64,000 bases of DNA from Mesonia mobilis DSM 19841 (GTDB lineage: Bacteria > Bacteroidota > Bacteroidia > Flavobacteriales > Flavobacteriaceae): contig NZ_AUHX01000001.1 in the NCBI RefSeq assembly GCF_000423405.1, positions 62,001-126,000 on the forward strand, given 5' to 3'. Both the position numbers and the translations under genes were made by a program. The first letter of the stretch is position 1. Every line of letters begins with the position of its first letter. Below the pieces are notes generated by a model that was not told the origin of the DNA, did no database searches, and saw only the letters and a program-made list of their open reading frames with translations. Shown in pieces: positions 1 through 64,000 of this stretch.

Positions 1-572
1 CCCAAAGCTACTAATTGGTTAAGTGGAGTTCCACCGTTACAAGTCCCTTCGTTATCTAACGCATCTAATGCTCCGAAAGTCCAATTATTAGCATCGAAGT
101 TTCCTGCATTTGCAGCTTCTCCGCTATTTCTTAAATAGTAAGAATCGGTATGTTCCCAAGCGGTGTTAGAACCATCTACGCCATCTTCACCAAAGCGATC
201 GATAACAGTTGCATTATCATCAATTAACTGAAAAGCATCATCACCATTAGAAGTAATAGATCCGTTTTCGATAAGGTTAGTTTGTGTACCAAATTCTGTT
301 TCAAAAATAATTTGGTCGTTGGTAATGTAAGCAAAATCGTCGGTAATCGTTCCGAAGTTACTAATATCGATGTTAGAAGTATAACCACCGCCATTAGCTT
401 GTCTAACTAAATTCCATCCGGTAAAATCGATGGTACCATTTACATAAATTTCTACAACTCTACCATCTGCTCCAGAACAAGGCGAATCTACATAACCGGT
501 AATCAGTGCTTCTTGAGCAAAAGTTGTTAAAGAGATAAGTGCAAAAAGTGCACTTAAGTAAAATTTTTTCAT
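1..572 (-). CDS. Exported lamin-tail-like protein (partial, C-terminus outside window)
   Basis: The first 190 codons of a minus-strand gene whose 3' end lies beyond the window. It opens with a signal peptide (MKKFYLSALFALISLTTFAQ, cleavage after Gln). The mature part contains VVEIYVNGTIDFTGW, YITNDQIIF and a DDAFQLIDDNATVIDRFG stretch, the usual pattern of lamin-tail-like (LTD) beta-sandwich domains in exported Bacteroidota proteins. Such domains often accompany secreted nucleases or other surface proteins, but nothing catalytic is visible in this part. It starts at an ATG and is divergent from the histidine kinase across about 276 bp. The LTD assignment is by sequence resemblance only. Confidence 0.75.
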   Translation of the reverse strand, partial: MKKFYLSALFALISLTTFAQEALITGYVDSPCSGADGRVVEIYVNGTIDFTGWNLVRQANGGGYTSNIDISNFGTITDDFAYITNDQIIFETEFGTQTNLIENGSITSNGDDAFQLIDDNATVIDRFGEDGVDGSNTAWEHTDSYYLRNSGEAANAGNFDANNWTFGALDALDNEGTCNGGTPLNQLVAL

Positions 573-848
573 AAGTCTAAATGTTAGTTTTAATTGCACG
601 TAAAATTAGTTTTTGAATCGCGGAAAGACTTCAACTAATAATTAACTAAGTTTTACTTTTAAGGTGTATTTGCAGTTTTTAAATACCTAGCTAACATTAT
701 TGAAACATAGATTTAATATTCGGTATTTGGTAAAAGTGAAGTAAATTGAGTTGCATTTACATTTCGTACTTTAAATTTTACAATTGGGTCAACTGTATTT
801 TTATCTAGCCTACTTTTAAAAGATATTTGTTCTGTAATTAATAGTTAA

Positions 849-2201
849 ATGAAAGCGAAACATTTTAAAATATTATTTCGAATTGCCTTTGTTGTCACTG
901 CTGTGATCGTTCTTTTAGAATTTGTATTTAACGGTTTTAACACAGCTTCTCTGCATTGGAAAAAAGTGATCGTACAATTTTCTTATTCTTTTATCATTAC
1001 TCTTTTCAACTTCGCATATTTTGTTTGGTTAGAAAATAAATATGATTGGAAAACCGAAAGTAAAAAGAGATTTGTGATTGGCGTTGCCGGTTCGACCATT
1101 GTCACACTTATTGCTTTTGCGATCTGTAGAGCTATTCACTTAGTCGTAATAGAAAGTGTATACACGTTTTCAGAATTTGTAGCGAACGAATCGATTAGTC
1201 AATATCTATTTCCTTTTCTGTTATCGCTTATTGTGAGTCTTTTTCTGCACGCTTTTTATTTTTATAAAGCGATTCAAGAAAATAAAGTAACCGAACAGAA
1301 ATTGATTGCCGGCACGGCTTCAGCTAAATTTGATGCACTTAAAAATCAGTTAGATCCTCATTTTTTGTTCAACAGTTTAAATGTACTCACTTCTTTAATT
1401 GAAGAAAATCCCGATCAGGCACAAAAATTCACGACTTCACTTTCTAAAGTTTATCGTTATGTGTTAGAACAAAAAAATAAAGAGTTGGTAAATGTAGAAG
1501 ACGAGCTGGCTTTTGCCAAACGCTACATTGGTTTATTGAAGATGAGGTTTGAAAATAGTATTGTGTTCACTTTCCCTGAAGAAATTAGCAATCCGGAAGC
1601 TAAAATAGTTCCGTTATCGCTACAATTGTTGTTAGAGAACGCGGTAAAACACAACATTGTTTCCGAAGAAAATCCGCTACATATTTCAATAGTAGAAGAA
1701 AATGGATGTTTGGTGGTGAAAAATAACCTGCAATCTAAAAATGTGATCGGTAAAAGTTCTGGTTACGGTTTAATAAACATTCAGCAACGTTACGATCTGC
1801 TTACGTCTAGAAAAGTGGCGATCGAAAAAGATAAAACAACATTTCAGGTGAAGTTACCGATACTCACCAAACAATTAAGTTCAATTATAAAACAACCAAA
1901 AATGAATACAAACATGCAAGATTATCAAAAATTAGATCGCGCCAGAGAAATGGTGAAAAAGCAAAAAGAGTTTTATGCCAGTTTAACCTCTTATGTAATC
2001 ATCATTCCGTTTCTGGCTTTTATCAACTGGTTCACGATGGGCTTTGGTTTCCCTTGGTTTTTGTTTGCTGCGGCAGGCTGGGGAATAGGTTTAGTGTTTC
2101 AATATATGGAAGCTTTCGATAAAAATCCGTTCTTTTCTAAAGATTGGGAAGAGCGAAAAATCAAGCAATATATGAATGAAGACGATCACAAATTCAACTA
2201 A
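849..2201 (+). CDS. LytS-family sensor histidine kinase with a C-terminal 2TM domain
   Basis: Membrane sensor kinase of the LytS/YehU (His_kinase) type. Four hydrophobic segments lie at about residues 10-28, 41-61, 76-100 and 117-139. The phospho-acceptor motif LDPHFLFNSLN contains His171, and the ATP-binding N-box LLLENAVKHN lies near residue 265, followed by a GYGLINIQQRY G-box near 306. After residue 350 an extra segment begins with an internal Met352 and matches the flavobacterial 2TM domain (RAREMVKKQKEFY, GWGIGL, WEERKIKQYM). This is the same fold as the next gene, so a once separate 2TM gene may have fused to the kinase. It forms an operon with the 2TM gene and the LytTR regulator downstream. 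Confidence 0.9.
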   Translation: MKAKHFKILFRIAFVVTAVIVLLEFVFNGFNTASLHWKKVIVQFSYSFIITLFNFAYFVWLENKYDWKTESKKRFVIGVAGSTIVTLIAFAICRAIHLVVIESVYTFSEFVANESISQYLFPFLLSLIVSLFLHAFYFYKAIQENKVTEQKLIAGTASAKFDALKNQLDPHFLFNSLNVLTSLIEENPDQAQKFTTSLSKVYRYVLEQKNKELVNVEDELAFAKRYIGLLKMRFENSIVFTFPEEISNPEAKIVPLSLQLLLENAVKHNIVSEENPLHISIVEENGCLVVKNNLQSKNVIGKSSGYGLINIQQRYDLLTSRKVAIEKDKTTFQVKLPILTKQLSSIIKQPKMNTNMQDYQKLDRAREMVKKQKEFYASLTSYVIIIPFLAFINWFTMGFGFPWFLFAAAGWGIGLVFQYMEAFDKNPFFSKDWEERKIKQYMNEDDHKFN

Positions 2202-2214
2202 AAAATTGGAAATT

Positions 2215-2520
2215 ATGGAAATGACTAACAAAGAAAAACGTTATTTTGAAGCCAAAAAGCGAGTAAAAGATTTAAGAGATTTTTACGTTCACCTATTTAT
2301 TTATATTGTGATCAACGGTTTATTGGCGTACCTAAATTTTAGAAACGGTTTCGATACTTATCCGTGGATGTTATGGTCGCTTGCCGGTTGGGGAATTGGT
2401 TTGCTTTTTAATGCAGCGCACGCGTTTAGAATAAATCCCGGATTTAGTAAAGAATGGGAAGAACGAAAAATTCAGCAGTTTTTAGAAGAAGAAGAAAACA
2501 AGCAACAACGTTGGGAATAG
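2215..2520 (+). CDS. 2TM domain-containing small membrane protein
   Basis: A 101-residue protein with two predicted membrane helices and the 2TM-domain signature: EAKKRVKDLRDFYVH, then a short loop, AGWGIGLLF, then FSKEWEERKIQQF. It closely parallels the C-terminal 2TM segment of the upstream kinase, so the two look like duplicates. A longer reading from an ATG at 2176 would overlap the kinase by 26 nt. The ATG at 2215, 13 nt after the kinase stop, gives the length usual for these proteins and is preferred. Function is unknown; 2TM proteins commonly accompany LytS/LytTR pairs in this phylum and probably form part of the membrane sensing unit. Confidence 0.85.
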   Translation: MEMTNKEKRYFEAKKRVKDLRDFYVHLFIYIVINGLLAYLNFRNGFDTYPWMLWSLAGWGIGLLFNAAHAFRINPGFSKEWEERKIQQFLEEEENKQQRWE

Positions 2521-2527
2521 TAAAGAG

Positions 2528-3289
2528 ATGAGAACAATTATTATTGAAGATGAAAAACCATCAGCACGACGTTTAGAGCGAATGCTCGAAAAATTAAATG
2601 TTCCTGTAGAGCAATTATTGCATTCGGTTAACGACTCGATACAGTGGCTTTTAGAAAATGAGCAACCCGATCTAATTTTTTTGGATATTCAGTTAAGCGA
2701 CGGGCTTTCATTCGAAATTTTTGAAGAGATTGAAGTTGAAAGCGCTATCATTTTTACCACCGCTTACGATGAATACGCCTTAAAAGCTTTTAAACTGAAT
2801 AGCGTTGATTATTTGTTGAAGCCTATTGATGAAGAAGAATTAGAAACCGCACTAAAAAAGTACCGTTCTAAGTTTGCCAATAATAATGAGCTTACTGCAA
2901 ATTTAAGTGAACTAAAGAAACTTTTAGGTTCAGAAAATGCTACAAAAACCTATAAAAAACGCTTTACGGTAAAGGTCGGTCAACATTTAAAAATGTTTCC
3001 TGTCGATCAAATTGAATGTTTTTATAGCGAAAATAAAGGCACGTATTTACACACCAAAGATAACCGAAGTTATTTGCTGGAAACTACTTTAGAAAATCTG
3101 GAAGCAGAACTTAATCCCGAAAAGTTTTATCGCGTAAGCCGAAAGTTTTTTGTGAACATTAACGCTATCGAAGATATGGTAAGTTACACCAACAGTCGTT
3201 TAAAAGTGAAGCTGAATCATTTTGACGAGCAAGAAATTATCGTAGCGCGTGAACGCGTAAAAGATTTTAAAGAATGGTTGGCAAATTAA
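2528..3289 (+). CDS. LytTR-family response regulator
   Basis: Response regulator of the two-component system begun by the upstream kinase. The receiver domain covers about residues 1-115 with acidic residues E7/D8, the phosphorylation site Asp53 (LIFLDIQ), a Thr in TTAYDEYALKAF and Lys98 in YLLKPID. The LytTR DNA-binding domain covers about residues 143-250 (QIECFYSENKGTYLHT, FYRVSRKFFVNINAIE). It begins 7 nt after the 2TM gene, so kinase, 2TM and regulator are one transcription unit. Its stop codon overlaps that of the convergent LETM1-like gene. Target genes cannot be told from the sequence. Confidence 0.93.
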   Translation: MRTIIIEDEKPSARRLERMLEKLNVPVEQLLHSVNDSIQWLLENEQPDLIFLDIQLSDGLSFEIFEEIEVESAIIFTTAYDEYALKAFKLNSVDYLLKPIDEEELETALKKYRSKFANNNELTANLSELKKLLGSENATKTYKKRFTVKVGQHLKMFPVDQIECFYSENKGTYLHTKDNRSYLLETTLENLEAELNPEKFYRVSRKFFVNINAIEDMVSYTNSRLKVKLNHFDEQEIIVARERVKDFKEWLAN

Positions 3290-4482
3290 GGTTTCTCTAT
3301 TCTATTTTCATTAAAAGAAGAGGGCAGAAGCTGCGGAATAAATTTAATGAGAATAGGCAGTAAAACGCTACCGCCGGGTAAAATAAAAATAGCCAACGAC
3401 GGGATGGTTTTGCAAATGTCTAACAACTGTTCTTTTACCTTATGTTTTTCTTCTTCCGATAGATCTTTGTGGGTCGATTTACTTAATAAAACCACCAACT
3501 CTTTACTTTCTAAAATCTCTTTCAGTAATCGGTTTTTGTTTCGCATAATCAACACTTTTACCATTCTATTGGTGTTTTTGTAAAAATGCTGAATCGAATT
3601 GCTGTAATTAAAATAAGAAATTTCGCTTTTGTGCTCTTTTAAAAACTGAAGCATTTGCGCAATATTTTCATCTACTTCATCGGTACTAAAACCTAACTCA
3701 TTTCCTAATTTTTCAATAAAAGCATATTCTTTCTTTTCAATCTCTTCATCACTGTAAATAGTGATCGAAGCGAGATCTAGAATATACTTTTTCTCGAAAT
3801 GTACTGAAAAACCTTCAAAATTTAATTCGTCAAAACTTTTAGGTTGAGGTTGAATTTTATGATAACGCAACGAACTTTCTAAAAGCTTGATCACTAAATT
3901 TTCGTAATTATCTTTAATCGTTTTTTTCTGAAAAGCCAAAATCACCACATTGGTAATTAAACTCTCCAACTCGGTTAAATAAGTTTTAGGGTGCTTTTTA
4001 TGCGTTAAATATTCTCGAAATGCCAATACATCGATAAAAAGTAGCGCATTGGTAATTAAATGACTAAAGTTTTTCTGAATGTAAGACTCATTGATCTGAA
4101 TACGATGCTGAAGTATTTTCTCTAAGGTTTCTTCAGGTTTAGATTTAAAAAAAGAGAATTTAATTTTCCAGATCGACTCCTTTTCTAATAACTCATAAAA
4201 TTTTACCGTTTCTTCAATAAAATCAATTTTCGTAGCCTTTGGAAACGTTGAAAAATAAACATACGCCAAAGCATCAAATAAATTGATTTTGGTTTTCTCT
4301 TCTAGCGTCCATTTAAATTTTAACGGATGCGAGTAGCTTAAGGTTTTGGTGCTATGCGCATAAATAAATCCCGTTTGTTGCAGTTGAAGGTAAAAATGTT
4401 CTTCAGTAAAATGTTGATCTAAAACGTGTTGTTGAAGATGCGTGAAGTGTTTATTAATCCAACCACCGGAAGAGGGATTCAT
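3286..4482 (-). CDS. LETM1-related protein
   Basis: A 398-residue protein, mostly helical and without a clear signal peptide. The only recognisable part is the C-terminus (about residues 340-390). There, LSEEEKHKVKEQLLDICKTI is followed by a hydrophobic stretch IPSLAIFILPGGSVLLPILI and LPSSF. This resembles the start of the LETM1 domain, known from mitochondrial inner-membrane ion-exchange proteins. Flavobacterial proteins of this shape are annotated as LETM1-related biofilm-associated proteins. The long N-terminal region has no motif I recognise. It stands alone on the minus strand, convergent with the LytTR operon and overlapping its stop codon. The family call is fairly secure, the role is not. 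Confidence 0.7.
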   Translation of the reverse strand: MNPSSGGWINKHFTHLQQHVLDQHFTEEHFYLQLQQTGFIYAHSTKTLSYSHPLKFKWTLEEKTKINLFDALAYVYFSTFPKATKIDFIEETVKFYELLEKESIWKIKFSFFKSKPEETLEKILQHRIQINESYIQKNFSHLITNALLFIDVLAFREYLTHKKHPKTYLTELESLITNVVILAFQKKTIKDNYENLVIKLLESSLRYHKIQPQPKSFDELNFEGFSVHFEKKYILDLASITIYSDEEIEKKEYAFIEKLGNELGFSTDEVDENIAQMLQFLKEHKSEISYFNYSNSIQHFYKNTNRMVKVLIMRNKNRLLKEILESKELVVLLSKSTHKDLSEEEKHKVKEQLLDICKTIPSLAIFILPGGSVLLPILIKFIPQLLPSSFNENRIEKP

Positions 4483-4711
4483 AGTTTAAAAGAATTAAAA
4501 GATGATGTAAAATTATTTAATTCTTTAGCTGAAAAAAAATAGAAATGTTAAAATTTGAAAAAATAAAAACCGCAATTGCTTTTTACTCGTAATTATTAGT
4601 GAAGTTGAAATTGATTCAGCTTCAACAAGAGTTTAAAGGGGAAAATTGCTATGAAATTTATTTTTTAACCTTTACTCGATAATGGTTTTTTCAAGTTTTT
4701 TGTTAGTTGTT

Positions 4712-4747
4712 AAAAAGCCTGTTCAGTATCACTGAAGAGGCTTTTTT
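4712..4747 (+). terminator. Isolated terminator-like hairpin
   Basis: Outer arms AAAAAGCCT / AGGCTTTTT and inner arms TTCAGT / ACTGAA around the loop ATC, with one unpaired G on each side. It has a T tract on the plus strand and A tract before it, so it could work in both directions. The nearest plus-strand gene ends 1.4 kb upstream and the minus-strand gene has its own terminator, so what it terminates is unclear. Confidence 0.6.
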
Positions 4748-4795
4748 GATTTTTCAATTTTGAATATCTGTTATATTTTATAATAAGTTGTCTAT

Positions 4796-4823
4796 ACCCT
4801 GAACTGGATTCAGGGTTTCATCC
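4796..4823 (+). repeat. REP-like intergenic palindrome, copy 1
   Basis: Perfect palindrome CCCTGAA-CTGGA-TTCAGGG (4797-4815) followed by TTTCATCC. It follows the pattern of the widespread bacterial intergenic repeat of the form CGTCATTCnnnACTTGnnnnGnATCTC. It faces the copy at 4850-4878. Confidence 0.55.
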
Positions 4824-4849
4824 TAAATAATTTATTTTCAAATTAGTAT

Positions 4850-4878
4850 GAGATTCCGGATCAAGTCCGGAACTACGG
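4850..4878 (-). repeat. REP-like intergenic palindrome, copy 2
   Basis: Palindrome TTCCGGA-TCAAG-TCCGGAA (4854-4872) preceded by GAGA. On the minus strand it reads as the common TTCCGGACTTGATCCGGAA element ending in TCTC. With copy 1 it makes an inverted pair about 30 bp apart, like a small BIME. Confidence 0.65.
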
Positions 4879-4904
4879 AAAACATACATAAAGTACAGGC
4901 AAAA

Positions 4905-4940
4905 AAATTGCGTTATTCATTTTAAAGAATAACGCAATTT
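4905..4940 (-). terminator. Rho-independent terminator of the sigma/anti-sigma operon
   Basis: Perfect 14-bp arms AAATTGCGTTATTC (4905-4918) and GAATAACGCAATTT (4927-4940) with an 8-nt loop. The run of A at 4901-4907 gives the U tract on the minus-strand RNA. It lies 25 nt downstream of the anti-sigma stop codon. Confidence 0.9.
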
Positions 4941-4964
4941 ACTAAGATACTTAGGTTAGTTATA

Positions 4965-5771
4965 TTAAGAGTTTTTTACGACACCCAAAGTATAAAGTTG
5001 TTCCATCGTTGGTGTTTCGCTTCCTCCTTTAGGCTCTAAGGTTATCCCAAAAGCTTGTGAAGAATTAGGGTTTTCTAAGATAAAGATCTTGTTATCATCT
5101 TCATTAAAGTTAGAAAGTAAACCAATACTGGTTGGGGTTAGCGGTTCTAAAGTTAACGACCAAACCTGGTATTCTTTACCTTCTGGCGGCGTTGGTAGTT
5201 CTTTAGCATCTACATAAACTTGATTGGTTTCTACATCCCAATGTATAGCCGCGTAAGCTTCCGGAGCAACTTGTTGCCCATCTAAAGGAACTGTAATAAT
5301 ATCTTTGTCTCTAAATACTTCTAAGAGTTGTTTTGTTTTTTCAGCATCATTTTGTGCTTCATCTATTTGCTCTTCTAATTGAGCATTGGTAGCACTTATC
5401 GAGTTAATGTTATCACGCAACTCGTTACGTTGATTAATTACTGAAATTAAACCTATTAACAACGCAATTGATGCTGCCCAACTAATGTAAAGCACCAAGT
5501 TATTTTTCTTCTGTTTCGCAGGATGATCAATAACTCCCGAATGATTTTTATCTGAAATTTTCTGCTGAATAGAACTCAGTAAAGCTTCCGGATTATAAGG
5601 AGCGGCAGCTGTTGAAAGTTGCGTTAATGCATCTTCAATTTCTTCAACCTCCTTTAAAATTTCAGGATGCTTTTTTAATTCTTTGGTAACTTCAATACTT
5701 TCTTCTTCGGGTAACGCCCCGTAAACGTATAATTCTAAGATACCAGAAGATATATATTCATTTAAATTCAT
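4965..5771 (-). CDS. Anti-sigma factor, RskA family
   Basis: Single-pass anti-sigma factor of 268 residues. The cytoplasmic N-terminus (about 1-90) includes LELYVYGALPEEESIEV, the usual opening of this family. A membrane helix (NLVLYISWAASIALLIGLI) lies near residues 91-110, then a coiled-coil (about 115-155). The C-terminal RskA domain carries DVETNQVYVDAKELPTPP and EYQVWSLTLEPLTPTSIGLL. It presumably sequesters the ECF sigma factor encoded just upstream (3 nt gap) until an envelope signal releases it. No zinc-binding HxxxCxxC is seen, as is usual for RskA-type proteins. A strong terminator follows. Confidence 0.9.
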   Translation of the reverse strand: MNLNEYISSGILELYVYGALPEEESIEVTKELKKHPEILKEVEEIEDALTQLSTAAAPYNPEALLSSIQQKISDKNHSGVIDHPAKQKKNNLVLYISWAASIALLIGLISVINQRNELRDNINSISATNAQLEEQIDEAQNDAEKTKQLLEVFRDKDIITVPLDGQQVAPEAYAAIHWDVETNQVYVDAKELPTPPEGKEYQVWSLTLEPLTPTSIGLLSNFNEDDNKIFILENPNSSQAFGITLEPKGGSETPTMEQLYTLGVVKNS

Positions 5772-5774
5772 CGC

Positions 5775-6311
5775 TTATGTTGTTAAGATCTCACGTAATT
5801 TGTTCATACAATTTCTGTTTCTGGTCTTGATGGTTCCCAGAGGCATATCAAGCTCTTCCGAAGCTTCTGCCTGCGTGAATCCTTGAAAGTAAAGTAAGTT
5901 GATTATTTTCTTACAGTAGGGTTTTAAAGCCTTGATGTATTTTTTAATTCCAATCGCATCTACTTTGCTAGATAGGTTTGTTTTTTCTTCAATGATATCT
6001 ACGAAATATTCTGCGGTTAAGTTTTTCTTTTTGTTTTTATATGCTTTAGATCTTGTTTTATCGATGGCCGCATTTCTAGCAATATTCAATACCCAGGTAA
6101 AAAATCTTCCTTTTGAAGAGTTATAAGATTCTGCATTATTCCAGATTTTAATAAATACATCTTGTAAGATTTCTTCTGAAGTATGTTTATCGTGAACTAT
6201 ACTATTAATAACGCCAAAAGTACTTTCTGAATAGCGCTCGTAAATACGTTCGAAAGCTTTAGGATTTTTAGCTTGAAGTTCGGCTATAAGTCCGTCGGGT
6301 TGCTCTTGCAT
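5775..6311 (-). CDS. ECF RNA polymerase sigma factor (SigK-like)
   Basis: A 178-residue sigma-70 factor with region 2 (FERIYERYSESTFGVINSIV, EEILQDVFIKIWNNAE) and region 4 near the C-terminus (YFQGFTQAEASEELDMPLGT, then TRNRNCMNKLREIL). The pairing with an RskA-type membrane anti-sigma factor 3 nt downstream is the SigK/RskA arrangement. It is likely first gene of a two-gene operon and may regulate itself, but I could not point to a promoter. The lipoprotein gene upstream on the same strand has its own terminator and is probably separate. Confidence 0.93.
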   Translation of the reverse strand: MQEQPDGLIAELQAKNPKAFERIYERYSESTFGVINSIVHDKHTSEEILQDVFIKIWNNAESYNSSKGRFFTWVLNIARNAAIDKTRSKAYKNKKKNLTAEYFVDIIEEKTNLSSKVDAIGIKKYIKALKPYCKKIINLLYFQGFTQAEASEELDMPLGTIKTRNRNCMNKLREILTT

Positions 6312-6369
6312 AAAAAGTTGGTTAGTTGTTCTTATAAATGTATAAAAATTAATTGATTATATCATATAA

Positions 6370-6393
6370 AAAAAGCCGCCCGAAGGCAGCTTT
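6370..6393 (-). terminator. Terminator with UUCG-type tetraloop
   Basis: Arms AAAGCCGCC (6372-6380) and GGCAGCTTT (6385-6393), loop CGAA, which reads TTCG on the minus strand, followed there by a T tract. There is one C/A mismatch in the stem. It serves the lipoprotein gene that ends at 6420. Confidence 0.85.
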
Positions 6394-6419
6394 ATCAAAA
6401 TTTTATAGAAACTCCAGAA

Positions 6420-7247
6420 TTATTTTTCTAAAGTTACTGTTCTTGTTACCGGGTTAAACGGACTTTCAACTAAATTTCCTTCAGCATCTAAAAGTTCTAG
6501 TTTAATAGTATTTTCTCCCATTGGTAAACCTTCCATAACTTTAGGCTCCCAAGTATCGATCATAAATTCTTGACCGTTTACTGTAGCTCTTACTTTGTTA
6601 CCATCTGCAGATAAATCTGTATTTAATAAGAAGAAGTCTAACATTACTTTATCGGTTCCTTCTCCAGAATATGTTCCTTTTGGTCTGCTGTAAATTAAAT
6701 GTGGCTTCGTAAGATCTAAGTTTGCTAACTCATCGTCTTGTGCATCACCAACGGTTAATTTTTTTGCTACAAATGAATTGTCATTCTTTACAGACTCGTG
6801 GTAAGAACGCGATAAAAATGCAACTAATAGGTGATTACCAGGTTCAAGATCTTTAGTGAAACTTGGCTCGTAGTGAGCAGAATAAGGATCGTTGTCTAAA
6901 ATAAAATGAATATGTTGCCCTTTACCAGAGTTAGCTAACATTTTTTCTTTAGCACCTTCTGTTTGTACTCCTAATTCGTAGTTTGCTACTTCAAAATCAA
7001 ATTGTACTTGGCTACCATCTGCTACCATATCTTCGGTAGGAGCGTTTAGTTTTAAGCTTGAAGTTTCATAAGCAGGAGAATCTTCTAACGGAGAGATTGT
7101 AATTTCTTCAACTTCTTCTTCCATTTCAGAAGTTTCTTCTGTCATTTCAGTATTTTCAGTATCGTTTTCAGCTTCTTTCTTGTTTTCTTTACAAGAGGTA
7201 GCGAAAATTACCATCGCAGAAGCTAGCATTAAGCTTACTTTTTTCAT
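6420..7247 (-). CDS. Hypothetical lipoprotein with an acidic linker
   Basis: A 275-residue lipoprotein: the signal peptide MKKVSLMLASAMVIFATSC has a lipobox ending at Cys19. It is followed by KENKKEAEND and a strongly Glu/Thr-rich linker (to about residue 50). The Lys-Glu after the cysteine resembles the Bacteroidota surface-export signal for lipoproteins, so it may sit on the outer face. The folded part (about 55-275) has GKGQHIHFILDNDPYSAHYE, EPGNHLLVAFLSRSYHES and an immunoglobulin-like C-terminus (MLDFFLLNTDL, GENTIKLELLDAEGNLV). I do not recognise a defined enzyme; homologous proteins are usually left as hypothetical or phosphopeptide-binding-like. It is monocistronic with its own terminator. 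Confidence 0.75.
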   Translation of the reverse strand: MKKVSLMLASAMVIFATSCKENKKEAENDTENTEMTEETSEMEEEVEEITISPLEDSPAYETSSLKLNAPTEDMVADGSQVQFDFEVANYELGVQTEGAKEKMLANSGKGQHIHFILDNDPYSAHYEPSFTKDLEPGNHLLVAFLSRSYHESVKNDNSFVAKKLTVGDAQDDELANLDLTKPHLIYSRPKGTYSGEGTDKVMLDFFLLNTDLSADGNKVRATVNGQEFMIDTWEPKVMEGLPMGENTIKLELLDAEGNLVESPFNPVTRTVTLEK

Positions 7248-7358
7248 AAAAATTTGGTTTAAATTGTTTTGTTCAAATTTAAAGCCTACACAATTTCTAT
7301 AAAATATTTTATGTTAAGCTTAACAGAAATAAATATGTTTCTAATGATTTGTCGCAAA

Positions 7359-8225
7359 TTAGCCCAATCGTACGGCTATCTCGAGTTTATTGGGTAAAAT
7401 CTTAGCGTTTACTTCACTTATAGCTTTGCAATATTCACCATCAATTTGAAAATCTACTTTTTGCTGAGTTTTAATTTTTACTTCTTTTACCGGGAAGCTT
7501 TCTACAAAGTCTGAAGAAAGTTCTTTGCCTTCGTTCAAGGTCTTTAAAATTTCAAATAGATCTAATTTCTTAAAGAGTAAAACTTCAAAAATGCCATCAT
7601 CAATTTTACCTTTTGGGTTAACCACGGCGCCGGTACCAAATTTTTTACTATTGGCTAAAGCCAGCATAATTCCTTTTTTAGTAAATGATTCTTTTTCTGT
7701 TGAAATTTCAAACTCATACGGACCTTTACTCTGAAAAAGTGTAGTGATACTATTAATGGCATAACCTAATTTACCACGTAGCGAGCTGCTTTCGTATTCC
7801 TTAATTAATTCAGCATTCAACCCAAAATCGCTAATGTGCAATCCTAACTCGTCATTAATATTTATTGCATCGATCTTTCTGGTTTTGCCGTACAAAGCTA
7901 TCGGGATAAACTTTTTAGGTTGTTCCGGTAAATCTAGATCGCTTGCCAATCCGTTGGCAGAACCGGCCGGTAAAATACCAATAGGTAAAGCGTTTTCTCC
8001 CATCGCTTCAGCAGCAAGTTTTATGGTTCCGTCGCCACCAGCAACTAAAACACGATCAAAATTTTCTTTTTTTAATTGTTGCTGAATTTTTTCAGTATCA
8101 TTTTCCCCCGTAGTTTTAAAAATCGTGAGCTTATCGTCGGTTTTTAATTCAGCTTTTACCATTCTTAGTAAATGGCTTTTATCTTCATTACCGCTTATAG
8201 GATTTATAATGAATAGAAATTGCAT
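7359..8225 (-). CDS. Diacylglycerol/lipid kinase (YegS/DagK-like)
   Basis: A 288-residue protein of the diacylglycerol kinase catalytic family. Visible motifs are LFIINPISGN at the start, the nucleotide-binding GGDGT at residues 63-67, and the PIGILPAGSANGLASDL loop near residue 85. The C-terminal beta-sandwich ends with FQIDGEYCKAI. The family phosphorylates diacylglycerol or related lipids with ATP. It is divergent, 68 bp apart, from an App1-type phosphatidate phosphatase, which would catalyse the reverse step if the substrate is diacylglycerol. Whether the substrate is diacylglycerol, sphingolipid or another alcohol cannot be told from the sequence. Confidence 0.88.
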   Translation of the reverse strand: MQFLFIINPISGNEDKSHLLRMVKAELKTDDKLTIFKTTGENDTEKIQQQLKKENFDRVLVAGGDGTIKLAAEAMGENALPIGILPAGSANGLASDLDLPEQPKKFIPIALYGKTRKIDAININDELGLHISDFGLNAELIKEYESSSLRGKLGYAINSITTLFQSKGPYEFEISTEKESFTKKGIMLALANSKKFGTGAVVNPKGKIDDGIFEVLLFKKLDLFEILKTLNEGKELSSDFVESFPVKEVKIKTQQKVDFQIDGEYCKAISEVNAKILPNKLEIAVRLG

Positions 8226-8293
8226 ACTAAAGTTTTAAAGTTTTGAAAAATAGATATTTTTCAAATCAAATTGTGTTATACTTACCATAATTT

Positions 8294-9256
8294 ATGAAAC
8301 TAGACTTAAAAATTTATCGAAGCTACGCCAACGAACGAGAAATCGTAGTGATGGGGCATTTGTTTAAAAAACACGCTCCCGATGTTTTCGATTTAGATAA
8401 ACGTTGGTATAAACACGCTTGGGCAGTAATTAGAATGTTTAGAATTAAAACGATTGCTAATGCTGAAGTGATTTTTAAATTTAAAGGAAAAGAAATTGCG
8501 TCGAAGACTTTAGATGATGGTCATTTTCGACTAACCATTCCTTATCACGAAGAAATTGGAAGCGGTTGGCACGAGTTTGAAGTAGCTGCGAAAGTAGAAG
8601 GGAATATTCGTGTAGAAAAAGGAGAGTTTGTAAAACCTTATCCGGGAGAATACGGCGTAATTAGTGATATTGATGATACTTTTTTAATTTCTCATTCAGG
8701 GAATATTTTTAAAAAAGTGTATGTGATGCTCACTAAAAATATTAATAAGCGTACGGTTTTTGATGAATCTGTAGATCATTACAAATTTTTAAATCGATTA
8801 GGTAGAGAAGACAAATCTACCAATAATGCTTTTTTCTATGTAAGTAGTAGCGAGTGGAATTTGTATAACTTTATTAGTCAGTTTGCAGATTTAAATGAAT
8901 TGCCTAAAGCGGTTCTTAAACTAAAAGATATTAAAACTGGGATTGCCGATTTCCTTTTCAGCGGAGGTGGTGATCACAACCATAAATTTTATAAAATAAA
9001 GCATTTAGTTGAATTTTATCCTGAGTTACGATTTGTATTATTAGGCGACGATTCTCAAAAAGACGCTTATATCTATCAAGACATCACTAAAATTTTTCCT
9101 GAAAATATTAGTACAGTTTACATTAGGCAAACTAAAAAGAAGAAGAAAAAAGAGATTAAAAAAATACTGAAGAATATAGAAAGTATGGGCGTAAAGGTTT
9201 GCTATTTTAGAGAAAGCCAACAAGCCATGCAACATACCAAAGAACATTTAGGCTAA
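8294..9256 (+). CDS. App1-family phosphatidate phosphatase (DUF2183)
   Basis: A 320-residue HAD-like phosphatase of the App1 family. The catalytic DxDxT motif is seen as SDIDDTFLISHS (Asp125, Asp127, Thr129) after a beta-rich N-terminal domain. Further motifs are FFYVSSSEWNLYNFISQF near residue 180 and LLGDDSQKDAYIYQDI near 253, which fit HAD motifs II-IV. Yeast App1 dephosphorylates phosphatidic acid. The divergent neighbour is a lipid kinase, which suggests a phosphatidic acid / diacylglycerol cycle. No signal peptide is present, so the protein is likely cytoplasmic or membrane-associated. A bidirectional terminator follows the stop. Confidence 0.85.
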   Translation: MKLDLKIYRSYANEREIVVMGHLFKKHAPDVFDLDKRWYKHAWAVIRMFRIKTIANAEVIFKFKGKEIASKTLDDGHFRLTIPYHEEIGSGWHEFEVAAKVEGNIRVEKGEFVKPYPGEYGVISDIDDTFLISHSGNIFKKVYVMLTKNINKRTVFDESVDHYKFLNRLGREDKSTNNAFFYVSSSEWNLYNFISQFADLNELPKAVLKLKDIKTGIADFLFSGGGDHNHKFYKIKHLVEFYPELRFVLLGDDSQKDAYIYQDITKIFPENISTVYIRQTKKKKKKEIKKILKNIESMGVKVCYFRESQQAMQHTKEHLG

Positions 9257-9257
9257 T

Positions 9258-9291
9258 AAAAAAGGGAGAACAATTTGTTCTCCCTTTTTTT
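9258..9291 (+). terminator. Bidirectional terminator
   Basis: Perfect 16-bp arms beginning AAAAAAGGGAGAACAA, with a 1-2 nt loop and tracts of A before and T after. It sits between the convergent App1 gene and the minus-strand exported-protein gene ending at 9300, so it can serve both. Confidence 0.92.
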
Positions 9292-9299
9292 GGTTAGAA

Positions 9300-10118
9300 T
9301 TAAGGCTCATAAATTAATCGCAGAAAAGAACTAAAGCGTTCATTTTCTTTACTAATAGGAATACCTGTGACAATACCAATAAGAAGTTGATCGGTAACTT
9401 CTACACGCATTTGCGGTCTAATGGTCATTTCAAAATCGTGTTCGTGAACTTCTTTATTAAATTCGACTCCGATAAAATTTCTAGAACCGGGAATCATATA
9501 ATGAACGTTCGAGTTAATTTGCCAATGGGTTTCAATAGCATTAGTTTCAAAATGATGTTCAAAAACAGGACCCGTATATAATAACGAATGAAAATTAGCT
9601 CCTAAACGTTTAGCCGCAATAAAAAACGGATTGTAAACATTACCGGTAAATAATTTTCCGTCACCATAATTTTCAAAATCGGTTAACGTAAATTCTTGAA
9701 TGTACCCAAACGCCATCGACATCTCATGTTTTTTAGAAACAAAAAAACTGTATTGCGCTGCCATTTTTATACTGTTTAGGTTATTTGCCGGCGCGTAACT
9801 CCCTTGGTTAGGCGAGTAGAAAGAAAAAGGTAATTCTACTTCTAAACCTAAACGATCTATCGGCGCCCATTCATATTCTACTAGTGTTATATATTCGTCA
9901 AAATCAGATCGATCGGTAAGTCCGAGACCAACATTCCATTCTCGTTCACCTTTTCGAGCTCCTAAATCTCGAATGAGATCGATGTAAAGCGGTTCGGCGT
10001 GAGTTACCTTATCGGGTAGATTTTCTTCGTCTTCAGTTTCTACATTTTGGGCATAGGAATATTGATATAGATTTAGGCATAGCACTAAACCTACAATCTT
10101 AAAAAAGTTGTATTTCAT
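9300..10118 (-). CDS. Probable outer-membrane beta-barrel protein
   Basis: A 272-residue exported protein with a signal peptide (MKYNFFKIVGLVLCLNLYQY, cleavage near YAQ). The mature chain has alternating amphipathic strands, for example WNVGLGLTDRSDFDEYITLV, RLGLEVELPFSFY, MSMAFGYIQEFTL and QMRVEVTDQLLIGIV, and ends near an aromatic residue (FLRLIYEP). This is the look of a mid-size outer-membrane barrel. A conserved-looking start, HAEPLYIDLIRDLGARKGE, is shared by flavobacterial hypothetical proteins. It lies 53 bp downstream of the small exported protein gene, so the two may be cotranscribed. Substrate unknown. Confidence 0.6.
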   Translation of the reverse strand: MKYNFFKIVGLVLCLNLYQYSYAQNVETEDEENLPDKVTHAEPLYIDLIRDLGARKGEREWNVGLGLTDRSDFDEYITLVEYEWAPIDRLGLEVELPFSFYSPNQGSYAPANNLNSIKMAAQYSFFVSKKHEMSMAFGYIQEFTLTDFENYGDGKLFTGNVYNPFFIAAKRLGANFHSLLYTGPVFEHHFETNAIETHWQINSNVHYMIPGSRNFIGVEFNKEVHEHDFEMTIRPQMRVEVTDQLLIGIVTGIPISKENERFSSFLRLIYEP

Positions 10119-10171
10119 TTTTATTTATAGTTTAATTATTGAGGTTTCTAATATTTTTTAAAATTCAATCA

Positions 10172-10543
10172 TTAAACTTGTGGAGGAGGAGAGGTGACTT
10201 CCGGGAAAATAGACTTTAAACTGAAACTATAATTTGTGAAGATTTGTTCTTTCTGAACTTCAATACTGAAATAATTTGAAGAAGAAATATAAGCGTGGAA
10301 ATCTAATTTGAAATCCTTTTTGTTGATCGAATTATTTTCAAAGTCTTCAAACTCTTCAAAAGCATCTTCTTCACCAAAAACTTTTTCAACGATAATCTCA
10401 ACAATACTTTCTTGCTTGTTATAATTTAAGTTTTCGCGGTAAGTAATATTATTTGAAATAGGAGCGTCGACACTTATATTTAGAAGTAATAAAGCTAAAT
10501 AGAAGGTAAACTTTTTAAAATATTTGTGTTTTTGTAAACTCAA
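10172..10543 (-). CDS. Small exported hypothetical protein with a TTG start
   Basis: A 123-residue reading frame without any ATG in its N-terminal part; the best start is TTG at 10543. The N-terminus has positive charges (KHKYFKK) and a hydrophobic segment (FTFYLALLLLNISV), fitting a signal peptide or anchor. An acidic stretch (GEEDAFEEFEDFENN) follows, and the protein ends in EVTSPPPQV. Small exported proteins with proline-ending C-termini often precede transport or barrel genes in Bacteroidota, and here a putative barrel gene follows 53 bp downstream. I do not recognise a family. It could also be a partly decayed gene. Confidence 0.5.
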   Translation of the reverse strand: MSLQKHKYFKKFTFYLALLLLNISVDAPISNNITYRENLNYNKQESIVEIIVEKVFGEEDAFEEFEDFENNSINKKDFKLDFHAYISSSNYFSIEVQKEQIFTNYSFSLKSIFPEVTSPPPQV

Positions 10544-10575
10544 CTATTAGGGTTTGCAATAAGTTGCTAAAAATA

Positions 10576-10606
10576 AAAAAGGGTTTGAAATACTCAAACC
10601 CTTTTT
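10576..10606 (-). terminator. Terminator of the YtxH gene
   Basis: Arms AAAAAGGGTTTGA (10576-10588) and TCAAACCCTTTTT (10594-10606) around a 5-nt loop. It lies 20 nt downstream of the YtxH gene stop codon on the minus strand and could also act in the other direction. Confidence 0.88.
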
Positions 10607-10626
10607 AAACTTTTATAAGATATATT

Positions 10627-10911
10627 TTAGCTTGCTGCTTGATGAAGTTCTGCTTTGGCTTTATAACCAATTTCTTCACCTTTAGTTTCTGCCGTTGCAG
10701 CCTTTTTTCTAGCTTTTAAAGCCTCTAGTTTATGCTCGATAGAATTCTTTACAGTATCTAACTTTCCTTTAGCTCCTTTTACATAATCATTGCTGGTATC
10801 TGCAATATCTTTACGAGTATCTGCACCTTTTTTTGGCGCTAATAAAATTCCAGCTGCCGCTCCTGCTAACATTCCTGAGGCGATTCCGATCAACATTTTT
10901 CCTGTTTTCAT
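10627..10911 (-). CDS. YtxH domain-containing protein
   Basis: A 94-residue protein with one glycine/alanine-rich hydrophobic helix at the N-terminus (GIASGMLAGAAAGILLAPKKG). A lysine-rich, amphipathic helical tail follows (GAKGKLDTVKNSIEHKLEALKARKKA). GAAAGILLAPKKGADTRK is the signature of YtxH-type proteins, small membrane-associated proteins induced by general or osmotic stress in several phyla. It appears to be a single gene with its own terminator. The mechanism of this family is not known. Confidence 0.9.
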   Translation of the reverse strand: MKTGKMLIGIASGMLAGAAAGILLAPKKGADTRKDIADTSNDYVKGAKGKLDTVKNSIEHKLEALKARKKAATAETKGEEIGYKAKAELHQAAS

Positions 10912-11034
10912 TCTGTTTTTGGTTTTAAAATTAAACTTGATATAAATTTAAGCAGAAGATGAAATGTGCTGAAATATTTATAGTTAAGCTTCATTTAAAC
11001 TTTTCGAACTTTCCTTAAAGTTTTAACAGTTGAA

Positions 11035-12378
11035 TTAAAATACACTTTTTGGGAAGCTCACTAAGCTTTCAAAACCATTTTTACCAACGGCAACAACTCC
11101 AAAATAATAGTTATCGATCACGATCCCTTCTAAGTTTACTTCTGAAACATCGCCTACATATCTTGAATAATCCCAAGTAGGTGAAGTGGTATCTCGCCAG
11201 TAAATTTTATAACCTTTAATATTGGGATTGTTAGATTTTTTCCATTTTAATTTAGTTGAAGGTTCTACTACGCCACCAATTGCAACCTCTTCTGGAGCTA
11301 ATGGAGCCCAAGCTAAACTTGCTAAATTAATTGCATTTACTTCGGTTAATTTTTCAGCATATTTAAAATTAACGCCTTCGAGAACATCGCCATATTCAAT
11401 ACCATTTTCGGTTCGTATATCTTGATGTTGACGGTTGTAGTTTTCGTGTGCTTCCATAATTCTTACGCCGGCAAAACCCAAATCGTTGAAGGGTTTGTGA
11501 TGACCGCCACGACCAAAACGATCTAATCGATAAATAAGCATCGGATTCATCTCTGGTAAATACTCCTTGGTTGTTTTATGAATATACCTGGCTAATTGTC
11601 TAGAAATACCATCAACTTCACCACCATAATACCTACGCATTTTACGTTCACGCTCAGTTTCTGTGGGCGGAATCGGTTCAGAAAAAATTCTGAAACTTCG
11701 ATTATCAATCACTCCATCGACACCTTCAATATTTCCGATCATATCATTATTGAGTACGCCAATTATATTCCAATTGTTTTTTTTAGCATATTCAGCTAAA
11801 CCTTTACCGCCAAAAAGTCCTTGTTCTTCACCCGACAATCCAACGTAAACAATACTGTTTTCAAATTTATAGTTAGAAAGCACTCTTGCGGCTTCGATGG
11901 TGCCGGCCATTCCGCTAGCGTTATCATTTGCTCCGGGAGCATCGGTGGTAAAATCTGTTGCACTACTGGCACGAGAATCGATATCGCCACTCATAATTAC
12001 ATAGTGATCTGGATTTTTGGTACCTCGTTGAATGGCAACAACATTTACAACCGCTGCTTTATGCGGAATTCTACTTCCATCTTCCGGTGTTACGATTTCT
12101 TTTTGGTAAAATACTTCTAAGCAATTTTTACAGTTGTTAGAAATATTATCAAATTCTGCTTTAATCCATCTTCGGGCAGCACCAATTCCTCTGGTGGTTG
12201 ATGTGGTATCGCTAAACGTATTTCTAGTACCAAAACTTACTAATTTGGTAATGTCTTTTTCTATACGCTCGCTAGAAACTTCATCTATAATATCATAAAG
12301 TTCTGTGTTTTCTTGCGCTGAAATATTCAGCGAAAACAGAAACGCAATAAAGAATAGTGGGGTGAATTTCATTTTCAT
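11035..12378 (-). CDS. M28-family metallopeptidase, exported
   Basis: Zinc aminopeptidase-like protein of 447 residues with an N-terminal signal peptide (MKMKFTPLFFIAFLFSLNIS). The M28 core includes YVIMSGDIDSRAS and DAPGANDNASGMAGTIEAAR. It also has VGLSGEEQGLFGGKGLAEYA, which supplies the catalytic and metal-binding Glu residues, and GRGGHHKPFNDLGFAGVRIM with the late metal ligand region. A C-terminal fibronectin type III-like segment (LKWKKSNNPNIKGYKIYWRD) lies at about residues 370-440. A longer frame exists only through a TTG inside the upstream gene; the ATG at 12378, one base after the upstream stop, is preferred. It is probably translated from the same mRNA as the trehalose synthase fusion. 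Confidence 0.88.
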   Translation of the reverse strand: MKMKFTPLFFIAFLFSLNISAQENTELYDIIDEVSSERIEKDITKLVSFGTRNTFSDTTSTTRGIGAARRWIKAEFDNISNNCKNCLEVFYQKEIVTPEDGSRIPHKAAVVNVVAIQRGTKNPDHYVIMSGDIDSRASSATDFTTDAPGANDNASGMAGTIEAARVLSNYKFENSIVYVGLSGEEQGLFGGKGLAEYAKKNNWNIIGVLNNDMIGNIEGVDGVIDNRSFRIFSEPIPPTETERERKMRRYYGGEVDGISRQLARYIHKTTKEYLPEMNPMLIYRLDRFGRGGHHKPFNDLGFAGVRIMEAHENYNRQHQDIRTENGIEYGDVLEGVNFKYAEKLTEVNAINLASLAWAPLAPEEVAIGGVVEPSTKLKWKKSNNPNIKGYKIYWRDTTSPTWDYSRYVGDVSEVNLEGIVIDNYYFGVVAVGKNGFESLVSFPKSVF

Positions 12379-12379
12379 T

Positions 12380-14587
12380 TTATTCAGCAAATTTTTCTAA
12401 TAAGTGTTTTACTTGTTCGGTATCATCTACAAAATAATCGGCATCAGTTTTTTGTAAACCTACTTTCACAGTAAAAGTTTCATCGGGTAATTCTCTAAAC
12501 ATATATTCATCGGTCCAATCGTCGCCAATCGCAAAGATGAAGTCGTACTTTTCTTTGAGTTGTTTAGTTGCTGCACGCCCTTTATTAACGCCGCTATTTT
12601 TAATTTCAATAACCTTATTACCGTTTAAAACGCTTAAATCGTGATTAGAAGTTAAATCTTTTACGACGCTAGAAAGTTCGTTTGCTCTTTGACCACCAAG
12701 TTGCGGATCAGATTTACGATAATGCCAAGCCAGTGAGTAATTTTTTTCTTCAATAAATGTTCCCGGCGTGCGATCTACAAATGATTCAAATACCGGTCGA
12801 ATACTACTCATCCAGTTTTTATTTACATTTTCAGTAATGCCCCAATCGCCATTTTTTTCTTTTAACCACAAACCATGTTCTGCAATTAGAGTGACTTCTT
12901 TATCGCCAAAATGTGTGTGTAAGAAATCTTTATCTCGACCGCTTATAATTACCAATTCACAGTTTTTAGCGTTGAGTTTATCGATGGTGTTATAAAGCTC
13001 TGGATCGGGAGCCACCAATTCTGGATCGTCATTAAAATCGACTAAAGTTCCGTCGAAATCTAAGAACAAAATTTTCTTTGAAGCTTGATTAAATTCATCT
13101 ACTATATATTGTTCAGTTTTTTCATTCACATGTTTAGCCTTCTTAGAGATATGATTCACTTTGGTGCCTTCTAGGGCTTTCATAAATTCATCTGCCCATT
13201 TCTTAATTCCGTAGCGTTTTAAACGACGTTGAATAATTCTATTTCTCGATTTTTGCTCTTTCAGTGGCATCTCGTAGGCTTGTTTCAGCGCATCGGCAAT
13301 TTGATCGTAATTATTTGGGTTAATGATCAAAGCTTCATTCATTTCGTGCGCGGCACCGGCCATTTCACTTAAAATCAAAACACCTGATAGATCGGTTCTG
13401 GTGGCAATGTATTCTTTGGCAACCAAATTCATCCCGTCGCGACGTGGCGTTAATAGTGCAATATCACAAGAAGTATAAAGATCGATCAAGTTATCGAAAG
13501 GCATTGAACGGTAGAAATACCAAATGGGCGTCCAACTAACAGTTGAAAATTTACCGTTAATTCTACCGACCAATTCATCAATCTCTCGCTTTAATTTTTG
13601 GTATTGTGGCACATTCGAACGGGAAGGAACCGCTAACATAATTAGACGAACCTTTTCTTTAAATTCTGGGTATTTCTCTAGAAAATGCTCGAAAGCTTGA
13701 ATACGGTTAGCAATACCTTTGGTATAATCTAAGCGATCGATCGAAAGAATCATCTTAGAACCCGGTTGGGTATCTAAATGTTGATCTAAGCGAACTTGAA
13801 GTTCAGATTTTTGATCTTGTGTTTTTTCAAAGTGTTCTAAAGCCGCTTGTTCAAATTTTTCATAATCAATTCCCATCGGGAACGAGTCAACTTTTACAAT
13901 TCTATTTTTCAGCGTAATTTCGTTAAACTGAGTTTCGTGGCGTAAAATACGGCTTACCGAACTTAAGAAATGGCGTTCGTAATCGTAGGTATGAAAACCT
14001 AATAAATCTGCGCCTAACATTCCTTTTAATAAAGATTCACGCCAAGGAAGTGTTCTAAAAACTTCGTAGGATGGGAATGGAATATGTAAGAAAAAACCAA
14101 CAGTCACATTCGGTTTACTTGCTTTAATAATCCCCGGAACCAATAATAATTGATAATCGTGTACCCAAACCGTGTCGCCGTCGTTTAAGTTTTCAATAAT
14201 CTTTTCAGCAAACTTTTCATTTACTTGTTTGTAACCTTTCCATTGTTCTTCATCAAATTTGGTGTATTCCATAAAATAATGAAACAGCGGCCAAATGGTT
14301 CGGTTACTAAAACCATAATAATAATCGTCGAGTTCTTTTTCGGTTAAATTAATAGCTAGGCATTTCTCTTTTTCTGCAGCATTGTTAATTTGAGTTTGAA
14401 TTTCTGGGTTTACTTCTTCTTCGGTAAGACCCGACCATCCAATCCAAAGACTATCACCTTCCTGGTGTACCGATTTCATTCCTGTTGCAAGGCCTCCCAC
14501 ACTTGGAGAAACTGTTACATCTTGATTATTTTCAATAGAAATTTGAAGTGGTAAACGGTTAGAAACAATAATAGTTTTGTTTTTCAT
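12380..14587 (-). CDS. Bifunctional trehalose-6-phosphate synthase / trehalose phosphatase
   Basis: A 735-residue fusion that should make trehalose from UDP-glucose and glucose-6-phosphate in two steps. The N-terminal GT20 domain (about 1-475) has VSNRLPL at the start, WVHDYQLLLVP (His143, Asp144), HIPFPSYEVFRTLPWR, DRLDYTKGI near 284 and TPRRDGMNLVAKEY near 380. The C-terminal HAD phosphatase has LFLDFDGTLVDF (510-515), VIISGRD and FAIGDDWTDEYMF. It is divergent from a GH15 gene that may cleave trehalose, and two MscS channel genes follow beyond that, so the block fits osmotic or desiccation response. A 13-bp inverted repeat lies in the 83-bp gap to the GH15 gene. Confidence 0.95.
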   Translation of the reverse strand: MKNKTIIVSNRLPLQISIENNQDVTVSPSVGGLATGMKSVHQEGDSLWIGWSGLTEEEVNPEIQTQINNAAEKEKCLAINLTEKELDDYYYGFSNRTIWPLFHYFMEYTKFDEEQWKGYKQVNEKFAEKIIENLNDGDTVWVHDYQLLLVPGIIKASKPNVTVGFFLHIPFPSYEVFRTLPWRESLLKGMLGADLLGFHTYDYERHFLSSVSRILRHETQFNEITLKNRIVKVDSFPMGIDYEKFEQAALEHFEKTQDQKSELQVRLDQHLDTQPGSKMILSIDRLDYTKGIANRIQAFEHFLEKYPEFKEKVRLIMLAVPSRSNVPQYQKLKREIDELVGRINGKFSTVSWTPIWYFYRSMPFDNLIDLYTSCDIALLTPRRDGMNLVAKEYIATRTDLSGVLILSEMAGAAHEMNEALIINPNNYDQIADALKQAYEMPLKEQKSRNRIIQRRLKRYGIKKWADEFMKALEGTKVNHISKKAKHVNEKTEQYIVDEFNQASKKILFLDFDGTLVDFNDDPELVAPDPELYNTIDKLNAKNCELVIISGRDKDFLHTHFGDKEVTLIAEHGLWLKEKNGDWGITENVNKNWMSSIRPVFESFVDRTPGTFIEEKNYSLAWHYRKSDPQLGGQRANELSSVVKDLTSNHDLSVLNGNKVIEIKNSGVNKGRAATKQLKEKYDFIFAIGDDWTDEYMFRELPDETFTVKVGLQKTDADYFVDDTEQVKHLLEKFAE

Positions 14588-14591
14588 TGGT

Positions 14592-14670
14592 TAAAGTTTA
14601 GTGTTGGTTGTTTTTATTTTTTTAATTTACAGCTTTATATTCAAACGACCTTAAATACACTAAAACTTTA
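14592..14670. promoter_or_regulatory. Divergent regulatory region with an inverted repeat next to both start codons
   Basis: The 83-bp gap between the two start codons holds TAAAGTTTAGTGT (14592-14604) and its near-complement ACACTAAAACTTTA (14657-14670), differing by one inserted base. As a result ACACTAAA(A)CTTTA immediately precedes each start codon on its own strand. It could be a shared operator or a shared 5'-leader element; no TAnnTTTG box is obvious in either direction. Confidence 0.45.
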
Positions 14671-16479
14671 ATGAAAAATTTAGATTACGGAATAATAGGA
14701 AATTGTAAAAGTTCTGCGTTGGTTTCTAAATCGGGTTCTATAGATTGGTGCTGTTTGCCCAACTTCGATTCTGATGCGATTTTTGCTAAATTACTTGATA
14801 ATGAGAACGGTGGAAACTTCGATTTAATTACTTCTGAAGCTTATGAAATTCAGCAAGAATATCTACCCAAAACTAATATTATCGTAACTCGGTTTAAAGC
14901 TGAAGAAGGTTCTTTTGAAATTAGAGATTTTATGCCTCGCTATTTTAAAGAAGACGGCACATCTCACGCACCTGCCGAAATTGTTAGATGTGTAGTTTTA
15001 CTTTCTGGAGCTCCAAAATTTAAAGTTCAATACCGACCAAGACCTGCTTTTGCCAAAGAAGAAACCATTCGACGTGTAAAAGATGGTTACATTAAAAGTC
15101 ATACGATAGAAGGGAAGTACGATTCGGTTTATTTGTATTCGAATCTCGATTATGAAGATATTTTAGAAGAAAAGGAAATCACGCTAAAAGATCACGCGTT
15201 TTTTGTGATGAGTTATCACGAAAAAATCTTGAGTCAGACTTTAGATCGCGCTTTTTTACAATATCAGCGAACCTATACATATTGGTTAAATTGGAGTGAA
15301 AAAACCACTTCTTACCGTTATTATAATACCGAAATTCTACGAAGTGCGTTAACGCTAAAAATGCTGACTTACGAGAAAAGTGGAGCTGTTTTAGCTGCCG
15401 CAACAACCTCGTTACCAGAAACCATTGGCGAAGTGAGAAACTGGGATTATCGTTTCTGTTGGATTCGTGATGCTTCGATGGTAATTAAAGTTGTTTCAGA
15501 ATTAGGGCACGTAAAATCGGCACAAAAGTTTCTTCAATTTATCATCGATATTATTCCCGATAAAGGTGACAAAATGCAAATTATGTATGGCATTAACGGG
15601 GAGCGAAATTTAACCGAGCATATTTTAGATCATTTAGCCGGTTACGAAGATTCTAAACCGGTAAGAACAGGGAATGCTGCGTATTTACAAAAGCAGAATG
15701 ATATCTTCGGAATTTTAATGGAAGTGATCTACCAGCAATTTGTTCGGTTTGAAAATACTTTAGAGAACATTGAAGAATTATGGACGATTACCTGCGGAAC
15801 TGTTCACACGGTGGAAGAAAACTGGAAAGCTCCCGATAAAGGAATTTGGGAATTAAGAACAGAAGATCGCCATTTTACGTTTTCTAAACTTTTATGTTGG
15901 GTAGCCGTAGATCGCGCGATTAAAATCGGAGAACTAATTCATAAAACCGCCAATCTAAAACATTGGAAAGAATTGCGAACCGAGATCTTCAACGATATTT
16001 ACGAAAACGCTTGGAACGAAGAAGTACAAGCTTATACGCAATTTTACGGTTCTAAAGATCTGGATGCTTCAACCTTATTGATGGAAGATTACGGATTTAT
16101 AGAAGCGCAAGATCCTCGCTATATTAAAACCGTTGAAGCTACCGAACGCGAATTACTAAAAGATGGTTTAATGTATCGTTACAAGAATAAAGATGATTTT
16201 GGCGAGCCTAGCTCTTCATTTACCATTTGTAGTTTCTGGTTTATCAATAGTTTATTCAAAATAGGGAAGAAGGAAAAAGCCATTAAACTTTTCAATAAAC
16301 TACTTTCTTACAGCAATCACTTAGGTTTGTTTAGTGAAGATATCGATTTTGAAACCAAGCGTTTACTCGGTAACTTTCCGCAAGCTTATTCACACTTAGC
16401 CTTAATTGAAACCGCAACTAATTTTTCCGGAGGAATAACGGAAGAAGAAGAATTAATAGAGTTTATTCATCATTTTTAG
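14671..16479 (+). CDS. Glycoside hydrolase family 15 protein (trehalase or glucoamylase type)
   Basis: A 602-residue cytoplasmic enzyme with the bacterial GH15 architecture. The N-terminal beta domain starts YGIIGNCKSSALVSKSGSID (about 6-25), followed by the (alpha/alpha)6 barrel with GEVRNWDYRFCWIRDASM (253-270). A WELRTEDRHFTFSK segment probably carries the catalytic acid, and FSEDIDFETKRLLGNFPQAY near the end probably carries the base. In actinobacteria members of this subgroup are trehalases, in others glucoamylases or dextranases. Divergence from the trehalose synthase-phosphatase gene favours trehalose turnover, but this is inferred from position. The 3' end overlaps the convergent MscS gene by 17 nt. 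Confidence 0.9.
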   Translation: MKNLDYGIIGNCKSSALVSKSGSIDWCCLPNFDSDAIFAKLLDNENGGNFDLITSEAYEIQQEYLPKTNIIVTRFKAEEGSFEIRDFMPRYFKEDGTSHAPAEIVRCVVLLSGAPKFKVQYRPRPAFAKEETIRRVKDGYIKSHTIEGKYDSVYLYSNLDYEDILEEKEITLKDHAFFVMSYHEKILSQTLDRAFLQYQRTYTYWLNWSEKTTSYRYYNTEILRSALTLKMLTYEKSGAVLAAATTSLPETIGEVRNWDYRFCWIRDASMVIKVVSELGHVKSAQKFLQFIIDIIPDKGDKMQIMYGINGERNLTEHILDHLAGYEDSKPVRTGNAAYLQKQNDIFGILMEVIYQQFVRFENTLENIEELWTITCGTVHTVEENWKAPDKGIWELRTEDRHFTFSKLLCWVAVDRAIKIGELIHKTANLKHWKELRTEIFNDIYENAWNEEVQAYTQFYGSKDLDASTLLMEDYGFIEAQDPRYIKTVEATERELLKDGLMYRYKNKDDFGEPSSSFTICSFWFINSLFKIGKKEKAIKLFNKLLSYSNHLGLFSEDIDFETKRLLGNFPQAYSHLALIETATNFSGGITEEEELIEFIHHF

Positions 16480-17569
16480 ATGAATTTTCAACCTTAGTAT
16501 TACTATCCGAAGCGTCATTATTTTCGAGAACCACTCGAGTTCTTGGAAGGCTTTTCGGGTAGTTTTCTTTAATGAATTTTATCATCTTCTCTCGAATATA
16601 AACACGTAAATCCCAATTGGTAGGCGAATTTTTAGAACTAACCAACGCACGCAACTCCATCGATTTTTCGGTAGCATTGGTCACCTGCAATACATTTACT
16701 TTACCATCCCAAAGTGGCGAACCTTCTAATAATCGGGTAAGTTCAGCACGTAAATCATCTACAGAAATATCGTAATCGGTATATAAAAAAACCGTTCCCA
16801 TAATATCTGAAGTAGTGCGCGTCCAATTCTGAAATGTATTTTCAATAAAATAGGTTGAAGGAACAACTAAGCGGCGTTTATCCCAAATTCTCACTACCAC
16901 ATAGGTAAGTGCAATTTCTTCGATCCAGCCCCATTCGCCTTCCACAATAACTGCATCGTCTAAACGAATAGGTTGGGTAATCGCAATTTGTATTCCTGCT
17001 AATAGAGTTGCAATAGCTTTTTGAGCTGCTAAACCCACGATAATTCCCGCAATACCGGCAGAAGTAAGCAAACTCACCCCAATATTCCGAATACTTTCAA
17101 AGCTCATTAAAATGATACCGATCGAAAGAATAACTAAAATAAAAATGATGATGTTTTCAAGAATTGCGAATTGCGTATAAACTTTTCTAGCTTTTAAGTT
17201 ATTTTCTGTAGAAACATCGTATTTACTTAAAAGTCGTCGCTTAAAAACTTTCAGTAGTAAAATTAAAAACCAAGTGATTGAAATTACCAGCAGTACAATT
17301 ATTAAGTGCCTACTTGCGTATTCGTAACTTTCATTTGGTAAAGAATTTGAAGCATTCCCGATCCATAAAACGATCGCTACTAAAAATAGTAATAGCGGAA
17401 TTTGAATGCGTTTTGCAAAGTTTACCGGAAGAATATTTCTTGGGTCTTTTCCTAGTTTTTTTATGGCATAAAAAGCGATCCAAAATGTAACGATAATACC
17501 TACAACTCCATATATAAGATAGCGAAGGCTTTGTTGATCTATATTTATATTTTCTGCAATAAGGGCCAT
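16463..17569 (-). CDS. Small-conductance mechanosensitive channel (MscS family), short form
   Basis: A 368-residue membrane protein with about four to five hydrophobic segments before the pore region. The pore helix and following beta domain are clear: LLTSAGIAGIIVGLAAQKAI, then AGIQIAITQPIRLDDAVIVE and GWIEEIALTYVVVRIWDKRR, near residues 165-235. Channels of this family open under membrane tension and release solutes on hypo-osmotic shock. It is the downstream member of a tandem pair with a larger MscS homologue (9 nt gap). Next to trehalose genes this fits turgor control. It ends convergently with the GH15 gene, overlapping it by 17 nt. Confidence 0.93.
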   Translation of the reverse strand: MALIAENINIDQQSLRYLIYGVVGIIVTFWIAFYAIKKLGKDPRNILPVNFAKRIQIPLLLFLVAIVLWIGNASNSLPNESYEYASRHLIIVLLVISITWFLILLLKVFKRRLLSKYDVSTENNLKARKVYTQFAILENIIIFILVILSIGIILMSFESIRNIGVSLLTSAGIAGIIVGLAAQKAIATLLAGIQIAITQPIRLDDAVIVEGEWGWIEEIALTYVVVRIWDKRRLVVPSTYFIENTFQNWTRTTSDIMGTVFLYTDYDISVDDLRAELTRLLEGSPLWDGKVNVLQVTNATEKSMELRALVSSKNSPTNWDLRVYIREKMIKFIKENYPKSLPRTRVVLENNDASDSNTKVENSSKNDE

Positions 17570-17578
17570 AATTACAAT

Positions 17579-19360
17579 TTATTCTTCTTGAGCGTTAGAC
17601 TTATTTTCTTCGGAAGGAAACTCTTGCACCCGAACTCTGGTAGTAGGTAAATGAATTTCGCTTTCTAAATTGCCAATAAAATTAACGAGTTCTTCACGGA
17701 GTTCACAATGCAAATCCCAAGTTGAAGAAGCATCTTTTGAGCTGCACAAACATCTAATTTTAATTGCTTTTTCAGTAGTGTCTACTACCTGAACCACCGG
17801 CGGATGATTTTTATCCCAATTTTCATTCGACTCTAAAAGTTCTTTGAATTTTTTCCGAATTTTCTTCACATCGATTTTATAATCGGCATACAAAACGATT
17901 GGCCGTATTTGATGTGCCGAGGTAATCGACCAGTTTTCAAAAGTTTCAGAAATCACCTGTTTCAACGGTATAACCAATCGACGCCAATCCCAGGTTCTCA
18001 CCACCATATAGGTAAAGCGAATATCTTCAACATAACCCCATTCATCTTCAAAAACAACGGTATCGCCAATTCTTGCTGGTTTGGTAAGAGCAATTTGAAT
18101 ACCTGCAATTATATTTCCTAAGGTACTTTGTGCGGCAATACCTAAAATTACAGTGGCAACTCCGGCAGATGCCAGAAGTGAAATGCCCAGTTTTTCTAAG
18201 GATCTAAACTGGGAGAGGATCACCGACGCTCCAATAATAATCACCAAAAAAGTTACAATTCTTCTAGCTACAGAAATATAGGTAAGCATTCTACGTGCCT
18301 CCGTATTTTCTTCAACAGAAGTATCGCCGATCTTATTTTCTGCTACGTAAAGCATAAAATAATCAATCATTCGCATAAAAAACCAAGTGACAGATCCAAT
18401 AACAATCACCAATAAAATAGCATAAAGTGTACTGGCAAAAGCTCCTGCAAATGATATAAGATGATTTAAAAGTAAATAAAAAGCTAACACGCCCACGGCA
18501 AATCCGGCAGGTGTCGCTAATTTATTGGCAATATGATTGATCCATTTTTTATCTGATTTTAAGAATAGTTTTCGAAGAAAATAGGCGACAAATTTTCCTA
18601 TAAAATAACAGATCACAAGAATAATTAACGCTCCAACAAACTTCCAAACCGGCATTTTTAGAATTTTAATTCTTGCCCAATCCGGCATCATTCGGTCTAG
18701 TTTTCGCGGACCGTAGGTTGCATAAAGTGCATCAATATTTTCTACCGTGTTTTGAGAAATAAGCCAAAAGGCACCATAATCTTTGTATTTCACTCGTTGT
18801 ACTCGAAATACAATTCCGCGTCCGTCCATATCTACTTCACCAAAAACAATGCTTCTTCTCGGGTTACCGGCTACAGCTTGGTTAGTGGTGGTTTGAATAT
18901 CGATTTGACCATCGGGACGATCGGGAAGTTCATCCCAATTAATATTTACACGTTGGTTAAGTACGAAATATAATTTTTCAGCAAGAATCGCGGCATCTTC
19001 TTCAGAAATATTATCAGGATATAAATTAAGATTTAGCGCATAAGCTGCTTCCTTGTATTCGTTATTTCTAGCTTTTCGAACAAAGTGCTCTAAAACCGAT
19101 TGTGGAGTTTGAAAATTATATTCGTTTGGCGGTAAACCTATACTATTATTCAATCTATCTAAAATATAATAAGCTTCATTATATTCTTTAATAGGATTGC
19201 TTTTAAAACTTCCGTAATCTTCGACAGTGGGATTTTTACTAGGAAGCGAAGTATTCGTTTTTTGCGAGGTTGAATCTTGAGTTTTTTGAGCGTATAAAAC
19301 ACCAGAACTCAAAATGAAAATGAATAAGAAATAGGTAAAGGTTGAATAGTTTTTTGCCAT
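17579..19360 (-). CDS. MscS-family mechanosensitive channel, long form with exported N-terminal domain
   Basis: A 593-residue protein. It has a signal peptide (MAKNYSTFTYFLFIFILSSG, cleavage near YAQ), then a soluble, presumably periplasmic region of about 200 residues. Several membrane helices lie from about 230. The MscS pore and beta domain (LLASAGVATVILGIAAQSTL, AGIQIALTKPARIGDTVVFE, GYVEDIRFTYMVVRTWDWRR) begin near 400. The extra domain resembles that of larger MscS relatives such as MscK/YbdG-type proteins. A TTG-initiated reading 9 nt longer exists, but the ATG at 19360 directly precedes the signal peptide and is chosen. It is followed 9 nt later by a shorter MscS paralogue. Confidence 0.92.
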   Translation of the reverse strand: MAKNYSTFTYFLFIFILSSGVLYAQKTQDSTSQKTNTSLPSKNPTVEDYGSFKSNPIKEYNEAYYILDRLNNSIGLPPNEYNFQTPQSVLEHFVRKARNNEYKEAAYALNLNLYPDNISEEDAAILAEKLYFVLNQRVNINWDELPDRPDGQIDIQTTTNQAVAGNPRRSIVFGEVDMDGRGIVFRVQRVKYKDYGAFWLISQNTVENIDALYATYGPRKLDRMMPDWARIKILKMPVWKFVGALIILVICYFIGKFVAYFLRKLFLKSDKKWINHIANKLATPAGFAVGVLAFYLLLNHLISFAGAFASTLYAILLVIVIGSVTWFFMRMIDYFMLYVAENKIGDTSVEENTEARRMLTYISVARRIVTFLVIIIGASVILSQFRSLEKLGISLLASAGVATVILGIAAQSTLGNIIAGIQIALTKPARIGDTVVFEDEWGYVEDIRFTYMVVRTWDWRRLVIPLKQVISETFENWSITSAHQIRPIVLYADYKIDVKKIRKKFKELLESNENWDKNHPPVVQVVDTTEKAIKIRCLCSSKDASSTWDLHCELREELVNFIGNLESEIHLPTTRVRVQEFPSEENKSNAQEE

Positions 19361-19478
19361 AAGCCACAAGTTACTGGCTTTTTTGCATAGATTTTATTAG
19401 TGTTTTGTTAAAAAGAAAAAACGCTTCTTTTTTAATTTTTTTATTGCTTCAATAAAAAGCTTTTCTTTTTTTAATGAG

Positions 19479-19486
19479 TAAATTTG
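19479..19486 (+). promoter_or_regulatory. -7 promoter element TAAATTTG of the SMP-30-like gene
   Basis: Exact match to the Bacteroidota TAnnTTTG consensus, 24 nt upstream of the start codon. No TTG at the ideal -33 distance was found. Confidence 0.5.
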
Positions 19487-19510
19487 AAGCTTAAAATTTT
19501 TTAAAATTGA

Positions 19511-20422
19511 ATGAAAATGAAAAAATACCTTTTAATTCTTAGCGTATGCAGCCTTCATCTGCTTACGGTGAGTTGTGAAAAACATACATCTCCTGTGAAA
19601 GATGGAGCAAAACCGGAACTAATTTCTGATGAATTTATATTTACCGAAGGCCCGGCTTCTGATAAGGAGGGAAATGTATATTTTACCGATCAGCCTAATA
19701 ATCAAATTTTAAAGTGGGACGCAAAAAGTAATTCCATTTCAGTTTATATGAAAGATGCAGGTCGTTCTAACGGAATGTATTTTGACGATGATCAAAATTT
19801 ATGGACCTGTGCCGATGAAAATTTTCAGTTATGGAAGATAAGTCCAGATAAAGAAGTAAGCGTTGTTTTAGACGGTCACGAAAACAAAGCATTTAATGGT
19901 CCTAATGATTTATGGATGGATGAAAAGGGTGGTTTTTATTTTACAGATCCTTACTATCAAAGAGAATACTGGGAAAGAAAATCTCCTGAGATGGAGAAAA
20001 GAAAAGTGTATTACCTGAGTCCCGATCATAAAACCGTAACACCCGTGGCAGAAGGTTTTGTACTTCCAAACGGAATTATTGGTTCTTCTAAAGATCAAGT
20101 TTTATATGTTTCAGATGTTTCAAAAGAAAAAGTGTATAAGTATCAAATACAGGATAATGGTACACTAACCGATAAAGAGCTTTTTGCTGATATGGGCTCT
20201 GACGGAATGACCTTAGATAATGAAGGAAATCTATACGTTACCGGCGATGGAGTTGTTGTTTTTGATAAAGAAGGCAATAAAATAGATCATATTCAAATTG
20301 ATAAAGAATGGACAGGTAATGTTACTTTTGGTGGAGCCAATGAAGATATTTTGTTTATTACCGCTTCCGATGCGGTTTATAAACTTCCAATGAAAACTCA
20401 CGGGATTCGATGGAATCATTAA
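19511..20422 (+). CDS. SMP-30/gluconolactonase/LRE-family lipoprotein
   Basis: A 303-residue beta-propeller protein with a lipoprotein signal (hydrophobic segment then LLTVSCEK, Cys22). The family features are FTEGPASDKEGNVYFTDQPN, SNGMYFDDDQNLWTCADEN, FNGPNDLWMDEKGGFYFTD and LPNGIIGSSKDQVLYVSD. These contain the Glu, Asn and Asp residues that bind the divalent metal in gluconolactonases. It may hydrolyse a sugar lactone in the periplasm, but substrate cannot be predicted. It is transcribed alone, with a TAnnTTTG box upstream and a perfect terminator downstream. Confidence 0.88.
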   Translation: MKMKKYLLILSVCSLHLLTVSCEKHTSPVKDGAKPELISDEFIFTEGPASDKEGNVYFTDQPNNQILKWDAKSNSISVYMKDAGRSNGMYFDDDQNLWTCADENFQLWKISPDKEVSVVLDGHENKAFNGPNDLWMDEKGGFYFTDPYYQREYWERKSPEMEKRKVYYLSPDHKTVTPVAEGFVLPNGIIGSSKDQVLYVSDVSKEKVYKYQIQDNGTLTDKELFADMGSDGMTLDNEGNLYVTGDGVVVFDKEGNKIDHIQIDKEWTGNVTFGGANEDILFITASDAVYKLPMKTHGIRWNH

Positions 20423-20433
20423 TATTAAATAAT

Positions 20434-20463
20434 AAAAAGAGCTGCCAATTGGCAGCTCTTTTT
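20434..20463 (+). terminator. Perfect 15-bp bidirectional terminator
   Basis: Palindrome with arms AAAAAGAGCTGCCAA and TTGGCAGCTCTTTTT, lying between the convergent SMP-30-like and fadE genes, so it can terminate both. Confidence 0.93.
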
Positions 20464-20496
20464 CAATTTAAAAATCAAACTTAACTAAACCTCAAC

Positions 20497-22293
20497 TTAA
20501 AAACAATACTTATTTTCTGCGATTAATTTATCAGCAATTTCAGTTCTTAATTTGACCACATTCGGGAAGTTGTCGTATTTCGTAAAACGCTTTAATCCCA
20601 TTAGCATCATTCTTAATTCATCCCCTTCAGCGAAAGAAATTATTCCTTCTTTAGCTTTTGCATTAATAATTTCAACAGCATTATAAAGATAAAGTTGCGA
20701 CATTGCGATTTGCTCTTTTTGTGAATCTTCGCCAAAACGTTTCGCATTCTTTTCAGTTCTTAAAATAGCCGATTCTGCCATATAAACTTCGATTAGAATA
20801 TCTGAAGCAGCCAATAATAATTGCTGATGTTCTTCCAGCTGAGGTCCGAATTTCTGAACGGCGCTTCCGGCAACCATCAAAAAGACTTTTTTCAGCTTCT
20901 TGATAATTTCTTTTTCTTCTGCAAACAATTCAGAATAATCCGGCTTATCGAAAGATGGAATACTAGTTAACTCGTTGGCTACAGCTTGTGCAGGTCCTAA
21001 AAGATCTACGTGACCTTTCATCGCTTTTTTCACCAACATACCTACAGAAAGCATTCGGTTAATCTCGTTGGTTCCTTCGTAAATTCTGGAAATACGAGCA
21101 TCTCTCCACGCTGCTTCCATTGGAGTATCGGCCGAGAATCCCATTCCGCCAAACACCTGAATTCCTTCATCAGAGCAATTCTGAATATCTTCTGAACAAG
21201 CTACTTTCAAAATAGAACATTCTATCGCATATTCTTCAACACCTTTTAATTCGGCTTCAGAATGTGAATTTCCGCTTTCTAAACGAATATTAATTCGGTC
21301 TTCGATATTTTTAGCTGCACGGTATGAAGCAGACTCTCCAACATAAGCTGAAGTTGCCATTTCTGCTAACTTTTGCTTGATCGCACCAAATTGTGCAATT
21401 GGCGTTTTAAACTGAACTCTCTCATTAGCATACTGAACTGCATTTGCTGTTACGCGACGTTGCGCATCTAAACAAGCAGCCGCTAACTTGATTCGGCCAA
21501 CGTTTAAGGCATTCATCGCAATTTTGAAACCTTCGCCGCGACCAGCCAACATATTTTCTACCGGAACTTTAGTGTCATTAAAGAAAACCTGGCGAGTAGA
21601 AGAGGAGTGGATTCCTAATTTCTTTTCTTCTTCCCCGAAAGAAATTCCGTTTTCTTTATCGTTTTCTACGATAAATCCGGTGATGTTCTTATCATCTTCT
21701 ATACGAGCAAAAACGATGAATACATTCGCAAAACCGGCGTTAGAGATCCACATTTTTTGTCCGCTAATACTGTAGTGTTTTCCATCTTCAGAAAGTACGG
21801 CTTTGGTTTTTCCTGAATTTGCGTCACTACCTGCACCCGGTTCAGTCAAACAATACGCACCAAACCATTCTCCGGTGGCTAACTTCGGAACATATTTTTT
21901 CTTTTGTTCTTCAGTTCCGTAAAGTGTAATCGGCATCGTTCCAATCCCGGTATGTGCTCCAAAAGCAGTTGCGATTGAGCCGGTAGCCCCAGAAATATAA
22001 TCACAAACCAACATTGTGGAAACAAATCCCATTCCTAGTCCGTCATATTCCTCTGGTACAGCAACACCAAGAAAACCAAGTTCCCCGGCTTTTTGCATAA
22101 TTTCTTCGGTAAGCGCGTAGTCTTTTTTCTCGAATCTTTCTTTATGCGGAATGATCTCACGATCTACAAATTCCTGCACAGAATCACGCATCATCTTTTG
22201 CTCCTCGTTAAAATCTTCAGGAGTAAAAATGTCTTCGCAATTTGTTTCTTTCACTAAGAATTGACCACCGCGTAATATTTCTTTATTTGCCAT
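20497..22293 (-). CDS. fadE: Acyl-CoA dehydrogenase (FadE type)
   Basis: FAD-dependent acyl-CoA dehydrogenase of 598 residues, catalysing the first oxidation of beta-oxidation. It has the N-terminal domain (MMRDSVQEFVDREIIPHKER) and the middle-domain signatures YCLTEPGAGSDANSGKTKA and KMWISNAGFANVFIVFARI. The C-terminal helical domain has QVFGGMGFSADTPMEAAWRD then RISRIYEGTNEINRM. A further roughly 150-residue C-terminal extension is typical of the long Bacillus FadE-like enzymes. It is the last gene of MarR-fadN-fadA-fadE, the same order as Bacillus fadNAE. A four-helix-bundle gene with flanking inverted repeats separates it from fadA. Confidence 0.95.
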   Translation of the reverse strand: MANKEILRGGQFLVKETNCEDIFTPEDFNEEQKMMRDSVQEFVDREIIPHKERFEKKDYALTEEIMQKAGELGFLGVAVPEEYDGLGMGFVSTMLVCDYISGATGSIATAFGAHTGIGTMPITLYGTEEQKKKYVPKLATGEWFGAYCLTEPGAGSDANSGKTKAVLSEDGKHYSISGQKMWISNAGFANVFIVFARIEDDKNITGFIVENDKENGISFGEEEKKLGIHSSSTRQVFFNDTKVPVENMLAGRGEGFKIAMNALNVGRIKLAAACLDAQRRVTANAVQYANERVQFKTPIAQFGAIKQKLAEMATSAYVGESASYRAAKNIEDRINIRLESGNSHSEAELKGVEEYAIECSILKVACSEDIQNCSDEGIQVFGGMGFSADTPMEAAWRDARISRIYEGTNEINRMLSVGMLVKKAMKGHVDLLGPAQAVANELTSIPSFDKPDYSELFAEEKEIIKKLKKVFLMVAGSAVQKFGPQLEEHQQLLLAASDILIEVYMAESAILRTEKNAKRFGEDSQKEQIAMSQLYLYNAVEIINAKAKEGIISFAEGDELRMMLMGLKRFTKYDNFPNVVKLRTEIADKLIAENKYCF

Positions 22294-22305
22294 TTTTATT
22301 ATTTT

Positions 22306-22330
22306 GAATTTTGAATTATAAATGTTGAAT
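22306..22330 (+). repeat. Left arm of heptad inverted repeat (TTGAATG type) of S23-like cassette 1
   Basis: AT-rich 25-bp arm with a 7-bp period (AATTTTG, AATTATA, AATGTTG, AATGCTT). It matches the reverse complement of 22716-22740 at 22 of 25 positions, counted by eye. The pair encloses the four-helix-bundle gene. Confidence 0.75.
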
Positions 22331-22348
22331 GCTTATAATTCAGTATTG

Positions 22349-22699
22349 TTAGACATTATTTTTTGCTGTAATTATGATTTTTGTAATGATATTGATGATA
22401 TGGTTTACTTCCTTTATTTCATCTAAAACATCGAGAGTTGTGAGCTCAGAATCATTCAGTAATCGTAACCAATATTTAGTTTCTCTAGCTTCTTTTGAAG
22501 CAATAGACATCTTATTTATAAAATCTCTTTTCGATTGAGCTGCCGTGGCTTCTTCAACATTGGCGCCAATACTTGTTGCTGATTTTAAAAGCTGTTTCGA
22601 AATAATAAACTCTTTATTTTCCTGTAATTTTTTGAATAGGGAAATAATACTCAGAGAGAAATTGAAAGTTTTATCGATAATTATATTTTCTGTTTTCAA
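22349..22699 (-). CDS. Four-helix-bundle protein (S23 / rRNA intervening-sequence protein-like), cassette 1
   Basis: A 116-residue helical protein: NIIIDKTFNFSLSIISLFKK, LLKSATSIGANVEEATAAQS, DFINKMSIASKEARETKYWL. This is the pattern of four-helix-bundle proteins first found in 23S rRNA intervening sequences and related to the Avd proteins of retroelements. There is no in-frame ATG; the start is TTG at 22699 with a good Shine-Dalgarno-like GGGAG (22704-22708 complement), unusual for this phylum. The gene sits between fadA and fadE and is enclosed by inverted heptad repeats (22306-22330 and 22716-22740), so it looks inserted. Function of stand-alone copies is unknown. Confidence 0.85.
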   Translation of the reverse strand: MKTENIIIDKTFNFSLSIISLFKKLQENKEFIISKQLLKSATSIGANVEEATAAQSKRDFINKMSIASKEARETKYWLRLLNDSELTTLDVLDEIKEVNHIINIITKIIITAKNNV

Positions 22700-22715
22700 A
22701 GTTCTCCCATTTCTA

Positions 22716-22740
22716 ATTCAACATTCAGCATTCAAAATTC
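22716..22740 (-). repeat. Right arm of heptad inverted repeat of S23-like cassette 1
   Basis: Arm with 7-bp spacing (ATTCAAC, ATTCAGC, ATTCAAA, ATTC), the inverted partner of 22306-22330. In RNA the two arms could pair and bring both ends of the cassette together. Confidence 0.75.
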
Positions 22741-22744
22741 ATAA

Positions 22745-23935
22745 CTAAAATACCTCATAAACCCCCGCAGCGCCTTGCCCGGTTCCTACGCACATTGTTA
22801 CCATCGCATATTTATTGTTCAGGTTGCGTTTGCGCATTTCATCAAAGATCTGAACCGATAATTTCGCTCCGGTACAACCCAGTGGATGTCCCATTGAAAT
22901 AGCGCCACCATTGACGTTCACCAGATCTTGATTTAATCCTAATTCGCGAATCACGGCTAGCGACTGTGAAGCGAAAGCTTCGTTTAACTCGATTAATGAA
23001 ATATCGTCTTGTTTTAATCCGGCTTGTTTTATTGCTTTCGGAATAGCTTTAACCGGCCCGATTCCCATAATTCTAGGTTCAACACCAACTGCTGTATAGC
23101 TTACCATTCTGGCAATTGGTTCAAGATTAAGTTCTTTTACCATTTCTTCACTCATTACCATTACAAAAGCAGCGCCGTCACTCATTTGTGAAGAGTTTCC
23201 GGCAGTTACGCTTCCGCCTTCAGCAAAAACAGGGCGGAGTTTATTCAACACTGCTTCAGAAGTATCTTTACGTGGACCTTCATCTTTATTTACCGTATAG
23301 CTTTTGGTTTTCTTTTTTCCGTCAGCATCCACATAAGTTTGGTCGATCGTGATTGGAACAATCTGATCTTGAAAACGATCTTCTGCCTGCGCTTTGATTG
23401 CCTTTTGATGCGAGTTGTAAGCAAACTCATCTTGATCTTCACGAGAAACTTTATACTGATTGGCAACCGCTTCCGCCGTTAATCCCATTCCCCAGTAATA
23501 ATCTTCGTGGCCTTCTTTCGCCAATTTATAGTCTGGTACCGGTTTATAACCACCCATCGGGATGTAGCTCATACTTTCTGCACCACCGGCAATGATACAA
23601 TCGGCCATTCCACTTTGGATTTTTGCTGAAGCGATCGCAATGGTTTCCAATCCTGAAGCGCAATAACGATTCACCGTCATTCCCGGTACGTCTTCGGTCT
23701 TTAATCCCATTAAAGAAATTAAACGCCCAACGTTTAAACCTTGCTCAGCTTCAGGCATTGCATTCCCAACGATCACATCGTCAATACGTGTTTTGTCGAA
23801 TTCCGGAAGTTTATCCATCATATATTCGATGGTTTCCGCTGCCAGTTCATCTGGTCTTTTAAATCTGAACACACCTCGAGGTGCTTTCCCCACGGCGGTT
23901 CTATATGCTTTTACTATATATGCTGTCTTACTCAT
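22745..23935 (-). CDS. fadA: Acetyl-CoA C-acyltransferase (3-ketoacyl-CoA thiolase)
   Basis: A 396-residue thiolase that releases acetyl-CoA in the last step of beta-oxidation. The nucleophilic Cys92 lies in [15 protein letters not shown]. The C-terminal motifs are [33 protein letters not shown] (His350) and [14 protein letters not shown] (Cys382). It belongs to the fadN-fadA-fadE transcription unit. The two gaps around it (to fadN and to fadE) are each widened by an S23-like cassette, while the coding sequence itself is intact and of normal length. Confidence 0.95.
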
Positions 23936-23945
23936 TTGTTTTATT

Positions 23946-23980
23946 TTAGAATTTAGAAGCTAGAGCCTAGAGCCTAGACT
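23946..23980 (+). repeat. Left heptad array (CTAGAGC type) of S23-like cassette 2
   Basis: Five consecutive 7-bp units of the form YTAGANN: TTAGAAT, TTAGAAG, CTAGAGC, CTAGAGC, CTAGACT. The array ends just before the stop codon of the four-helix-bundle gene at 23984 and has an inverted counterpart at 24351-24381. Confidence 0.75.
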
Positions 23981-23983
23981 TTT

Positions 23984-24340
23984 CTATTTTAGATTATCAA
24001 TTAGTTTTCCTAACATTTTTTGTAATTGATGAATTTTATCTTCTAGGTCTTTAAAAGAATTTTCATCAAGATAACTTTCATTATATGCAACAATTAATTG
24101 GGTTTCCCACTCGAAAGCAGAGCCTAAACTCGTTTCTAAAAATTGCTTAAAATGTTTATCTGAACTTTTACTAGATCCTTCAGCAATATTCGATGGAATC
24201 GATACGGCGCATCTATTCATCTGACTAACAAGATTGAATTTTTCAAAATTAGGAAATGTCCTTGTTAACCTGTAATTTTCGCTAACAAGATTAATTCCGT
24301 CTTGCCAAACTTTTAATTTCTGAAAATTATGTCGAGCCAT
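23984..24340 (-). CDS. Four-helix-bundle protein (S23-like), cassette 2
   Basis: A 118-residue helical protein with the second typical subfamily signature: FQKLKVWQDGINLVSENYRL, NLVSQMNRCAVSIPSNIAEG, FKQFLETSLGSAFEWETQLI and a final helix DLEDKIHQLQKMLGKLID. It is only distantly similar to the cassette 1 protein, so the two were not made by a local duplication. It starts at ATG 24340 and lies between fadN and fadA on the same strand. Arrays of 7-bp repeats flank it in inverted orientation, of a different sequence type from those of cassette 1. Its role is unknown. Confidence 0.87.
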   Translation of the reverse strand: MARHNFQKLKVWQDGINLVSENYRLTRTFPNFEKFNLVSQMNRCAVSIPSNIAEGSSKSSDKHFKQFLETSLGSAFEWETQLIVAYNESYLDENSFKDLEDKIHQLQKMLGKLIDNLK

Positions 24341-24350
24341 ATTGAACTGG

Positions 24351-24381
24351 TCTAGCCGTCTAATATCTATTCTCTAGAGTC
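24351..24381 (-). repeat. Right heptad array of S23-like cassette 2
   Basis: On the plus strand it reads TCTAGCC, GTCTAAT, ATCTATT, CTCTAGA, GTC; on the minus strand the TAGA cores line up with the YTAGANN units of 23946-23980. One unit has an 8-bp step. The inverted match is looser than in cassette 1. Confidence 0.65.
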
Positions 24382-24396
24382 TTTAATTACCAAATT

Positions 24397-26802
24397 TTAA
24401 TTCCTAAGCGGTTTCCCCTTCTGTAACATATGCTGAAGGCGTTCTAAGGTTTTTCGTTCTCCGCAAAGGCTTAAGAAAGCTTCACGTTCCAGGTCTAATA
24501 AGTATTGCTCGCTAACGTAAGACGCTTCAGAAAGATCTCCACCGGCCATTACGTAAGCCAATTTGTTGGCGATTTTCTTATCGTGATCACTAATGTATTT
24601 TCCGGCATTCATCTGGTCTGTTCCTACATAAAAAGCACCTAAAGCCTGTTTTCCAAGAACTTTAATATCTTTTCTCATAATTGGTTTCGTGTACCCATTA
24701 TCTGCCATTAACATTGCGTGTTTCTTGGCAATGGCTAATTGATTATCACGATTCACCACTACGATATCTTTACCTTTTTGAAGAATATTGGTATCGTAAG
24801 CTTCGTAAGCAGAAGTAGATACTTTTGCCATCCCGATTGTTAGGAAATTTTCACGTAAACGATTCAGTTCTACATCATCTTTTTGGTAAGTATCAGCTGC
24901 TCTTAAAGTTAATTCTTTAGAACCACCACCGCCGGGAATTACCCCAACTCCAAATTCAACTAGACCAATATAAGTTTCAGCGTGAGCCACCACTTTATCG
25001 GCGTGAAGTGAAAGTTCGCAACCACCACCAAGCGCCATATTATGCGGCGCAGCAACCGTTGGAATAGAGGAGTAGCGCATACGCATCATCGTATCCTGGA
25101 AATATTTGATCGCCATATTCAGCTCGTCGTATTCTTGCTCGACCGCCATCATAAAGATCATCCCGATATTGGCGCCTACAGAGAAGTTTTTTCCGTCGTT
25201 AGAAACTACCAATCCGCGGTATTCTTTTTCAGCAAGATCGATCGCTTTATTGATTCCGTCGAGAACATCCCCGCCAATCGAATTCATCTTACTTCGGAAT
25301 TCCAGATTCAATATTCCATCGCCTAAATCTTCAACAACAACTCCGCTGTTTTGGAATACAGCCTTAGATTCGCGAATATTATCTAAAATGATATAAGAGT
25401 CTTGCCCTGGAACTTTTACGTGTTCTTTCTTCGGAATTTCATAATAATAAGTATTTCCTTCTTTTACTGAATAAAATGAAGTGATACCGGCGTCTACCAT
25501 TTCTGAAACCCAGGCTGCAGGTTCGTAACCTTCAGCTTTCATCATTTCAATTCCTTTTTCCACACCAATCGCATCCCAAACCTGAAACGGGCCGTGCTCC
25601 CATCCAAAACCGGCTTGCATCGCATCGTCAATCTTGTAAAGTTCATCAGTGATTTCAGGAATTCTATTTGACGCATAAGCGAAAAGTGCCGAGAAGTTTT
25701 TGCGATAAAATTTACCGGCTTTTCCTTCATCTTTAATAAGCACCTTATAACGATCGCTAAGTTTATCGATAGTTTTGGTTTGTTCTAAAACTCCGAATTT
25801 CGCGCTTTTGCGATCACGGAATTCCATTTTATCGAGATCTAAAGATTTGATCTCGCTGGAACCGTCTTCCTTTTTTACTTTCTTATAAAACCCTTGTCCG
25901 GTTTTGCTTCCCAGCCATTTATTATCCATCATTGTTTGGATAAAATCTGGAAGTTTAAACAGCTCGTGAGCTTCATCGTCGGGAACGTTTTCGTACAAGC
26001 CGTTAGCAACGTGTACCAAGGTATCTAAACCAACCACATCTACGGTACGGAAGGTAGCCGACTTTTGACGACCAATCACCGGACCGGTAAGTTTATCAAC
26101 TTCTTCAATCGTCATATCCATATCTTTTACCATATGGAACAAACTCATAATACTGAAGATCCCAACGCGGTTTCCGATAAAAGCCGGCGTATCTTTAGCG
26201 ATAACCGATTTTTTACCCAGAAATTTTTTTCCGTAATCATTCAGAAAATTCAAGACTTCATCTGAAGTATCTGGTCCCGGAATAATTTCGAATAAGCGTA
26301 AATATCTTGGGGGATTGAAAAAGTGCGTTCCGCAGAAATGTTTCTGGAAATCTTCACTTCTACCTTCGTTCATAAATTTGATAGGAATTCCGGAAGTATT
26401 CGAAGTAATTAATGTTCCCGGTTTTCTATGTTTTTCGAGTTTTTCAAAAACCTGTTTTTTAATATCGAGTCGTTCTACGACCACTTCGATGATCCAATCT
26501 ACTTCAGAAACTTTAGCAATGTCATCTTCTAAGTTTCCGGTACTTATGCGCTTGGCAAAATCTTTATGGTAAATAGGAGAGGGCTTCGATTTTAAAGAAT
26601 TTTGCAATGAATCGTTAACGATACGATTACGCACTTCTTTATCTTCTAAAGTAAGCCCCCTTTTTTGTTCTTTTTCATTGAGTTCTCGTGGAATGATGTC
26701 GAGCAGTAATACCTCGACGCCAATATTGGCGAAGTGGCAGGCAATACCGCTACCCATAATCCCAGAACCAATGACAGCAACTTTATTGATTGTTCTATTC
26801 AT
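24397..26802 (-). CDS. fadN: 3-hydroxyacyl-CoA dehydrogenase / enoyl-CoA hydratase (FadN type)
   Basis: An 801-residue bifunctional beta-oxidation enzyme. The dehydrogenase comes first, with the NAD-binding motif VAVIGSGIMGSGIACHFANI at the N-terminus and CGTHFFNPPRYLRLFEIIPG, DTPAFIGNRVGIF further on. The hydratase/isomerase domain follows at about 490-700 (FSVGANIG, ALGGGCELSLHADKVV, GLVEFGVGVIPGGGGSKEL). This order is the Bacillus FadN type, the reverse of E. coli FadB. Its start codon overlaps the MarR stop by one base (TAATG), implying coupled translation and control by the upstream regulator. Confidence 0.95.
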   Translation of the reverse strand: MNRTINKVAVIGSGIMGSGIACHFANIGVEVLLLDIIPRELNEKEQKRGLTLEDKEVRNRIVNDSLQNSLKSKPSPIYHKDFAKRISTGNLEDDIAKVSEVDWIIEVVVERLDIKKQVFEKLEKHRKPGTLITSNTSGIPIKFMNEGRSEDFQKHFCGTHFFNPPRYLRLFEIIPGPDTSDEVLNFLNDYGKKFLGKKSVIAKDTPAFIGNRVGIFSIMSLFHMVKDMDMTIEEVDKLTGPVIGRQKSATFRTVDVVGLDTLVHVANGLYENVPDDEAHELFKLPDFIQTMMDNKWLGSKTGQGFYKKVKKEDGSSEIKSLDLDKMEFRDRKSAKFGVLEQTKTIDKLSDRYKVLIKDEGKAGKFYRKNFSALFAYASNRIPEITDELYKIDDAMQAGFGWEHGPFQVWDAIGVEKGIEMMKAEGYEPAAWVSEMVDAGITSFYSVKEGNTYYYEIPKKEHVKVPGQDSYIILDNIRESKAVFQNSGVVVEDLGDGILNLEFRSKMNSIGGDVLDGINKAIDLAEKEYRGLVVSNDGKNFSVGANIGMIFMMAVEQEYDELNMAIKYFQDTMMRMRYSSIPTVAAPHNMALGGGCELSLHADKVVAHAETYIGLVEFGVGVIPGGGGSKELTLRAADTYQKDDVELNRLRENFLTIGMAKVSTSAYEAYDTNILQKGKDIVVVNRDNQLAIAKKHAMLMADNGYTKPIMRKDIKVLGKQALGAFYVGTDQMNAGKYISDHDKKIANKLAYVMAGGDLSEASYVSEQYLLDLEREAFLSLCGERKTLERLQHMLQKGKPLRN

Positions 26803-27254
26803 TACTTTGCTGAGGTTTCAGATTTATAAATTTTTTTGTTATTGATTAGTTCCATAATTGTGTTGGCCACATCTATGAATGTTTTTATATCTTTTTCCGG
26901 TACCGATTCTTTAACGGCTTCATCAAACTTAAGGACAACTCCTTTTGAAAAAGCTCTCATTTCTCGGCCGTATTCTGTAAGTGTTATTAATACACTTCTA
27001 CCATCTTCAGGATTTTTTTTTCGTTCTATTAATCCTTTTTCTTGCATAGATTTTAGTGTTCGGGATAAGCTTGTGGCTTCCATTCCCATTTTAGGACCTA
27101 AAGAGGTTGATGGTGTTCCTTCTTCGGGGTCTATATTTAAAAGGGCAAACCCGGTTGCCATTGTGCTTCCTTGCTTGCCAGCTTCTTCATTATACATTTT
27201 CGCTACAGCGATCCACGTAGCTCGAAGTACATAATCTATCGTCTTTTCTCTCAT
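26802..27254 (-). CDS. MarR-family transcriptional regulator of the fad operon
   Basis: A 150-residue winged-helix regulator: GSTMATGFALLNIDPEEGTP, TSLGPKMGMEATSLSRTLKS (recognition helix region) and the wing GLIERKKNPEDGRSVLITLT, then AFSKGVVLKF in the dimerisation part. Being the first gene of the fad operon, it probably represses beta-oxidation and is released by a fatty acid or acyl-CoA. Its promoter region contains a perfect palindrome TATTATGC-AC-GCATAATA at 27289-27306, the likely operator, which would make it autoregulatory. Confidence 0.93.
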   Translation of the reverse strand: MREKTIDYVLRATWIAVAKMYNEEAGKQGSTMATGFALLNIDPEEGTPSTSLGPKMGMEATSLSRTLKSMQEKGLIERKKNPEDGRSVLITLTEYGREMRAFSKGVVLKFDEAVKESVPEKDIKTFIDVANTIMELINNKKIYKSETSAK

Positions 27255-27271
27255 ATCTTTATTATACCTTT

Positions 27272-27279
27272 CAAATATA
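27272..27279 (-). promoter_or_regulatory. -7 promoter element TATATTTG of the marR-fad operon
   Basis: Exact TAnnTTTG match on the minus strand, 17 nt upstream of the marR start. The position expected for the -33 element falls inside the palindrome 27289-27306, so a bound regulator would cover the promoter. Confidence 0.65.
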
Positions 27280-27288
27280 ATAAAAAAA

Positions 27289-27306
27289 TATTATGCACGC
27301 ATAATA
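27289..27306. promoter_or_regulatory. Probable MarR operator palindrome
   Basis: TATTATGC-AC-GCATAATA: perfect 8-bp arms with a 2-bp centre, the size and symmetry typical of MarR dimer sites. It overlaps the expected -33 region of the promoter. Confidence 0.7.
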
Positions 27307-27348
27307 AAGTTGAAAAATATTTCTTTGAAATTAATCATATTCATAAAA

Positions 27349-27372
27349 AAACTCCTCGATAATGAGGAGTTT
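27349..27372 (-). terminator. Terminator of the acyl-CoA ligase gene
   Basis: Arms AAACTCCTC (27349-27357) and GAGGAGTTT (27364-27372), loop GATAAT; A run at 27345-27351 gives a U tract on the minus-strand RNA. It separates the ligase transcript from the marR promoter region. Confidence 0.88.
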
Positions 27373-27392
27373 AACAATAACTTAATATGATT

Positions 27393-29174
27393 CTAGTGAA
27401 CTTCGTAAATATCGTTGTAAAGATCTTGATATTTTTCTTTGATCACTTTTCGTTTCATTTTCATGGTAGGCGTGAGGTGACCGCTTTCTACCAGCCAAAC
27501 ATCTGGCGTTAGTCTAAATTGCTTGATGCGTTCCCACTTACCAAAGCGTTCGTTATAAAAATCTACCTCTTCTTGAATTCGATCATTTACATCACGATTT
27601 TTAATAATCTCTTCGTTGGTAGAACCTAAATTAATTTTTTTACGTTTTGCCCATTCTTGTATGAATTCAAAATTAGGTTGAATAAGTGCCGCCGGCATTT
27701 TTTGACCTTCACCAATCACCATAATTTGTTCAATAAATCGTGATTGTTTTATAGCGTTTTCTATAATTTGTGGAGCCACGTATTTACCTCCTGAAGTTTT
27801 GAACATTTCTTTTTTACGATCGGTAATTTTTAAGAAACCTTCGCTATCTACTTCACCTATATCTCCGGTGTGGAAATACTTGTCTTCGGTTAAAACTTCT
27901 TTCGTTTTTTCTTCATCTTTATAATATCCGATCATTACTTGTGGACCTTGGATCATTATTTCACCGTCTTCAGCAATTTTAACATTGCTTTCTGGTAAAG
28001 CTTTACCAACGGTTCCTATTTTGAAACCATTATTTCTCATATCGTTTACAGCAATAACCGGAGAAGTTTCTGTTAAACCATAACCTTCCATAACACCAAT
28101 TCCTGCGGCATTAAAAACTCGGGCTAATCTAGGTTGTAAAGCAGCACTTCCTGAAGCGATTACTTTTAATCTACCTCCTAAAGCTTCTTGCCATTTACTA
28201 AAGATAAGTTTGCGAGCAATTTTTAGTTTGAATTCGTACCACCAACCATTTCTTTCATAAGGTTCCCATTCTAATCCTAATTCTACTGCCCAATAGAAAA
28301 GCTTATGTTTAATTCCTGATAAATCGGAGCCTTTTGCAATAATCTTGTCGTAAACTTTTTCTAAAAGACGGGGAACGGCCGACATCACATGTGGGCGAAC
28401 TTCTTTTAAATTATCACTGATTTTATCGATCGATTCAGCAAAATAAATACTTACTCCGGCGTATTGATACATATAGAGCAACATACGCTCGTAAATATGG
28501 CAAACCGGTAGAAAACTAATGGCTACATTACTTCCTTTATCTAAAGGCAAGCGTGTTGCACTGTTAATCGCGTTACTTGTAATATTTTTATGTGATAACA
28601 TCACACCTTTTGGTCTTCCTGTAGTTCCTGAGGTGTAAATAATGGTTGCTAAATCGTCTTCGGAAATTGAGTCTTTGATGCGATCTACTTCACCTTGATT
28701 ACTTTCATCTTCGCCTAATTCTAATAACTCTGACCAGTTTTTGGTGTTCATAATTTGGTCGAAAGAATAAACTTCTTGTAAACTAGGAACTTGGTCTTTA
28801 ATTTTATTCACTTTGGCTAAGACCTCTTCATCTGAAACGAAGCAATATTTAGATTCGCTATGATTAAGCACATAAGCATATTCTTCTTCAGAAATAGTAG
28901 GGTAAATAGGAACATCTTGCGCACCGATTTGTAAGATACCAATATCCATAATATTCCATTCCGTTCTGTTGGAAGTAGAAATAAGCGCGATCTTGTCGTT
29001 AGGATTAACGCCCATTCTTAGTAAAGCCCGACTAATTTTGTTGGCTTTAGCAATATATTCTTCAGTAGAAGTTCCAATCCATTCGCCGTTATATTTGGTA
29101 ACTAAGGCTTGATTTAGGTTGAATTTTTCTAACTGATAATATGGAAAATCGAATAATCTTTTAATTTCAGTCAT
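27393..29174 (-). CDS. Long-chain fatty acid--CoA ligase (AMP-forming)
   Basis: A 593-residue adenylate-forming enzyme that activates fatty acids to acyl-CoA with ATP. Motifs are the P-loop-like TIIYTSGTTGRPKGVMLSHK near 180 and the adenine-binding GVMEGYGLTETSPVIAV near 360. The acyl-adenylate hinge motif is DKYFHTGDIGEVDSEGFLKI then TDRKKEMFKTSGGKYVAP near 440-470. Its length and sequence resemble the eukaryote-like long-chain ligases (FAA/ACSL type) common in this phylum. It is a separate unit with its own terminator, but lies upstream of marR-fadNAE on the same strand, supplying the substrate of that pathway. Confidence 0.93.
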   Translation of the reverse strand: MTEIKRLFDFPYYQLEKFNLNQALVTKYNGEWIGTSTEEYIAKANKISRALLRMGVNPNDKIALISTSNRTEWNIMDIGILQIGAQDVPIYPTISEEEYAYVLNHSESKYCFVSDEEVLAKVNKIKDQVPSLQEVYSFDQIMNTKNWSELLELGEDESNQGEVDRIKDSISEDDLATIIYTSGTTGRPKGVMLSHKNITSNAINSATRLPLDKGSNVAISFLPVCHIYERMLLYMYQYAGVSIYFAESIDKISDNLKEVRPHVMSAVPRLLEKVYDKIIAKGSDLSGIKHKLFYWAVELGLEWEPYERNGWWYEFKLKIARKLIFSKWQEALGGRLKVIASGSAALQPRLARVFNAAGIGVMEGYGLTETSPVIAVNDMRNNGFKIGTVGKALPESNVKIAEDGEIMIQGPQVMIGYYKDEEKTKEVLTEDKYFHTGDIGEVDSEGFLKITDRKKEMFKTSGGKYVAPQIIENAIKQSRFIEQIMVIGEGQKMPAALIQPNFEFIQEWAKRKKINLGSTNEEIIKNRDVNDRIQEEVDFYNERFGKWERIKQFRLTPDVWLVESGHLTPTMKMKRKVIKEKYQDLYNDIYEVH

Positions 29175-29324
29175 AGGAAGATGTCAATTTATATACTGCA
29201 AAATATAAAATAAACTGCTTATTTAATATTAAATATATAAAAAAACATCTTAAAAATTGTCTAATTGCCTAGTGTAGAAGGTAATTAATTTTCAAAAATG
29301 AATTTAAATATTATAAATCATCCA

Positions 29325-29362
29325 TAAAAAAAGCTGAACCTTGGAAAAAAGATTCAGCTTTT
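29325..29362 (-). terminator. Terminator of purL
   Basis: Arms AAAAGCTGAA (29329-29338) and TTCAGCTTTT (29353-29362) around a 14-nt loop, 25 nt beyond the purL stop codon on the minus strand, with A-rich DNA giving the U tract. Confidence 0.85.
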
Positions 29363-29387
29363 AAGAATTATAAAAATGTATTAATTT

Positions 29388-32300
29388 CTATTTCTCAAGC
29401 CATTTTCTAGCATTTACAAAAGCATCTAACCAAGGAGTTACTTGATCATCTTTTCTGTCTTTTGGGTAATAAGCCCAGTTCCAGCTGAATGTCGAACGCT
29501 CTAAGTGCGGCATCATTACTAAATGTCGACCAGAATCGTCGGTAAGCATGGCGGTATTAAAATCTGATCCGTTCGGGTTGGCCGGATACGCATTGTAACC
29601 ATATTTACCTACAATATTATATTTCTCTTCTGCGTATGGAAAACTGAATTTACCTTCACCGTGCGCTGCCCAAATTCCTAATTTACTACCTGCTAAACTT
29701 GAAAGCATTACAGAATTGTTTTCCTGAATTTCTACGGAAGTAAAATTACATTCAAATTTATGCGAATCGTTATGTAGCATTTTCGGCTTTTCTTGATGAT
29801 CAGGATTTATTAAACCTAACTCAACAAATAATTGGCAACCGTTACAAACTCCTAACGATAGCGTATCTTCTCTATCAAAGAAATTTTTTAAAGCGGTATT
29901 TGCTTTTTCATTATAAAGAAAAGCTCCTGCCCAACCTTTTGCACTTCCTAACACATCAGAATTAGAGAAACCACCAACGGCAGCGATAAACTGAATATCT
30001 TCTAAAGTTTCGCGACCGGTAATTAAATCGGTCATATGTACATCTTTTACATCAAAACCTGCTAAATGCATTGCACGAGCCATTTCGCGCTCTGAGTTCG
30101 ACCCTTTTTCGCGAATAATAGCTGCTTTAATTTTAGCTTTTCCGGTATCGATTTTTGGGAGTTTTCCTGTGAAATCTTCCGGGAATTTATAGGAAAGCGG
30201 TTGTTGCTTATAGTTGTTGTAACGCTCGGTTGCTTTGGTTTTTCCGCTTTGCTTTTGGTCTAATAAATAAGAAGTTTTAAACCAAGTATCACGGTATTGT
30301 TCAATATCAAAAATAAAGTTGTCACTATAGTTTACGATCTTTAATTCGGCAGTTTTAGTAACTAAACCAAGTTTAAAGAATTCAACACCATTTTCTTTTA
30401 AAATATTTTCTACGGAATTGTCTTTCGCCTGAAAAACAATACCACTGTTTTCGTTGAATAATACTTTAGCTGAATCTTCTTCATTCAACTTAGAAAGGTC
30501 TAATTCTGCTCCTAAATTGGTATCGGCAAAACACATTTCTAGAAGTGTAGTAATTAATCCGCCGGAAGCCACATCGTGACCGGCAAGAATTAAATCATCT
30601 TTAATAAGTTGCTGAATGGTATTAAATGAAGTCGCAAATTTTTCATCATTCTTAATCGTAGGTACTTCGCTACCGATCCTGTTTAGAATCTGCGCAAAAG
30701 AAGAACCTCCTAATTTAAATTTATCTTGAGAGAAATTGATGTAATAAACCGCGCCTCCTTCTTGCTGAAATACCGGTTCAACAATTTTATTGATATCATT
30801 ACAGTTAGCTCCTGCAGAAACAATTACTGTTCCCGGAGCGATCACTTCTTTATCAGGGTATTTTTGCTTCATCGAAAGCGAATCTTTTCCTGTAGGAACG
30901 TTTACGCCTAAAGCAACTGCAAAGTTCGATAAACCTTCAACAGCATCATATAAACGGGCATCTTCACCTTCATTATTACAAGGCCACATCCAGTTGGCAG
31001 AAAGCGAAACCGATTTTAAACCGTCTTTTAGCGGAGCCCAAACCATATTGGTTAAAGCTTCAGCAACCGAATTTTTAGAACCCGCTACAGGATCTACTAA
31101 AGCAGAAATAGGAGAGTGCCCAATTGAAGTGGCAACTCCTTCTTTACCTTTATAATCGAGCGCCATTACGCCAACATTATTAAGCGATAATTGCAACGGA
31201 CCGGCAGTTTGTTGTTTGGCAACTCGACCAGAAACACAACGGTCTACTTTGTTGGTTAACCAATCTTTACTGGCAACCGCTTCTAGTTGTAAAACTTGCG
31301 CTACGTAATCGTATATTTTAGAATTATCGTAAGCTAGATCGGCATAATTACGATCTACTTTTTTATCATTCATAATGGTTTTTGGTGAACTTCCAAACAT
31401 ATCTGAAAGCGCTAAATCCATTGGTTTTTCTCCAGTAGTTTCGCTTTTAAACGTAAATTGATGATCGCCGGTTACTTTACCTACTTCGTACATTGGTGAA
31501 CGTTCACGCTCTGCAACACGCTTTAAGGTAGCAATTTGCTCTTGGCTAATCACTAATCCCATACGTTCTTGAGATTCGTTACCGATAATTTCTTTAGCAG
31601 AAAGGGTAGGATCGCCTACCGGAAGTTTATCTAAATTAATTTTTCCACCGGTATCTTCAACCAATTCACTTAAACAGTTTAAATGTCCGCCGGCTCCGTG
31701 ATCGTGAATCGAAATAATTGGGTTTTTATCGGCTTCAACCATTCCGCGAATAGCGTTGGCCGCACGTTTTTGCATTTCAGGGTTTGAACGTTGAATCGCG
31801 TTTAATTCGATACCACTGCTAAATTCTCCTGTATCTGCTGAAGAAACCGCGGCGCCACCCATCCCAATTCTATAGTTTTCACCTCCTAAAATAACGATAG
31901 AATCATCGGTTTGCGGAGTAGCTTTTATAGCTTGGTCTTTTTTACCGTAACCAATACCACCGGCTAACATAATTACTTTATCGTAACCTAAATCGCGGTT
32001 ATCTTCAGAATGTTCAAAAGTTAATACCGAACCAGAAATTAGCGGTTGCCCAAATTTATTCCCAAAATCTGAAGCTCCGTTTGAAGCTTTGATCAAAATA
32101 TCCATAGGGGTTTGGTATAACCATTTGCGCTCCTGCATTGCTTTTTCCCAAGGTCTTTCTTCTAAACGGCTATAAGAAGTCATATAAACCGCAGTTCCTG
32201 CCAACGGTAAAGAACCTTGCCCACCTGCTAAACGGTCTCTAATTTCACCACCACTACCGGTTGCTGCTCCGTTAAATGGTTCAACAGTAGTCGGGAAGTT

Positions 32301-33047
32301 GTGCGTTTCTGCTTTTAAAGAAATAACCGAATCAAATTCTGTATTCTGATAAAAATCTGGTTTATCGGCAGATTTTGGAGCAAATTGCTCGACTTTTGGT
32401 CCGTTGATAAACGCAACATTATCTTTATAAGCCGAAACGATATCGTTCGGGTTTTCTTCGGAAGTTTTTTTAATGAGTTTAAAAAGTGAACTTGGTTTTT
32501 CTTCGCCATCGATCACAAAGGTTCCATTAAAAATTTTGTGGCGACAGTGCTCAGAATTTACTTGTGAGAAACCAAATACTTCAGAATCGGTTAACTTTCT
32601 GCCCAATTTTTCAGAAAGTTGTTCTAAATAATTCACTTCTTCTTTATTTAAAGCTAAACCTTCTTGTTGGTTGTAAGCTTCAATATCTTCAATTTCAATA
32701 ACTTTTTCAGGCTGAAGATGAATATCGTAAATATCTTGATGAAGCTCCGGATATTTTTGCGATAACATCGGGTCAAAATCTGTAAAATCTTCAGCAACAT
32801 TATAAAATTCTTCAATTCGAATAATACCGTCGATGCCCATATTTTGGGTAATCTCTACCGCATTGGTACTCCAAGGAGTGACCATTGCTGCACGCGGACC
32901 TACAAAATCTCCTTCTACAGTTTCTTGATCGATTTGAGAAGTGTTGCCAAAAAGCCAGTTGAGTTTTTGTATGTCTTCTGAAGTTAAGTTTTGTTGAACT
33001 TGTACCGCATAAACGGTAGCTGTTGGGTTCCCGAAGAAAAGAATCAT
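29388..33047 (-). CDS. purL: Phosphoribosylformylglycinamidine synthase, single-chain large form
   Basis: The 1219-residue enzyme of step four of purine synthesis, converting FGAR to FGAM with glutamine and ATP. It has the one-chain architecture of proteobacteria and eukaryotes: N-terminal PurS-like domain, linker with FSQVNSEHCRHKIFNG, two AIRS-like ATP-binding halves (ETHNFPTTVEPFNGAATGSG; DHGAGGHLNCLSELVE) and a C-terminal class I glutaminase domain. The glutaminase has AVGGFSNSDVLGSAKGWAGA, catalytic Cys in LGVCNGCQLFVELGL, and HGEGKF near the end. It is transcribed alone with a -7 element at 33080-33087 and a terminator downstream. Nothing unusual. Confidence 0.97.
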   Translation of the reverse strand: MILFFGNPTATVYAVQVQQNLTSEDIQKLNWLFGNTSQIDQETVEGDFVGPRAAMVTPWSTNAVEITQNMGIDGIIRIEEFYNVAEDFTDFDPMLSQKYPELHQDIYDIHLQPEKVIEIEDIEAYNQQEGLALNKEEVNYLEQLSEKLGRKLTDSEVFGFSQVNSEHCRHKIFNGTFVIDGEEKPSSLFKLIKKTSEENPNDIVSAYKDNVAFINGPKVEQFAPKSADKPDFYQNTEFDSVISLKAETHNFPTTVEPFNGAATGSGGEIRDRLAGGQGSLPLAGTAVYMTSYSRLEERPWEKAMQERKWLYQTPMDILIKASNGASDFGNKFGQPLISGSVLTFEHSEDNRDLGYDKVIMLAGGIGYGKKDQAIKATPQTDDSIVILGGENYRIGMGGAAVSSADTGEFSSGIELNAIQRSNPEMQKRAANAIRGMVEADKNPIISIHDHGAGGHLNCLSELVEDTGGKINLDKLPVGDPTLSAKEIIGNESQERMGLVISQEQIATLKRVAERERSPMYEVGKVTGDHQFTFKSETTGEKPMDLALSDMFGSSPKTIMNDKKVDRNYADLAYDNSKIYDYVAQVLQLEAVASKDWLTNKVDRCVSGRVAKQQTAGPLQLSLNNVGVMALDYKGKEGVATSIGHSPISALVDPVAGSKNSVAEALTNMVWAPLKDGLKSVSLSANWMWPCNNEGEDARLYDAVEGLSNFAVALGVNVPTGKDSLSMKQKYPDKEVIAPGTVIVSAGANCNDINKIVEPVFQQEGGAVYYINFSQDKFKLGGSSFAQILNRIGSEVPTIKNDEKFATSFNTIQQLIKDDLILAGHDVASGGLITTLLEMCFADTNLGAELDLSKLNEEDSAKVLFNENSGIVFQAKDNSVENILKENGVEFFKLGLVTKTAELKIVNYSDNFIFDIEQYRDTWFKTSYLLDQKQSGKTKATERYNNYKQQPLSYKFPEDFTGKLPKIDTGKAKIKAAIIREKGSNSEREMARAMHLAGFDVKDVHMTDLITGRETLEDIQFIAAVGGFSNSDVLGSAKGWAGAFLYNEKANTALKNFFDREDTLSLGVCNGCQLFVELGLINPDHQEKPKMLHNDSHKFECNFTSVEIQENNSVMLSSLAGSKLGIWAAHGEGKFSFPYAEEKYNIVGKYGYNAYPANPNGSDFNTAMLTDDSGRHLVMMPHLERSTFSWNWAYYPKDRKDDQVTPWLDAFVNARKWLEK

Positions 33048-33079
33048 AATTGGGTTATTTGCGTTGTGTTTTAAAAACG

Positions 33080-33087
33080 CAAATTTA
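33080..33087 (-). promoter_or_regulatory. -7 promoter element TAAATTTG of purL
   Basis: Exact TAnnTTTG match on the minus strand, 32 nt upstream of the start codon. No TTG at the usual -33 spacing. Confidence 0.45.
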
Positions 33088-33114
33088 ACTTTTTATGATG
33101 AATTTAAGATATAA

Positions 33115-33142
33115 AAAAAGCGACAAAATTTTGTCGCTTTTT
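33115..33142 (-). terminator. Terminator of the secreted endonuclease gene
   Basis: Perfect 14-bp palindrome AAAAAGCGACAAAA / TTTTGTCGCTTTTT located 22 nt downstream of the endonuclease stop codon. Confidence 0.92.
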
Positions 33143-33164
33143 CACTAGTTATCGTTAATAACTT

Positions 33165-35048
33165 TTATTCGATAATTAATTTCTTTGTCGCGGTTTTTCC
33201 TGCTGAAGAAACTCGGAGCAAATAAAGTCCGCTAGCTAAATTTTCAACAGAAATTTGAGTAGTAGATTTTTCTTTTTTCTGAAGTAATCTTCCGTTTAGA
33301 TCGTAGATCGCATACGAGAATTCAGCTTTTGAAGGTAAAGAAATATTAAATCTACCTTGTGATGGATTCGGGTAAATACTGAATGCTAATTGTTGCTCTG
33401 TTGAAGTGGATAAATTTTGTTCTCCTTCAATTAAAAAACTATCTACCGTCCAACGTGTAGCTTGCTCACCGTTAGAAGTGTCGTATTTAAAAGCGAAATA
33501 TACATTGCCGCTTATTGAACTAATGTCGATATCGTTAAATTCGAAAACAATCTCGTTAGCATTACCTGATGGATGTTGCGGTATCGTTAGATTAGGAACA
33601 GCCGTCCAAGTTGCATTTGAAGGAGCGTTTGCAGCATTATAGTCTGTAGAATATAATAATTGTAATTCTGAATTACCGTAAGCTGCAACCGTATAAAAGC
33701 TTAGACTTTCTTGCGTATAATTAGCTAAGTCGATGCTATTGGTGGTAATTAACCAATCGATACTAGGTACTTGATTTCCTTGCGAATAAGAATTCATTTG
33801 AAAACATCCAGTATTATCTTCGCCAAATTCAATTTGGCATTGCCAATCTTGTGTACTTAATTCACTTACTGGCGTAAACTGTACGTTTTGGCAATCGTTA
33901 AAATCTTCAGAGAAAATTACTTCAGCAGCTTCGAGAGTGGTTACTGTTACCAGATTACTCGCACTTGAAATATTTCCGTAGGCATCTAAAGCAAAAACCT
34001 CAAAATCGTAAGTGGTTTCCGGGCTTAAGTTACTTACTAAATAAGTGGTATTTGTAGCTGAAATTGTAGCAACTTCAACACCGTCTTGTTCAATTAGATA
34101 AGAAACAACGCCAACATTATCGGTAGCTGCATTCCAGTTTAAATTTACTGAAGAATCGGTTAAGCTATTGTAGTTTAAGTTCGTTGGAGCAGTAGGCGCT
34201 TGCGTATCTGGCGTTCCCCAAACTTGTGCTACGTATTGCGGATTGTCGACATACGGATTTCTATTTCCTTGAAATGTATAAGCCGCATTATTTCTATCGA
34301 TCTCTTTTTGAGAAACCGGATCTGCATTGTGCCAATCGATTAGCATCGCTAACATCCAATCTTCAAAAACTTGGTTTGAAGTTCCATTTAGCGTAGCATC
34401 GCTTCCGGCATTAGAGGTTTCCCAACCTGAAATTTGATTTTCATAGCGTGTTGCCATATAAAAATATACACGTGCAAGATCTCCTTTAAACTCATCAATA
34501 GGTTCAAAAACAGTTCCGTTATATGCATTTGGGAAGTTATAATTGTTATTCCCTTTTTTAGTTCCGTTTGTAGATGTCCAAGAAGCATTACCAACTTCAC
34601 CATAAGGGAAATTACTACGTTCGCTATTTACTTTTCCATCGGTAGGAAAAATATGATGCATATCAGTTACCATTGGTGAAGCATCATTAAACCAACTTTT
34701 TGGAAATGAATGCTCACGATTGTAACAGTCGCTTTCATTTTGATAATTTCCGCATTGATCACTTCCTAAGGTATAATTATATGCGTCTGTAGCATTAGGT
34801 TTTTCAGAATAGATATCTAAAACTGTTCCGTCGTTTTCGTAATAATTATCTACATCTGAGGTATAATATACAGTCCAAAGCGCACCGTAGCTTTGTGCAG
34901 TATGACCATTAGTGATGATCGTGCTTAACTCAGACTTCAACGTATAACCGGTTAAACCTTGGGCAGAATTATAATAACCTGCAGGAACTTGTGCTTTTAC
35001 TACGAATGCGCAAATAGTTAATGCGAATAAAAGTAAACTCTTTTTCAT
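33165..35048 (-). CDS. Secreted endonuclease I with FN3 and type IX sorting domain
   Basis: A 627-residue exported nuclease. It has a signal peptide (MKKSLLLFALTICAFVVKAQ) and an endonuclease I domain (about 21-275) with the catalytic motif SDCYNREHSFPKSWF (His113) and TDMHHIFPTDGKVNSERSNF. A fibronectin type III domain follows at about 285-375 (APTNLNYNSLTDSSVNLNW), then a jelly-roll-like region to about 540. The T9SS C-terminal domain covers about 555-627 (SIYPNPSQGRFNISLP, ENLASGLYLLRV). It should degrade extracellular DNA or RNA at the surface or outside the cell. It starts one base after the rsmB stop, so the two genes share an mRNA. Confidence 0.93.
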   Translation of the reverse strand: MKKSLLLFALTICAFVVKAQVPAGYYNSAQGLTGYTLKSELSTIITNGHTAQSYGALWTVYYTSDVDNYYENDGTVLDIYSEKPNATDAYNYTLGSDQCGNYQNESDCYNREHSFPKSWFNDASPMVTDMHHIFPTDGKVNSERSNFPYGEVGNASWTSTNGTKKGNNNYNFPNAYNGTVFEPIDEFKGDLARVYFYMATRYENQISGWETSNAGSDATLNGTSNQVFEDWMLAMLIDWHNADPVSQKEIDRNNAAYTFQGNRNPYVDNPQYVAQVWGTPDTQAPTAPTNLNYNSLTDSSVNLNWNAATDNVGVVSYLIEQDGVEVATISATNTTYLVSNLSPETTYDFEVFALDAYGNISSASNLVTVTTLEAAEVIFSEDFNDCQNVQFTPVSELSTQDWQCQIEFGEDNTGCFQMNSYSQGNQVPSIDWLITTNSIDLANYTQESLSFYTVAAYGNSELQLLYSTDYNAANAPSNATWTAVPNLTIPQHPSGNANEIVFEFNDIDISSISGNVYFAFKYDTSNGEQATRWTVDSFLIEGEQNLSTSTEQQLAFSIYPNPSQGRFNISLPSKAEFSYAIYDLNGRLLQKKEKSTTQISVENLASGLYLLRVSSAGKTATKKLIIE

Positions 35049-35049
35049 T

Positions 35050-36267
35050 TTATGATTTTGTTTTTTCTAATAAAGCCATGTAAAAACCGTCGTAACCACT
35101 TTCGTGTGCTAAAACAATTTTTTGATTGAGCAGTCTAAAATCTTTTCCTTCTTCACGTTGAAGAAAAGCTTCTACCTGTTTTTGATTTTCTGAAGGTAAA
35201 ATCGAGCAAGTCGCATAAACCATTTTACCATTTTCTTTAACGATTTTTGAATAACGGTCTAAAATCTCTGCCTGTGTTTTACGAATGTTATCGATAAACT
35301 CGGGTTGCAATTTCCATTTGGCATCAGGATTTCTACTTAATACTCCTAAACCGCTACAAGGCGCATCGATAAGTACACGATCTGCCGTACCGTAAAGTTT
35401 TTTAACAACTTTAGTCGTATCGATAGTTCTGGTATCGATATTGTGAGCTTTGGCGCGTTTAGCGCGACGTTTTAATTCTTTAAGTTTATTCTCGTAAATA
35501 TCTAATGCAATAATTTGCCCTTTATTTTCCATTAAAGCGGCAAGATGAAGCGATTTTCCGCCGGCACCTGCACACGTATCGACCACGCGCATTCCCGGTT
35601 CAACTTCAAGAAATTCTGCCACTAATTGTGAAGAGGCATCTTGTACTTCAAAAAGTCCGTTTTTAAAGGCTTGTGTTGAAAATACATTGGCTCTTTCATC
35701 TAATTCTAAAGCATCGGTATACCCTTTAATGGTGTGTGTTTCAATATGCTCTTCGAATAATGATTGCTGAAGTGATTTTTTATTGTTTTTAAGCGTGTTT
35801 GCTCGTAAAACTACCGGCGCTTGTTGGTTAAGAGCCGCAAGTTCTTTGGTCCATTTTTCTTCACCTAACTCTTCAACCCCTAATTCATCTAACCAATCTG
35901 GGATCGATTCTCTGTATTTTCTGGTTTGGTTAAGTTCGTCGAATCTTCCTTTAATTCTACGTGTTGGTGTTTCTTCTAATTGTTTCCAATCCGGAAGCTC
36001 AATTCCTCTTAAAGTGGCCCAAACGGCAAATAATCTAAAAAGATTAGGTCGTGAGAAAGGTTGCTTTACATCGGCAATTTCAGCATAAAGTCTTTTCCAA
36101 CGAACAATATCGTAAGTAGTTTCAGCAATAAAACTACGGTCTCTAGAACCCCAACGTTTATCTCTTTTTAATGCTTTGGCAATTTCTTTATCTGCATATT
36201 TGTTCTCATTAAATATCGCATTTAAAGTGTCTATAACTGCAAAAACCAAGTTTCTGTGCAATCGCAT
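35050..36267 (-). CDS. rsmB: 16S rRNA (cytosine-C5) methyltransferase, RsmB-like
   Basis: A 405-residue m5C methyltransferase. The N-terminal region (about 1-145) resembles the NusB-like RNA-binding part of RsmB but is divergent. The catalytic domain has the SAM-binding VVDTCAGAGGKSLHLAALM (229-246) and motif IV DAPCSGLGVLSRNPDAKW with Cys304. Motif VI is YATCSILPSENQKQVEAFL with nucleophile Cys354. RsmB methylates C967 of 16S rRNA; other Nop2/Sun family members are possible. It is followed after one base by the secreted endonuclease gene, an odd functional mix probably reflecting position only. Confidence 0.88.
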   Translation of the reverse strand: MRLHRNLVFAVIDTLNAIFNENKYADKEIAKALKRDKRWGSRDRSFIAETTYDIVRWKRLYAEIADVKQPFSRPNLFRLFAVWATLRGIELPDWKQLEETPTRRIKGRFDELNQTRKYRESIPDWLDELGVEELGEEKWTKELAALNQQAPVVLRANTLKNNKKSLQQSLFEEHIETHTIKGYTDALELDERANVFSTQAFKNGLFEVQDASSQLVAEFLEVEPGMRVVDTCAGAGGKSLHLAALMENKGQIIALDIYENKLKELKRRAKRAKAHNIDTRTIDTTKVVKKLYGTADRVLIDAPCSGLGVLSRNPDAKWKLQPEFIDNIRKTQAEILDRYSKIVKENGKMVYATCSILPSENQKQVEAFLQREEGKDFRLLNQKIVLAHESGYDGFYMALLEKTKS

Positions 36268-36319
36268 CTTTATAAATTTTTAGGGCGCGAAGTTACGTAA
36301 TTTAATATGCGAATAATGT

Positions 36320-36327
36320 TATATTTG
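36320..36327 (+). promoter_or_regulatory. -7 promoter element TATATTTG of the BNR-repeat lipoprotein
   Basis: Exact TAnnTTTG match, 14 nt upstream of the start codon at 36342. No TTG was found at the ideal -33 spacing. Confidence 0.5.
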
Positions 36328-36341
36328 AAAAAAATCTATTT

Positions 36342-37412
36342 ATGAAAAGATTTAGCGCACTTCTATATTTACTATTTCTTACGGCTTGTGTAAATGTAGC
36401 TCAGCAAGAAAATGTAGCACACGAGTTTAGCTCGGTTACGGTAGAAGATATTTTTAATAAATCGGTTAGTATACGTGCGCTAAATGTAACTCCTAATCAT
36501 ATTTTTTATGCCGGTTCTCAAGGGCAATTTGGTTATTTAAATACCGCAGATCATTCCGTTGCTTTCTTAGGAAGAATAGGAGCGCAAGATACCGAAACCG
36601 AATTTAGAGCTATTGGAAGTACCGAAGAATCTGACTTTATACTTTCTGCCGGAAGCCCTGCACAACTTTATAAAGTGAATTATTTCGGGAAGCGGAAGTT
36701 GGTCTACGAAGAAAAAAATGAAAAAGTTTTTTATGATGCCATGGCTTTTTGGAATAATGAAGAAGGTATTGCCATCGGCGATCCTACCGATGATTGTATG
36801 TCTGTAATAATTACCAACGATGGTGGTGAAACCTGGAAAAAATTACCTTGTTCTCAATTACCAAAAGCTTTAAAGGGAGAAGCGGCTTTTGCGGCAAGTA
36901 ACTCGAATATTTCTATTGTTGGCGATAAAGTTTGGTTCGTTTCAGGCGGAGAACAATCTCGTATTTACAGTTCTAAAAATAAAGGGAAAACTTGGGAAGT
37001 TTACAATTTACCCATAGCCAAGGGAAAACCAACTACCGGAGCTTATAGTTTAGATTTTTACAATCAAAATATAGGGATCGCTTTTGGGGGCGATTATACC
37101 AGACCAGAATATAATTTTAATAATAAAATTTTTACTAACGATGGTGGCGAGACTTGGGAAGTGATCGCTAAAAACAGAAAACCGGGTTACCGCAGTTGTG
37201 TGAAATTTGTACCAAATTCTGGCGGAAAAGAAATCGTTGCCATTGGTTTTGAAGGTATTGCTTACAGCGCCGATTATGGCCAAACCTGGAAACAGCTTAG
37301 CGACGAACCTTTTTATACGATCGCTTTTGTAAACGAATTTGTGGCTTATGCTGCCGGTAATAATAGAATTAGTAAGCTTACTTTTATGGAGAAAACTCCG
37401 GCAGAAGAATAA
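36342..37412 (+). CDS. BNR/Asp-box beta-propeller lipoprotein
   Basis: A 356-residue lipoprotein (MKRFSALLYLLFLTAC, Cys16) with a propeller made of Asp-box repeats: TNDGGETWKKL, SSKNKGKTWEVY, TNDGGETWEVI and SADYGQTWKQL. Such folds occur in sialidases, in the YCF48/HCF136 photosystem assembly factors and in many exported Bacteroidota proteins. No sialidase catalytic set is visible, so a binding or assembly role is more likely. It is often annotated only as an oxidoreductase or WD40/YVTN/BNR-like protein. It stands alone between two minus-strand operons and ends 10 nt before a convergent gene. Confidence 0.82.
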   Translation: MKRFSALLYLLFLTACVNVAQQENVAHEFSSVTVEDIFNKSVSIRALNVTPNHIFYAGSQGQFGYLNTADHSVAFLGRIGAQDTETEFRAIGSTEESDFILSAGSPAQLYKVNYFGKRKLVYEEKNEKVFYDAMAFWNNEEGIAIGDPTDDCMSVIITNDGGETWKKLPCSQLPKALKGEAAFAASNSNISIVGDKVWFVSGGEQSRIYSSKNKGKTWEVYNLPIAKGKPTTGAYSLDFYNQNIGIAFGGDYTRPEYNFNNKIFTNDGGETWEVIAKNRKPGYRSCVKFVPNSGGKEIVAIGFEGIAYSADYGQTWKQLSDEPFYTIAFVNEFVAYAAGNNRISKLTFMEKTPAEE

Positions 37413-37422
37413 AAGCTGAAAC

Positions 37423-37845
37423 CTATTTTTTGTACTTCTCGAGTAACATTTTATGAAAATCGTGTTCTGCTTTTTTGAGCATTAAAATCTTTTTAGAAGA
37501 CATTAATTTTTCAAGTTCAGCAACAAACTCCTGTCTTAATTTTAAACGCTCCTCTTTCATTTTCATGTAAGTAGCCAGCAATTGTTCTGCTTTCGCTTCG
37601 CCTATTTCTTCAATGGTATCTAAACCATTTTTAACTTCACACCATTTAGCATCATATAAAGCTTCTTTTTTATCTTCAAATAAATTGTAGATAGGCCAAA
37701 AAGCTTGTGCTTCTTCCGGCGTTAATGAAAGTGCTTCGGTAATAAAAGCGGTTTTTAAAGACTCTATTTTTTCATCTTCTGTCTCTTGCCCAAAACTTAG
37801 GGTAGAGATCAAGAAAAAAGCGAGGTAAAAAATATACTTTTTCAT
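37423..37845 (-). CDS. Exported Spy/CpxP-like protein linked to an ECF sigma factor
   Basis: A 140-residue exported helical protein: signal peptide MKKYIFYLAFFLISTLSFGQ, then FITEALSLTPEEAQAFWPIY, which recalls the LTxxQ-type repeats of Spy/CpxP chaperones, and a charged helical C-terminus (MKMKEERLKLRQEFVAELEK). Proteins of this kind in Bacteroidota are annotated as sensor of ECF-type sigma factor. It follows an ECF sigma gene and a membrane protein likely to be its anti-sigma factor, 3 nt after the latter. A periplasmic sensor or feedback role is inferred from this position. Confidence 0.75.
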   Translation of the reverse strand: MKKYIFYLAFFLISTLSFGQETEDEKIESLKTAFITEALSLTPEEAQAFWPIYNLFEDKKEALYDAKWCEVKNGLDTIEEIGEAKAEQLLATYMKMKEERLKLRQEFVAELEKLMSSKKILMLKKAEHDFHKMLLEKYKK

Positions 37846-37848
37846 AAT

Positions 37849-38355
37849 TTATTCATCGTTGAGAAAAGAAGTCATATCGGTATTATTACTTAAATACTCT
37901 AAAATAGCTTCGTTATCAACTGTATTTAATTGTGAATGAAAATCGCTAAGATTCGCATTGTTTTTATAATCTATTTCGTTCTCAAAATCGAATTCATTTT
38001 GCTCTAAATAATCTTCGATCGCTAATCTGCTTAACTCTGAAGCTTCCGGTACGATGGTGTCTTCTTTATAGATGAAAAGAATAAATAAAGCAACAGCAGC
38101 AGCGGTAGAAATAAATGTAAATACTTTATTTCTGTTAATAGAAATGACTTTGGAAGTTTTCTTTTCTGCTGAAGGAATTTCGACTTTAAAATCTTCTAAA
38201 TAATTTTCCGGAGTTTTAAAACCGGAAGATTTTATAGTTTCTAAAGTGGAAGAATTTTCAACTTCATTACGAGAAAAATCGACCTTGAAGTCCTCGAAAT
38301 AATTATCGGGAACTTTAAAGCCGGTTTGTTTTGGTATGTTTCTTTTCTCTTTCAT
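37849..38355 (-). CDS. Putative anti-sigma factor (single-pass membrane protein)
   Basis: A 168-residue protein with two repeated cytoplasmic motifs, FKVPDNYFEDFKVDFSR (about 13-29) and FKTPENYLEDFKVEIPS (about 46-62). One membrane helix follows (VFTFISTAAAVALFILFIYK, near 78-97), then an acidic outer part (EDYLEQNEFDFENEID). The NYFEDF repeat is common in Bacteroidota proteins encoded next to ECF sigma factors and probably binds the sigma factor. It lies 32 nt after the sigma gene and 3 nt before the Spy-like gene. The anti-sigma role is inferred from topology and context. Confidence 0.7.
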   Translation of the reverse strand: MKEKRNIPKQTGFKVPDNYFEDFKVDFSRNEVENSSTLETIKSSGFKTPENYLEDFKVEIPSAEKKTSKVISINRNKVFTFISTAAAVALFILFIYKEDTIVPEASELSRLAIEDYLEQNEFDFENEIDYKNNANLSDFHSQLNTVDNEAILEYLSNNTDMTSFLNDE

Positions 38356-38387
38356 GTTTAGTTAAGACTTCATTTTCAACAAAAGGT

Positions 38388-38939
38388 TTAAGCCTCTTTT
38401 AAATATTCTTCAATTTTCTTAGTCGCGTGATGGTAGTTGGATTTACAAGCGCCTTCAGAAACCTCTAAAATTTCTGCGATCTCTTTGTATTTTAAATCTT
38501 GAAAATATTTCATATTAAAAACCTGTCGCTGCTTTTCCGGTAATTTTGCTAAAGCTTTGTGCAGAGCTAACTGAATTTTATCGCCTTCAAAATAAACATC
38601 ACTTTCTAGATTATTCACTAAATAATCTTGCATTTCTTGACTCGAAAGTTGCAGTCGTTTGGCTTTTTTATTAATAAAAGTAATGCTCTCGTTAGTAGCA
38701 ATGCGATACATCCAACTGTATAACTTACTATCGCCTTTAAAATTATGAATGTATCTAAAAATTTTAATAAATGTGTTTTGTAACACATCGTTGGCATCTT
38801 CGTGGTTTTTAACCATATTTCTCACATGCCAATATAAACGTTCTTTGTAAAGCGCGACCAGCTTAGAGAATGCTTCTTCTTTGCGTTCTCCTTTTTGAAG
38901 TTGTGCTACCAGTATATCTTCTTCTTGCCGGGTTGCCAT
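38388..38939 (-). CDS. ECF RNA polymerase sigma factor
   Basis: A 183-residue sigma-70 factor of the ECF type. Region 2 has FSKLVALYKERLYWHVRNMV, ANDVLQNTFIKIFRYIHNFK and LYSWMYRIATNESITFINKK; region 4 has LPEKQRQVFNMKYFQDLKYK, EIAEILEVSEGACKSNYHHA. It is followed by a likely membrane anti-sigma factor and an exported Spy-like protein, a three-gene envelope-stress module. It lies only 17 nt after the ABC exporter gene, so it may be transcribed from the long upstream operon as well as from its own promoter. Confidence 0.93.
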   Translation of the reverse strand: MATRQEEDILVAQLQKGERKEEAFSKLVALYKERLYWHVRNMVKNHEDANDVLQNTFIKIFRYIHNFKGDSKLYSWMYRIATNESITFINKKAKRLQLSSQEMQDYLVNNLESDVYFEGDKIQLALHKALAKLPEKQRQVFNMKYFQDLKYKEIAEILEVSEGACKSNYHHATKKIEEYLKEA

Positions 38940-38956
38940 AAGTTACAAATTTGCAA

Positions 38957-40783
38957 CTACTCAAAAGATTGCATTTCAACTAAGTTTTTATAAGTTCCGT
39001 TTAGGGTGAGTAATTCGTTGTGTTTACCTTGTTCGACAATTTCACCGCGTTGCATCACGATAATATTGTCTGCATTTTGAATGGTAGAAAGTCGATGCGC
39101 AATAACGATAGAAGTTCTGTTCTTCATCATATTTTCTAAGGCTTTTTGCACAAGTTTTTCACTTTCGGTATCTAGGGCAGAAGTGGCTTCATCTAAAATC
39201 ATGATCGGCGGATTTTTAAGAACTGCACGAGCAATCGAAATTCGTTGTTTTTGACCACCACTTAACTTGTTACCACTATCGCCAATATTGGTATCGATAC
39301 CTTTGGGCAAGTCTGAAACAAACTCCCAGGCATTTGCAATTTTTAAAGCTTCGATAATTTCTTGGTCGGTAGCGTTTTCTTTTGCCATCAAAATGTTGTT
39401 TTTGATGGTGTCGTTAAACAAAATAGCATCTTGCGTTACCATTCCCATCAAATTTCGCAGACTTTCTTTATTAATGTCTTTAATATTGGTGTTATCGATT
39501 AAAATTTCACCACGTTCGATATCGTAAAAGCGAGTCACTAGGTTGGCAATCGTCGATTTACCACTACCAGATTGACCAACCAAAGCAATGGTTTTACCTT
39601 TAGGAACTTCGATGCTGAAGTTTTTTAAGACATCATAATCGTCATAGCGAAAAGAGATGTTTTTAATAGAAATCCCGTTTTCAAAATTTTCTTTTTTAAT
39701 TGCGTTTTCTTTATTGTGAATCGGGTTTTTGGTTTCTAAAACACTTAATACACGTTCTGCAGCAGCATTACCTTTTTTAACTCCGTAAGAAGCTTTACTA
39801 ATCGCTTTGGCTGGTGTTAGAATATTATACGCTAATCCCATATAAGCAATAAATGAAGCTCCGTCTAAAGAACCGTCTAAAATCACCATTCTGCCGCCAT
39901 AAAGTAATAAAATGGCGATCACGATAATTCCTAAAAATTCACTTACCGGAGAAGCTAAATTTTTACGATGCATCAAATCGTTAGAAAAATGAAAATGTCT
40001 TTGGGTTGATTGTTGAAAAAACTTTGTAAACCTTCCTTCAGCATTAAAAGCTTTGATAATTTTTAAGCCGGAAAGGGTTTCTTCTAAATTTGAAAGAATA
40101 TGACCGTTTTCTTGTTGAACTTTATCAGATTTTTTCTTCAATTGTTTCCCGATTAAAGAAATAATATATCCTGAAATTGGTATGAAAATAAAAACAAACA
40201 AAGTTAATTGCGGACTTATAACTACCATCATCACAATAGTGAAAATGATGGTTAAAGGTTCTTTTACGATCAATTCTAAAACCGCTAAAAAAGAGTTTTG
40301 AACCTCTTGCACATCAGAAGTCATTCTGGCAATAATATCTCCTTTTCTCTTTTCAGAATAAAAAGAAATAGGTAATTCTACGATCTTTTTATAAAGCTTA
40401 TCTCGTAAATCTTTTAAAACTCCGTTTCTTAAATAGGCAATGTAAAATAAGCCCATATAATTGAAAAGGTTTTTTAATAAGAATAAACTAATGATAAGAA
40501 CAACTAAAATGGTAAGTGTATAAACTTCTCCTTTTTCTGCGGAAGTTGTCGTGATGTAATAATTAGAGTAGTTGTTAAAAAAATCTCCCAAATGAAGTAA
40601 ACCTTCAAATTTGGGAGTTTCTGTAATCGGTTTTCCTTCACCAAACATCACTTTAAGCATTGGTATTAACGCGACCATTGATAAGGTGCTGAACAATGCA
40701 TAAAATATATTGGCAAATATGTTTAAAAAGGCATACTTCTTATACGGAAGTACAAAAGGATAAATCTTTTTAATGTATTTCAT
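38957..40783 (-). CDS. ABC exporter, fused permease and ATPase (MsbA-like)
   Basis: A 608-residue half-transporter. The N-terminal membrane domain has six helices (about 15-330). The ATPase domain has Walker A LVGQSGSGKSTIANLVTRFY near 395-415, the signature LSGGQKQRISIARAVLKNPP and Walker B IMILDEATSALDTESEK. Length and sequence match the MsbA/multidrug-type family that forms homodimers and moves lipids or drugs. Position in an operon with a glycosyltransferase and phosphohexomutase suggests an envelope lipid or glycolipid substrate, but this is inference. It is 13 nt after the hexomutase gene and 17 nt before the ECF sigma gene. Confidence 0.9.
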   Translation of the reverse strand: MKYIKKIYPFVLPYKKYAFLNIFANIFYALFSTLSMVALIPMLKVMFGEGKPITETPKFEGLLHLGDFFNNYSNYYITTTSAEKGEVYTLTILVVLIISLFLLKNLFNYMGLFYIAYLRNGVLKDLRDKLYKKIVELPISFYSEKRKGDIIARMTSDVQEVQNSFLAVLELIVKEPLTIIFTIVMMVVISPQLTLFVFIFIPISGYIISLIGKQLKKKSDKVQQENGHILSNLEETLSGLKIIKAFNAEGRFTKFFQQSTQRHFHFSNDLMHRKNLASPVSEFLGIIVIAILLLYGGRMVILDGSLDGASFIAYMGLAYNILTPAKAISKASYGVKKGNAAAERVLSVLETKNPIHNKENAIKKENFENGISIKNISFRYDDYDVLKNFSIEVPKGKTIALVGQSGSGKSTIANLVTRFYDIERGEILIDNTNIKDINKESLRNLMGMVTQDAILFNDTIKNNILMAKENATDQEIIEALKIANAWEFVSDLPKGIDTNIGDSGNKLSGGQKQRISIARAVLKNPPIMILDEATSALDTESEKLVQKALENMMKNRTSIVIAHRLSTIQNADNIIVMQRGEIVEQGKHNELLTLNGTYKNLVEMQSFE

Positions 40784-40796
40784 TTAAAATTGACAC

Positions 40797-42512
40797 TTAA
40801 AAATCAAAGTGCGAAAGTACCGAATCAATTTTATTTTCGAGCTGTTCTTTGGTTTTTTTATAGTTTTCAGTTGAATCTAATTCGCCATTCACACTTACGT
40901 AGAACTTAATTTTAGGTTCTGTTCCGCTAGGTCTTGCAGCAATTTTTGTACCGTCTTCTAGGTAGAAAATCAACACATTCGATTTTGGGAAATCTAATTC
41001 TTTGGTTGAATTTGCGTTAAAATCTTGCGCTTTGCCGGTTTGGTAATCTTCAAATAAAACCACTTTAGTATTGTTGAATTCTCTTGGCGGATTTTCACGT
41101 AAATTGGTCATCATTGTTTTAATTTCTTCAGCTCCGGAAATTCCTTTCTTCACCAACGAAATTAATTTCTCCTGAAATAAACCGTGTTCAACGTAAAGAT
41201 TTAATAATTCTTGGTAAAACGAACTATTCTTATCTTTTGCTTGCGCACCAATTGTACAAGCGAGTAGAGTAGAGGTTACCGCATCTTTATCACGCACAAA
41301 ATCGCCCACCATATAACCGAAACTTTCTTCGCCACCGCCTACAAAACTTTGCTGCGGATAGTCTTTAATCATTTTAGCGATCCACTTAAAACCGGTTAAT
41401 CCCAATTTGCATTCTACACCGTAATGATCTGCTAATTTGCTCATCATTGGTGTTGAAACTACGGTTGAAGCAATAAATTCATCATTATTAAAACCGTTTT
41501 TCGCTTTGTATTCTTTCAGCAGAAAATCGGTCATTAAGATCATGGTTTGGTTTCCGTTTAATAAAACCATTTCTCCGTTATCATCACGAACAGCGATGCC
41601 TAAACGGTCACTGTCGGGATCTGTACCAATTACCATATCTGCTTGCTCTTCATCAGCAAGTTTTAATGCCATTTTTAAAGCATCAGGCTCTTCCGGGTTG
41701 GGAGATTTTACCGTTGGAAAGTTTCCGTTAGGTTCAGCTTGATCTTCTACAATAAACACATTGCTAAATCCTGCTTTTTCTAATACCTGCGGAATTAAAG
41801 TAATTGAAGTTCCGTGTAAACTTGTAAAAACAATTTTAAAGTTTTCTTTTGCTTTTTTAGAAACTCCAAAATCTACATTTTTCAATGAAGCTTCTACAAA
41901 AGCTTGATCTACTTCTTGATCTATATATTCAATAAGATCTTCATTAGCTTCAAATTTAATCTCACTGTATTCTAATGCGTTAATAATATCGACAATTTCT
42001 TTGTCTTGTGGTGGCACTAACTGGCCACCATCTTCCCAATACACTTTGTAACCATTATACTCCGGCGGATTGTGACTTGCGGTTAACACGATACCACATT
42101 GGCAATCTAAATGTTTTACAGCAAAACTAAGCTCTGGTGTTGGTCTTAGATCTGAAAAGATGAAAACTTTTATTCCGTTAGCAGAAAAAACATTGGCAAC
42201 AATTTGAGCGAGCTCTTTACTGTTATTTCTGCAATCGTAAGCAATCGCTACTTTTATTTCTTGATCAGAAAATTTCTCTTTTAAGTAATTAGAAAGTCCT
42301 TGTGTATTTTTTCCTAAGGTATATTTATTAATTCGGTTGGTGCCAATACCCATAATTCCGCGCATTCCACCGGTACCAAAAGCTAAATCTTTATAAAAGC
42401 TATCTTCTAATTCTTTTTTATCGTTCTCTATTAAATGCTGTGTGTTTTTACGAGTATTTTCGTCAAAAACATCAGATAGCCAATATTTGGCTTTAGATAA
42501 AATTTCTTCCAT
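40797..42512 (-). CDS. Phospho-sugar mutase (phosphoglucomutase/phosphomannomutase)
   Basis: A 571-residue alpha-D-phosphohexomutase. The catalytic phosphoserine loop is GIVLTASHNPPEYNGYKVYW with Ser146. The metal-binding loop is GTDPDSDRLGIAV near 300, the sugar-binding loop GGGEESFGYM near 395, and the phosphate-binding loop RPSGTEPKIKFY near 530. The length is that of the long PgcA/PGM2-like subgroup. It interconverts glucose- or mannose-1- and 6-phosphate, feeding cell-surface glycan synthesis and trehalose or glycogen pathways. It lies between a GT2 gene and an ABC exporter gene on the same strand. Confidence 0.93.
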   Translation of the reverse strand: MEEILSKAKYWLSDVFDENTRKNTQHLIENDKKELEDSFYKDLAFGTGGMRGIMGIGTNRINKYTLGKNTQGLSNYLKEKFSDQEIKVAIAYDCRNNSKELAQIVANVFSANGIKVFIFSDLRPTPELSFAVKHLDCQCGIVLTASHNPPEYNGYKVYWEDGGQLVPPQDKEIVDIINALEYSEIKFEANEDLIEYIDQEVDQAFVEASLKNVDFGVSKKAKENFKIVFTSLHGTSITLIPQVLEKAGFSNVFIVEDQAEPNGNFPTVKSPNPEEPDALKMALKLADEEQADMVIGTDPDSDRLGIAVRDDNGEMVLLNGNQTMILMTDFLLKEYKAKNGFNNDEFIASTVVSTPMMSKLADHYGVECKLGLTGFKWIAKMIKDYPQQSFVGGGEESFGYMVGDFVRDKDAVTSTLLACTIGAQAKDKNSSFYQELLNLYVEHGLFQEKLISLVKKGISGAEEIKTMMTNLRENPPREFNNTKVVLFEDYQTGKAQDFNANSTKELDFPKSNVLIFYLEDGTKIAARPSGTEPKIKFYVSVNGELDSTENYKKTKEQLENKIDSVLSHFDF

Positions 42513-42566
42513 TGTATTTTTTGAGTTAGTCGCTATTCACAAAAATAGCGAAAAAAAGACGGATGC

Positions 42567-43523
42567 CTATTGATTTAAGGTTTTGCTAACTTTATAACGT
42601 TCGGTTTTGTGTTGTGAGCGCAAAATAAGTTCAGCAATAAAACCTGCTAAAAATAGCAAAGTACCTAAAACCATGACGGTTAACGCAATATAAAACCAAG
42701 GATTTTGTGTGACCAAAATATCGGGAACGTGATTGTAGAGGTGGTATAATTTTGAAACACCAATGTAAAGCGCCGATAGAAAACCGACAAAAAACATTAA
42801 AATACCCAAACCACCGAAAAGATGCATGGGGTTTTTACCGAATTTTGATAAAAACCAAATAGTAATTAAATCGAGTAAACCGTGCAAGAAACGTTCTGAA
42901 CCAAATTTAGTTTCGCCATATTTTCTAGCTTGGTGTTTTACTTCTTTTTCGGCAATGCGATGAAATCCTGCATTTTTTGCGAGTAGCGGAATGTAACGAT
43001 GCATTTCACCATACACTTCAACTTGTTTAATAACATCTTTGTGGTAAGCTTTGAGCCCGCAATTAAAATCGTGCAATTGTAATCCGGAAACTTTGCGTGC
43101 TGCCAAATTGAACAATTTAGAAGGTAGATTTTTAGTGATGACGTTGTCGTAGCGTTTACGCTTCCACCCGGAAACCAGATCGAAATTTTCTTTCTGAATA
43201 AGATTATATAAATCCGGAATTTCTTCCGGATTATCTTGTAAATCTGCATCCATCGTAATAACTACTTCACCTTTTGCCGCTAAAAAGCCGGCGTGTAAAG
43301 CTTGAGACTTACCGTAATTCTTTTTGAAATGAATGGCTTTTACTGCAGGATTCGTTTCAGAAAGTTGCTTAATAATTTTCCAGCTATGATCGGTACTTCC
43401 ATCGTCGATGAAAATAATTTCATAGCTATATTTATTGGCTTGCATTACTTCGATGATCCAATTGTAAAGCTCCGGTAAAGATTTTTCTTCGTTAAGAAGT
43501 GGGATAACGATGGATAGTTGCAT
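42567..43523 (-). CDS. Membrane-bound glycosyltransferase family 2 (polyprenyl-phosphate type)
   Basis: A 318-residue GT2 enzyme. The catalytic domain has LSIVIPLLNEEKSLPELYNW at the start, FIDDGSTDHSWKII near 40, VITMDADLQDNPEEIPDLYN near 90 and FNCGLKAYHKDVI. Two membrane helices follow near 233-258 and 272-300. This is the architecture of dolichol/undecaprenyl-phosphate sugar transferases (DPM1/GtrB/ArnC-like), which load a sugar on the lipid carrier. Acceptor and donor are not predictable. It lies 2 nt after the DUF4199 gene and before the phosphohexomutase, supporting a role in envelope glycan synthesis. Confidence 0.9.
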   Translation of the reverse strand: MQLSIVIPLLNEEKSLPELYNWIIEVMQANKYSYEIIFIDDGSTDHSWKIIKQLSETNPAVKAIHFKKNYGKSQALHAGFLAAKGEVVITMDADLQDNPEEIPDLYNLIQKENFDLVSGWKRKRYDNVITKNLPSKLFNLAARKVSGLQLHDFNCGLKAYHKDVIKQVEVYGEMHRYIPLLAKNAGFHRIAEKEVKHQARKYGETKFGSERFLHGLLDLITIWFLSKFGKNPMHLFGGLGILMFFVGFLSALYIGVSKLYHLYNHVPDILVTQNPWFYIALTVMVLGTLLFLAGFIAELILRSQHKTERYKVSKTLNQ

Positions 43524-43525
43524 AA

Positions 43526-44062
43526 TTAGGCAGCTGTTGTGTCTTTTTCTCTAAAAATTAAGGCTAGTAAAAGTCCGATAACGCTATAAAAAATTAAGGT
43601 AATCGCTAAGCCCATTATTTGATTTGATAGTGAAAATTGATTTTCAGATTCCATTTTAGCGATAGCTTTATCAATTTCAGACTCAGGAGCGCCAAAACCT
43701 TCCATCATATTTCTCGACATTCTAATGGTTTCATCTAAAACATATTGAGCAGCATCTGGATCTATAAAATTAAAAAGTAAATAACTGCTTAACGTGTAAA
43801 TACTAAGACCAATTACAATGATAATAAAGTATGAGGTAAACGAATATTTATAAGTGAAAGTTCCGTTGAATGCTTTTTTACATTTACTCATTCCTACAAG
43901 AGCGATGACGATGATGAGAAAAAATTCAACAAGTTTTAACCACCATTTAGTAATTAATTCTAGATTAAAGGTATAAATCAAGATAAAAAATAAGACTAAA
44001 ATTATACCTAAAGTAAGTCCGTAAGTACTTGCGGTCGATTTGAAAGAAGGAGAATTTTGCAT
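43526..44062 (-). CDS. DUF4199 domain-containing membrane protein
   Basis: A 178-residue protein with four predicted membrane helices: GLTLGIILVLFFILIYTFNL, FLIIVIALVGMSKCKKAF, YFIIIVIGLSIYTLSSYLLF and IMGLAITLIFYSVIGLLLAL. A charged loop (ETIRMSRNMMEGFGAPESEI) lies between the last two. This is the DUF4199 pattern, found almost only in Bacteroidota and without known function. It opens the minus-strand operon that continues with a GT2 enzyme 2 nt downstream, so a supporting role in envelope glycosylation is possible. Confidence 0.85.
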   Translation of the reverse strand: MQNSPSFKSTASTYGLTLGIILVLFFILIYTFNLELITKWWLKLVEFFLIIVIALVGMSKCKKAFNGTFTYKYSFTSYFIIIVIGLSIYTLSSYLLFNFIDPDAAQYVLDETIRMSRNMMEGFGAPESEIDKAIAKMESENQFSLSNQIMGLAITLIFYSVIGLLLALIFREKDTTAA

Positions 44063-44166
44063 AATTTTGAAAGATTGAAGTTTGGCTAGTTAGTACACAA
44101 ATATAGAAAAAGGTTACATTGCGAATAAAAAAACTTTTATTATTGTAAAAATTATTGGTAGAAGTG

Positions 44167-44196
44167 TTGTGAGAAAAGATATTTTGTATAAATTTG
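44167..44196 (+). promoter_or_regulatory. Flavobacterial promoter of rpmE2 (TTG-N19-TAAATTTG)
   Basis: TTG at 44167-44169, a 19-nt spacer, and TAAATTTG at 44189-44196: a full match to the described Flavobacterium -33/-7 consensus. It lies 36 nt upstream of the start codon and is the best complete promoter in the window. Confidence 0.8.
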
Positions 44197-44231
44197 CACT
44201 TCGAAAATTATAAGGTTTAAAGCTAAAGAAG

Positions 44232-44486
44232 ATGAAACAAGGAATCCATCCAGAAAATTATAGACTAGTAGCTTTTAAAGATATGTCTAACGATGAGATC
44301 TTTATTACTAAGTCAACGGTTAATACAAAAGAAACTATTGATGTTGAAGGAACAGAGTATCCATTAGTAAAATTGGAGATTTCTAGAACTTCTCATCCTT
44401 TTTACACAGGTAAGACAAAACTTATCGATTCAGCTGGTCGTATTGACAAGTTTAAGAATAAATACGCGAAGTTTAAGAAGAACTAG
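44232..44486 (+). CDS. rpmE2: 50S ribosomal protein L31, type B
   Basis: An 84-residue L31 protein: [20 protein letters not shown], then [31 protein letters not shown] and a basic end ([13 protein letters not shown]). No cysteines are present, so this is the zinc-free (C-minus, type B) form that in many bacteria replaces the zinc form under zinc limitation. In Bacteroidota it is often the only L31 and has this length. It has a complete consensus promoter and its own terminator. No Zur site was recognised upstream. Confidence 0.96.
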
Positions 44487-44511
44487 TTTCTTAACTTTTC
44501 AAGATATAGTG

Positions 44512-44543
44512 AAACCTTTAGATTTATTTCTAAGGGTTTTTTT
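44512..44543 (+). terminator. Terminator of rpmE2
   Basis: Arms AAACCTTTAGA (44512-44522) and TCTAAGGGTTT (44529-44539) with one G-U pair, followed by a T tract to 44543. Confidence 0.9.
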
Positions 44544-44785
44544 GTGTCTAATTTTGTATAGGCTTAGGAAATAATTGTTTTTAAAATTTAATGAAAGATT
44601 TATATAATAAAGTCAATATATTCATTTTTATTTCAGAATTAGAGTATTGTTATACATCATACCTTTGTTTGTATTAATGATTGTTAGCCAGACTTATTTC
44701 ATTTATTTGAATAGAATTATAGAATTATTACTATGTATGTAGAAAGTTATTTATTTATAATAACTAAGAAAATATATTAGAATAA

Positions 44786-44812
44786 AAAAACCTGCTTATT
44801 GAGCAGGTTTTT
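44786..44812 (-). terminator. Terminator of the secreted metzincin gene
   Basis: Arms AAAAACCTGCT (44786-44796) and AGCAGGTTTTT (44802-44812), 5-nt loop, 31 nt downstream of the protease stop codon on the minus strand. Confidence 0.9.
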
Positions 44813-44843
44813 AAGCTTTAAAGCTTTGTTGCTTTCGGTAAGC

Positions 44844-47000
44844 TTATTCCTTGATAATTTTGAATGTTTGTGTAGCTCCATTCACATTTACTTTTACAAA
44901 ATATGCTCCGGTAGTTAAGTTTTGAACGTTGACCTGAGTTTGAGTCTGTTTGATATTTTGGTTTTCAAACACTCTTCTTCCAGCTAGATCGTAAACCGTT
45001 ATGCTAGAAATCAATTCTTCCGAAGAAATATTGAAATAAGAGTTAGCCGGGTTAGGATAAAGTTTTATCGAGCTTTTGGTGAAGTTATCTGCAGATAGGC
45101 TACTGTTACAAGTAATTTCTGCTTCCCAACCGCTTTCAGTTACAGATCTATCTGAAGCGAATCTTATGGTAATCGCTCCGTCAGGGTTTGTAGCAGTATA
45201 AGGAGGGAGTGTTAAGTTACCAGATAGATTTTCAGCATTAGGGAAAATTGGAGCGTTGATTGAAGTTCCATCATAAATTGTCATAAAATCGTAATCATAT
45301 TCGGTATCAAAACTATTAAAAGTAAGTGTTAAGTAGTCTCCGTTATTTTGAGGATAGAATGTTTTAATAAGATACTCATCATTTCCATAGTTAGAGGTTT
45401 TACCTGTATCAGTAAATTTTTCATTACCACAGTAATCCCAGTCACTTAAGTAGATATATTTTTTGTAACTACTTATTTCATTAGCTGAACATAAACTAGC
45501 AACATATATATCGTAGTATTGGTTTGGTATAAGATTATTTAGGCTTACAGTAGAATTGTTAGTTATTATGGTATTATTGATTGTAAAATTACCATTATGC
45601 TCAATAACTCCGTATGACCATTCTGTTGAATAATTATCAATTATATTTAAATCTGTACTACTGATGCTTGAATTGCTGAAGGTAACATTTTCTATGTAAC
45701 TCAAACACGCATTTGCACAAGATGCATTTAAACAACTTTTGCTATCAATATTATTTCTAATAAGTTGGCCAGGTTGAGGGCCAAAACCATTAGCTAAATT
45801 AACACCTACGCTAGTTAAGTGGCAGTAGCTCATAATTGTACCACCATTAGAAGGAGTAGGTCCATTACATCCTTCGCTATATCCGGCATTTGGACCACAA
45901 CCATCAATAGCAGTATTATTACCGTTCCATACACAAGCGTGAGTATGCTCTGAACCGAACGAATGACCAAGTTCATGGGTCGATGCACCAACCGACCAGG
46001 AGTAAATAGGTATTTGGTTATAATATTGATTTACAGCAGAATATGCATAATTATTATTTGTGCATAGTGTATTTAAGTAAGCTACACTTGTTGTAGATGG
46101 CTGGTTAACAAGATGAGCAAGATCTCCGTTAAAATTAGAGGTACTACTTGCGAAGTATGCTAAATTATTTGAATAATCGTAGATGTAGGGATCTGGTTGG
46201 GTCCAAATCATAACTTCGCTTAAAGAAATATTTATACCGTCATTAGCATAAAGCGTTGCAATATTATTATGGAGTGCAGATACCCAGTTTATAGTTTGAG
46301 CGTAATCAGAATTATTCTGTAAATACGGTTCGTGGCCTACTTCATAATAAATTTTAACGCACTTTGACGTAGATGATAAATTGGTGTCAAAATTTTGATC
46401 TGTGTTCTCTGTTACATTTTTTTCTATTACATCCAATCCACAATCAAAAGGATTTGTTCCGGTTAGGTCGTGTTCTGCGAAAGCTATGTAATCTTCACTG
46501 TTTTTAAGTTTTCCGATATTAATGTTACCTAACTCTAATGTAGAAGCAATTCCATAAACACTATTATTAAAAAATGAAAAAGACGCAATAGACTTTTGAG
46601 CATTTTTAACGATACCTCTATAAAATACACCTTCTTTATAATCTAGTTTATTCTTATTATGATCGTAAGCATCAAAATCTTTATCTAATGCATTTTTACG
46701 ATATAATTCGACTTCAATAATATTACCTTTAAATGGGATAGATAAGCTAATTAAAAGAGGTTTTTCTTGATAGATGTTTTGAATTACATTTTTATTCAAG
46801 TTGAAAAGTGATGCTTCTCTAACAGACCTTTCTAGTTCTTCATCTAGCTTTTTTTCTGAATTTGAAAATATATCATACGCCTTAAATGTATAACCGTTTT
46901 TATGATATTTCTCAATATCCTTCTTGATAAATTGAGATTCTTTTTGGGAAAACCCTATGCTAATTGTGAGCAACAATAGCGATTGTATTAACCTTTTCAT
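44844..47000 (-). CDS. Secreted metzincin metalloprotease with CUB-like and type IX sorting domains
   Basis: A 718-residue exported protease. After the signal peptide ([19 protein letters not shown]) comes a propeptide-like region to about 200. The reprolysin-like catalytic domain has the zinc motif [11 protein letters not shown] (His342, Glu343, His346, His352) and a Met-turn GTIMSYCH at Met390. A fibronectin-like stretch (about 435-520) follows, then a CUB-like domain (about 525-632; [20 protein letters not shown]). The T9SS C-terminal domain begins at about 640 ([30 protein letters not shown]). It should degrade proteins outside the cell. It has a terminator of its own and is transcribed alone. 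Confidence 0.93.
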
Positions 47001-47151
47001 AGAGAAACTTTAAATGAGTTGCAAATATATCAAAATAACAATAATCTAAAAGTAATGTTAAAATAGATTTATCATAGTTCAAATTTCTAATTAATTCTGA
47101 AAATTTATACGATAAAATCATTTCCAAGGTTTTAAAATAACAAAACTCACC

Positions 47152-47601
47152 ATGAAAAAACTACTTTATATCTCACTTACCACTATATTATTGGTAGCTT
47201 GTAAAAACGAAAAAACATCAAATAACGATACAGCTCCAGAAGCATCAAAAGTTGAAACAAAAAAAACGCCGCTTCAAGAAAGTATGGCTAGAGGGAAATC
47301 TGTCTACAGCAAAAATTGTGCGCAATGTCACTTAGCGACTGGTAACGGAATCCCAAACTCATATCCGCCGCTTCGAAAATCAGATTGGTTCACTAAGAAA
47401 CGGGAAGAAAGTATTCACGCAGTTAAATACGGATTAAGCGGAGAAATTATCGTAAATGGTAAAACCTACGACAATGTAATGACGCCAATGGGATTATCTG
47501 ACCAAGAAGTTGCCGATGTGTTAAATTACGCGATGAACATGTGGGGCAACAAACAAGAAAAAATGGTATCTTCGGAAGAAGTTTCTCAAGTAGAAAAATA
47601 A
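47152..47601 (+). CDS. Cytochrome c lipoprotein
   Basis: A 149-residue lipoprotein (lipobox LLVAC, Cys17) with one class I cytochrome c domain. The haem attachment motif is NCAQCH (Cys56, Cys59, His60) and the likely axial Met113 lies in VMTPMGLSDQEV. It is probably anchored in the outer leaflet of the inner membrane or in the outer membrane and carries electrons. It is the first gene before the Crp/Fnr regulator (11 nt gap) and the sulfur-handling genes, so it may accept electrons from sulfur compound oxidation, though no sulfite dehydrogenase is encoded here. No clear GTAAC operator was found upstream. Confidence 0.9.
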   Translation: MKKLLYISLTTILLVACKNEKTSNNDTAPEASKVETKKTPLQESMARGKSVYSKNCAQCHLATGNGIPNSYPPLRKSDWFTKKREESIHAVKYGLSGEIIVNGKTYDNVMTPMGLSDQEVADVLNYAMNMWGNKQEKMVSSEEVSQVEK

Positions 47602-47612
47602 ACTCTTTGTGT

Positions 47613-48248
47613 ATGCATTCAGTAGAGCTTCAGCAAAATTACGGCGGTTTATTTCAGCCTGAATTAGTAGAAGAGATCAATAAAGTTGCCATTTTTAAAG
47701 AAGTTAAAGCCGGTGAAGAACTCATTAATGTTGGCGATTACATCAGATCGATGCCGTTAATTTTAACCGGAGCGATTAAGATTCTACGAGAAGATGAAAA
47801 CGGTGACGAGCTCTTACTGTACTTCTTAGAAAAAGGCGATACCTGTGCAATGACCTTAGCTTGCTGTATTGGCAGTAAAAAAAGTGAAATTAAAGCAGTA
47901 GCAGAAACCAATGCCACTTTATTGATGATTCCTGTTCAAAAAATGGAAGAATGGTCTTCTAAATTCAAAAGCTGGCGAAATTTTGTGTTCGATAGTTACC
48001 ATCATCGATTAATGGAAGTTCTTCAATCTATCGATAACATTGCTTTTTCAAAATTAGACGATCGACTTATAAAATACCTTCAGCATAAAAAAAAGCTTTT
48101 TAAAAGTAATCTTATAGAAATTACGCATCAAGAAATTGCACGCGATCTCAATTCATCGCGCGTAGTGATCTCTCGTTTATTAAAAAAATTAGAAAACCAG
48201 CACGCTATCGAATTACATCGAAATTCAATTAAATTATTAGCTGTGTAA
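47613..48248 (+). CDS. Crp/Fnr-family transcriptional regulator of the sulfur island
   Basis: A 211-residue regulator: cyclic-nucleotide-binding-like domain (about 25-125; AGEELINVGDYIRSMPLILT, LLLYFLEKGDTCAMTLACC) and a C-terminal helix-turn-helix (LIEITHQEIARDLNSSRVVI, SRLLKKLE). In the recognition helix SSRVVISRLLKKLE the Ser-Arg of FNR is kept but the Glu that reads TTGAT in FNR is Val, fitting a different half-site. A longer frame from 47541 overlaps the cytochrome gene; ATG 47613 gives the usual family length. Its likely target is GTAAC-N4-GTTAC, present at two promoters of the following genes, and a weaker site overlaps its own stop codon. Confidence 0.92.
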   Translation: MHSVELQQNYGGLFQPELVEEINKVAIFKEVKAGEELINVGDYIRSMPLILTGAIKILREDENGDELLLYFLEKGDTCAMTLACCIGSKKSEIKAVAETNATLLMIPVQKMEEWSSKFKSWRNFVFDSYHHRLMEVLQSIDNIAFSKLDDRLIKYLQHKKKLFKSNLIEITHQEIARDLNSSRVVISRLLKKLENQHAIELHRNSIKLLAV

Positions 48249-48288
48249 CTTTTATCACGCTAGCTAACTTTTCTTTTATCTAGTTTTG
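48245..48288 (+). promoter_or_regulatory. Degenerate Crp/Fnr site and -7 box of the TauE/SafE gene
   Basis: GTAAC-TTTT-ATCAC at 48245-48258, overlapping the regulator's stop codon, and TAGTTTTG (TAnnTTTG) at 48281-48288. The site centre (48251.5) is 36.5 nt from the last base of the -7 box, the same spacing as at the other two operators. One half-site is imperfect. Confidence 0.55.
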
Positions 48289-48312
48289 TTTACAGAATTG
48301 AAAAAATAGCAA

Positions 48313-49119
48313 ATGTTAATTAGCATTTTAGGGTTTATAGCAGCATTAATTATCGGGATCGTTTTAGGGCTTACCGGCGGCGGTGGTTCCATTTTAACTG
48401 TTCCGGTATTTGTATATTTATTAGGGATCGATCCGGTGTTGGCTACCGGTTATTCTTTATTTGTAGTCGGTATTTCCTCGATGTTCGGTGCCATTAAAAA
48501 CCTGCAAAAAGGTTTAGTAAGTTTTGGAACTTCGCTCATTTTTGCCATTCCGGCGGTATTTGCGGTATTTTCAACTAGAAAATTCATTATTCCCGCTATA
48601 CCTGAAGTCATTTTTCAAAATCAATCCATATTATTTACCAAAGACGTTGCTATTATGGTGTTTTTCGCCATATTAATGTTAGCCGCTTCTTTCTCGATGA
48701 TGTTAGATAAAAAGAAGAAAGTTATAGAAACCGGAACAGACAAACCCAAAACAACAAATTATTTCAGCCTGATTTTATTAGGCGTTTTTACCGGAATCGT
48801 CACTGGTTTAGTTGGCGCCGGTGGTGGTTTTATTATTGTCCCAATTTTAATATTTCTGGCAAAACTTCCTATTAAAAAAGCAGCAGCCACTTCTTTATTC
48901 ATCATTGCACTTAATTCGCTAATTGGCTTTTTAGGTGATGCTTTGCAAATCGAGATCGATTGGACTTTTCTGCTTTCTTTTTCAGCATTTGCTATCGTCG
49001 GAATTTTTATAGGGATTTACCTGAATAAATTTATCGATGGTGCTAAACTTAAAAAAGCTTTCGGTTGGTTGGTGTTAGTGATGGGAATCTATATTTTTTA
49101 TAAAGAAATGATGATGTAA
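48313..49119 (+). CDS. TauE/SafE-family sulfite/sulfonate exporter
   Basis: A 268-residue membrane protein with about eight helices and the repeated TauE/SafE signature GIVLGLTGGGGSILTVPVFV (near 16-35) and GIVTGLVGAGGGFIIVPILI (near 160-180). The family moves sulfite, sulfoacetate or other anions out of the cell. Its place after a Crp/Fnr regulator and before a persulfide dioxygenase-rhodanese gene suggests export of sulfite formed during sulfide detoxification. It has a TAnnTTTG box with a weak regulator site upstream and is followed one base later by the methyltransferase gene. Confidence 0.92.
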   Translation: MLISILGFIAALIIGIVLGLTGGGGSILTVPVFVYLLGIDPVLATGYSLFVVGISSMFGAIKNLQKGLVSFGTSLIFAIPAVFAVFSTRKFIIPAIPEVIFQNQSILFTKDVAIMVFFAILMLAASFSMMLDKKKKVIETGTDKPKTTNYFSLILLGVFTGIVTGLVGAGGGFIIVPILIFLAKLPIKKAAATSLFIIALNSLIGFLGDALQIEIDWTFLLSFSAFAIVGIFIGIYLNKFIDGAKLKKAFGWLVLVMGIYIFYKEMMM

Positions 49120-49120
49120 G

Positions 49121-49735
49121 ATGAAAGAATTTTGGAACGAAAAATTTAATACCAAAGAATATATCTACGGAAAATCTCCGAATGTCTATTTAGCTGAAAA
49201 GTTGAAAGAATTACCTTCCGGTAAAATTTTATTCGTTGCCGAAGGCGAGGGGAGAAACGCTGTTTTTGCGGCTAAAAATAATTGGCAAGTTGAAGCTTTC
49301 GATATTAGCAATATAGCAAAAGAAAAAGCACTTGAATATGCTGAAGATTCTAATGTAGGAATTAACTATTCCACACAAGATTTTCTTGAAATTCCTTATA
49401 AGGAAAATTCTTTTGATGCGATAGCCTTAATTTATGCTCACGTTGAAACTACCAAAAGAGCGTCTTATTTCAAAAAGATCGATCGACTTTTAAAAACTGG
49501 CGGATTTTTAATTGCTGAAGGTTTTGGTCAAGATCATCCCAATTATCAAAAGAAATATCCCAACATTGGTGGACCAAAAAACGCTGAGCTTTTATTTTCT
49601 GTGGAAGAATTTAAAGAGTCATTCATCAATTATGATTTCTTAGAACTTCAAGAAGTAGAAACCAGTCTCAATGAAGGTGAAAAGCACGTAGGCAAAGGTT
49701 CTGTAGTAAGAATGTTCGCCAAAAAGAAGCTTTGA
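49121..49735 (+). CDS. Class I SAM-dependent methyltransferase
   Basis: A 204-residue methyltransferase with the SAM-binding motif KILFVAEGEGRNAVFAAKNN (motif I, near 33-52), VEAFDIS (motif II) and FDAIALIYAHVETTKRASYF. The N-terminus FWNEKFNTKEYIYGKSPNVY resembles the TehB/thiopurine methyltransferase-like group that methylates thiols, selenium or tellurium compounds. It starts one base after the TauE/SafE stop, so both are translated from one mRNA. A role in methylating sulfur species is plausible from context but not shown by sequence. Confidence 0.88.
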   Translation: MKEFWNEKFNTKEYIYGKSPNVYLAEKLKELPSGKILFVAEGEGRNAVFAAKNNWQVEAFDISNIAKEKALEYAEDSNVGINYSTQDFLEIPYKENSFDAIALIYAHVETTKRASYFKKIDRLLKTGGFLIAEGFGQDHPNYQKKYPNIGGPKNAELLFSVEEFKESFINYDFLELQEVETSLNEGEKHVGKGSVVRMFAKKKL

Positions 49736-49767
49736 TTTTTAAGTTGAAATCACAAGAAATTTTCAAT

Positions 49768-49781
49768 GTAACACCGGTTAC
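49768..49781. promoter_or_regulatory. Crp/Fnr operator GTAAC-ACCG-GTTAC
   Basis: Perfect 5-bp inverted repeat with a 4-bp centre, the same geometry as FNR sites (TTGAT-N4-ATCAA). Its centre (49774.5) lies 36.5 nt upstream of the last base of the -7 box TATTTTTG at 49804-49811, which puts it near -42 from the expected transcription start, the class II activator position. Confidence 0.75.
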
Positions 49782-49803
49782 TTATAAAAGTGAAGATAAT
49801 GTG

Positions 49804-49811
49804 TATTTTTG
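49804..49811 (+). promoter_or_regulatory. -7 promoter element TATTTTTG of the desaturase/persulfide dioxygenase operon
   Basis: Exact TAnnTTTG match, 18 nt before the ATG at 49830. The -33 position reads TTA rather than TTG, fitting dependence on an activator bound at 49768-49781. Confidence 0.65.
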
Positions 49812-49829
49812 TTACCGATTGATAGCAAA

Positions 49830-50723
49830 ATGTTAGAGAAATATTTAAAAATAATAAGCGATTCGTTTACCGGTTATTTCAACTATTTAGTGAGTGAAAT
49901 AACCAATCCGTCTTGGACAAACTATTTCTACTGGCTCATTGGTTTATCGTTATTGGTTTGGGCGTTAGAAATATTTATTCCTTGGCGAAAAAATCAGCCT
50001 ATTTTTAGAAAAGGCTTTTGGTTAGATAGTTTTTATATTCTGTTTAATTTTTTTCTTTTTTCTTTAGTAGGTTACAATGCGATCTCGAATGTTGGGGTAG
50101 AATTATTTAACGATTTTCTATCGCTCTTCGGTATCAAAAATATAGTTGCGATCGAAGTGCAAAATTTTCCCGTTTGGGCGCAGTTGCTAATTATGTTCAT
50201 GGTGGCAGATTTTATTCAATGGAATGTTCATCGACAATTACACAAACAACCTTGGCTGTGGAAGTTTCATAAAGTACATCATAGCGTAAAACAAATGGGT
50301 TTTGCCGCGCAGTTTCGCTTTCATTTTATGGAAACTATTGTGTATAAAACTGTGCAATATGTTCCGTTGGCGATGATCGGTTTTGGTATCGAGCAATTTT
50401 TTGTCGTGCATATGTTCTCGGTATTTATAGGGCATTTAAATCACGCCAATTTAGGGTGGAGTTACGGTTGGTTAGGTTATATTCTCAACAACCCGAAAAT
50501 GCACATTTGGCATCATTCAAAAGAATTGCCAAAAGACCGACCTTACGGAATGAATTACGGATTAAGTTTAAGTATTTGGGATTATTTGTTCGGAACGGCT
50601 TATATTCCCAAAAACGGAAAAAATATAGAATTAGGCTTTGAAGGAGATGAAGATTTCCCGAAAAGTTTTCAAGAACAGTTGATGTATCCGTTTCAGCATC
50701 AACAAAAAACAACACAGAAGTAA
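49830..50723 (+). CDS. Sterol desaturase / fatty acid hydroxylase family protein
   Basis: A 297-residue membrane di-iron enzyme with about four hydrophobic segments and the eight-histidine pattern of the superfamily: HRQLH, HKVHHSVKQMG, HLNHANLGW and HIWHHSKELP. Members hydroxylate or desaturate lipids. Genes like this often lie in the sulfur island of flavobacteria, but its substrate there is unknown. A reading seven codons longer starts at a TTG that lies inside the -7 promoter box, so ATG 49830 is chosen. The persulfide dioxygenase gene follows after 18 nt, so both share the Crp/Fnr-controlled promoter. Confidence 0.88.
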   Translation: MLEKYLKIISDSFTGYFNYLVSEITNPSWTNYFYWLIGLSLLVWALEIFIPWRKNQPIFRKGFWLDSFYILFNFFLFSLVGYNAISNVGVELFNDFLSLFGIKNIVAIEVQNFPVWAQLLIMFMVADFIQWNVHRQLHKQPWLWKFHKVHHSVKQMGFAAQFRFHFMETIVYKTVQYVPLAMIGFGIEQFFVVHMFSVFIGHLNHANLGWSYGWLGYILNNPKMHIWHHSKELPKDRPYGMNYGLSLSIWDYLFGTAYIPKNGKNIELGFEGDEDFPKSFQEQLMYPFQHQQKTTQK

Positions 50724-50741
50724 AATATAAAATCTTTAGAG

Positions 50742-52076
50742 ATGAATATAAAACAATTTAACGATAAAGCTTTAGCGCATTACAGCTATGCGATCGTTTC
50801 CGAAGGAAAAATGGCAGTGGTAGATCCTGCAAGAAATCCGATGCCGTATTATCAATTTGCTGAAGAAAACAATGCTAAAATTGTAGCAGTTTTTGAAACA
50901 CATCCGCACGCAGATTTTATCAGTAGTCATTACCAAATTCATAAAGAAACCGGTGCAACGATTTATGTAAGTGAATTGTTAGGAGCCGATTATCCTCACC
51001 AAACTTTTGATGACGGCGATAGTTTTATGTTAGGAAGTGTAAAATTTTCTGCCATTAATTCTCCCGGGCATTCTCCAGATAGTATTACAGTTTTAGCTGA
51101 AGAAGGTAATGACAAAGCAATGTTTACCGGCGATACGTTGTTCATTGGGAATGTTGGTCGCCCAGATTTGCGTGAAAAAGCAGGAAATATGCAAGCAAAG
51201 CGCGAAGAATTAGCCAAACAAATGTACCATACGATCAAAGATAAATTCACGCATTTACCCGATGAAACCTTGGTTTATCCAGCACACGGAGCCGGATCGC
51301 TTTGTGGGAAAAATATGAGCGATGCTTCATCTTCAACATTAGGGAATGAGCGAATGGGTAATTGGGCGTTTAAAGAACAAACCGAAGAAGAGTTTGTAGA
51401 AGAGATCTTAAAAGATCAACCGATGATTCCGCATTATTTTGGTTTCGATGTAGATACCAATAAAAAAGGACCGGATAATTACTTAAAAAGTATTGGTGAA
51501 GTCCCTGTTTTACTAAATGTAAATGAAGTGGAATCAGGCGCGGTAATTGTCGATATTAGCGCTGAAGAAGAGTTTAAAGCAAATCATTTAAAGGGAAGTT
51601 TTAATATTCAAGGAATTCGTGAACCACAAAAATTAGAAACCTGGTTAGGAGCCATCGTCCAGCCGGAAGAAGCTTTTTATTTAGTAGTTCCTTCTGTAGA
51701 AATGATAGAGACTGCTTTAGCGAGAATGGCTAAAATCGGTTATGAAAAGCAATTAAAAGCAATAATTACTCTAGCCGGAGATTTAAGTTCTTCTGAAAAA
51801 GTAGATGTGGAAGAATTTAAAAATAATCAGGAAAATTACACCATCGTAGATATTAGAAACGAACCTGAGGTTCAAGAAAATAAACCGTTTAAAAGTTCAA
51901 TCAACATACCGTTACACGAATTGAGAGAGCGAGCAAACGAAGTTCCTACCGATAAACCAATCGTAGTGCATTGTGCTGCCGGTTACAGAAGTGCTGCCGG
52001 AAGCAGCATTTTAGATCGTGAGATAGATAAGGTGAGCGTTCTCGATCTAAGCGATGCTATTAAAGATTTTATGTAA
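50742..52076 (+). CDS. Persulfide dioxygenase-like MBL-fold protein fused to rhodanese domains
   Basis: A 444-residue protein combining a metallo-beta-lactamase fold (about 1-230) with two rhodanese domains (about 250-340 and 350-444). Metal ligands are His54 in ETHPHADF, His110 in SPGHS and Asp131 in FTGDTLF, the mono-iron set of ETHE1; the usual HxHxDH His is Phe59, which ETHE1-type enzymes do not need. The last rhodanese has the active Cys411 in VVHCAAGYRSAAG; the middle one has no such loop. It is similar in layout to staphylococcal CstB and should oxidise low-molecular-weight persulfides to sulfite or thiosulfate. A terminator follows. Confidence 0.9.
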   Translation: MNIKQFNDKALAHYSYAIVSEGKMAVVDPARNPMPYYQFAEENNAKIVAVFETHPHADFISSHYQIHKETGATIYVSELLGADYPHQTFDDGDSFMLGSVKFSAINSPGHSPDSITVLAEEGNDKAMFTGDTLFIGNVGRPDLREKAGNMQAKREELAKQMYHTIKDKFTHLPDETLVYPAHGAGSLCGKNMSDASSSTLGNERMGNWAFKEQTEEEFVEEILKDQPMIPHYFGFDVDTNKKGPDNYLKSIGEVPVLLNVNEVESGAVIVDISAEEEFKANHLKGSFNIQGIREPQKLETWLGAIVQPEEAFYLVVPSVEMIETALARMAKIGYEKQLKAIITLAGDLSSSEKVDVEEFKNNQENYTIVDIRNEPEVQENKPFKSSINIPLHELRERANEVPTDKPIVVHCAAGYRSAAGSSILDREIDKVSVLDLSDAIKDFM

Positions 52077-52109
52077 TCGAAAATTCAAATTTACCCTTTG
52101 TATAAAAAG

Positions 52110-52144
52110 AAAAAGCCAAGCAATTCAATTTTGCTTGGCTTTTT
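52110..52144 (+). terminator. Bidirectional terminator after the persulfide dioxygenase gene
   Basis: Arms AAAAAGCCAAGCAA (52110-52123) and TTGCTTGGCTTTTT (52131-52144), 7-nt loop, between convergent genes. Confidence 0.92.
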
Positions 52145-52165
52145 CGATATAAAGCAGGTTAAGCA

Positions 52166-52591
52166 TTATATATTTTTATTTTTCAAAAAGTTTCCGTCAA
52201 GATCAAAAACAAGTTCAGCGCCACTTTTCATTTCAATTTGGTGCCCATCGTCATCCATTTTCCAATCGGTTACATAATCGTCACCATATCTGTTTTCTAA
52301 AAATAATCTCATCTTTTCCGGGATAAGTGCTGAAGGTATTTTTTCTTCACCTGAAATTTCGGTGGCATTCCCATTTTCATTAAAATCGATTTTGGTTCCG
52401 TTTTTAAATTTTACCTGATAGCTCTCATCTCCAGAATTAGGATCTGCATCAATTTTTTCAACCTGATGTCCTGCATAATAGTCTTTAACGATCTTTTGCG
52501 CATTCATAGGTAGTTTATCAAAATTTTCTTGTGCCTGACCAACAAATATTGCTAGTAAGGTTACGACACCTAAAATTATCCATTTTCTCAT
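52166..52591 (-). CDS. Exported PepSY-like domain protein
   Basis: A 141-residue exported protein with a signal peptide (MRKWIILGVVTLLAIFVGQA). The mature part contains two half-repeats of the PepSY-like (BLIP-like) fold: VEKIDADPNSGDESYQVKFK with NGTKIDFNENGNATEISGEE, and MRLFLENRYGDDYVTDWKMD with GAELVFDLDGNFLKNK. Such proteins bind calcium or act as inhibitors in some families; function here is unknown. It interrupts the sulfur island on the opposite strand and is divergent from the first YeeE-type permease gene, so the regulator site at 52705 could act on both. Confidence 0.82.
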   Translation of the reverse strand: MRKWIILGVVTLLAIFVGQAQENFDKLPMNAQKIVKDYYAGHQVEKIDADPNSGDESYQVKFKNGTKIDFNENGNATEISGEEKIPSALIPEKMRLFLENRYGDDYVTDWKMDDDGHQIEMKSGAELVFDLDGNFLKNKNI

Positions 52592-52704
52592 AACGATTTA
52601 TTTTATTGGTTTCTTACAACTAAGATATCTATAGAATAATCTTCTCGTTATTAAGGTTTTGTGAATTTGAATAAGCTTAACAACTTTTACTAAAAAAGTA
52701 TTAA

Positions 52705-52718
52705 GTAACTTGAGTTAC
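52705..52718. promoter_or_regulatory. Crp/Fnr operator GTAAC-TTGA-GTTAC
   Basis: Perfect inverted repeat of the same type as 49768-49781. Its centre (52711.5) is 36.5 nt upstream of the last base of the -7-like box CATATTTG (52741-52748), identical to the spacing at the desaturase promoter. Confidence 0.75.
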
Positions 52719-52740
52719 AGATTTGTTCATACTAATCGAG

Positions 52741-52748
52741 CATATTTG
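52741..52748 (+). promoter_or_regulatory. -7-like element CATATTTG of the YeeE permease genes
   Basis: Matches TAnnTTTG except for the first base; 11 nt before the ATG at 52760. No -33 TTG is present, fitting an activator-dependent promoter. Confidence 0.5.
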
Positions 52749-52759
52749 TAAAAAATTTT

Positions 52760-53317
52760 ATGACTATGAATTGGATTTTAGAACCTTGGCCGTGGTATAT
52801 CGGCGGACCCGCAATCGCGATTTTTATGTTATCGCTCTTAATTATCGGGAAACAATTTGGAATGTCTTCTAACCTAAGATCGTTATGCTCAATTGGCGGT
52901 GGAGGCAAAGTGGCCGACTTTTTCAATTTCGATTGGAAAGCTCAACGATGGAATTTAACGATTATGATCGGTGCCGCAATTGGTGGTTTTATCGCCGCTA
53001 ATTACCTTTCAGATAATACAGTGCAAATCAATGAAAGTTTACTTCCGCAACTACAAGAATACGGAATCAACAGCGTAGGAGAAGCTTATTTACCCACAGA
53101 GATTTTTGCTTTAGAAAATCTAAACCTTAAAAACATACTCATTTTATTAGGTGGTGGTTTATTAGTTGGCTTTGGTGCACGTTATGCCGGTGGTTGTACT
53201 TCTGGTCACGGTATCTCGGGATTAAGTAATCTACAATTACCATCGTTAATAGCGATTGTCGGTTTCTTTATTGGTGGTTTAGTAATGGTACATTTATTTT
53301 ACCCGTTAATTTTTTAA
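52760..53317 (+). CDS. YeeE/YedE-family permease (thiosulfate/sulfur transport), first of a pair
   Basis: A 185-residue membrane protein with about four helices and the family signature ARYAGGCTSGHGISGLSNLQ containing the conserved Cys146; another cysteine, Cys43, lies in LRSLCSIGGGG. YeeE proteins take up thiosulfate by passing it between cysteines, and in Bacteroidota they come as two short subunits. A second ATG two codons in (52766) is also possible. The pair next to a persulfide dioxygenase-rhodanese suggests movement of a sulfur species across the membrane. Its promoter has a consensus Crp/Fnr operator. Confidence 0.9.
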   Translation: MTMNWILEPWPWYIGGPAIAIFMLSLLIIGKQFGMSSNLRSLCSIGGGGKVADFFNFDWKAQRWNLTIMIGAAIGGFIAANYLSDNTVQINESLLPQLQEYGINSVGEAYLPTEIFALENLNLKNILILLGGGLLVGFGARYAGGCTSGHGISGLSNLQLPSLIAIVGFFIGGLVMVHLFYPLIF

Positions 53318-53334
53318 AATCAGTTTGAAAATGT

Positions 53335-53360
53335 CACCTCGAGCGGAGTCGAGAGGTCAT
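53335..53360. repeat. REP-like palindrome between the YeeE genes
   Basis: ACCTCGA-GCGGAG-TCGAGAGGT, a common intergenic palindrome in Bacteroidota (core CTCGAGCGGAGTCGAG). It fills the 59-bp gap between two cotranscribed genes and may alter the mRNA stability of the first. Confidence 0.6.
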
Positions 53361-53376
53361 CAAAATATTTATCAAC

Positions 53377-53790
53377 ATGAAAACAATACTTTATTTATTT
53401 CTCGGAACGATTTTCGGGATCATTATGTACAAATCTGAAGCTGCTTCGTGGTTCAGAATTTATGAGATGTTCAACTTTGCTAGTTTCCATATGTATGGCA
53501 TTATGGGATCTGCCGTTGCTATCGGTATGATCGGTGTTCAATTTCTAAAGAAAAAAAATTACAAAGCTATCGATGGCTCAGAACTATCACTTCAACCCAA
53601 AGAAAAAGGGATTTCAAGATACCTTTTAGGCGGAATCATTTTTGGCTTAGGTTGGGGTTTAGCAGGCGCTTGTCCGGGACCAATGTATACATTAGCCGGA
53701 GTCGGCTATATTTCAATTTTAATTGTTATTGCCGGAGCTATTTTAGGTACTTTTCTTTACGGTTTACTTCGGAAGAAATTACCGCATTAA
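53377..53790 (+). CDS. DUF6691/YeeE-type permease, second of the pair
   Basis: A 137-residue membrane protein with about four helices (for example LYLFLGTIFGIIMYKS and GIMGSAVAIGMIGVQFL). It has the half-signature GLGWGLAGACPGPMYTLAGV with Cys99, matching the conserved cysteine of YeeE-type transporters. It probably pairs with the preceding YeeE-like subunit to make one transporter. The separation of 59 bp contains a REP-like palindrome. Its stop codon overlaps that of the convergent monooxygenase pseudogene. Confidence 0.88.
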   Translation: MKTILYLFLGTIFGIIMYKSEAASWFRIYEMFNFASFHMYGIMGSAVAIGMIGVQFLKKKNYKAIDGSELSLQPKEKGISRYLLGGIIFGLGWGLAGACPGPMYTLAGVGYISILIVIAGAILGTFLYGLLRKKLPH

Positions 53791-54098
53791 AACTCATATT
53801 GCCTTTCTATTTTGGCAATTCTAACTTTATAAGCAGCATACCATTTATTTCTACCTAATTCTTGAGCTATTTGGTGTGCTGCATTTTCTTTCCAAGTTTT
53901 AATACTTTCTAAATATTTCTAATAAGATACGGTAATCCCAAGATTTTCCCGAGCACTTTCAATTCCTAGAAAACCTTGTTGTTCTTGAGTTAGTCTAAAC
54001 ATTTTACTAGCCATTTCTTCATAGGCTTTTGACTTTATTTTTAATTTAGAAGTTGAAATTACCGCGTAATACGGAGTTTGAAATTTTTTAGGATTTAT
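53787..54098 (-). pseudogene. Antibiotic biosynthesis monooxygenase-like pseudogene
   Basis: A single minus-strand frame of 103 codons reads as an ABM-family protein: TPYYAVISTSKLKIKS, YEEMASKMFRLTQEQQGFLG, IESARENLGITVSY, stop, KYLESIKTWKENAAHQIAQE, LGRNKWYAAYKVRIAKIERQ, ending in YEF. In intact relatives the position after VSY is Trp; here TGG has become TAG (53919-53921). No ATG precedes the frame: the expected start codon position reads ATA (54096-54098) and an in-frame stop lies two codons before it. Both lesions would be G to A changes on the coding strand. Intact members are small haem-independent monooxygenase-like proteins of varied function. Confidence 0.85.
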
Positions 54099-54210
54099 TT
54101 TAATTTATTACCTATAGAAAATTACCAACAAAATTGAATTCTCAAAAAATATCAGTTTAGATTTTTATATATTTACAAATCATCAAAAATAAGTCTATTT
54201 ATTTATCAAT

Positions 54211-54696
54211 ATGGATAAAAACTATAAAGTTAAAGTAAACGGAGATGTTGAGTTAGAGTTTGATTTAAATGAAATTCAAAATCTTGATGCACAACCACTT
54301 TCCGATAAAAAGTACCATGTATTAAAAGAAAACAAATCTTTCAAAGCAGAAGTTGTTCAAAGCGATTTTCTAAATAGAAAGTATACTGTTAAGATCAATT
54401 CAAATACTTACGAAGTCGATATCGCTAACGAGCTCGATTTATTGATCGAAGAAATGGGATTGTCTTTGGGTAATGCTCAAATGGTAAACGATATTAAAGC
54501 GCCGATGCCTGGTTTAATTCTTGAAGTTAATGTAAAAGAAGGAGATGAGGTGAAAGAAGGTGATTACCTTTTAGTATTAGAAGCCATGAAAATGGAAAAT
54601 GCCTTAACTGCGCCAAGAGATGCGGTCATCAAATCGATAAGTATCGAAAAAGGACAAACCGTAGAGAAAAATCAACTTTTAATTGAAATGGAATAA
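54211..54696 (+). CDS. Biotin carboxyl carrier protein of acyl-CoA carboxylase
   Basis: A 161-residue protein with a C-terminal biotinyl domain (about 92-161): IKAPMPGLILEVNVKEGDEV and LEAMKMENALTAP, in which Lys127 would carry biotin. The N-terminal part (DGSF-type beta region about 1-85) resembles that of carriers from propionyl-CoA-type carboxylases of Bacteroidota. It transfers carboxyl groups between the biotin carboxylase and carboxyltransferase encoded downstream on the same strand. The gaps to these genes are about 98 and 160 bp and are filled by REP-like repeats. Confidence 0.93.
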   Translation: MDKNYKVKVNGDVELEFDLNEIQNLDAQPLSDKKYHVLKENKSFKAEVVQSDFLNRKYTVKINSNTYEVDIANELDLLIEEMGLSLGNAQMVNDIKAPMPGLILEVNVKEGDEVKEGDYLLVLEAMKMENALTAPRDAVIKSISIEKGQTVEKNQLLIEME

Positions 54697-54705
54697 TAAC
54701 TCTTT

Positions 54706-54738
54706 CGTCATTCTGGGCTTGACCCAGCATCTCATCCT
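54706..54738 (+). repeat. REP-like palindrome between carrier and biotin carboxylase genes
   Basis: CGTCATTCTGGGCTTGACCC then AGCATCTCATCC; palindrome core CTGGG-CTTGA-CCCAG at 54713-54727. Same family as 4850-4878. Confidence 0.7.
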
Positions 54739-54794
54739 CAGCATGTAGATTAAAAAAATTCTAAGATGAAAGAGAAGAAAAACTACAATTACTA

Positions 54795-56240
54795 ATGAAA
54801 AAAATATTAGTTGCCAATCGCGGAGAAATTGCTTTACGGGTAATGAAGTCTGCTCAAAAAATGGGCATCAAAACCGTAGCGATCTATTCAACCGCAGATA
54901 GAAATGCGCCACACGTAAAATTTGCAGACGAAGCCGTTTGTATAGGAGAAGCTCCGTCAAATCAATCTTATTTATTAGGCGATAAAATTATAGAAACCGC
55001 AAAAAAACTTGATGTCGATGGGATTCATCCCGGTTACGGATTTTTAAGTGAAAATGCCCAATTTGCAAAAGCGGTAACCGATAGTGGCATTAAATTTATA
55101 GGTCCAAAACCTCACGCCATCGAGATAATGGGAAGCAAGCTCGCAGCAAAAGATGCGGTGAAAGCTTACGACATTCCTATGGTTCCCGGTATAGATGAAG
55201 CCATTACCGATACCGAAAAAGCCAAGAAAATCGCTAAAGAAATCGGTTTTCCTATTCTTATCAAAGCTTCTGCCGGTGGTGGTGGTAAAGGAATGCGCGT
55301 GGTTGAAAGTGAAGAGGTGTTAGAAGAACAAATGAAGCGTGCCATTAGCGAAGCAGAATCTGCTTTCGGCGATGGTTCTGTTTTTATTGAAAAATATGTG
55401 GCTTCACCACGCCATATTGAAATTCAGGTGTTAGCCGATGAACATGGCAATACCGTACATCTTTTTGAAAGAGAATGTAGCGTACAACGGCGTCACCAAA
55501 AAGTAGTTGAAGAAGCTCCGTCGGTAGTGTTAGATGAAGCTTTACGAAAAGAAATGGGAGAAGCTGCCGTTCGTGTTGCCAAAGCTTGCGATTATGTGGG
55601 CGCGGGAACGGTTGAATTTTTATTTGATGAACGTAGAAATTTTTATTTCTTAGAAATGAATACGCGTTTGCAAGTAGAACATCCCGTAACCGAATTAATT
55701 ACAGGAATAGATTTAGTAGAAGAGCAAATTAAAGTTGCTCGAGGTGAAGCTTTAAGTTTTACACAAGAAGATTTAACCATCACTGGTCACGCCTTAGAAT
55801 TAAGGGTTTATGCTGAAGATCCGTTAGACGATTTCTTACCAAGCGTCGGGAATTTAGAAAAATACGTAATTCCTGAGGGTGAAAATATTCGCCTCGATAA
55901 TGGGTTTGAAGAAGGAATGGATGTGCCAATTTATTACGACCCGATGTTAGCAAAATTGGTGACTTACGGTAAAAGTAGAGAAGAAGCCATTCAATTAATG
56001 ATCGAAGCGATCGATGCTTATCAAATTGAAGGTGTTTCAACCACCTTGCCTTTTGGGAAGTTTGTTTGTGAGCACGAAGCATTCCGCAGCGGAAATTTTG
56101 ATACCCATTTTGTAAAGAAATATTATTCAGCTGAAAAGCTTCACGCCAAAACTGAAGAAGAATCAAAATTGGCAGCAATCATAGCATTAAGACAATATTT
56201 AAAAGATCAGCAACAATTACGTTTACCGATAACGGAATAA
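54795..56240 (+). CDS. accC: Biotin carboxylase subunit of acyl-CoA carboxylase
   Basis: A 481-residue ATP-grasp enzyme: KKILVANRGEIALRVMKSAQ at the start, ATP-binding loop LIKASAGGGGKGMRVVES near 157-174, EKYVASPRHIEIQVLADEHG, RECSVQRRHQKVVEEAPS, and FLEMNTRLQVEHPVTELITG with catalytic residues near 290-305. It carboxylates biotin using ATP and bicarbonate. It can serve acetyl- or propionyl-CoA carboxylation; together with the adjacent PccB-like carboxyltransferase a propionyl-CoA or broad acyl-CoA carboxylase is more likely than the fatty acid synthesis enzyme. Confidence 0.95.
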   Translation: MKKILVANRGEIALRVMKSAQKMGIKTVAIYSTADRNAPHVKFADEAVCIGEAPSNQSYLLGDKIIETAKKLDVDGIHPGYGFLSENAQFAKAVTDSGIKFIGPKPHAIEIMGSKLAAKDAVKAYDIPMVPGIDEAITDTEKAKKIAKEIGFPILIKASAGGGGKGMRVVESEEVLEEQMKRAISEAESAFGDGSVFIEKYVASPRHIEIQVLADEHGNTVHLFERECSVQRRHQKVVEEAPSVVLDEALRKEMGEAAVRVAKACDYVGAGTVEFLFDERRNFYFLEMNTRLQVEHPVTELITGIDLVEEQIKVARGEALSFTQEDLTITGHALELRVYAEDPLDDFLPSVGNLEKYVIPEGENIRLDNGFEEGMDVPIYYDPMLAKLVTYGKSREEAIQLMIEAIDAYQIEGVSTTLPFGKFVCEHEAFRSGNFDTHFVKKYYSAEKLHAKTEEESKLAAIIALRQYLKDQQQLRLPITE

Positions 56241-56256
56241 TCTAAGCGTTTAACTT

Positions 56257-56283
56257 CCTGCAAGGTTTCTAAAACCTTGTAGG
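56257..56283 (-). repeat. REP-like palindrome of inverted pair, left copy
   Basis: 27-bp imperfect palindrome with arms CCTGCAAGGTTT and AAACCTTGTAGG around CTA. Its reverse complement matches 56343-56369 at 21 of 27 positions by eye. Confidence 0.7.
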
Positions 56284-56342
56284 TATGAACAGATGAAAAA
56301 AGAATTATAAATATTGAAAAACTTAAGAATATAATTTATAGA

Positions 56343-56369
56343 CCTACAAGGTCTCGAAGATCTTGCAGG
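56343..56369 (+). repeat. REP-like palindrome of inverted pair, right copy
   Basis: 27-bp imperfect palindrome beginning CCTACAAGGTCTCGAAG and ending TCTTGCAGG, facing the left copy 59 bp away. The pair fills the gap between the biotin carboxylase and carboxyltransferase genes. Confidence 0.7.
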
Positions 56370-56400
56370 AGATTAAAATAATTCTGAATTCTAAAATCAA

Positions 56401-57945
56401 ATGAGTCAAAAAAATATAGATCAGCTTCAAGAAAAAATCAAAAACGCCCATTTAGGTGGTGGCGAGAAGCGAATTGCCAAACAACACGAAAAGAAAAAAT
56501 TAACCGCTAGAGAACGGGTAGATTATTTGTTAGATGAAGGTTCTTTTGAAGAAATCGGGATTCTTGTTACACACCGAACTACAGAATTCGGGATGGACAA
56601 ACAGAAAATCTATGGCGACGGAGTCATCACCGGCTACGGAACCATTAATGGAAGATTAGTTTACGTTTTCGCACAAGATTTTACGGTTTTCGGTGGTTCA
56701 CTTTCAGAAACGCATGCCGAAAAAATCTGTAAAGTAATGGATTTAGCGGTGAAAGTCGGCGCACCAATGATCGGTTTAAACGATTCTGGTGGAGCGAGAA
56801 TTCAAGAAGGTGTTCGATCTTTAGGGGGTTATGCTGATATTTTTCATCGAAATGTAAAATCTTCCGGAGTCATTCCACAGATTTCCGCAATTATGGGGCC
56901 TTGTGCCGGTGGAGCTGTTTATTCTCCGGCAATGACCGATTTTACGTTAATGGTACAAGACACGAGTTATATGTTCGTGACCGGTCCAAACGTAGTGAAA
57001 ACGGTAACAAATGAAGAAGTAACTTCAGAAGAATTAGGTGGCGCAAGCACACATTCCACCAAATCTGGAGTTACGCATCGCGTTGCCATTAACGATATTG
57101 CTTGTTTAGAAGATATCAAAAAAATGATTGGCTATATGCCACAAAACAATCAGCAAGCGCCAGAAAAATTGCCTTATGAATTAGGCGATGAGCTTCGCCC
57201 GAAATTAGATGAATTAATTCCAGATAGTTCCAATAAACCTTACGATATGCATGAGGTGATTAACGGAATTATCGATGAAGATTCTTTCTTTGAAATTCAT
57301 AAAGATTATGCTGAAAATATTATTGTTGGTTTCGCTCGTTTAGGCGGAAGAAGTATTGGCATCGTTGCCAACCAACCGATGAGTTTGGCAGGTGTTTTAG
57401 ATGTAGATTCTTCGAAAAAAGCTGCACGATTTACGCGTTTTTGTGATTGTTTTAATATTCCGTTATTGGTATTGGTAGATGTTCCGGGATTCTTGCCGGG
57501 AACCGACCAAGAGTGGAACGGAATTATCCTTCACGGAGCAAAATTACTCTACGCTTTAAGTGAAGCAACCGTGCCAAAAGTTACTGTAATTACGCGTAAA
57601 GCATACGGAGGTGCTTACGATGTGATGAACTCAAAACACATTGGAGCCGATTTAAATTTTGCTTGGCCAAGTGCAGAAATTGCGGTAATGGGAGCTAAAG
57701 GAGCCAGCGAAATTATTTTTAGAAAAGAAATTAGTGAAGCCGATGATAGTGAAGCAAAATTAGCTGAAAAAGAAGCCGAATACGCTGAGTTGTTTGCTAC
57801 TCCGTTTGAAGCTGCTAAACGTGGATTTATAGATGAAGTAATTATGCCACGCGATACGAGAAGAAAGCTGTTAAAAGGTTTCAGTATGTTAGAACATAAA
57901 AAAGTATTACGTCCTCAAAGAAAACACGGAAATATTCCTTTATAG
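56401..57945 (+). CDS. Acyl-CoA carboxylase carboxyltransferase (PccB-like)
   Basis: A 514-residue carboxyltransferase of the propionyl-/methylmalonyl-CoA type with both halves in one chain. Marks are [20 protein letters not shown] at the N-terminus, the oxyanion loop [53 protein letters not shown] near 220, and in the C-terminal half [20 protein letters not shown] with [14 protein letters not shown]. It transfers the carboxyl from biotin to propionyl-CoA or related acyl-CoA. With the beta-oxidation genes elsewhere in the window it would handle propionyl-CoA from odd-chain lipids, which is inference. Confidence 0.94.
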
Positions 57946-57958
57946 ATTAAAATCAGAA

Positions 57959-58015
57959 CGTCATGCTGAACTTGATTAACTAACGTTGAATCTTTGATTT
58001 CAGCATCTCATTCAG
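57959..58015 (+). repeat. REP-like palindrome split by a short insertion
   Basis: CGTCATGCTGAACTTG at 57959-57974 and TTCAGCATCTCA from 57999 are the two halves of the usual element. The gap between the GCTGAA and TTCAGC arms is 28 nt instead of about 5, because of about 22 extra bases. Confidence 0.6.
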
Positions 58016-58040
58016 ATATTTTTTTAACTGAAATTAAAAT

Positions 58041-58063
58041 GTCACAATGAGCTTGTCGAAGTG
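58041..58063 (+). repeat. Second REP-like element after the carboxyltransferase gene
   Basis: GTCACAATGAGCTTGTCGAA then GTG, another common intergenic motif (reverse complement CACTTCGACAAGCTCATTG). Imperfect symmetry. Confidence 0.45.
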
Positions 58064-58104
58064 TAATAATGCAATTTCAGAATAGATGAAACCTAAAATT
58101 TTCC

Positions 58105-58136
58105 AAAACCGGTGAGTTGTTCCTCATCGGTTTTTT
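58105..58136 (+). terminator. Terminator of the acyl-CoA carboxylase operon
   Basis: Arms AAAACCGGTGAG (58105-58116) and CTCATCGGTTTT (58123-58134) with one G-U pair and a T tract. It lies upstream of ATG 58148 and covers the alternative GTG start at 58112, arguing against that start. Confidence 0.85.
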
Positions 58137-58147
58137 ATTTTCCTGCT

Positions 58148-59044
58148 ATGGAAAAATTTAAAAAAATTGTCGTTGTTGATGAAACGAAGATGAATACATC
58201 TGCTTTAGAAGAATTGAAAAATTATGCGGATGAGGTTGAAGTTTATCACGATGAACCTACAGAAGATGAAGTTAAAAATAGAGTAGAGGAGGCGGAAGCA
58301 ATTATTGTTTCTTGGCGAACAGAAATTTCAGAAGAAATAATAGATAACTCTAAAAATTTAAAATACATTGGTTTGGCTTGTTCGTTATTTAATGATGAAT
58401 CTGCCAATGTAGCGGTCAACTATGCTAAACAAAAAAATATAAAGGTCACTGGAATATTCGATTATGGCGACACCGGCGTAATTGAATTTGTAATTTCTGA
58501 AGTCATTCAGCTTTTACACGGCTTCGGGAAACACCAATGGAAGGAACAACCGGTAGAATTAAGTGGTCGAAAATTTGGAATCGTAGGTTTAGGAACAACC
58601 GGTCAATTATTAGCCAAAGCTTTAGAAGCTTTAAATGTTGAGGTTTTTTATTTCAGCAGAACTCGTAAAAAAGAATTAGAACATGAAAAACTTCAATATC
58701 TAGAATTAAAGAATTTATTAGATACTTGCGAAATAATCTCTATTCATCTTCCAAAAAATACAGAGATTTTAAAAGAAAAAGAATTCAAACAATTCGGTGA
58801 TCATAAACTTTTAATCAATACCTCCTTAGGCTTTCCGTTTGAAGAAAAATCTTTTAAAAACTGGTTAGAGTTGAGTAATAATTACGCAATTTTTGATGGA
58901 GATGCCACAAACTCACTCCCTTCAACCGTCAAAAAACGATCAAATGTCATTATTTCAGAAAAAAGTGCGGGGTGGTCTCAAGAAACTCAAGAACGTTTGT
59001 CGCTCAAAGTTTTAGAGAATTTAAAAGATTTTTTAAATCATTAA
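58148..59044 (+). CDS. D-2-hydroxyacid dehydrogenase-fold protein lacking the catalytic residues
   Basis: A 298-residue protein with the fold of D-isomer-specific 2-hydroxyacid dehydrogenases: an intact NAD-binding motif FGIVGLGTTGQLLAKALEAL near 155 and the sequence NVIIS before the C-terminal helix. The three usual catalytic sites are altered: INTSRG reads INTSLG (Arg to Leu), the Glu region after the Asp (DVFExEP) reads FDGDATNSLP, and TPHIAG reads SEKSAG (His to Lys). It therefore binds NAD(P) at best by a changed mechanism. Start ATG 58148 is used because a longer GTG-initiated frame begins inside a terminator hairpin. It is a single gene. Confidence 0.85.
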   Translation: MEKFKKIVVVDETKMNTSALEELKNYADEVEVYHDEPTEDEVKNRVEEAEAIIVSWRTEISEEIIDNSKNLKYIGLACSLFNDESANVAVNYAKQKNIKVTGIFDYGDTGVIEFVISEVIQLLHGFGKHQWKEQPVELSGRKFGIVGLGTTGQLLAKALEALNVEVFYFSRTRKKELEHEKLQYLELKNLLDTCEIISIHLPKNTEILKEKEFKQFGDHKLLINTSLGFPFEEKSFKNWLELSNNYAIFDGDATNSLPSTVKKRSNVIISEKSAGWSQETQERLSLKVLENLKDFLNH

Positions 59045-59196
59045 ACAACGTTAAGATGCTTGATTTTCTTGGCATTCCAAATTAATGGCATTACATTTGA
59101 GAAAATTAGGGTGTAGGAATTTTTCAAAGATATTTGTTATTATCATAGAAAGTTATTTTTACAAACTGAAAAAGAAGTAAAACTTAAAGAAAAATT

Positions 59197-59670
59197 ATGT
59201 TAAAATCAGTAAAACTAAACCTATTTTTATTTTTAGCAACCCTTGGGACGATTAGTATGTCTGCTCAAACAGAAGCTAAAAAAGTTACCGATCAAGATTT
59301 AAATAAATTTGCAGATGCTTATCAAGCAGTACAGATGGAAAACCAAAAAGCTCAGCAAGAAATGGTAGCAATGATTGAAGAGTCTGGATTAGATGTTGAA
59401 AAATTTCAGAAGATTCAAAAAGCGCAAATGGATCCTAATACAGAAGTTGAAGCCACTGAAAAAGAATTAACTGCACACAAGCAAGTGATGGCAGAAATTC
59501 AGGCAATGCAGCCAAAATTACAATCTGAAATGGAAGCTTTAATTAAAAAGAAAGGTTTAACCATGCAGAGATATCAAGAAGTTGCGGCTGCAATTCAAAC
59601 TAATCAAGAACTTCAGCAACAGCTTCAAGCAATTATGATGAAGAAGCAAACTGGTGATACAGAAGGATAA
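59197..59670 (+). CDS. Exported DUF4168-like helical protein
   Basis: A 157-residue exported protein: signal peptide SVKLNLFLFLATLGTISMSA, then VTDQDLNKFADAYQAVQMEN, the DUF4168-like opening. The body is an internal duplication: QQEMVAMIEESGLDVEKFQK followed by IQKAQM, and later QSEMEALIKKKGLTMQRYQE followed by VAAAIQ. Gln-rich helices close the protein (TNQELQQQLQAIMMKKQ). It probably forms a small periplasmic helical bundle. No enzymatic role is known. It has a terminator of its own. Confidence 0.82.
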   Translation: MLKSVKLNLFLFLATLGTISMSAQTEAKKVTDQDLNKFADAYQAVQMENQKAQQEMVAMIEESGLDVEKFQKIQKAQMDPNTEVEATEKELTAHKQVMAEIQAMQPKLQSEMEALIKKKGLTMQRYQEVAAAIQTNQELQQQLQAIMMKKQTGDTEG

Positions 59671-59690
59671 TCACTAAGGAAATTTAATTT

Positions 59691-59719
59691 AAAAGCGATG
59701 CAAATGCATCGCTTTTTTT
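59691..59719 (+). terminator. Terminator of the DUF4168-like gene
   Basis: Arms AAAAGCGATGCA (59691-59702) and TGCATCGCTTTT (59705-59716) with a very short loop and a T tract to 59719. Confidence 0.92.
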
Positions 59720-59772
59720 ATGTTTGAACTTTTAACTAAAACGTTTTGCTAAATTTACTGAAATTTGAAATT

Positions 59773-62028
59773 ATGAAACATTTTCTATTCTTTTTTCTAG
59801 TTACTTCTTTACTTATAGCACAAGAACCGGTAGACTATGTAAACCCATTAATGGGAACAGATTCTAAAGTAAGCCTTTCTAACGGGAACACTTATCCTGC
59901 GGTTGGTCTTCCTTGGGGAATGAATCTTTGGACACCGCAAACCGGACCGATGAATCACGGTTGGGCTTATCAATATTCAGCAGATAAAATTAATGGTTTT
60001 AAACAAACCCATCAACCTTCCCCTTGGATGAATGATTATGGGAAGTTTAGTATTATGCCAATTACTGGAAAACTTAAATTTAAACAAAGTGAACGCGCAA
60101 GTTGGTTTTCTCATAAATCTGAAGTTGCAACACCTTATTTTTATCAAGTTTATTTGGCAGATCACAATGTGACCGCTGCCTTAACTCCAACTGAGCGTGC
60201 TGCGCAATTTAAGTTTATATTTCCTGAAACCGATAGCGCTTATGTGGTTTTAGATGCTTTAGATAAAGGGTCTTTTGTGAAAATTATTCCTTCAGAAAAT
60301 AAAATTATCGGCTACACTGAAAATTATGCCCGAGGAGATTTAAAAAATTTTAAAAATCATTTTGTTCTGATTTTTGATCGTCCATTTCATTTAAAAAAGA
60401 CTTTTTATAACGATACATTAAGTGAAAAACTTTCGCAAGATGCTAATCATACAGGAGCTGTTGTAGGTTTTAAAACGAAAAAAGGAGAGGATGTTCATGT
60501 GAAAGTTGCTTCTTCATTTATAAGTTTAGAACAAGCTGAATTAAATCTTGAAAGAGAATTAGGAACAGATACTTTTGAAGATACCAAACGTAAAGCTCGA
60601 GAAGAGTGGAATGAAAAATTAAGTCGAATAGAAATTGAATCTAATGATATCGATAAAAAGCGAACTTTTTACTCTTGTTTGTATCGAACACTTTTCTTCC
60701 CCAATAAACTCTATGAAATCAATGGTGCAGATGAAATTGTGCATTGGAGTCCGTATAATGGTAAAATTGAAGAAGGTTATATGTTTGCCGGCACAGGATT
60801 TTGGGACACATTTCGAGCGCTATATCCTTTTCTAAATTTGGTTTATCCTTCGATCAATGAAGAAATGCAAGCAGGTTTGGTCAATGATTATAAAGAAGGT
60901 GGTTGGTTACCCGAATGGTCTAGCCCCGGTTATGCCAATATTATGGTAGGAAATAATTCTGCTTCTGTGGTTGCCGATGCATATGTAAAAGGACTTCGTG
61001 GTTATGATATCGATAAACTTTATAAAGCTTTGCTTAACGGAGCGAATAATGAAGGGCCAATGACTGCCGTCGGTAGAGCCGGAGCGCCATATTATACGAA
61101 ATTAGGCTATGTACCTTACAATGTAGGTATAAACGAAAGTGCTGCAAGAACTTTAGAATACGCTTATGATGATTTTGCGATCTATCAATTAGCTAAAAAA
61201 TTAAATCGGCCTACAAAAGAGATCAAACTTTATAAAAAAAGAAGCTTAAACTATCAGAAACTTTTTGATGAAAAAACAGGATTAATGCGTGGTAAAAATG
61301 AAGATGGTACTTTTCAATCTCCGTTTAATCCGTTTAAGTGGGGCGACGCTTTTACAGAAGGAAACAGCTGGCATTACACTTGGTCGGTTTTTCACGATAT
61401 TCAAGGTTTATCAGACTTAATGGGTGGAAAAGAAAATTTCACTAAAAAATTAGATGCTGTATTTAGCATGCCACCCGTGTTTGACGATAGTTATTACGGT
61501 GGAGTTATTCATGAGATACGAGAGATGCAAATTGCAAATATGGGACAATATGCGCACGGAAATCAGCCTATTCAGCATATGATTTATTTATACAATTATG
61601 CCGGGCAGCCTTGGAAAACTCAGTATTGGATTCGAGAGACGATGAATAGGTTATACGCTGCGAAACCCGATGGTTATTGCGGTGATGAAGATAATGGCCA
61701 AACCTCTGCTTGGTACGTATTTAGCGCAATGGGTTTTTACCCGGTTTGTCCCGCAACAGAACAGTACGTTTTAGGAACACCTTATTTCAAAAAGATGACG
61801 ATTCATTTAGAAAACGGAAATGATATTGTTATCGATGCTGAAGAAAATTCAGAAGAAAATAAATATGTTGATCAACTTGAAATGAATGGCGAAGTTTATA
61901 CTAAAAATTGGTTGAATCATTTTGAATTAATGAAAGGAGTTCAATTAGATTTTAAAATGCAATCGGTTCCCAATAAAACTCGAGGAACTTCAAAAGAAGC
62001 CTATCCATATTCACTTTCTAATAAATAA
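59773..62028 (+). CDS. GH92-family alpha-mannosidase, exported
   Basis: A 751-residue enzyme with a short signal peptide (MKHFLFFFLVTSLLIAQ) and the GH92 N-terminal beta domain: VDYVNPLMGTDSKVSLSNGN, TYPAVGLPWGMNLWTPQTGP. The helical domain has FAGTGFWDTFRALYPFLNLV, AFTEGNSWHYTWSVFHDIQG, GNQPIQHMIYLYNYAGQPWK and YCGDEDNGQTSAWYVFSAMG, which hold the conserved acids of the calcium-dependent exo-mannosidases. It should remove terminal alpha-linked mannose from N-glycans or mannan in the periplasm. A longer TTG-initiated frame is rejected in favour of ATG 59773 before the signal peptide. A broken GH92 gene follows after 42 nt. Confidence 0.94.
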   Translation: MKHFLFFFLVTSLLIAQEPVDYVNPLMGTDSKVSLSNGNTYPAVGLPWGMNLWTPQTGPMNHGWAYQYSADKINGFKQTHQPSPWMNDYGKFSIMPITGKLKFKQSERASWFSHKSEVATPYFYQVYLADHNVTAALTPTERAAQFKFIFPETDSAYVVLDALDKGSFVKIIPSENKIIGYTENYARGDLKNFKNHFVLIFDRPFHLKKTFYNDTLSEKLSQDANHTGAVVGFKTKKGEDVHVKVASSFISLEQAELNLERELGTDTFEDTKRKAREEWNEKLSRIEIESNDIDKKRTFYSCLYRTLFFPNKLYEINGADEIVHWSPYNGKIEEGYMFAGTGFWDTFRALYPFLNLVYPSINEEMQAGLVNDYKEGGWLPEWSSPGYANIMVGNNSASVVADAYVKGLRGYDIDKLYKALLNGANNEGPMTAVGRAGAPYYTKLGYVPYNVGINESAARTLEYAYDDFAIYQLAKKLNRPTKEIKLYKKRSLNYQKLFDEKTGLMRGKNEDGTFQSPFNPFKWGDAFTEGNSWHYTWSVFHDIQGLSDLMGGKENFTKKLDAVFSMPPVFDDSYYGGVIHEIREMQIANMGQYAHGNQPIQHMIYLYNYAGQPWKTQYWIRETMNRLYAAKPDGYCGDEDNGQTSAWYVFSAMGFYPVCPATEQYVLGTPYFKKMTIHLENGNDIVIDAEENSEENKYVDQLEMNGEVYTKNWLNHFELMKGVQLDFKMQSVPNKTRGTSKEAYPYSLSNK

Positions 62029-62070
62029 AATTTTAAATCATAATTTATAAAATTCAGAATTAGATCATTT

Positions 62071-63575
62071 ATGAAATGCTTTCTTAAAAACTCATTTTTC
62101 ATCGCTTTAGTTATGGCATTCGTTCATAGCCAAGCGCAAGAAAAAGATTTGGTGAAATTTGTAGATCCTTTAATTGGTACTGCAAAAATGGGACACACCT
62201 ATCCCGGTGCCACCGCTCCGTTTGGGATGGTGCAATTAAGTCCTGATACAGATACCATTCCTTTTGCTGTAAACGGAAAATACAATCCCGATGTTTATAA
62301 ATATTGTGCCGGCTATCAATACGACGATCCTACCATTGTAGGTTTTAGTCATACACATTTTAGTGGGACGGGACATTCAGATCTAGGAGATTTTTTACTA
62401 ATGCCAACTACCGGAAAACTTCAACTTAACCCGAATACAGCTTCTAATCCTGATGCAGGTTATCGTTCTCGATTTTCTCATAAAAATGAAAATGCAGAAG
62501 CCGGATATTACAAGTAGAATTAAAAGATTATAATATTAATGCAGAATTTACAGCTTCAGAAAGAGTTGTGATACATCAATATACGTTTAATGCTGAAGGA
62601 TAAAATCACTTAATTTTCGATCTCACTCACCGAATTTATAATTATGATGGTAAAAATGTGTGGACATTTGTACGTGTTGAAAACGACACTTTGGTAACCG
62701 GTTTTCGACAAACTAATGGTTGGGCACGAACTCGAACCGTCTATTTCTCAATGAGTTTTAATAAGCCCATCAAAAATTATGGTCATCAAAAGAATGGAAA
62801 ACAAACTTATACCGGTTTTTGGAGAAAATTTGATCAAACTAAAAAGCGTTCAGAAAATTGGAGAAATGTTTATGATCGATCAATCGGCTTTATGCGAGCA
62901 AAATTGAGTGATGGAAGTTTTCTACAAGATTTTGATCCTCTAAATACTAGTCAGCGTGGTTTTATAGAAGGCAATAGTTGGAATTATAGTCTTTACGTAC
63001 CTCACGAACCCAAAGAAATGATTCAATTAATGGGTGGTGAAAAAAAATTCTCACAACATTTAGATTCTTTATTTACGATGGAATTGCCCGATAAATATTT
63101 TGAACATACCGAAGATATTTCTCGAGATGGTATTATTGCAAACTATGTACATGGGAATGAGCCATCTCACCATATTTTATATTATTATAATTATATGGAT
63201 CAAGCTTGGAAAGCTCAAGAAAAAATCCGTTTAATTTTAAACGAAATGTATAATCCATCTCCGGCAGGTTTAGGTGGTAATGATGATTTCGGTCAAATGA
63301 GTGCTTGGTATATTTTCAATAGTATAGGTTTTTACCCGATGGCGCCGGCTTCCGGTCAATTTATGCTGGGTAGTCCTAAAATATATAAAGCAGATGTAAA
63401 ACTACCTAACGGAAAGCAACTACATATCGAAGCAAAGAACCAAAGTGAAAAGAATGTATATGTAAAGTCTGTGACTTTAAACGGAAAGGTAATTGCAAAC
63501 GGTATAATTACTTTTAAAGAATTGATGGAAGGAGGAGAGTTGGTCTTTAAAATGAGTAGAAAGCCTAATAAGTAA
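62071..63575 (+). pseudogene. GH92 alpha-mannosidase pseudogene with frameshift, stop and internal deletion
   Basis: Starts normally with a signal peptide and KFVDPLIGTAKMGHTYPGAT, APFGMVQLSPDTDTIPF, FSHTHFSGTGHSDLGDF. At about 62511-62514 one base is missing: the frame stops at TAG 62515, while frame +1 continues as VELKDYNINAEFTASERVV. A second lesion is TAA at 62601 after FNAEG. The frame then reads on through VWTFVRVENDTLVTGFRQTN to GFWRKFDQT, where about 250 codons appear deleted in frame near 62831-62850, joining directly to KKRSENWRNVYDRSIGFM. The C-terminus is normal (HGNEPSHHILYYYNYMDQAW, GNDDFGQMSAWYIFNSIG). Total 502 codons against 751 in the intact neighbour. Confidence 0.93.
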
Positions 63576-63604
63576 TATTTTTATTAAAATCTGCGAATAT
63601 AAAA

Positions 63605-63630
63605 AAACCCAGACTTTTAAGTCTGGGTTT
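63605..63630 (-). terminator. Terminator of the SusD-like gene
   Basis: Arms AAACCCAGACTT (63605-63616) and AAGTCTGGGTTT (63619-63630), 2-nt loop; the A run 63601-63607 supplies the U tract on the minus strand. It may also end transcripts from the GH92 side. Confidence 0.88.
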
Positions 63631-63688
63631 CAATTAACAAAAGACAAAGTTTAGTGGAAATTTCTTTTGTTAATTATACACTTTCACT

Positions 63689-64000
63689 TTATTCAACATC
63701 CCAAAATAACGCTGTTTGTTGAGTGTCACCTCCTATAGCGTTTGCAGCATTGTTATAATTCGTTGTATTTAGATTTTGTTCTGTTATAGGGTAGGTGTAT
63801 CTTAAAGGAACTGGATTTCCAGATGATTCAGGTAGATTAAATTCGGGAGCATCAAATTTTCTCCAAACATTCCAACCTTGATAAGGGTTATCGTACATCG
63901 CAATCCAAAATTGCGTACCTAGTAGTTCTTCCCAATTTGTTGAATCATAAGCTACTTCAGTTTGAGACAAATAATCTGATGCATCATCATCAGAGCCTCC
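63689..64000 (-). CDS. SusD/RagB-family nutrient-binding lipoprotein (partial, N-terminus outside window)
   Basis: The last 103 codons of a minus-strand gene running off the window. The end matches the SusD-like/RagB C-terminus: WEELLGTQFWIAMYDNPYQG, WNVWRKFDAPEFNLPE, VPLRYTYPITEQNLNTTNYN and GGDTQQTALFWDVE. SusD-like proteins bind glycans or peptides at the cell surface with a SusC-type TonB-dependent transporter, whose gene should lie outside the window. It is convergent with the GH92 genes, so a mannan or N-glycan locus is possible but not shown. The start codon is not in the window. Confidence 0.88.
   Translation of the reverse strand, partial: GGSDDDASDYLSQTEVAYDSTNWEELLGTQFWIAMYDNPYQGWNVWRKFDAPEFNLPESSGNPVPLRYTYPITEQNLNTTNYNNAANAIGGDTQQTALFWDVE

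Follow-up and report, generated by a model that had tools for sequence, protein, structure and literature searches.

The window, i.e. the whole analysed stretch of 64,000 nt from Mesonia mobilis, harbours a sulfur gene island in which a regulator gene of the Crp/Fnr type lies between a cytochrome c gene and a series of genes for sulfur export, persulfide oxidation and sulfur transport (Table 1). Two exact palindromic sites of the form GTAAC-N4-GTTAC and one weaker variant, each followed by a -7 box, precede three of the predicted downstream transcription units. No palindrome was found ahead of the cytochrome c gene in a search allowing up to two mismatches, and PADLOC gave no match.

Table 1. 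Genes, palindromic sites and promoter boxes of the sulfur island (window coordinates)
Feature	Position	Strand	Basis or remark
Cytochrome c gene, separated from the regulator gene by 11 nt	47152..47601	+	Profile match
Crp/Fnr regulator, 211 aa	47613..48248	+	Helix SSRVVISR; cysteines only at 78, 84 and 85
Weak site GTAAC-TTTT-ATCAC, GTAACTTTTATCAC	48245..48258	+	Overlaps the regulator stop codon; strong sites at the orthologous position in relatives
-7 box TAGTTTTG, tauE promoter	48281..48288	+	Predicted start ~48293
TauE/SafE sulfite exporter family	48313..49119	+	Profile match
SAM methyltransferase, 1 nt behind tauE	49121..49735	+	Profile match
Exact site GTAAC-ACCG-GTTAC, GTAACACCGGTTAC	49768..49781	+	Direct reading, genome palindrome search, shuffles
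-7 box TATTTTTG, hydroxylase promoter	49804..49811	+	Predicted start ~49816
Fatty acid hydroxylase superfamily protein	49830..50723	+	Start is the ATG after the box
Metallo-beta-lactamase + rhodanese protein, persulfide dioxygenase type	50742..52076	+	Profile match
Exact site GTAAC-TTGA-GTTAC, GTAACTTGAGTTAC	52705..52718	+	Direct reading, genome palindrome search, shuffles
-7 box CATATTTG, first T replaced by C	52741..52748	+	Predicted start ~52753
YeeE/YedE sulfur transport protein, first half	52760..53317	+	Profile match
DUF6691/YeeE, second half	53377..53790	+	Profile match

Three Pfam profiles place the regulator in the Crp/Fnr superfamily, each above its cut-off (PF00027: 42.9/27.5 bits, PF13545: 35.6/27, PF00325: 25.3/21), and the best-ranked structures in a Foldseek search were Crp/Fnr proteins. 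The recognition helix covers residues 181-188. As recognised in a preliminary description of this DNA, Val184 occupies the position of the Glu in CRP and FNR while Ser187-Arg188 is retained; unmentioned there was Arg183, the counterpart of CRP Arg180, through which the helix resembles that of CRP no less than that of FNR. No Arg-Val helix is present in the genome's two remaining Crp-type HTH matches. All three cysteines of the protein are conserved (Cys78 in 238/238, Cys84 in 231 and Cys85 in 225) and are located at a predicted helix (79-86) that matches the phosphate-binding cassette of CRP and belongs to a less certain part of the model.

Direct reading confirmed the two exact sites, the weaker third one and the three distances described before: at the sites at 49768, 52705 and 48245, the centre is 36.5 nt away from the last base of the box (3/3). 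The exact palindrome occurs twice in the window compared to a shuffle mean of 0.02, and none of 100 shuffles contained two copies. A single spaced site-box pattern fits all three sites, again with a shuffle mean of 0.02, which is partly circular because the pattern was written around these sites. Palindromes with up to two mismatches are unremarkable in the window (28 versus 21.1 expected, with 28 reached in 8 of 100 shuffles). For this reason, the weak site at 48245 is not significant by sequence, and its support is positional, coming from the tauE loci of relatives.

On the scale of the whole genome, six exact palindromes were found, and the four besides the window pair, all within open frames, are taken as chance. 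Allowing one mismatch resulted in 105 matches versus 93 in the control. For the palindrome alone, there was no visible genome-wide enrichment, as per-genome counts, judged by eye and unsummed, resembled the reversed control. The strict combination of site and TANNTTT box retrieved the 49768 site only, missing the one at 52705 because its box starts with C. The in-frame copies and the ordinary two-mismatch count could suggest that the window sites themselves are accidental, but the shuffles of the exact site and the recurrence of orthologous positions and spacing across genera refute this as far as sequence can, and we consider it extremely improbable.

This recurrence was analysed in loci picked by hand among the matches listed (100 family regions, with some genomes represented twice, and 60 class regions); in total, 237 distinct proteins remained from 240 regulator loci. 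In 101 island regions, the exact motif was present 194 times, any of 59 other half-site orderings at most 10 times, and other gap lengths between the half-sites yielded 0 to 4 sites; 15 of the 101 family regions contain no exact site. Searching for the motif in orthologous islands, a check put forward in the preliminary description, was thus positive. A TA..TTT element at the fixed spacing (±1, either strand) accompanies 160 of the 194 exact sites, and for 94 of 106 downstream TA..TTTG boxes the last base is exactly 36.5 nt from the site centre. The weak window site has its equivalents as well: where tauE directly follows the regulator gene (49 family loci), an exact site with box lies in between in 36 cases and a site with at most one mismatch in 44. 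In Mesonia aquimarina (L321), GTAAC-CTAG-ATTAC overlaps the regulator stop codon at the corresponding place, together with a box.

Site and box also follow the presence of the regulator. The combined pattern was matched 470 times in 167 regulator-bearing genomes (reversed control: 41) and 3 times in 32 genomes without it (control: 5), the latter being small on average (69 Mb in total) and possibly lacking the island. Counted by genome, the pattern was detected in 147/167 with the regulator versus 3/32 without, the three having one strict site each. These three genomes, and the 95 of 203 Val-type loci without a site of at most one mismatch beside the regulator gene, would fit a different transcription factor reading GTAAC, with the regulator in the island being incidental. 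Such a factor would explain neither the distribution among genomes nor the nine sites ahead of the regulator gene itself, nor the association between the third base of the motif and residue 184 of the regulator, and we regard it as highly unlikely.

In adjacent promoters, Val-type regulators showed 76 A and 0 G at base 3 of the half-site, Glu-type regulators 7 G and 2 A. For sites chosen without using this base, Val was combined with A in 192/216 half-sites and Glu with G in 24/32. The covariation proposed earlier was therefore found, albeit with few independent switches, and the counts support the replacement of Glu by Val as the telling change in the helix. In most cases, homologues with Glu are paired with GTGAC-N4-GTCAC, although exceptions occur. 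A strict one-residue-one-base code was rejected, as two loci (L267 and L281) combine Glu with GTAAC and 13 box-linked GTGAC sites are found in Val-type loci. On a tree using every fifth family row, the Val/Glu switches that were phylogenetically independent and came with site data numbered one on supported branches and two on all branches, which leaves a phylogenetic covariation test powerless.

The flavobacterial TAnnTTTG box, mapped in Flavobacterium psychrophilum, spans -12 to -5 (PMC9723704). Together with the 36.5 nt to the last base of the box, this places the dyad at -41.5, in line with the class II position suggested before; with start positions borrowed from F. psychrophilum, the sites would have the fixed dyad at about -41.5 of class II activation. 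The absence of a -33 element carries little weight, since a study of Flavobacterium johnsoniae failed to detect any -33 motif (PMC7366714). The best-known reactive-sulfur regulators are repressors (PMC9774590), and a protein at -41.5 might also hinder the polymerase, so that the regulator could be a repressor released by sulfide species, like CstR, SqrR or BigR. However, a spacing fixed to a single base pair is what one would expect if an activator makes contact with the polymerase, and NtcA, whose site is the same, acts as an activator at -41.5 and as a repressor at sites further downstream than the -35 box (PMC3898017). Repression is an improbable explanation.

The genes behind the sites in relatives are largely sulfur genes and include those for persulfide dioxygenase, TauE, rhodanese, SQR, SulP, sulfite dehydrogenase and YeeE, besides the regulator gene itself. 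This comparison supports the Crp/Fnr regulon described before, in which the regulator would bind at and activate the genes for the exporter, the persulfide dioxygenase and the permease. In M. mobilis the regulon would be small, consisting of tauE with the methyltransferase gene, the hydroxylase and dioxygenase genes and the yeeE pair.

We propose that the Crp/Fnr protein is a local activator of sulfide and persulfide disposal genes. Its dimer would bind GTAAC-N4-GTTAC centred at -41.5 and work from this class II position on Bacteroidota -7 box promoters. G would be recognised by Arg183 and Arg188, and Val184, which replaces the Glu of CRP and FNR, would go with A instead of G at base 3, as in NtcA. 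Binding of the regulator to these sites is almost certain and activation of the promoters very probable; for the GTAAC regulon and class II activation taken together, our confidence is high. The likeliest signal would be a sulfide-derived persulfide or polysulfide on Cys78/84/85, and here we see the chances for persulfide as evenly balanced. Alternatively, a real regulon might answer to a different signal, namely oxygen or the redox state, heme, or a small molecule bound by the cNMP-type domain. The cNMP-type fold of the effector domain, the preceding cytochrome c gene, a site before a cytochrome bd gene in one relative and the occurrence of the Cys78/Cys84 pair in 3dv8 of Eubacterium rectale, outside the GTAAC regulon, point in this direction; the conservation of the only three cysteines at the predicted helix and the predominance of sulfur genes among the recognisable targets argue against it. 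We rate such a signal as possible, though somewhat doubtful.

With the persulfide reading, the protein could stand for a widespread Bacteroidota subfamily that turned the cyclic-nucleotide pocket into a Cys78/84/85 persulfide sensor, uses the -41.5 position to activate the oxidation and detoxification of sulfide, and has changed its DNA code in nature, with Glu going with GTGAC and Val with GTAAC at one and the same promoter, a proposal that may prove right or wrong in equal measure. The protein is a candidate master regulator of sulfide and persulfide disposal for a large phylum whose primary sigma factor is unusual, and comes with a motif, promoter positions and a target list. Its relatives with Val or Glu represent a small natural experiment on how a single residue in the recognition helix of CRP sets one base pair. 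Among the matches listed from the open-licence literature (titles and abstract starts; subscription papers could be missed), there was no report of a widespread Bacteroidota sulfur regulon under a Crp/Fnr protein that has just three cysteines, all at the cassette-equivalent helix.

Among known systems, CstR, SqrR/BigR and FisR share the cysteine-based control of sulfide and persulfide genes. In contrast to the regulator, they are of the CsoR, ArsR and Fis/sigma-54 types, the types named in the consulted text of the review, and the first two repress; that text mentions neither Fnr nor Bacteroid-, and Crp in the reference list only (PMC9774590). The best PDB sequence match, 3dv8 (9.6e-15), has cysteines aligned to Cys78 and Cys84 but an Arg-Glu helix (SHREVITR), and its entry title reads putative regulator. 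FNR recognises 5-bp half-sites with a 4-bp gap and carries Ser-Arg in its helix, as does the regulator with its sites; on the other hand, the regulator has the CRP-like Arg183, lacks N-terminal cluster ligands and fails the NCBIfam FNR cut-off (23.8/228 bits). It also fails the CRP equivalog cut-off (59.6/266 bits), although counterparts of Arg180 and Arg185 of Escherichia coli CRP are present. The CRP half-site TGTGA deviates from TGTAA(C) at the base pair with which Glu181 and Arg185 of CRP make contact (PMC11253593), and the regulator differs in having Val184 for Glu181 and cysteines at the cassette helix. NtcA is alike in its way of working, which does not imply membership: the regulator remains below the NtcA equivalog cut-off (47.3/244.95 bits), and NtcA, from another phylum and with another regulon, responds to 2-oxoglutarate. 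Both have the Crp/Fnr fold and an Arg-Val helix (STRVTVTR in NtcA), and the NtcA consensus GTAN8TAC is centred at about -41.5, the class II position, with several sites starting with GTAAC (PMC3898017). Calling GTAAC a new half-site was therefore an overstatement, since GTA-N8-TAC at -41.5 with an Arg-Val helix is already known from NtcA. In contrast to NtcA, which conserves GTA, all five bases of GTAAC recur in the sites described here.

To determine whether the palindrome recurs in orthologous sulfur islands, as the preliminary description expected, a comparison set of 101 regions (1.67 Mb) was assembled from the window and 100 regions around listed homologue matches (regulator identities about 48 to 70%). 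A regulator homologue was found in 167 of 199 Flavobacteriaceae genomes from 198 genera (E <= 1e-30). The exact palindrome GTAAC-N4-GTTAC occurred 194 times and was present in 86 of the 101 regions. GTAAC ranked first among the 60 orderings of its five bases (next 10 copies, median 1), and gaps of 0-11 other than 4 gave 0-4 copies each.

The spacing to the Bacteroidota -7 promoter box was largely constant too: the last base of TA..TTTG lay 36.5 nt from the palindrome centre in 94 of 106 downstream occurrences, and TA..TTT stood at this spacing (+/-1, either strand) at 160 of the 194 exact sites. A start-site map of Flavobacterium psychrophilum puts TAnnTTTG at -12 to -5 (PMC9723704), a position that would place the dyad centre at -41.5. 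Genome-wide, site plus box gave 470 matches in the 167 regulator-bearing genomes (at least one in 147; reversed pattern 41) and 3 in the 32 genomes without it (reversed pattern 5); as the island may be missing from the latter, which amount to 69 Mb, this co-occurrence supports the regulon but does not decide the matter. Sites, spacing, targets, co-occurrence, helix association and cysteine conservation were all computed; the regulator itself almost certainly binds these sites, and it very probably acts as an activator.

Genes of the sulfur island in their order, with sites and further features (positions in the window unless a locus is named)
Feature	Position	Remark
Cytochrome c
Crp/Fnr regulator	47613-48248 (+)	211 aa
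Weak site GTAAC-TTTT-ATCAC	48245	before tauE
TauE exporter
Methyltransferase
Exact site	49768	before hydroxylase
Fatty acid hydroxylase superfamily protein	49830-50723	between tauE and dioxygenase gene; relatives L069, L107, L125 75-77% identical
Metallo-beta-lactamase plus rhodanese protein		persulfide dioxygenase type
PepSY-like gene		opposite strand
Exact site	52705	before YeeE
YeeE permease		split
Response regulator fused to Crp-type domain	L037 (window's genome), contig C10, 658-1710	helix with Glu, no Arg-Val; adjoins histidine kinase-like and universal-stress-like frames
GTGAC-N4-GTCAC plus box, Val-type loci	L337 7506; L339 7504; L342 8207; L344 8427	before dioxygenase or tauE-dioxygenase gene

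Re-checking the window confirmed the coordinates and all three 36.5-nt distances first reported. The 64 kb contain two exact copies, whereas shuffled sequences averaged 0.02 and none of 100 contained two. With up to two mismatches the palindrome count was ordinary relative to shuffles, so the weak third site needs positional support. Among 49 loci with tauE directly after the regulator gene, an exact site plus box lay in between in 36 (44 with at most one mismatch), while six control half-sites gave no exact site in 100 loci; in Mesonia aquimarina, a site with one mismatch covers the regulator's stop codon, as in the window. The weak site is thus most likely real but degenerate. The whole genome holds six exact copies, two of them in the island. 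Since the remaining four fall within open reading frames (from translations: DnaJ-like, electron-transfer-flavoprotein-like, ribosomal protein S5-like and one unnamed), the regulon is probably confined to the island here. The strict site-plus-box pattern matched only once in this genome because the box of the 52705 site begins with C.

Counted by strand, 171 sites were box-linked, 164 with an open frame behind. Scans of one representative per cluster named these targets as persulfide dioxygenase-rhodanese (45), TauE (34), single rhodanese-like proteins (13; BLAST-clustered with the dioxygenase-rhodanese proteins and told apart by eye), outer membrane efflux protein (10), SQR-like (9; below the NCBIfam cut-off), the regulator itself (9), Tll0287-domain protein, a small protein without Pfam match and SulP (6 each), YeeE (5), AhpC/TSA peroxiredoxin (4), SorA-like sulfite dehydrogenase (3; below the NCBIfam cut-off), thioredoxin and YgaP-like membrane domain (2 each) and ten others, of which one was a cytochrome bd subunit I and another the hydroxylase of the window. 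The 101 regions also contain 26 copies of a further palindrome linked to a box, ATGA-N6-TCAT (e.g. L103, L086, L074, L082, L129). It lies in front of genes that, judged from their translations, are HemN-like, universal-stress-like, ribosome-hibernation-like or phosphofructokinase-like, and may mark the regulon of a different Crp/Fnr protein.

The recognition helix was nearly invariant in the 101 family regulators (positions 182-188: Ser 99, Arg 101, Val 100, Val 100, Ile/Val 67/34, Ser 101, Arg 101). Across Bacteroidia, 261 of 396 genomes had a homologue (E <= 1e-22). Sixty class loci comprised 38 with Val184 and 22 with Glu184, with 26 exact GTAAC palindromes in the former and none in the latter; a genome contig scan added 80 loci (68 Val, 12 Glu), and the 237 distinct regulators split into 203 Val, 33 Glu and one Ile. 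In the promoter that immediately follows the regulator gene, perfect GTNAC palindromes with box had A/G at the third base in 76/0 cases for Val and 2/7 for Glu; over whole loci the numbers were 264/13 and 2/7. When the best adjacent site (at most one mismatch) was picked ignoring the third base, 108 of 203 Val loci gave half-sites with A 192, G 11, C 7 and T 6, and 16 of 33 Glu loci G 24 and A 8; control windows elsewhere in the same loci yielded 32/1015 (Val) and 2/165 (Glu). In E. coli CRP, recognition of the half-site's first G falls to Arg180, while the G:C pair that is A:T in GTAAC is contacted by Glu181 and Arg185 (PMC11253593); this contact chemistry agrees with the association. At supported forks of the tree, the Glu proteins L239, L249 and L259 (all GTGAC) adjoin L251 (Val, GTAAC) within a larger clade that is rich in Val. 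As independent Val/Glu pairs number 1-2, phylogeny alone proves little. The anticipated covariation with the helix stands as an association in counts, with exceptions both ways. Strict residue-base coding is contradicted by L267 and L281 (Glu, GTAAC) and by 13 GTGAC sites in Val loci. Four Val-type loci with GTGAC (three Maribacter, one Aurantibacter; see table) carry GTAAC at their other promoters, and Val may tolerate G at the third base.

The window's regulator has cysteines only at 78, 84 and 85, conserved in 238, 231 and 225 of 238 sequences. They lie at a predicted helix (79-86; mean pLDDT 87.9, but 66 for residues 81-90), in the region that, by alignment with NtcA, would match the phosphate-binding cassette of CRP. 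We infer a thiol or persulfide sensor, with about an even chance that persulfide is the signal. Sequence alignment places cysteines of PDB 3dv8 at Cys78 and Cys84, so the pair is not unique to this regulon.

Pfam domain and structure matches assign the regulator to the Crp/Fnr family, below the NtcA, CRP and FNR NCBIfam cut-offs, and a search of open-licence papers found no report of the regulon. Crp-type HTH matches elsewhere in the window's genome number two, and neither has the Arg-Val helix. At the DNA, the regulator resembles NtcA: both have the Arg-Val helix in the alignment, and GTA-N8-TAC at -41.5, as given for NtcA in PMC3898017, fits its sites. GTAAC, initially regarded as a new half-site, is really that of NtcA held to five bases.
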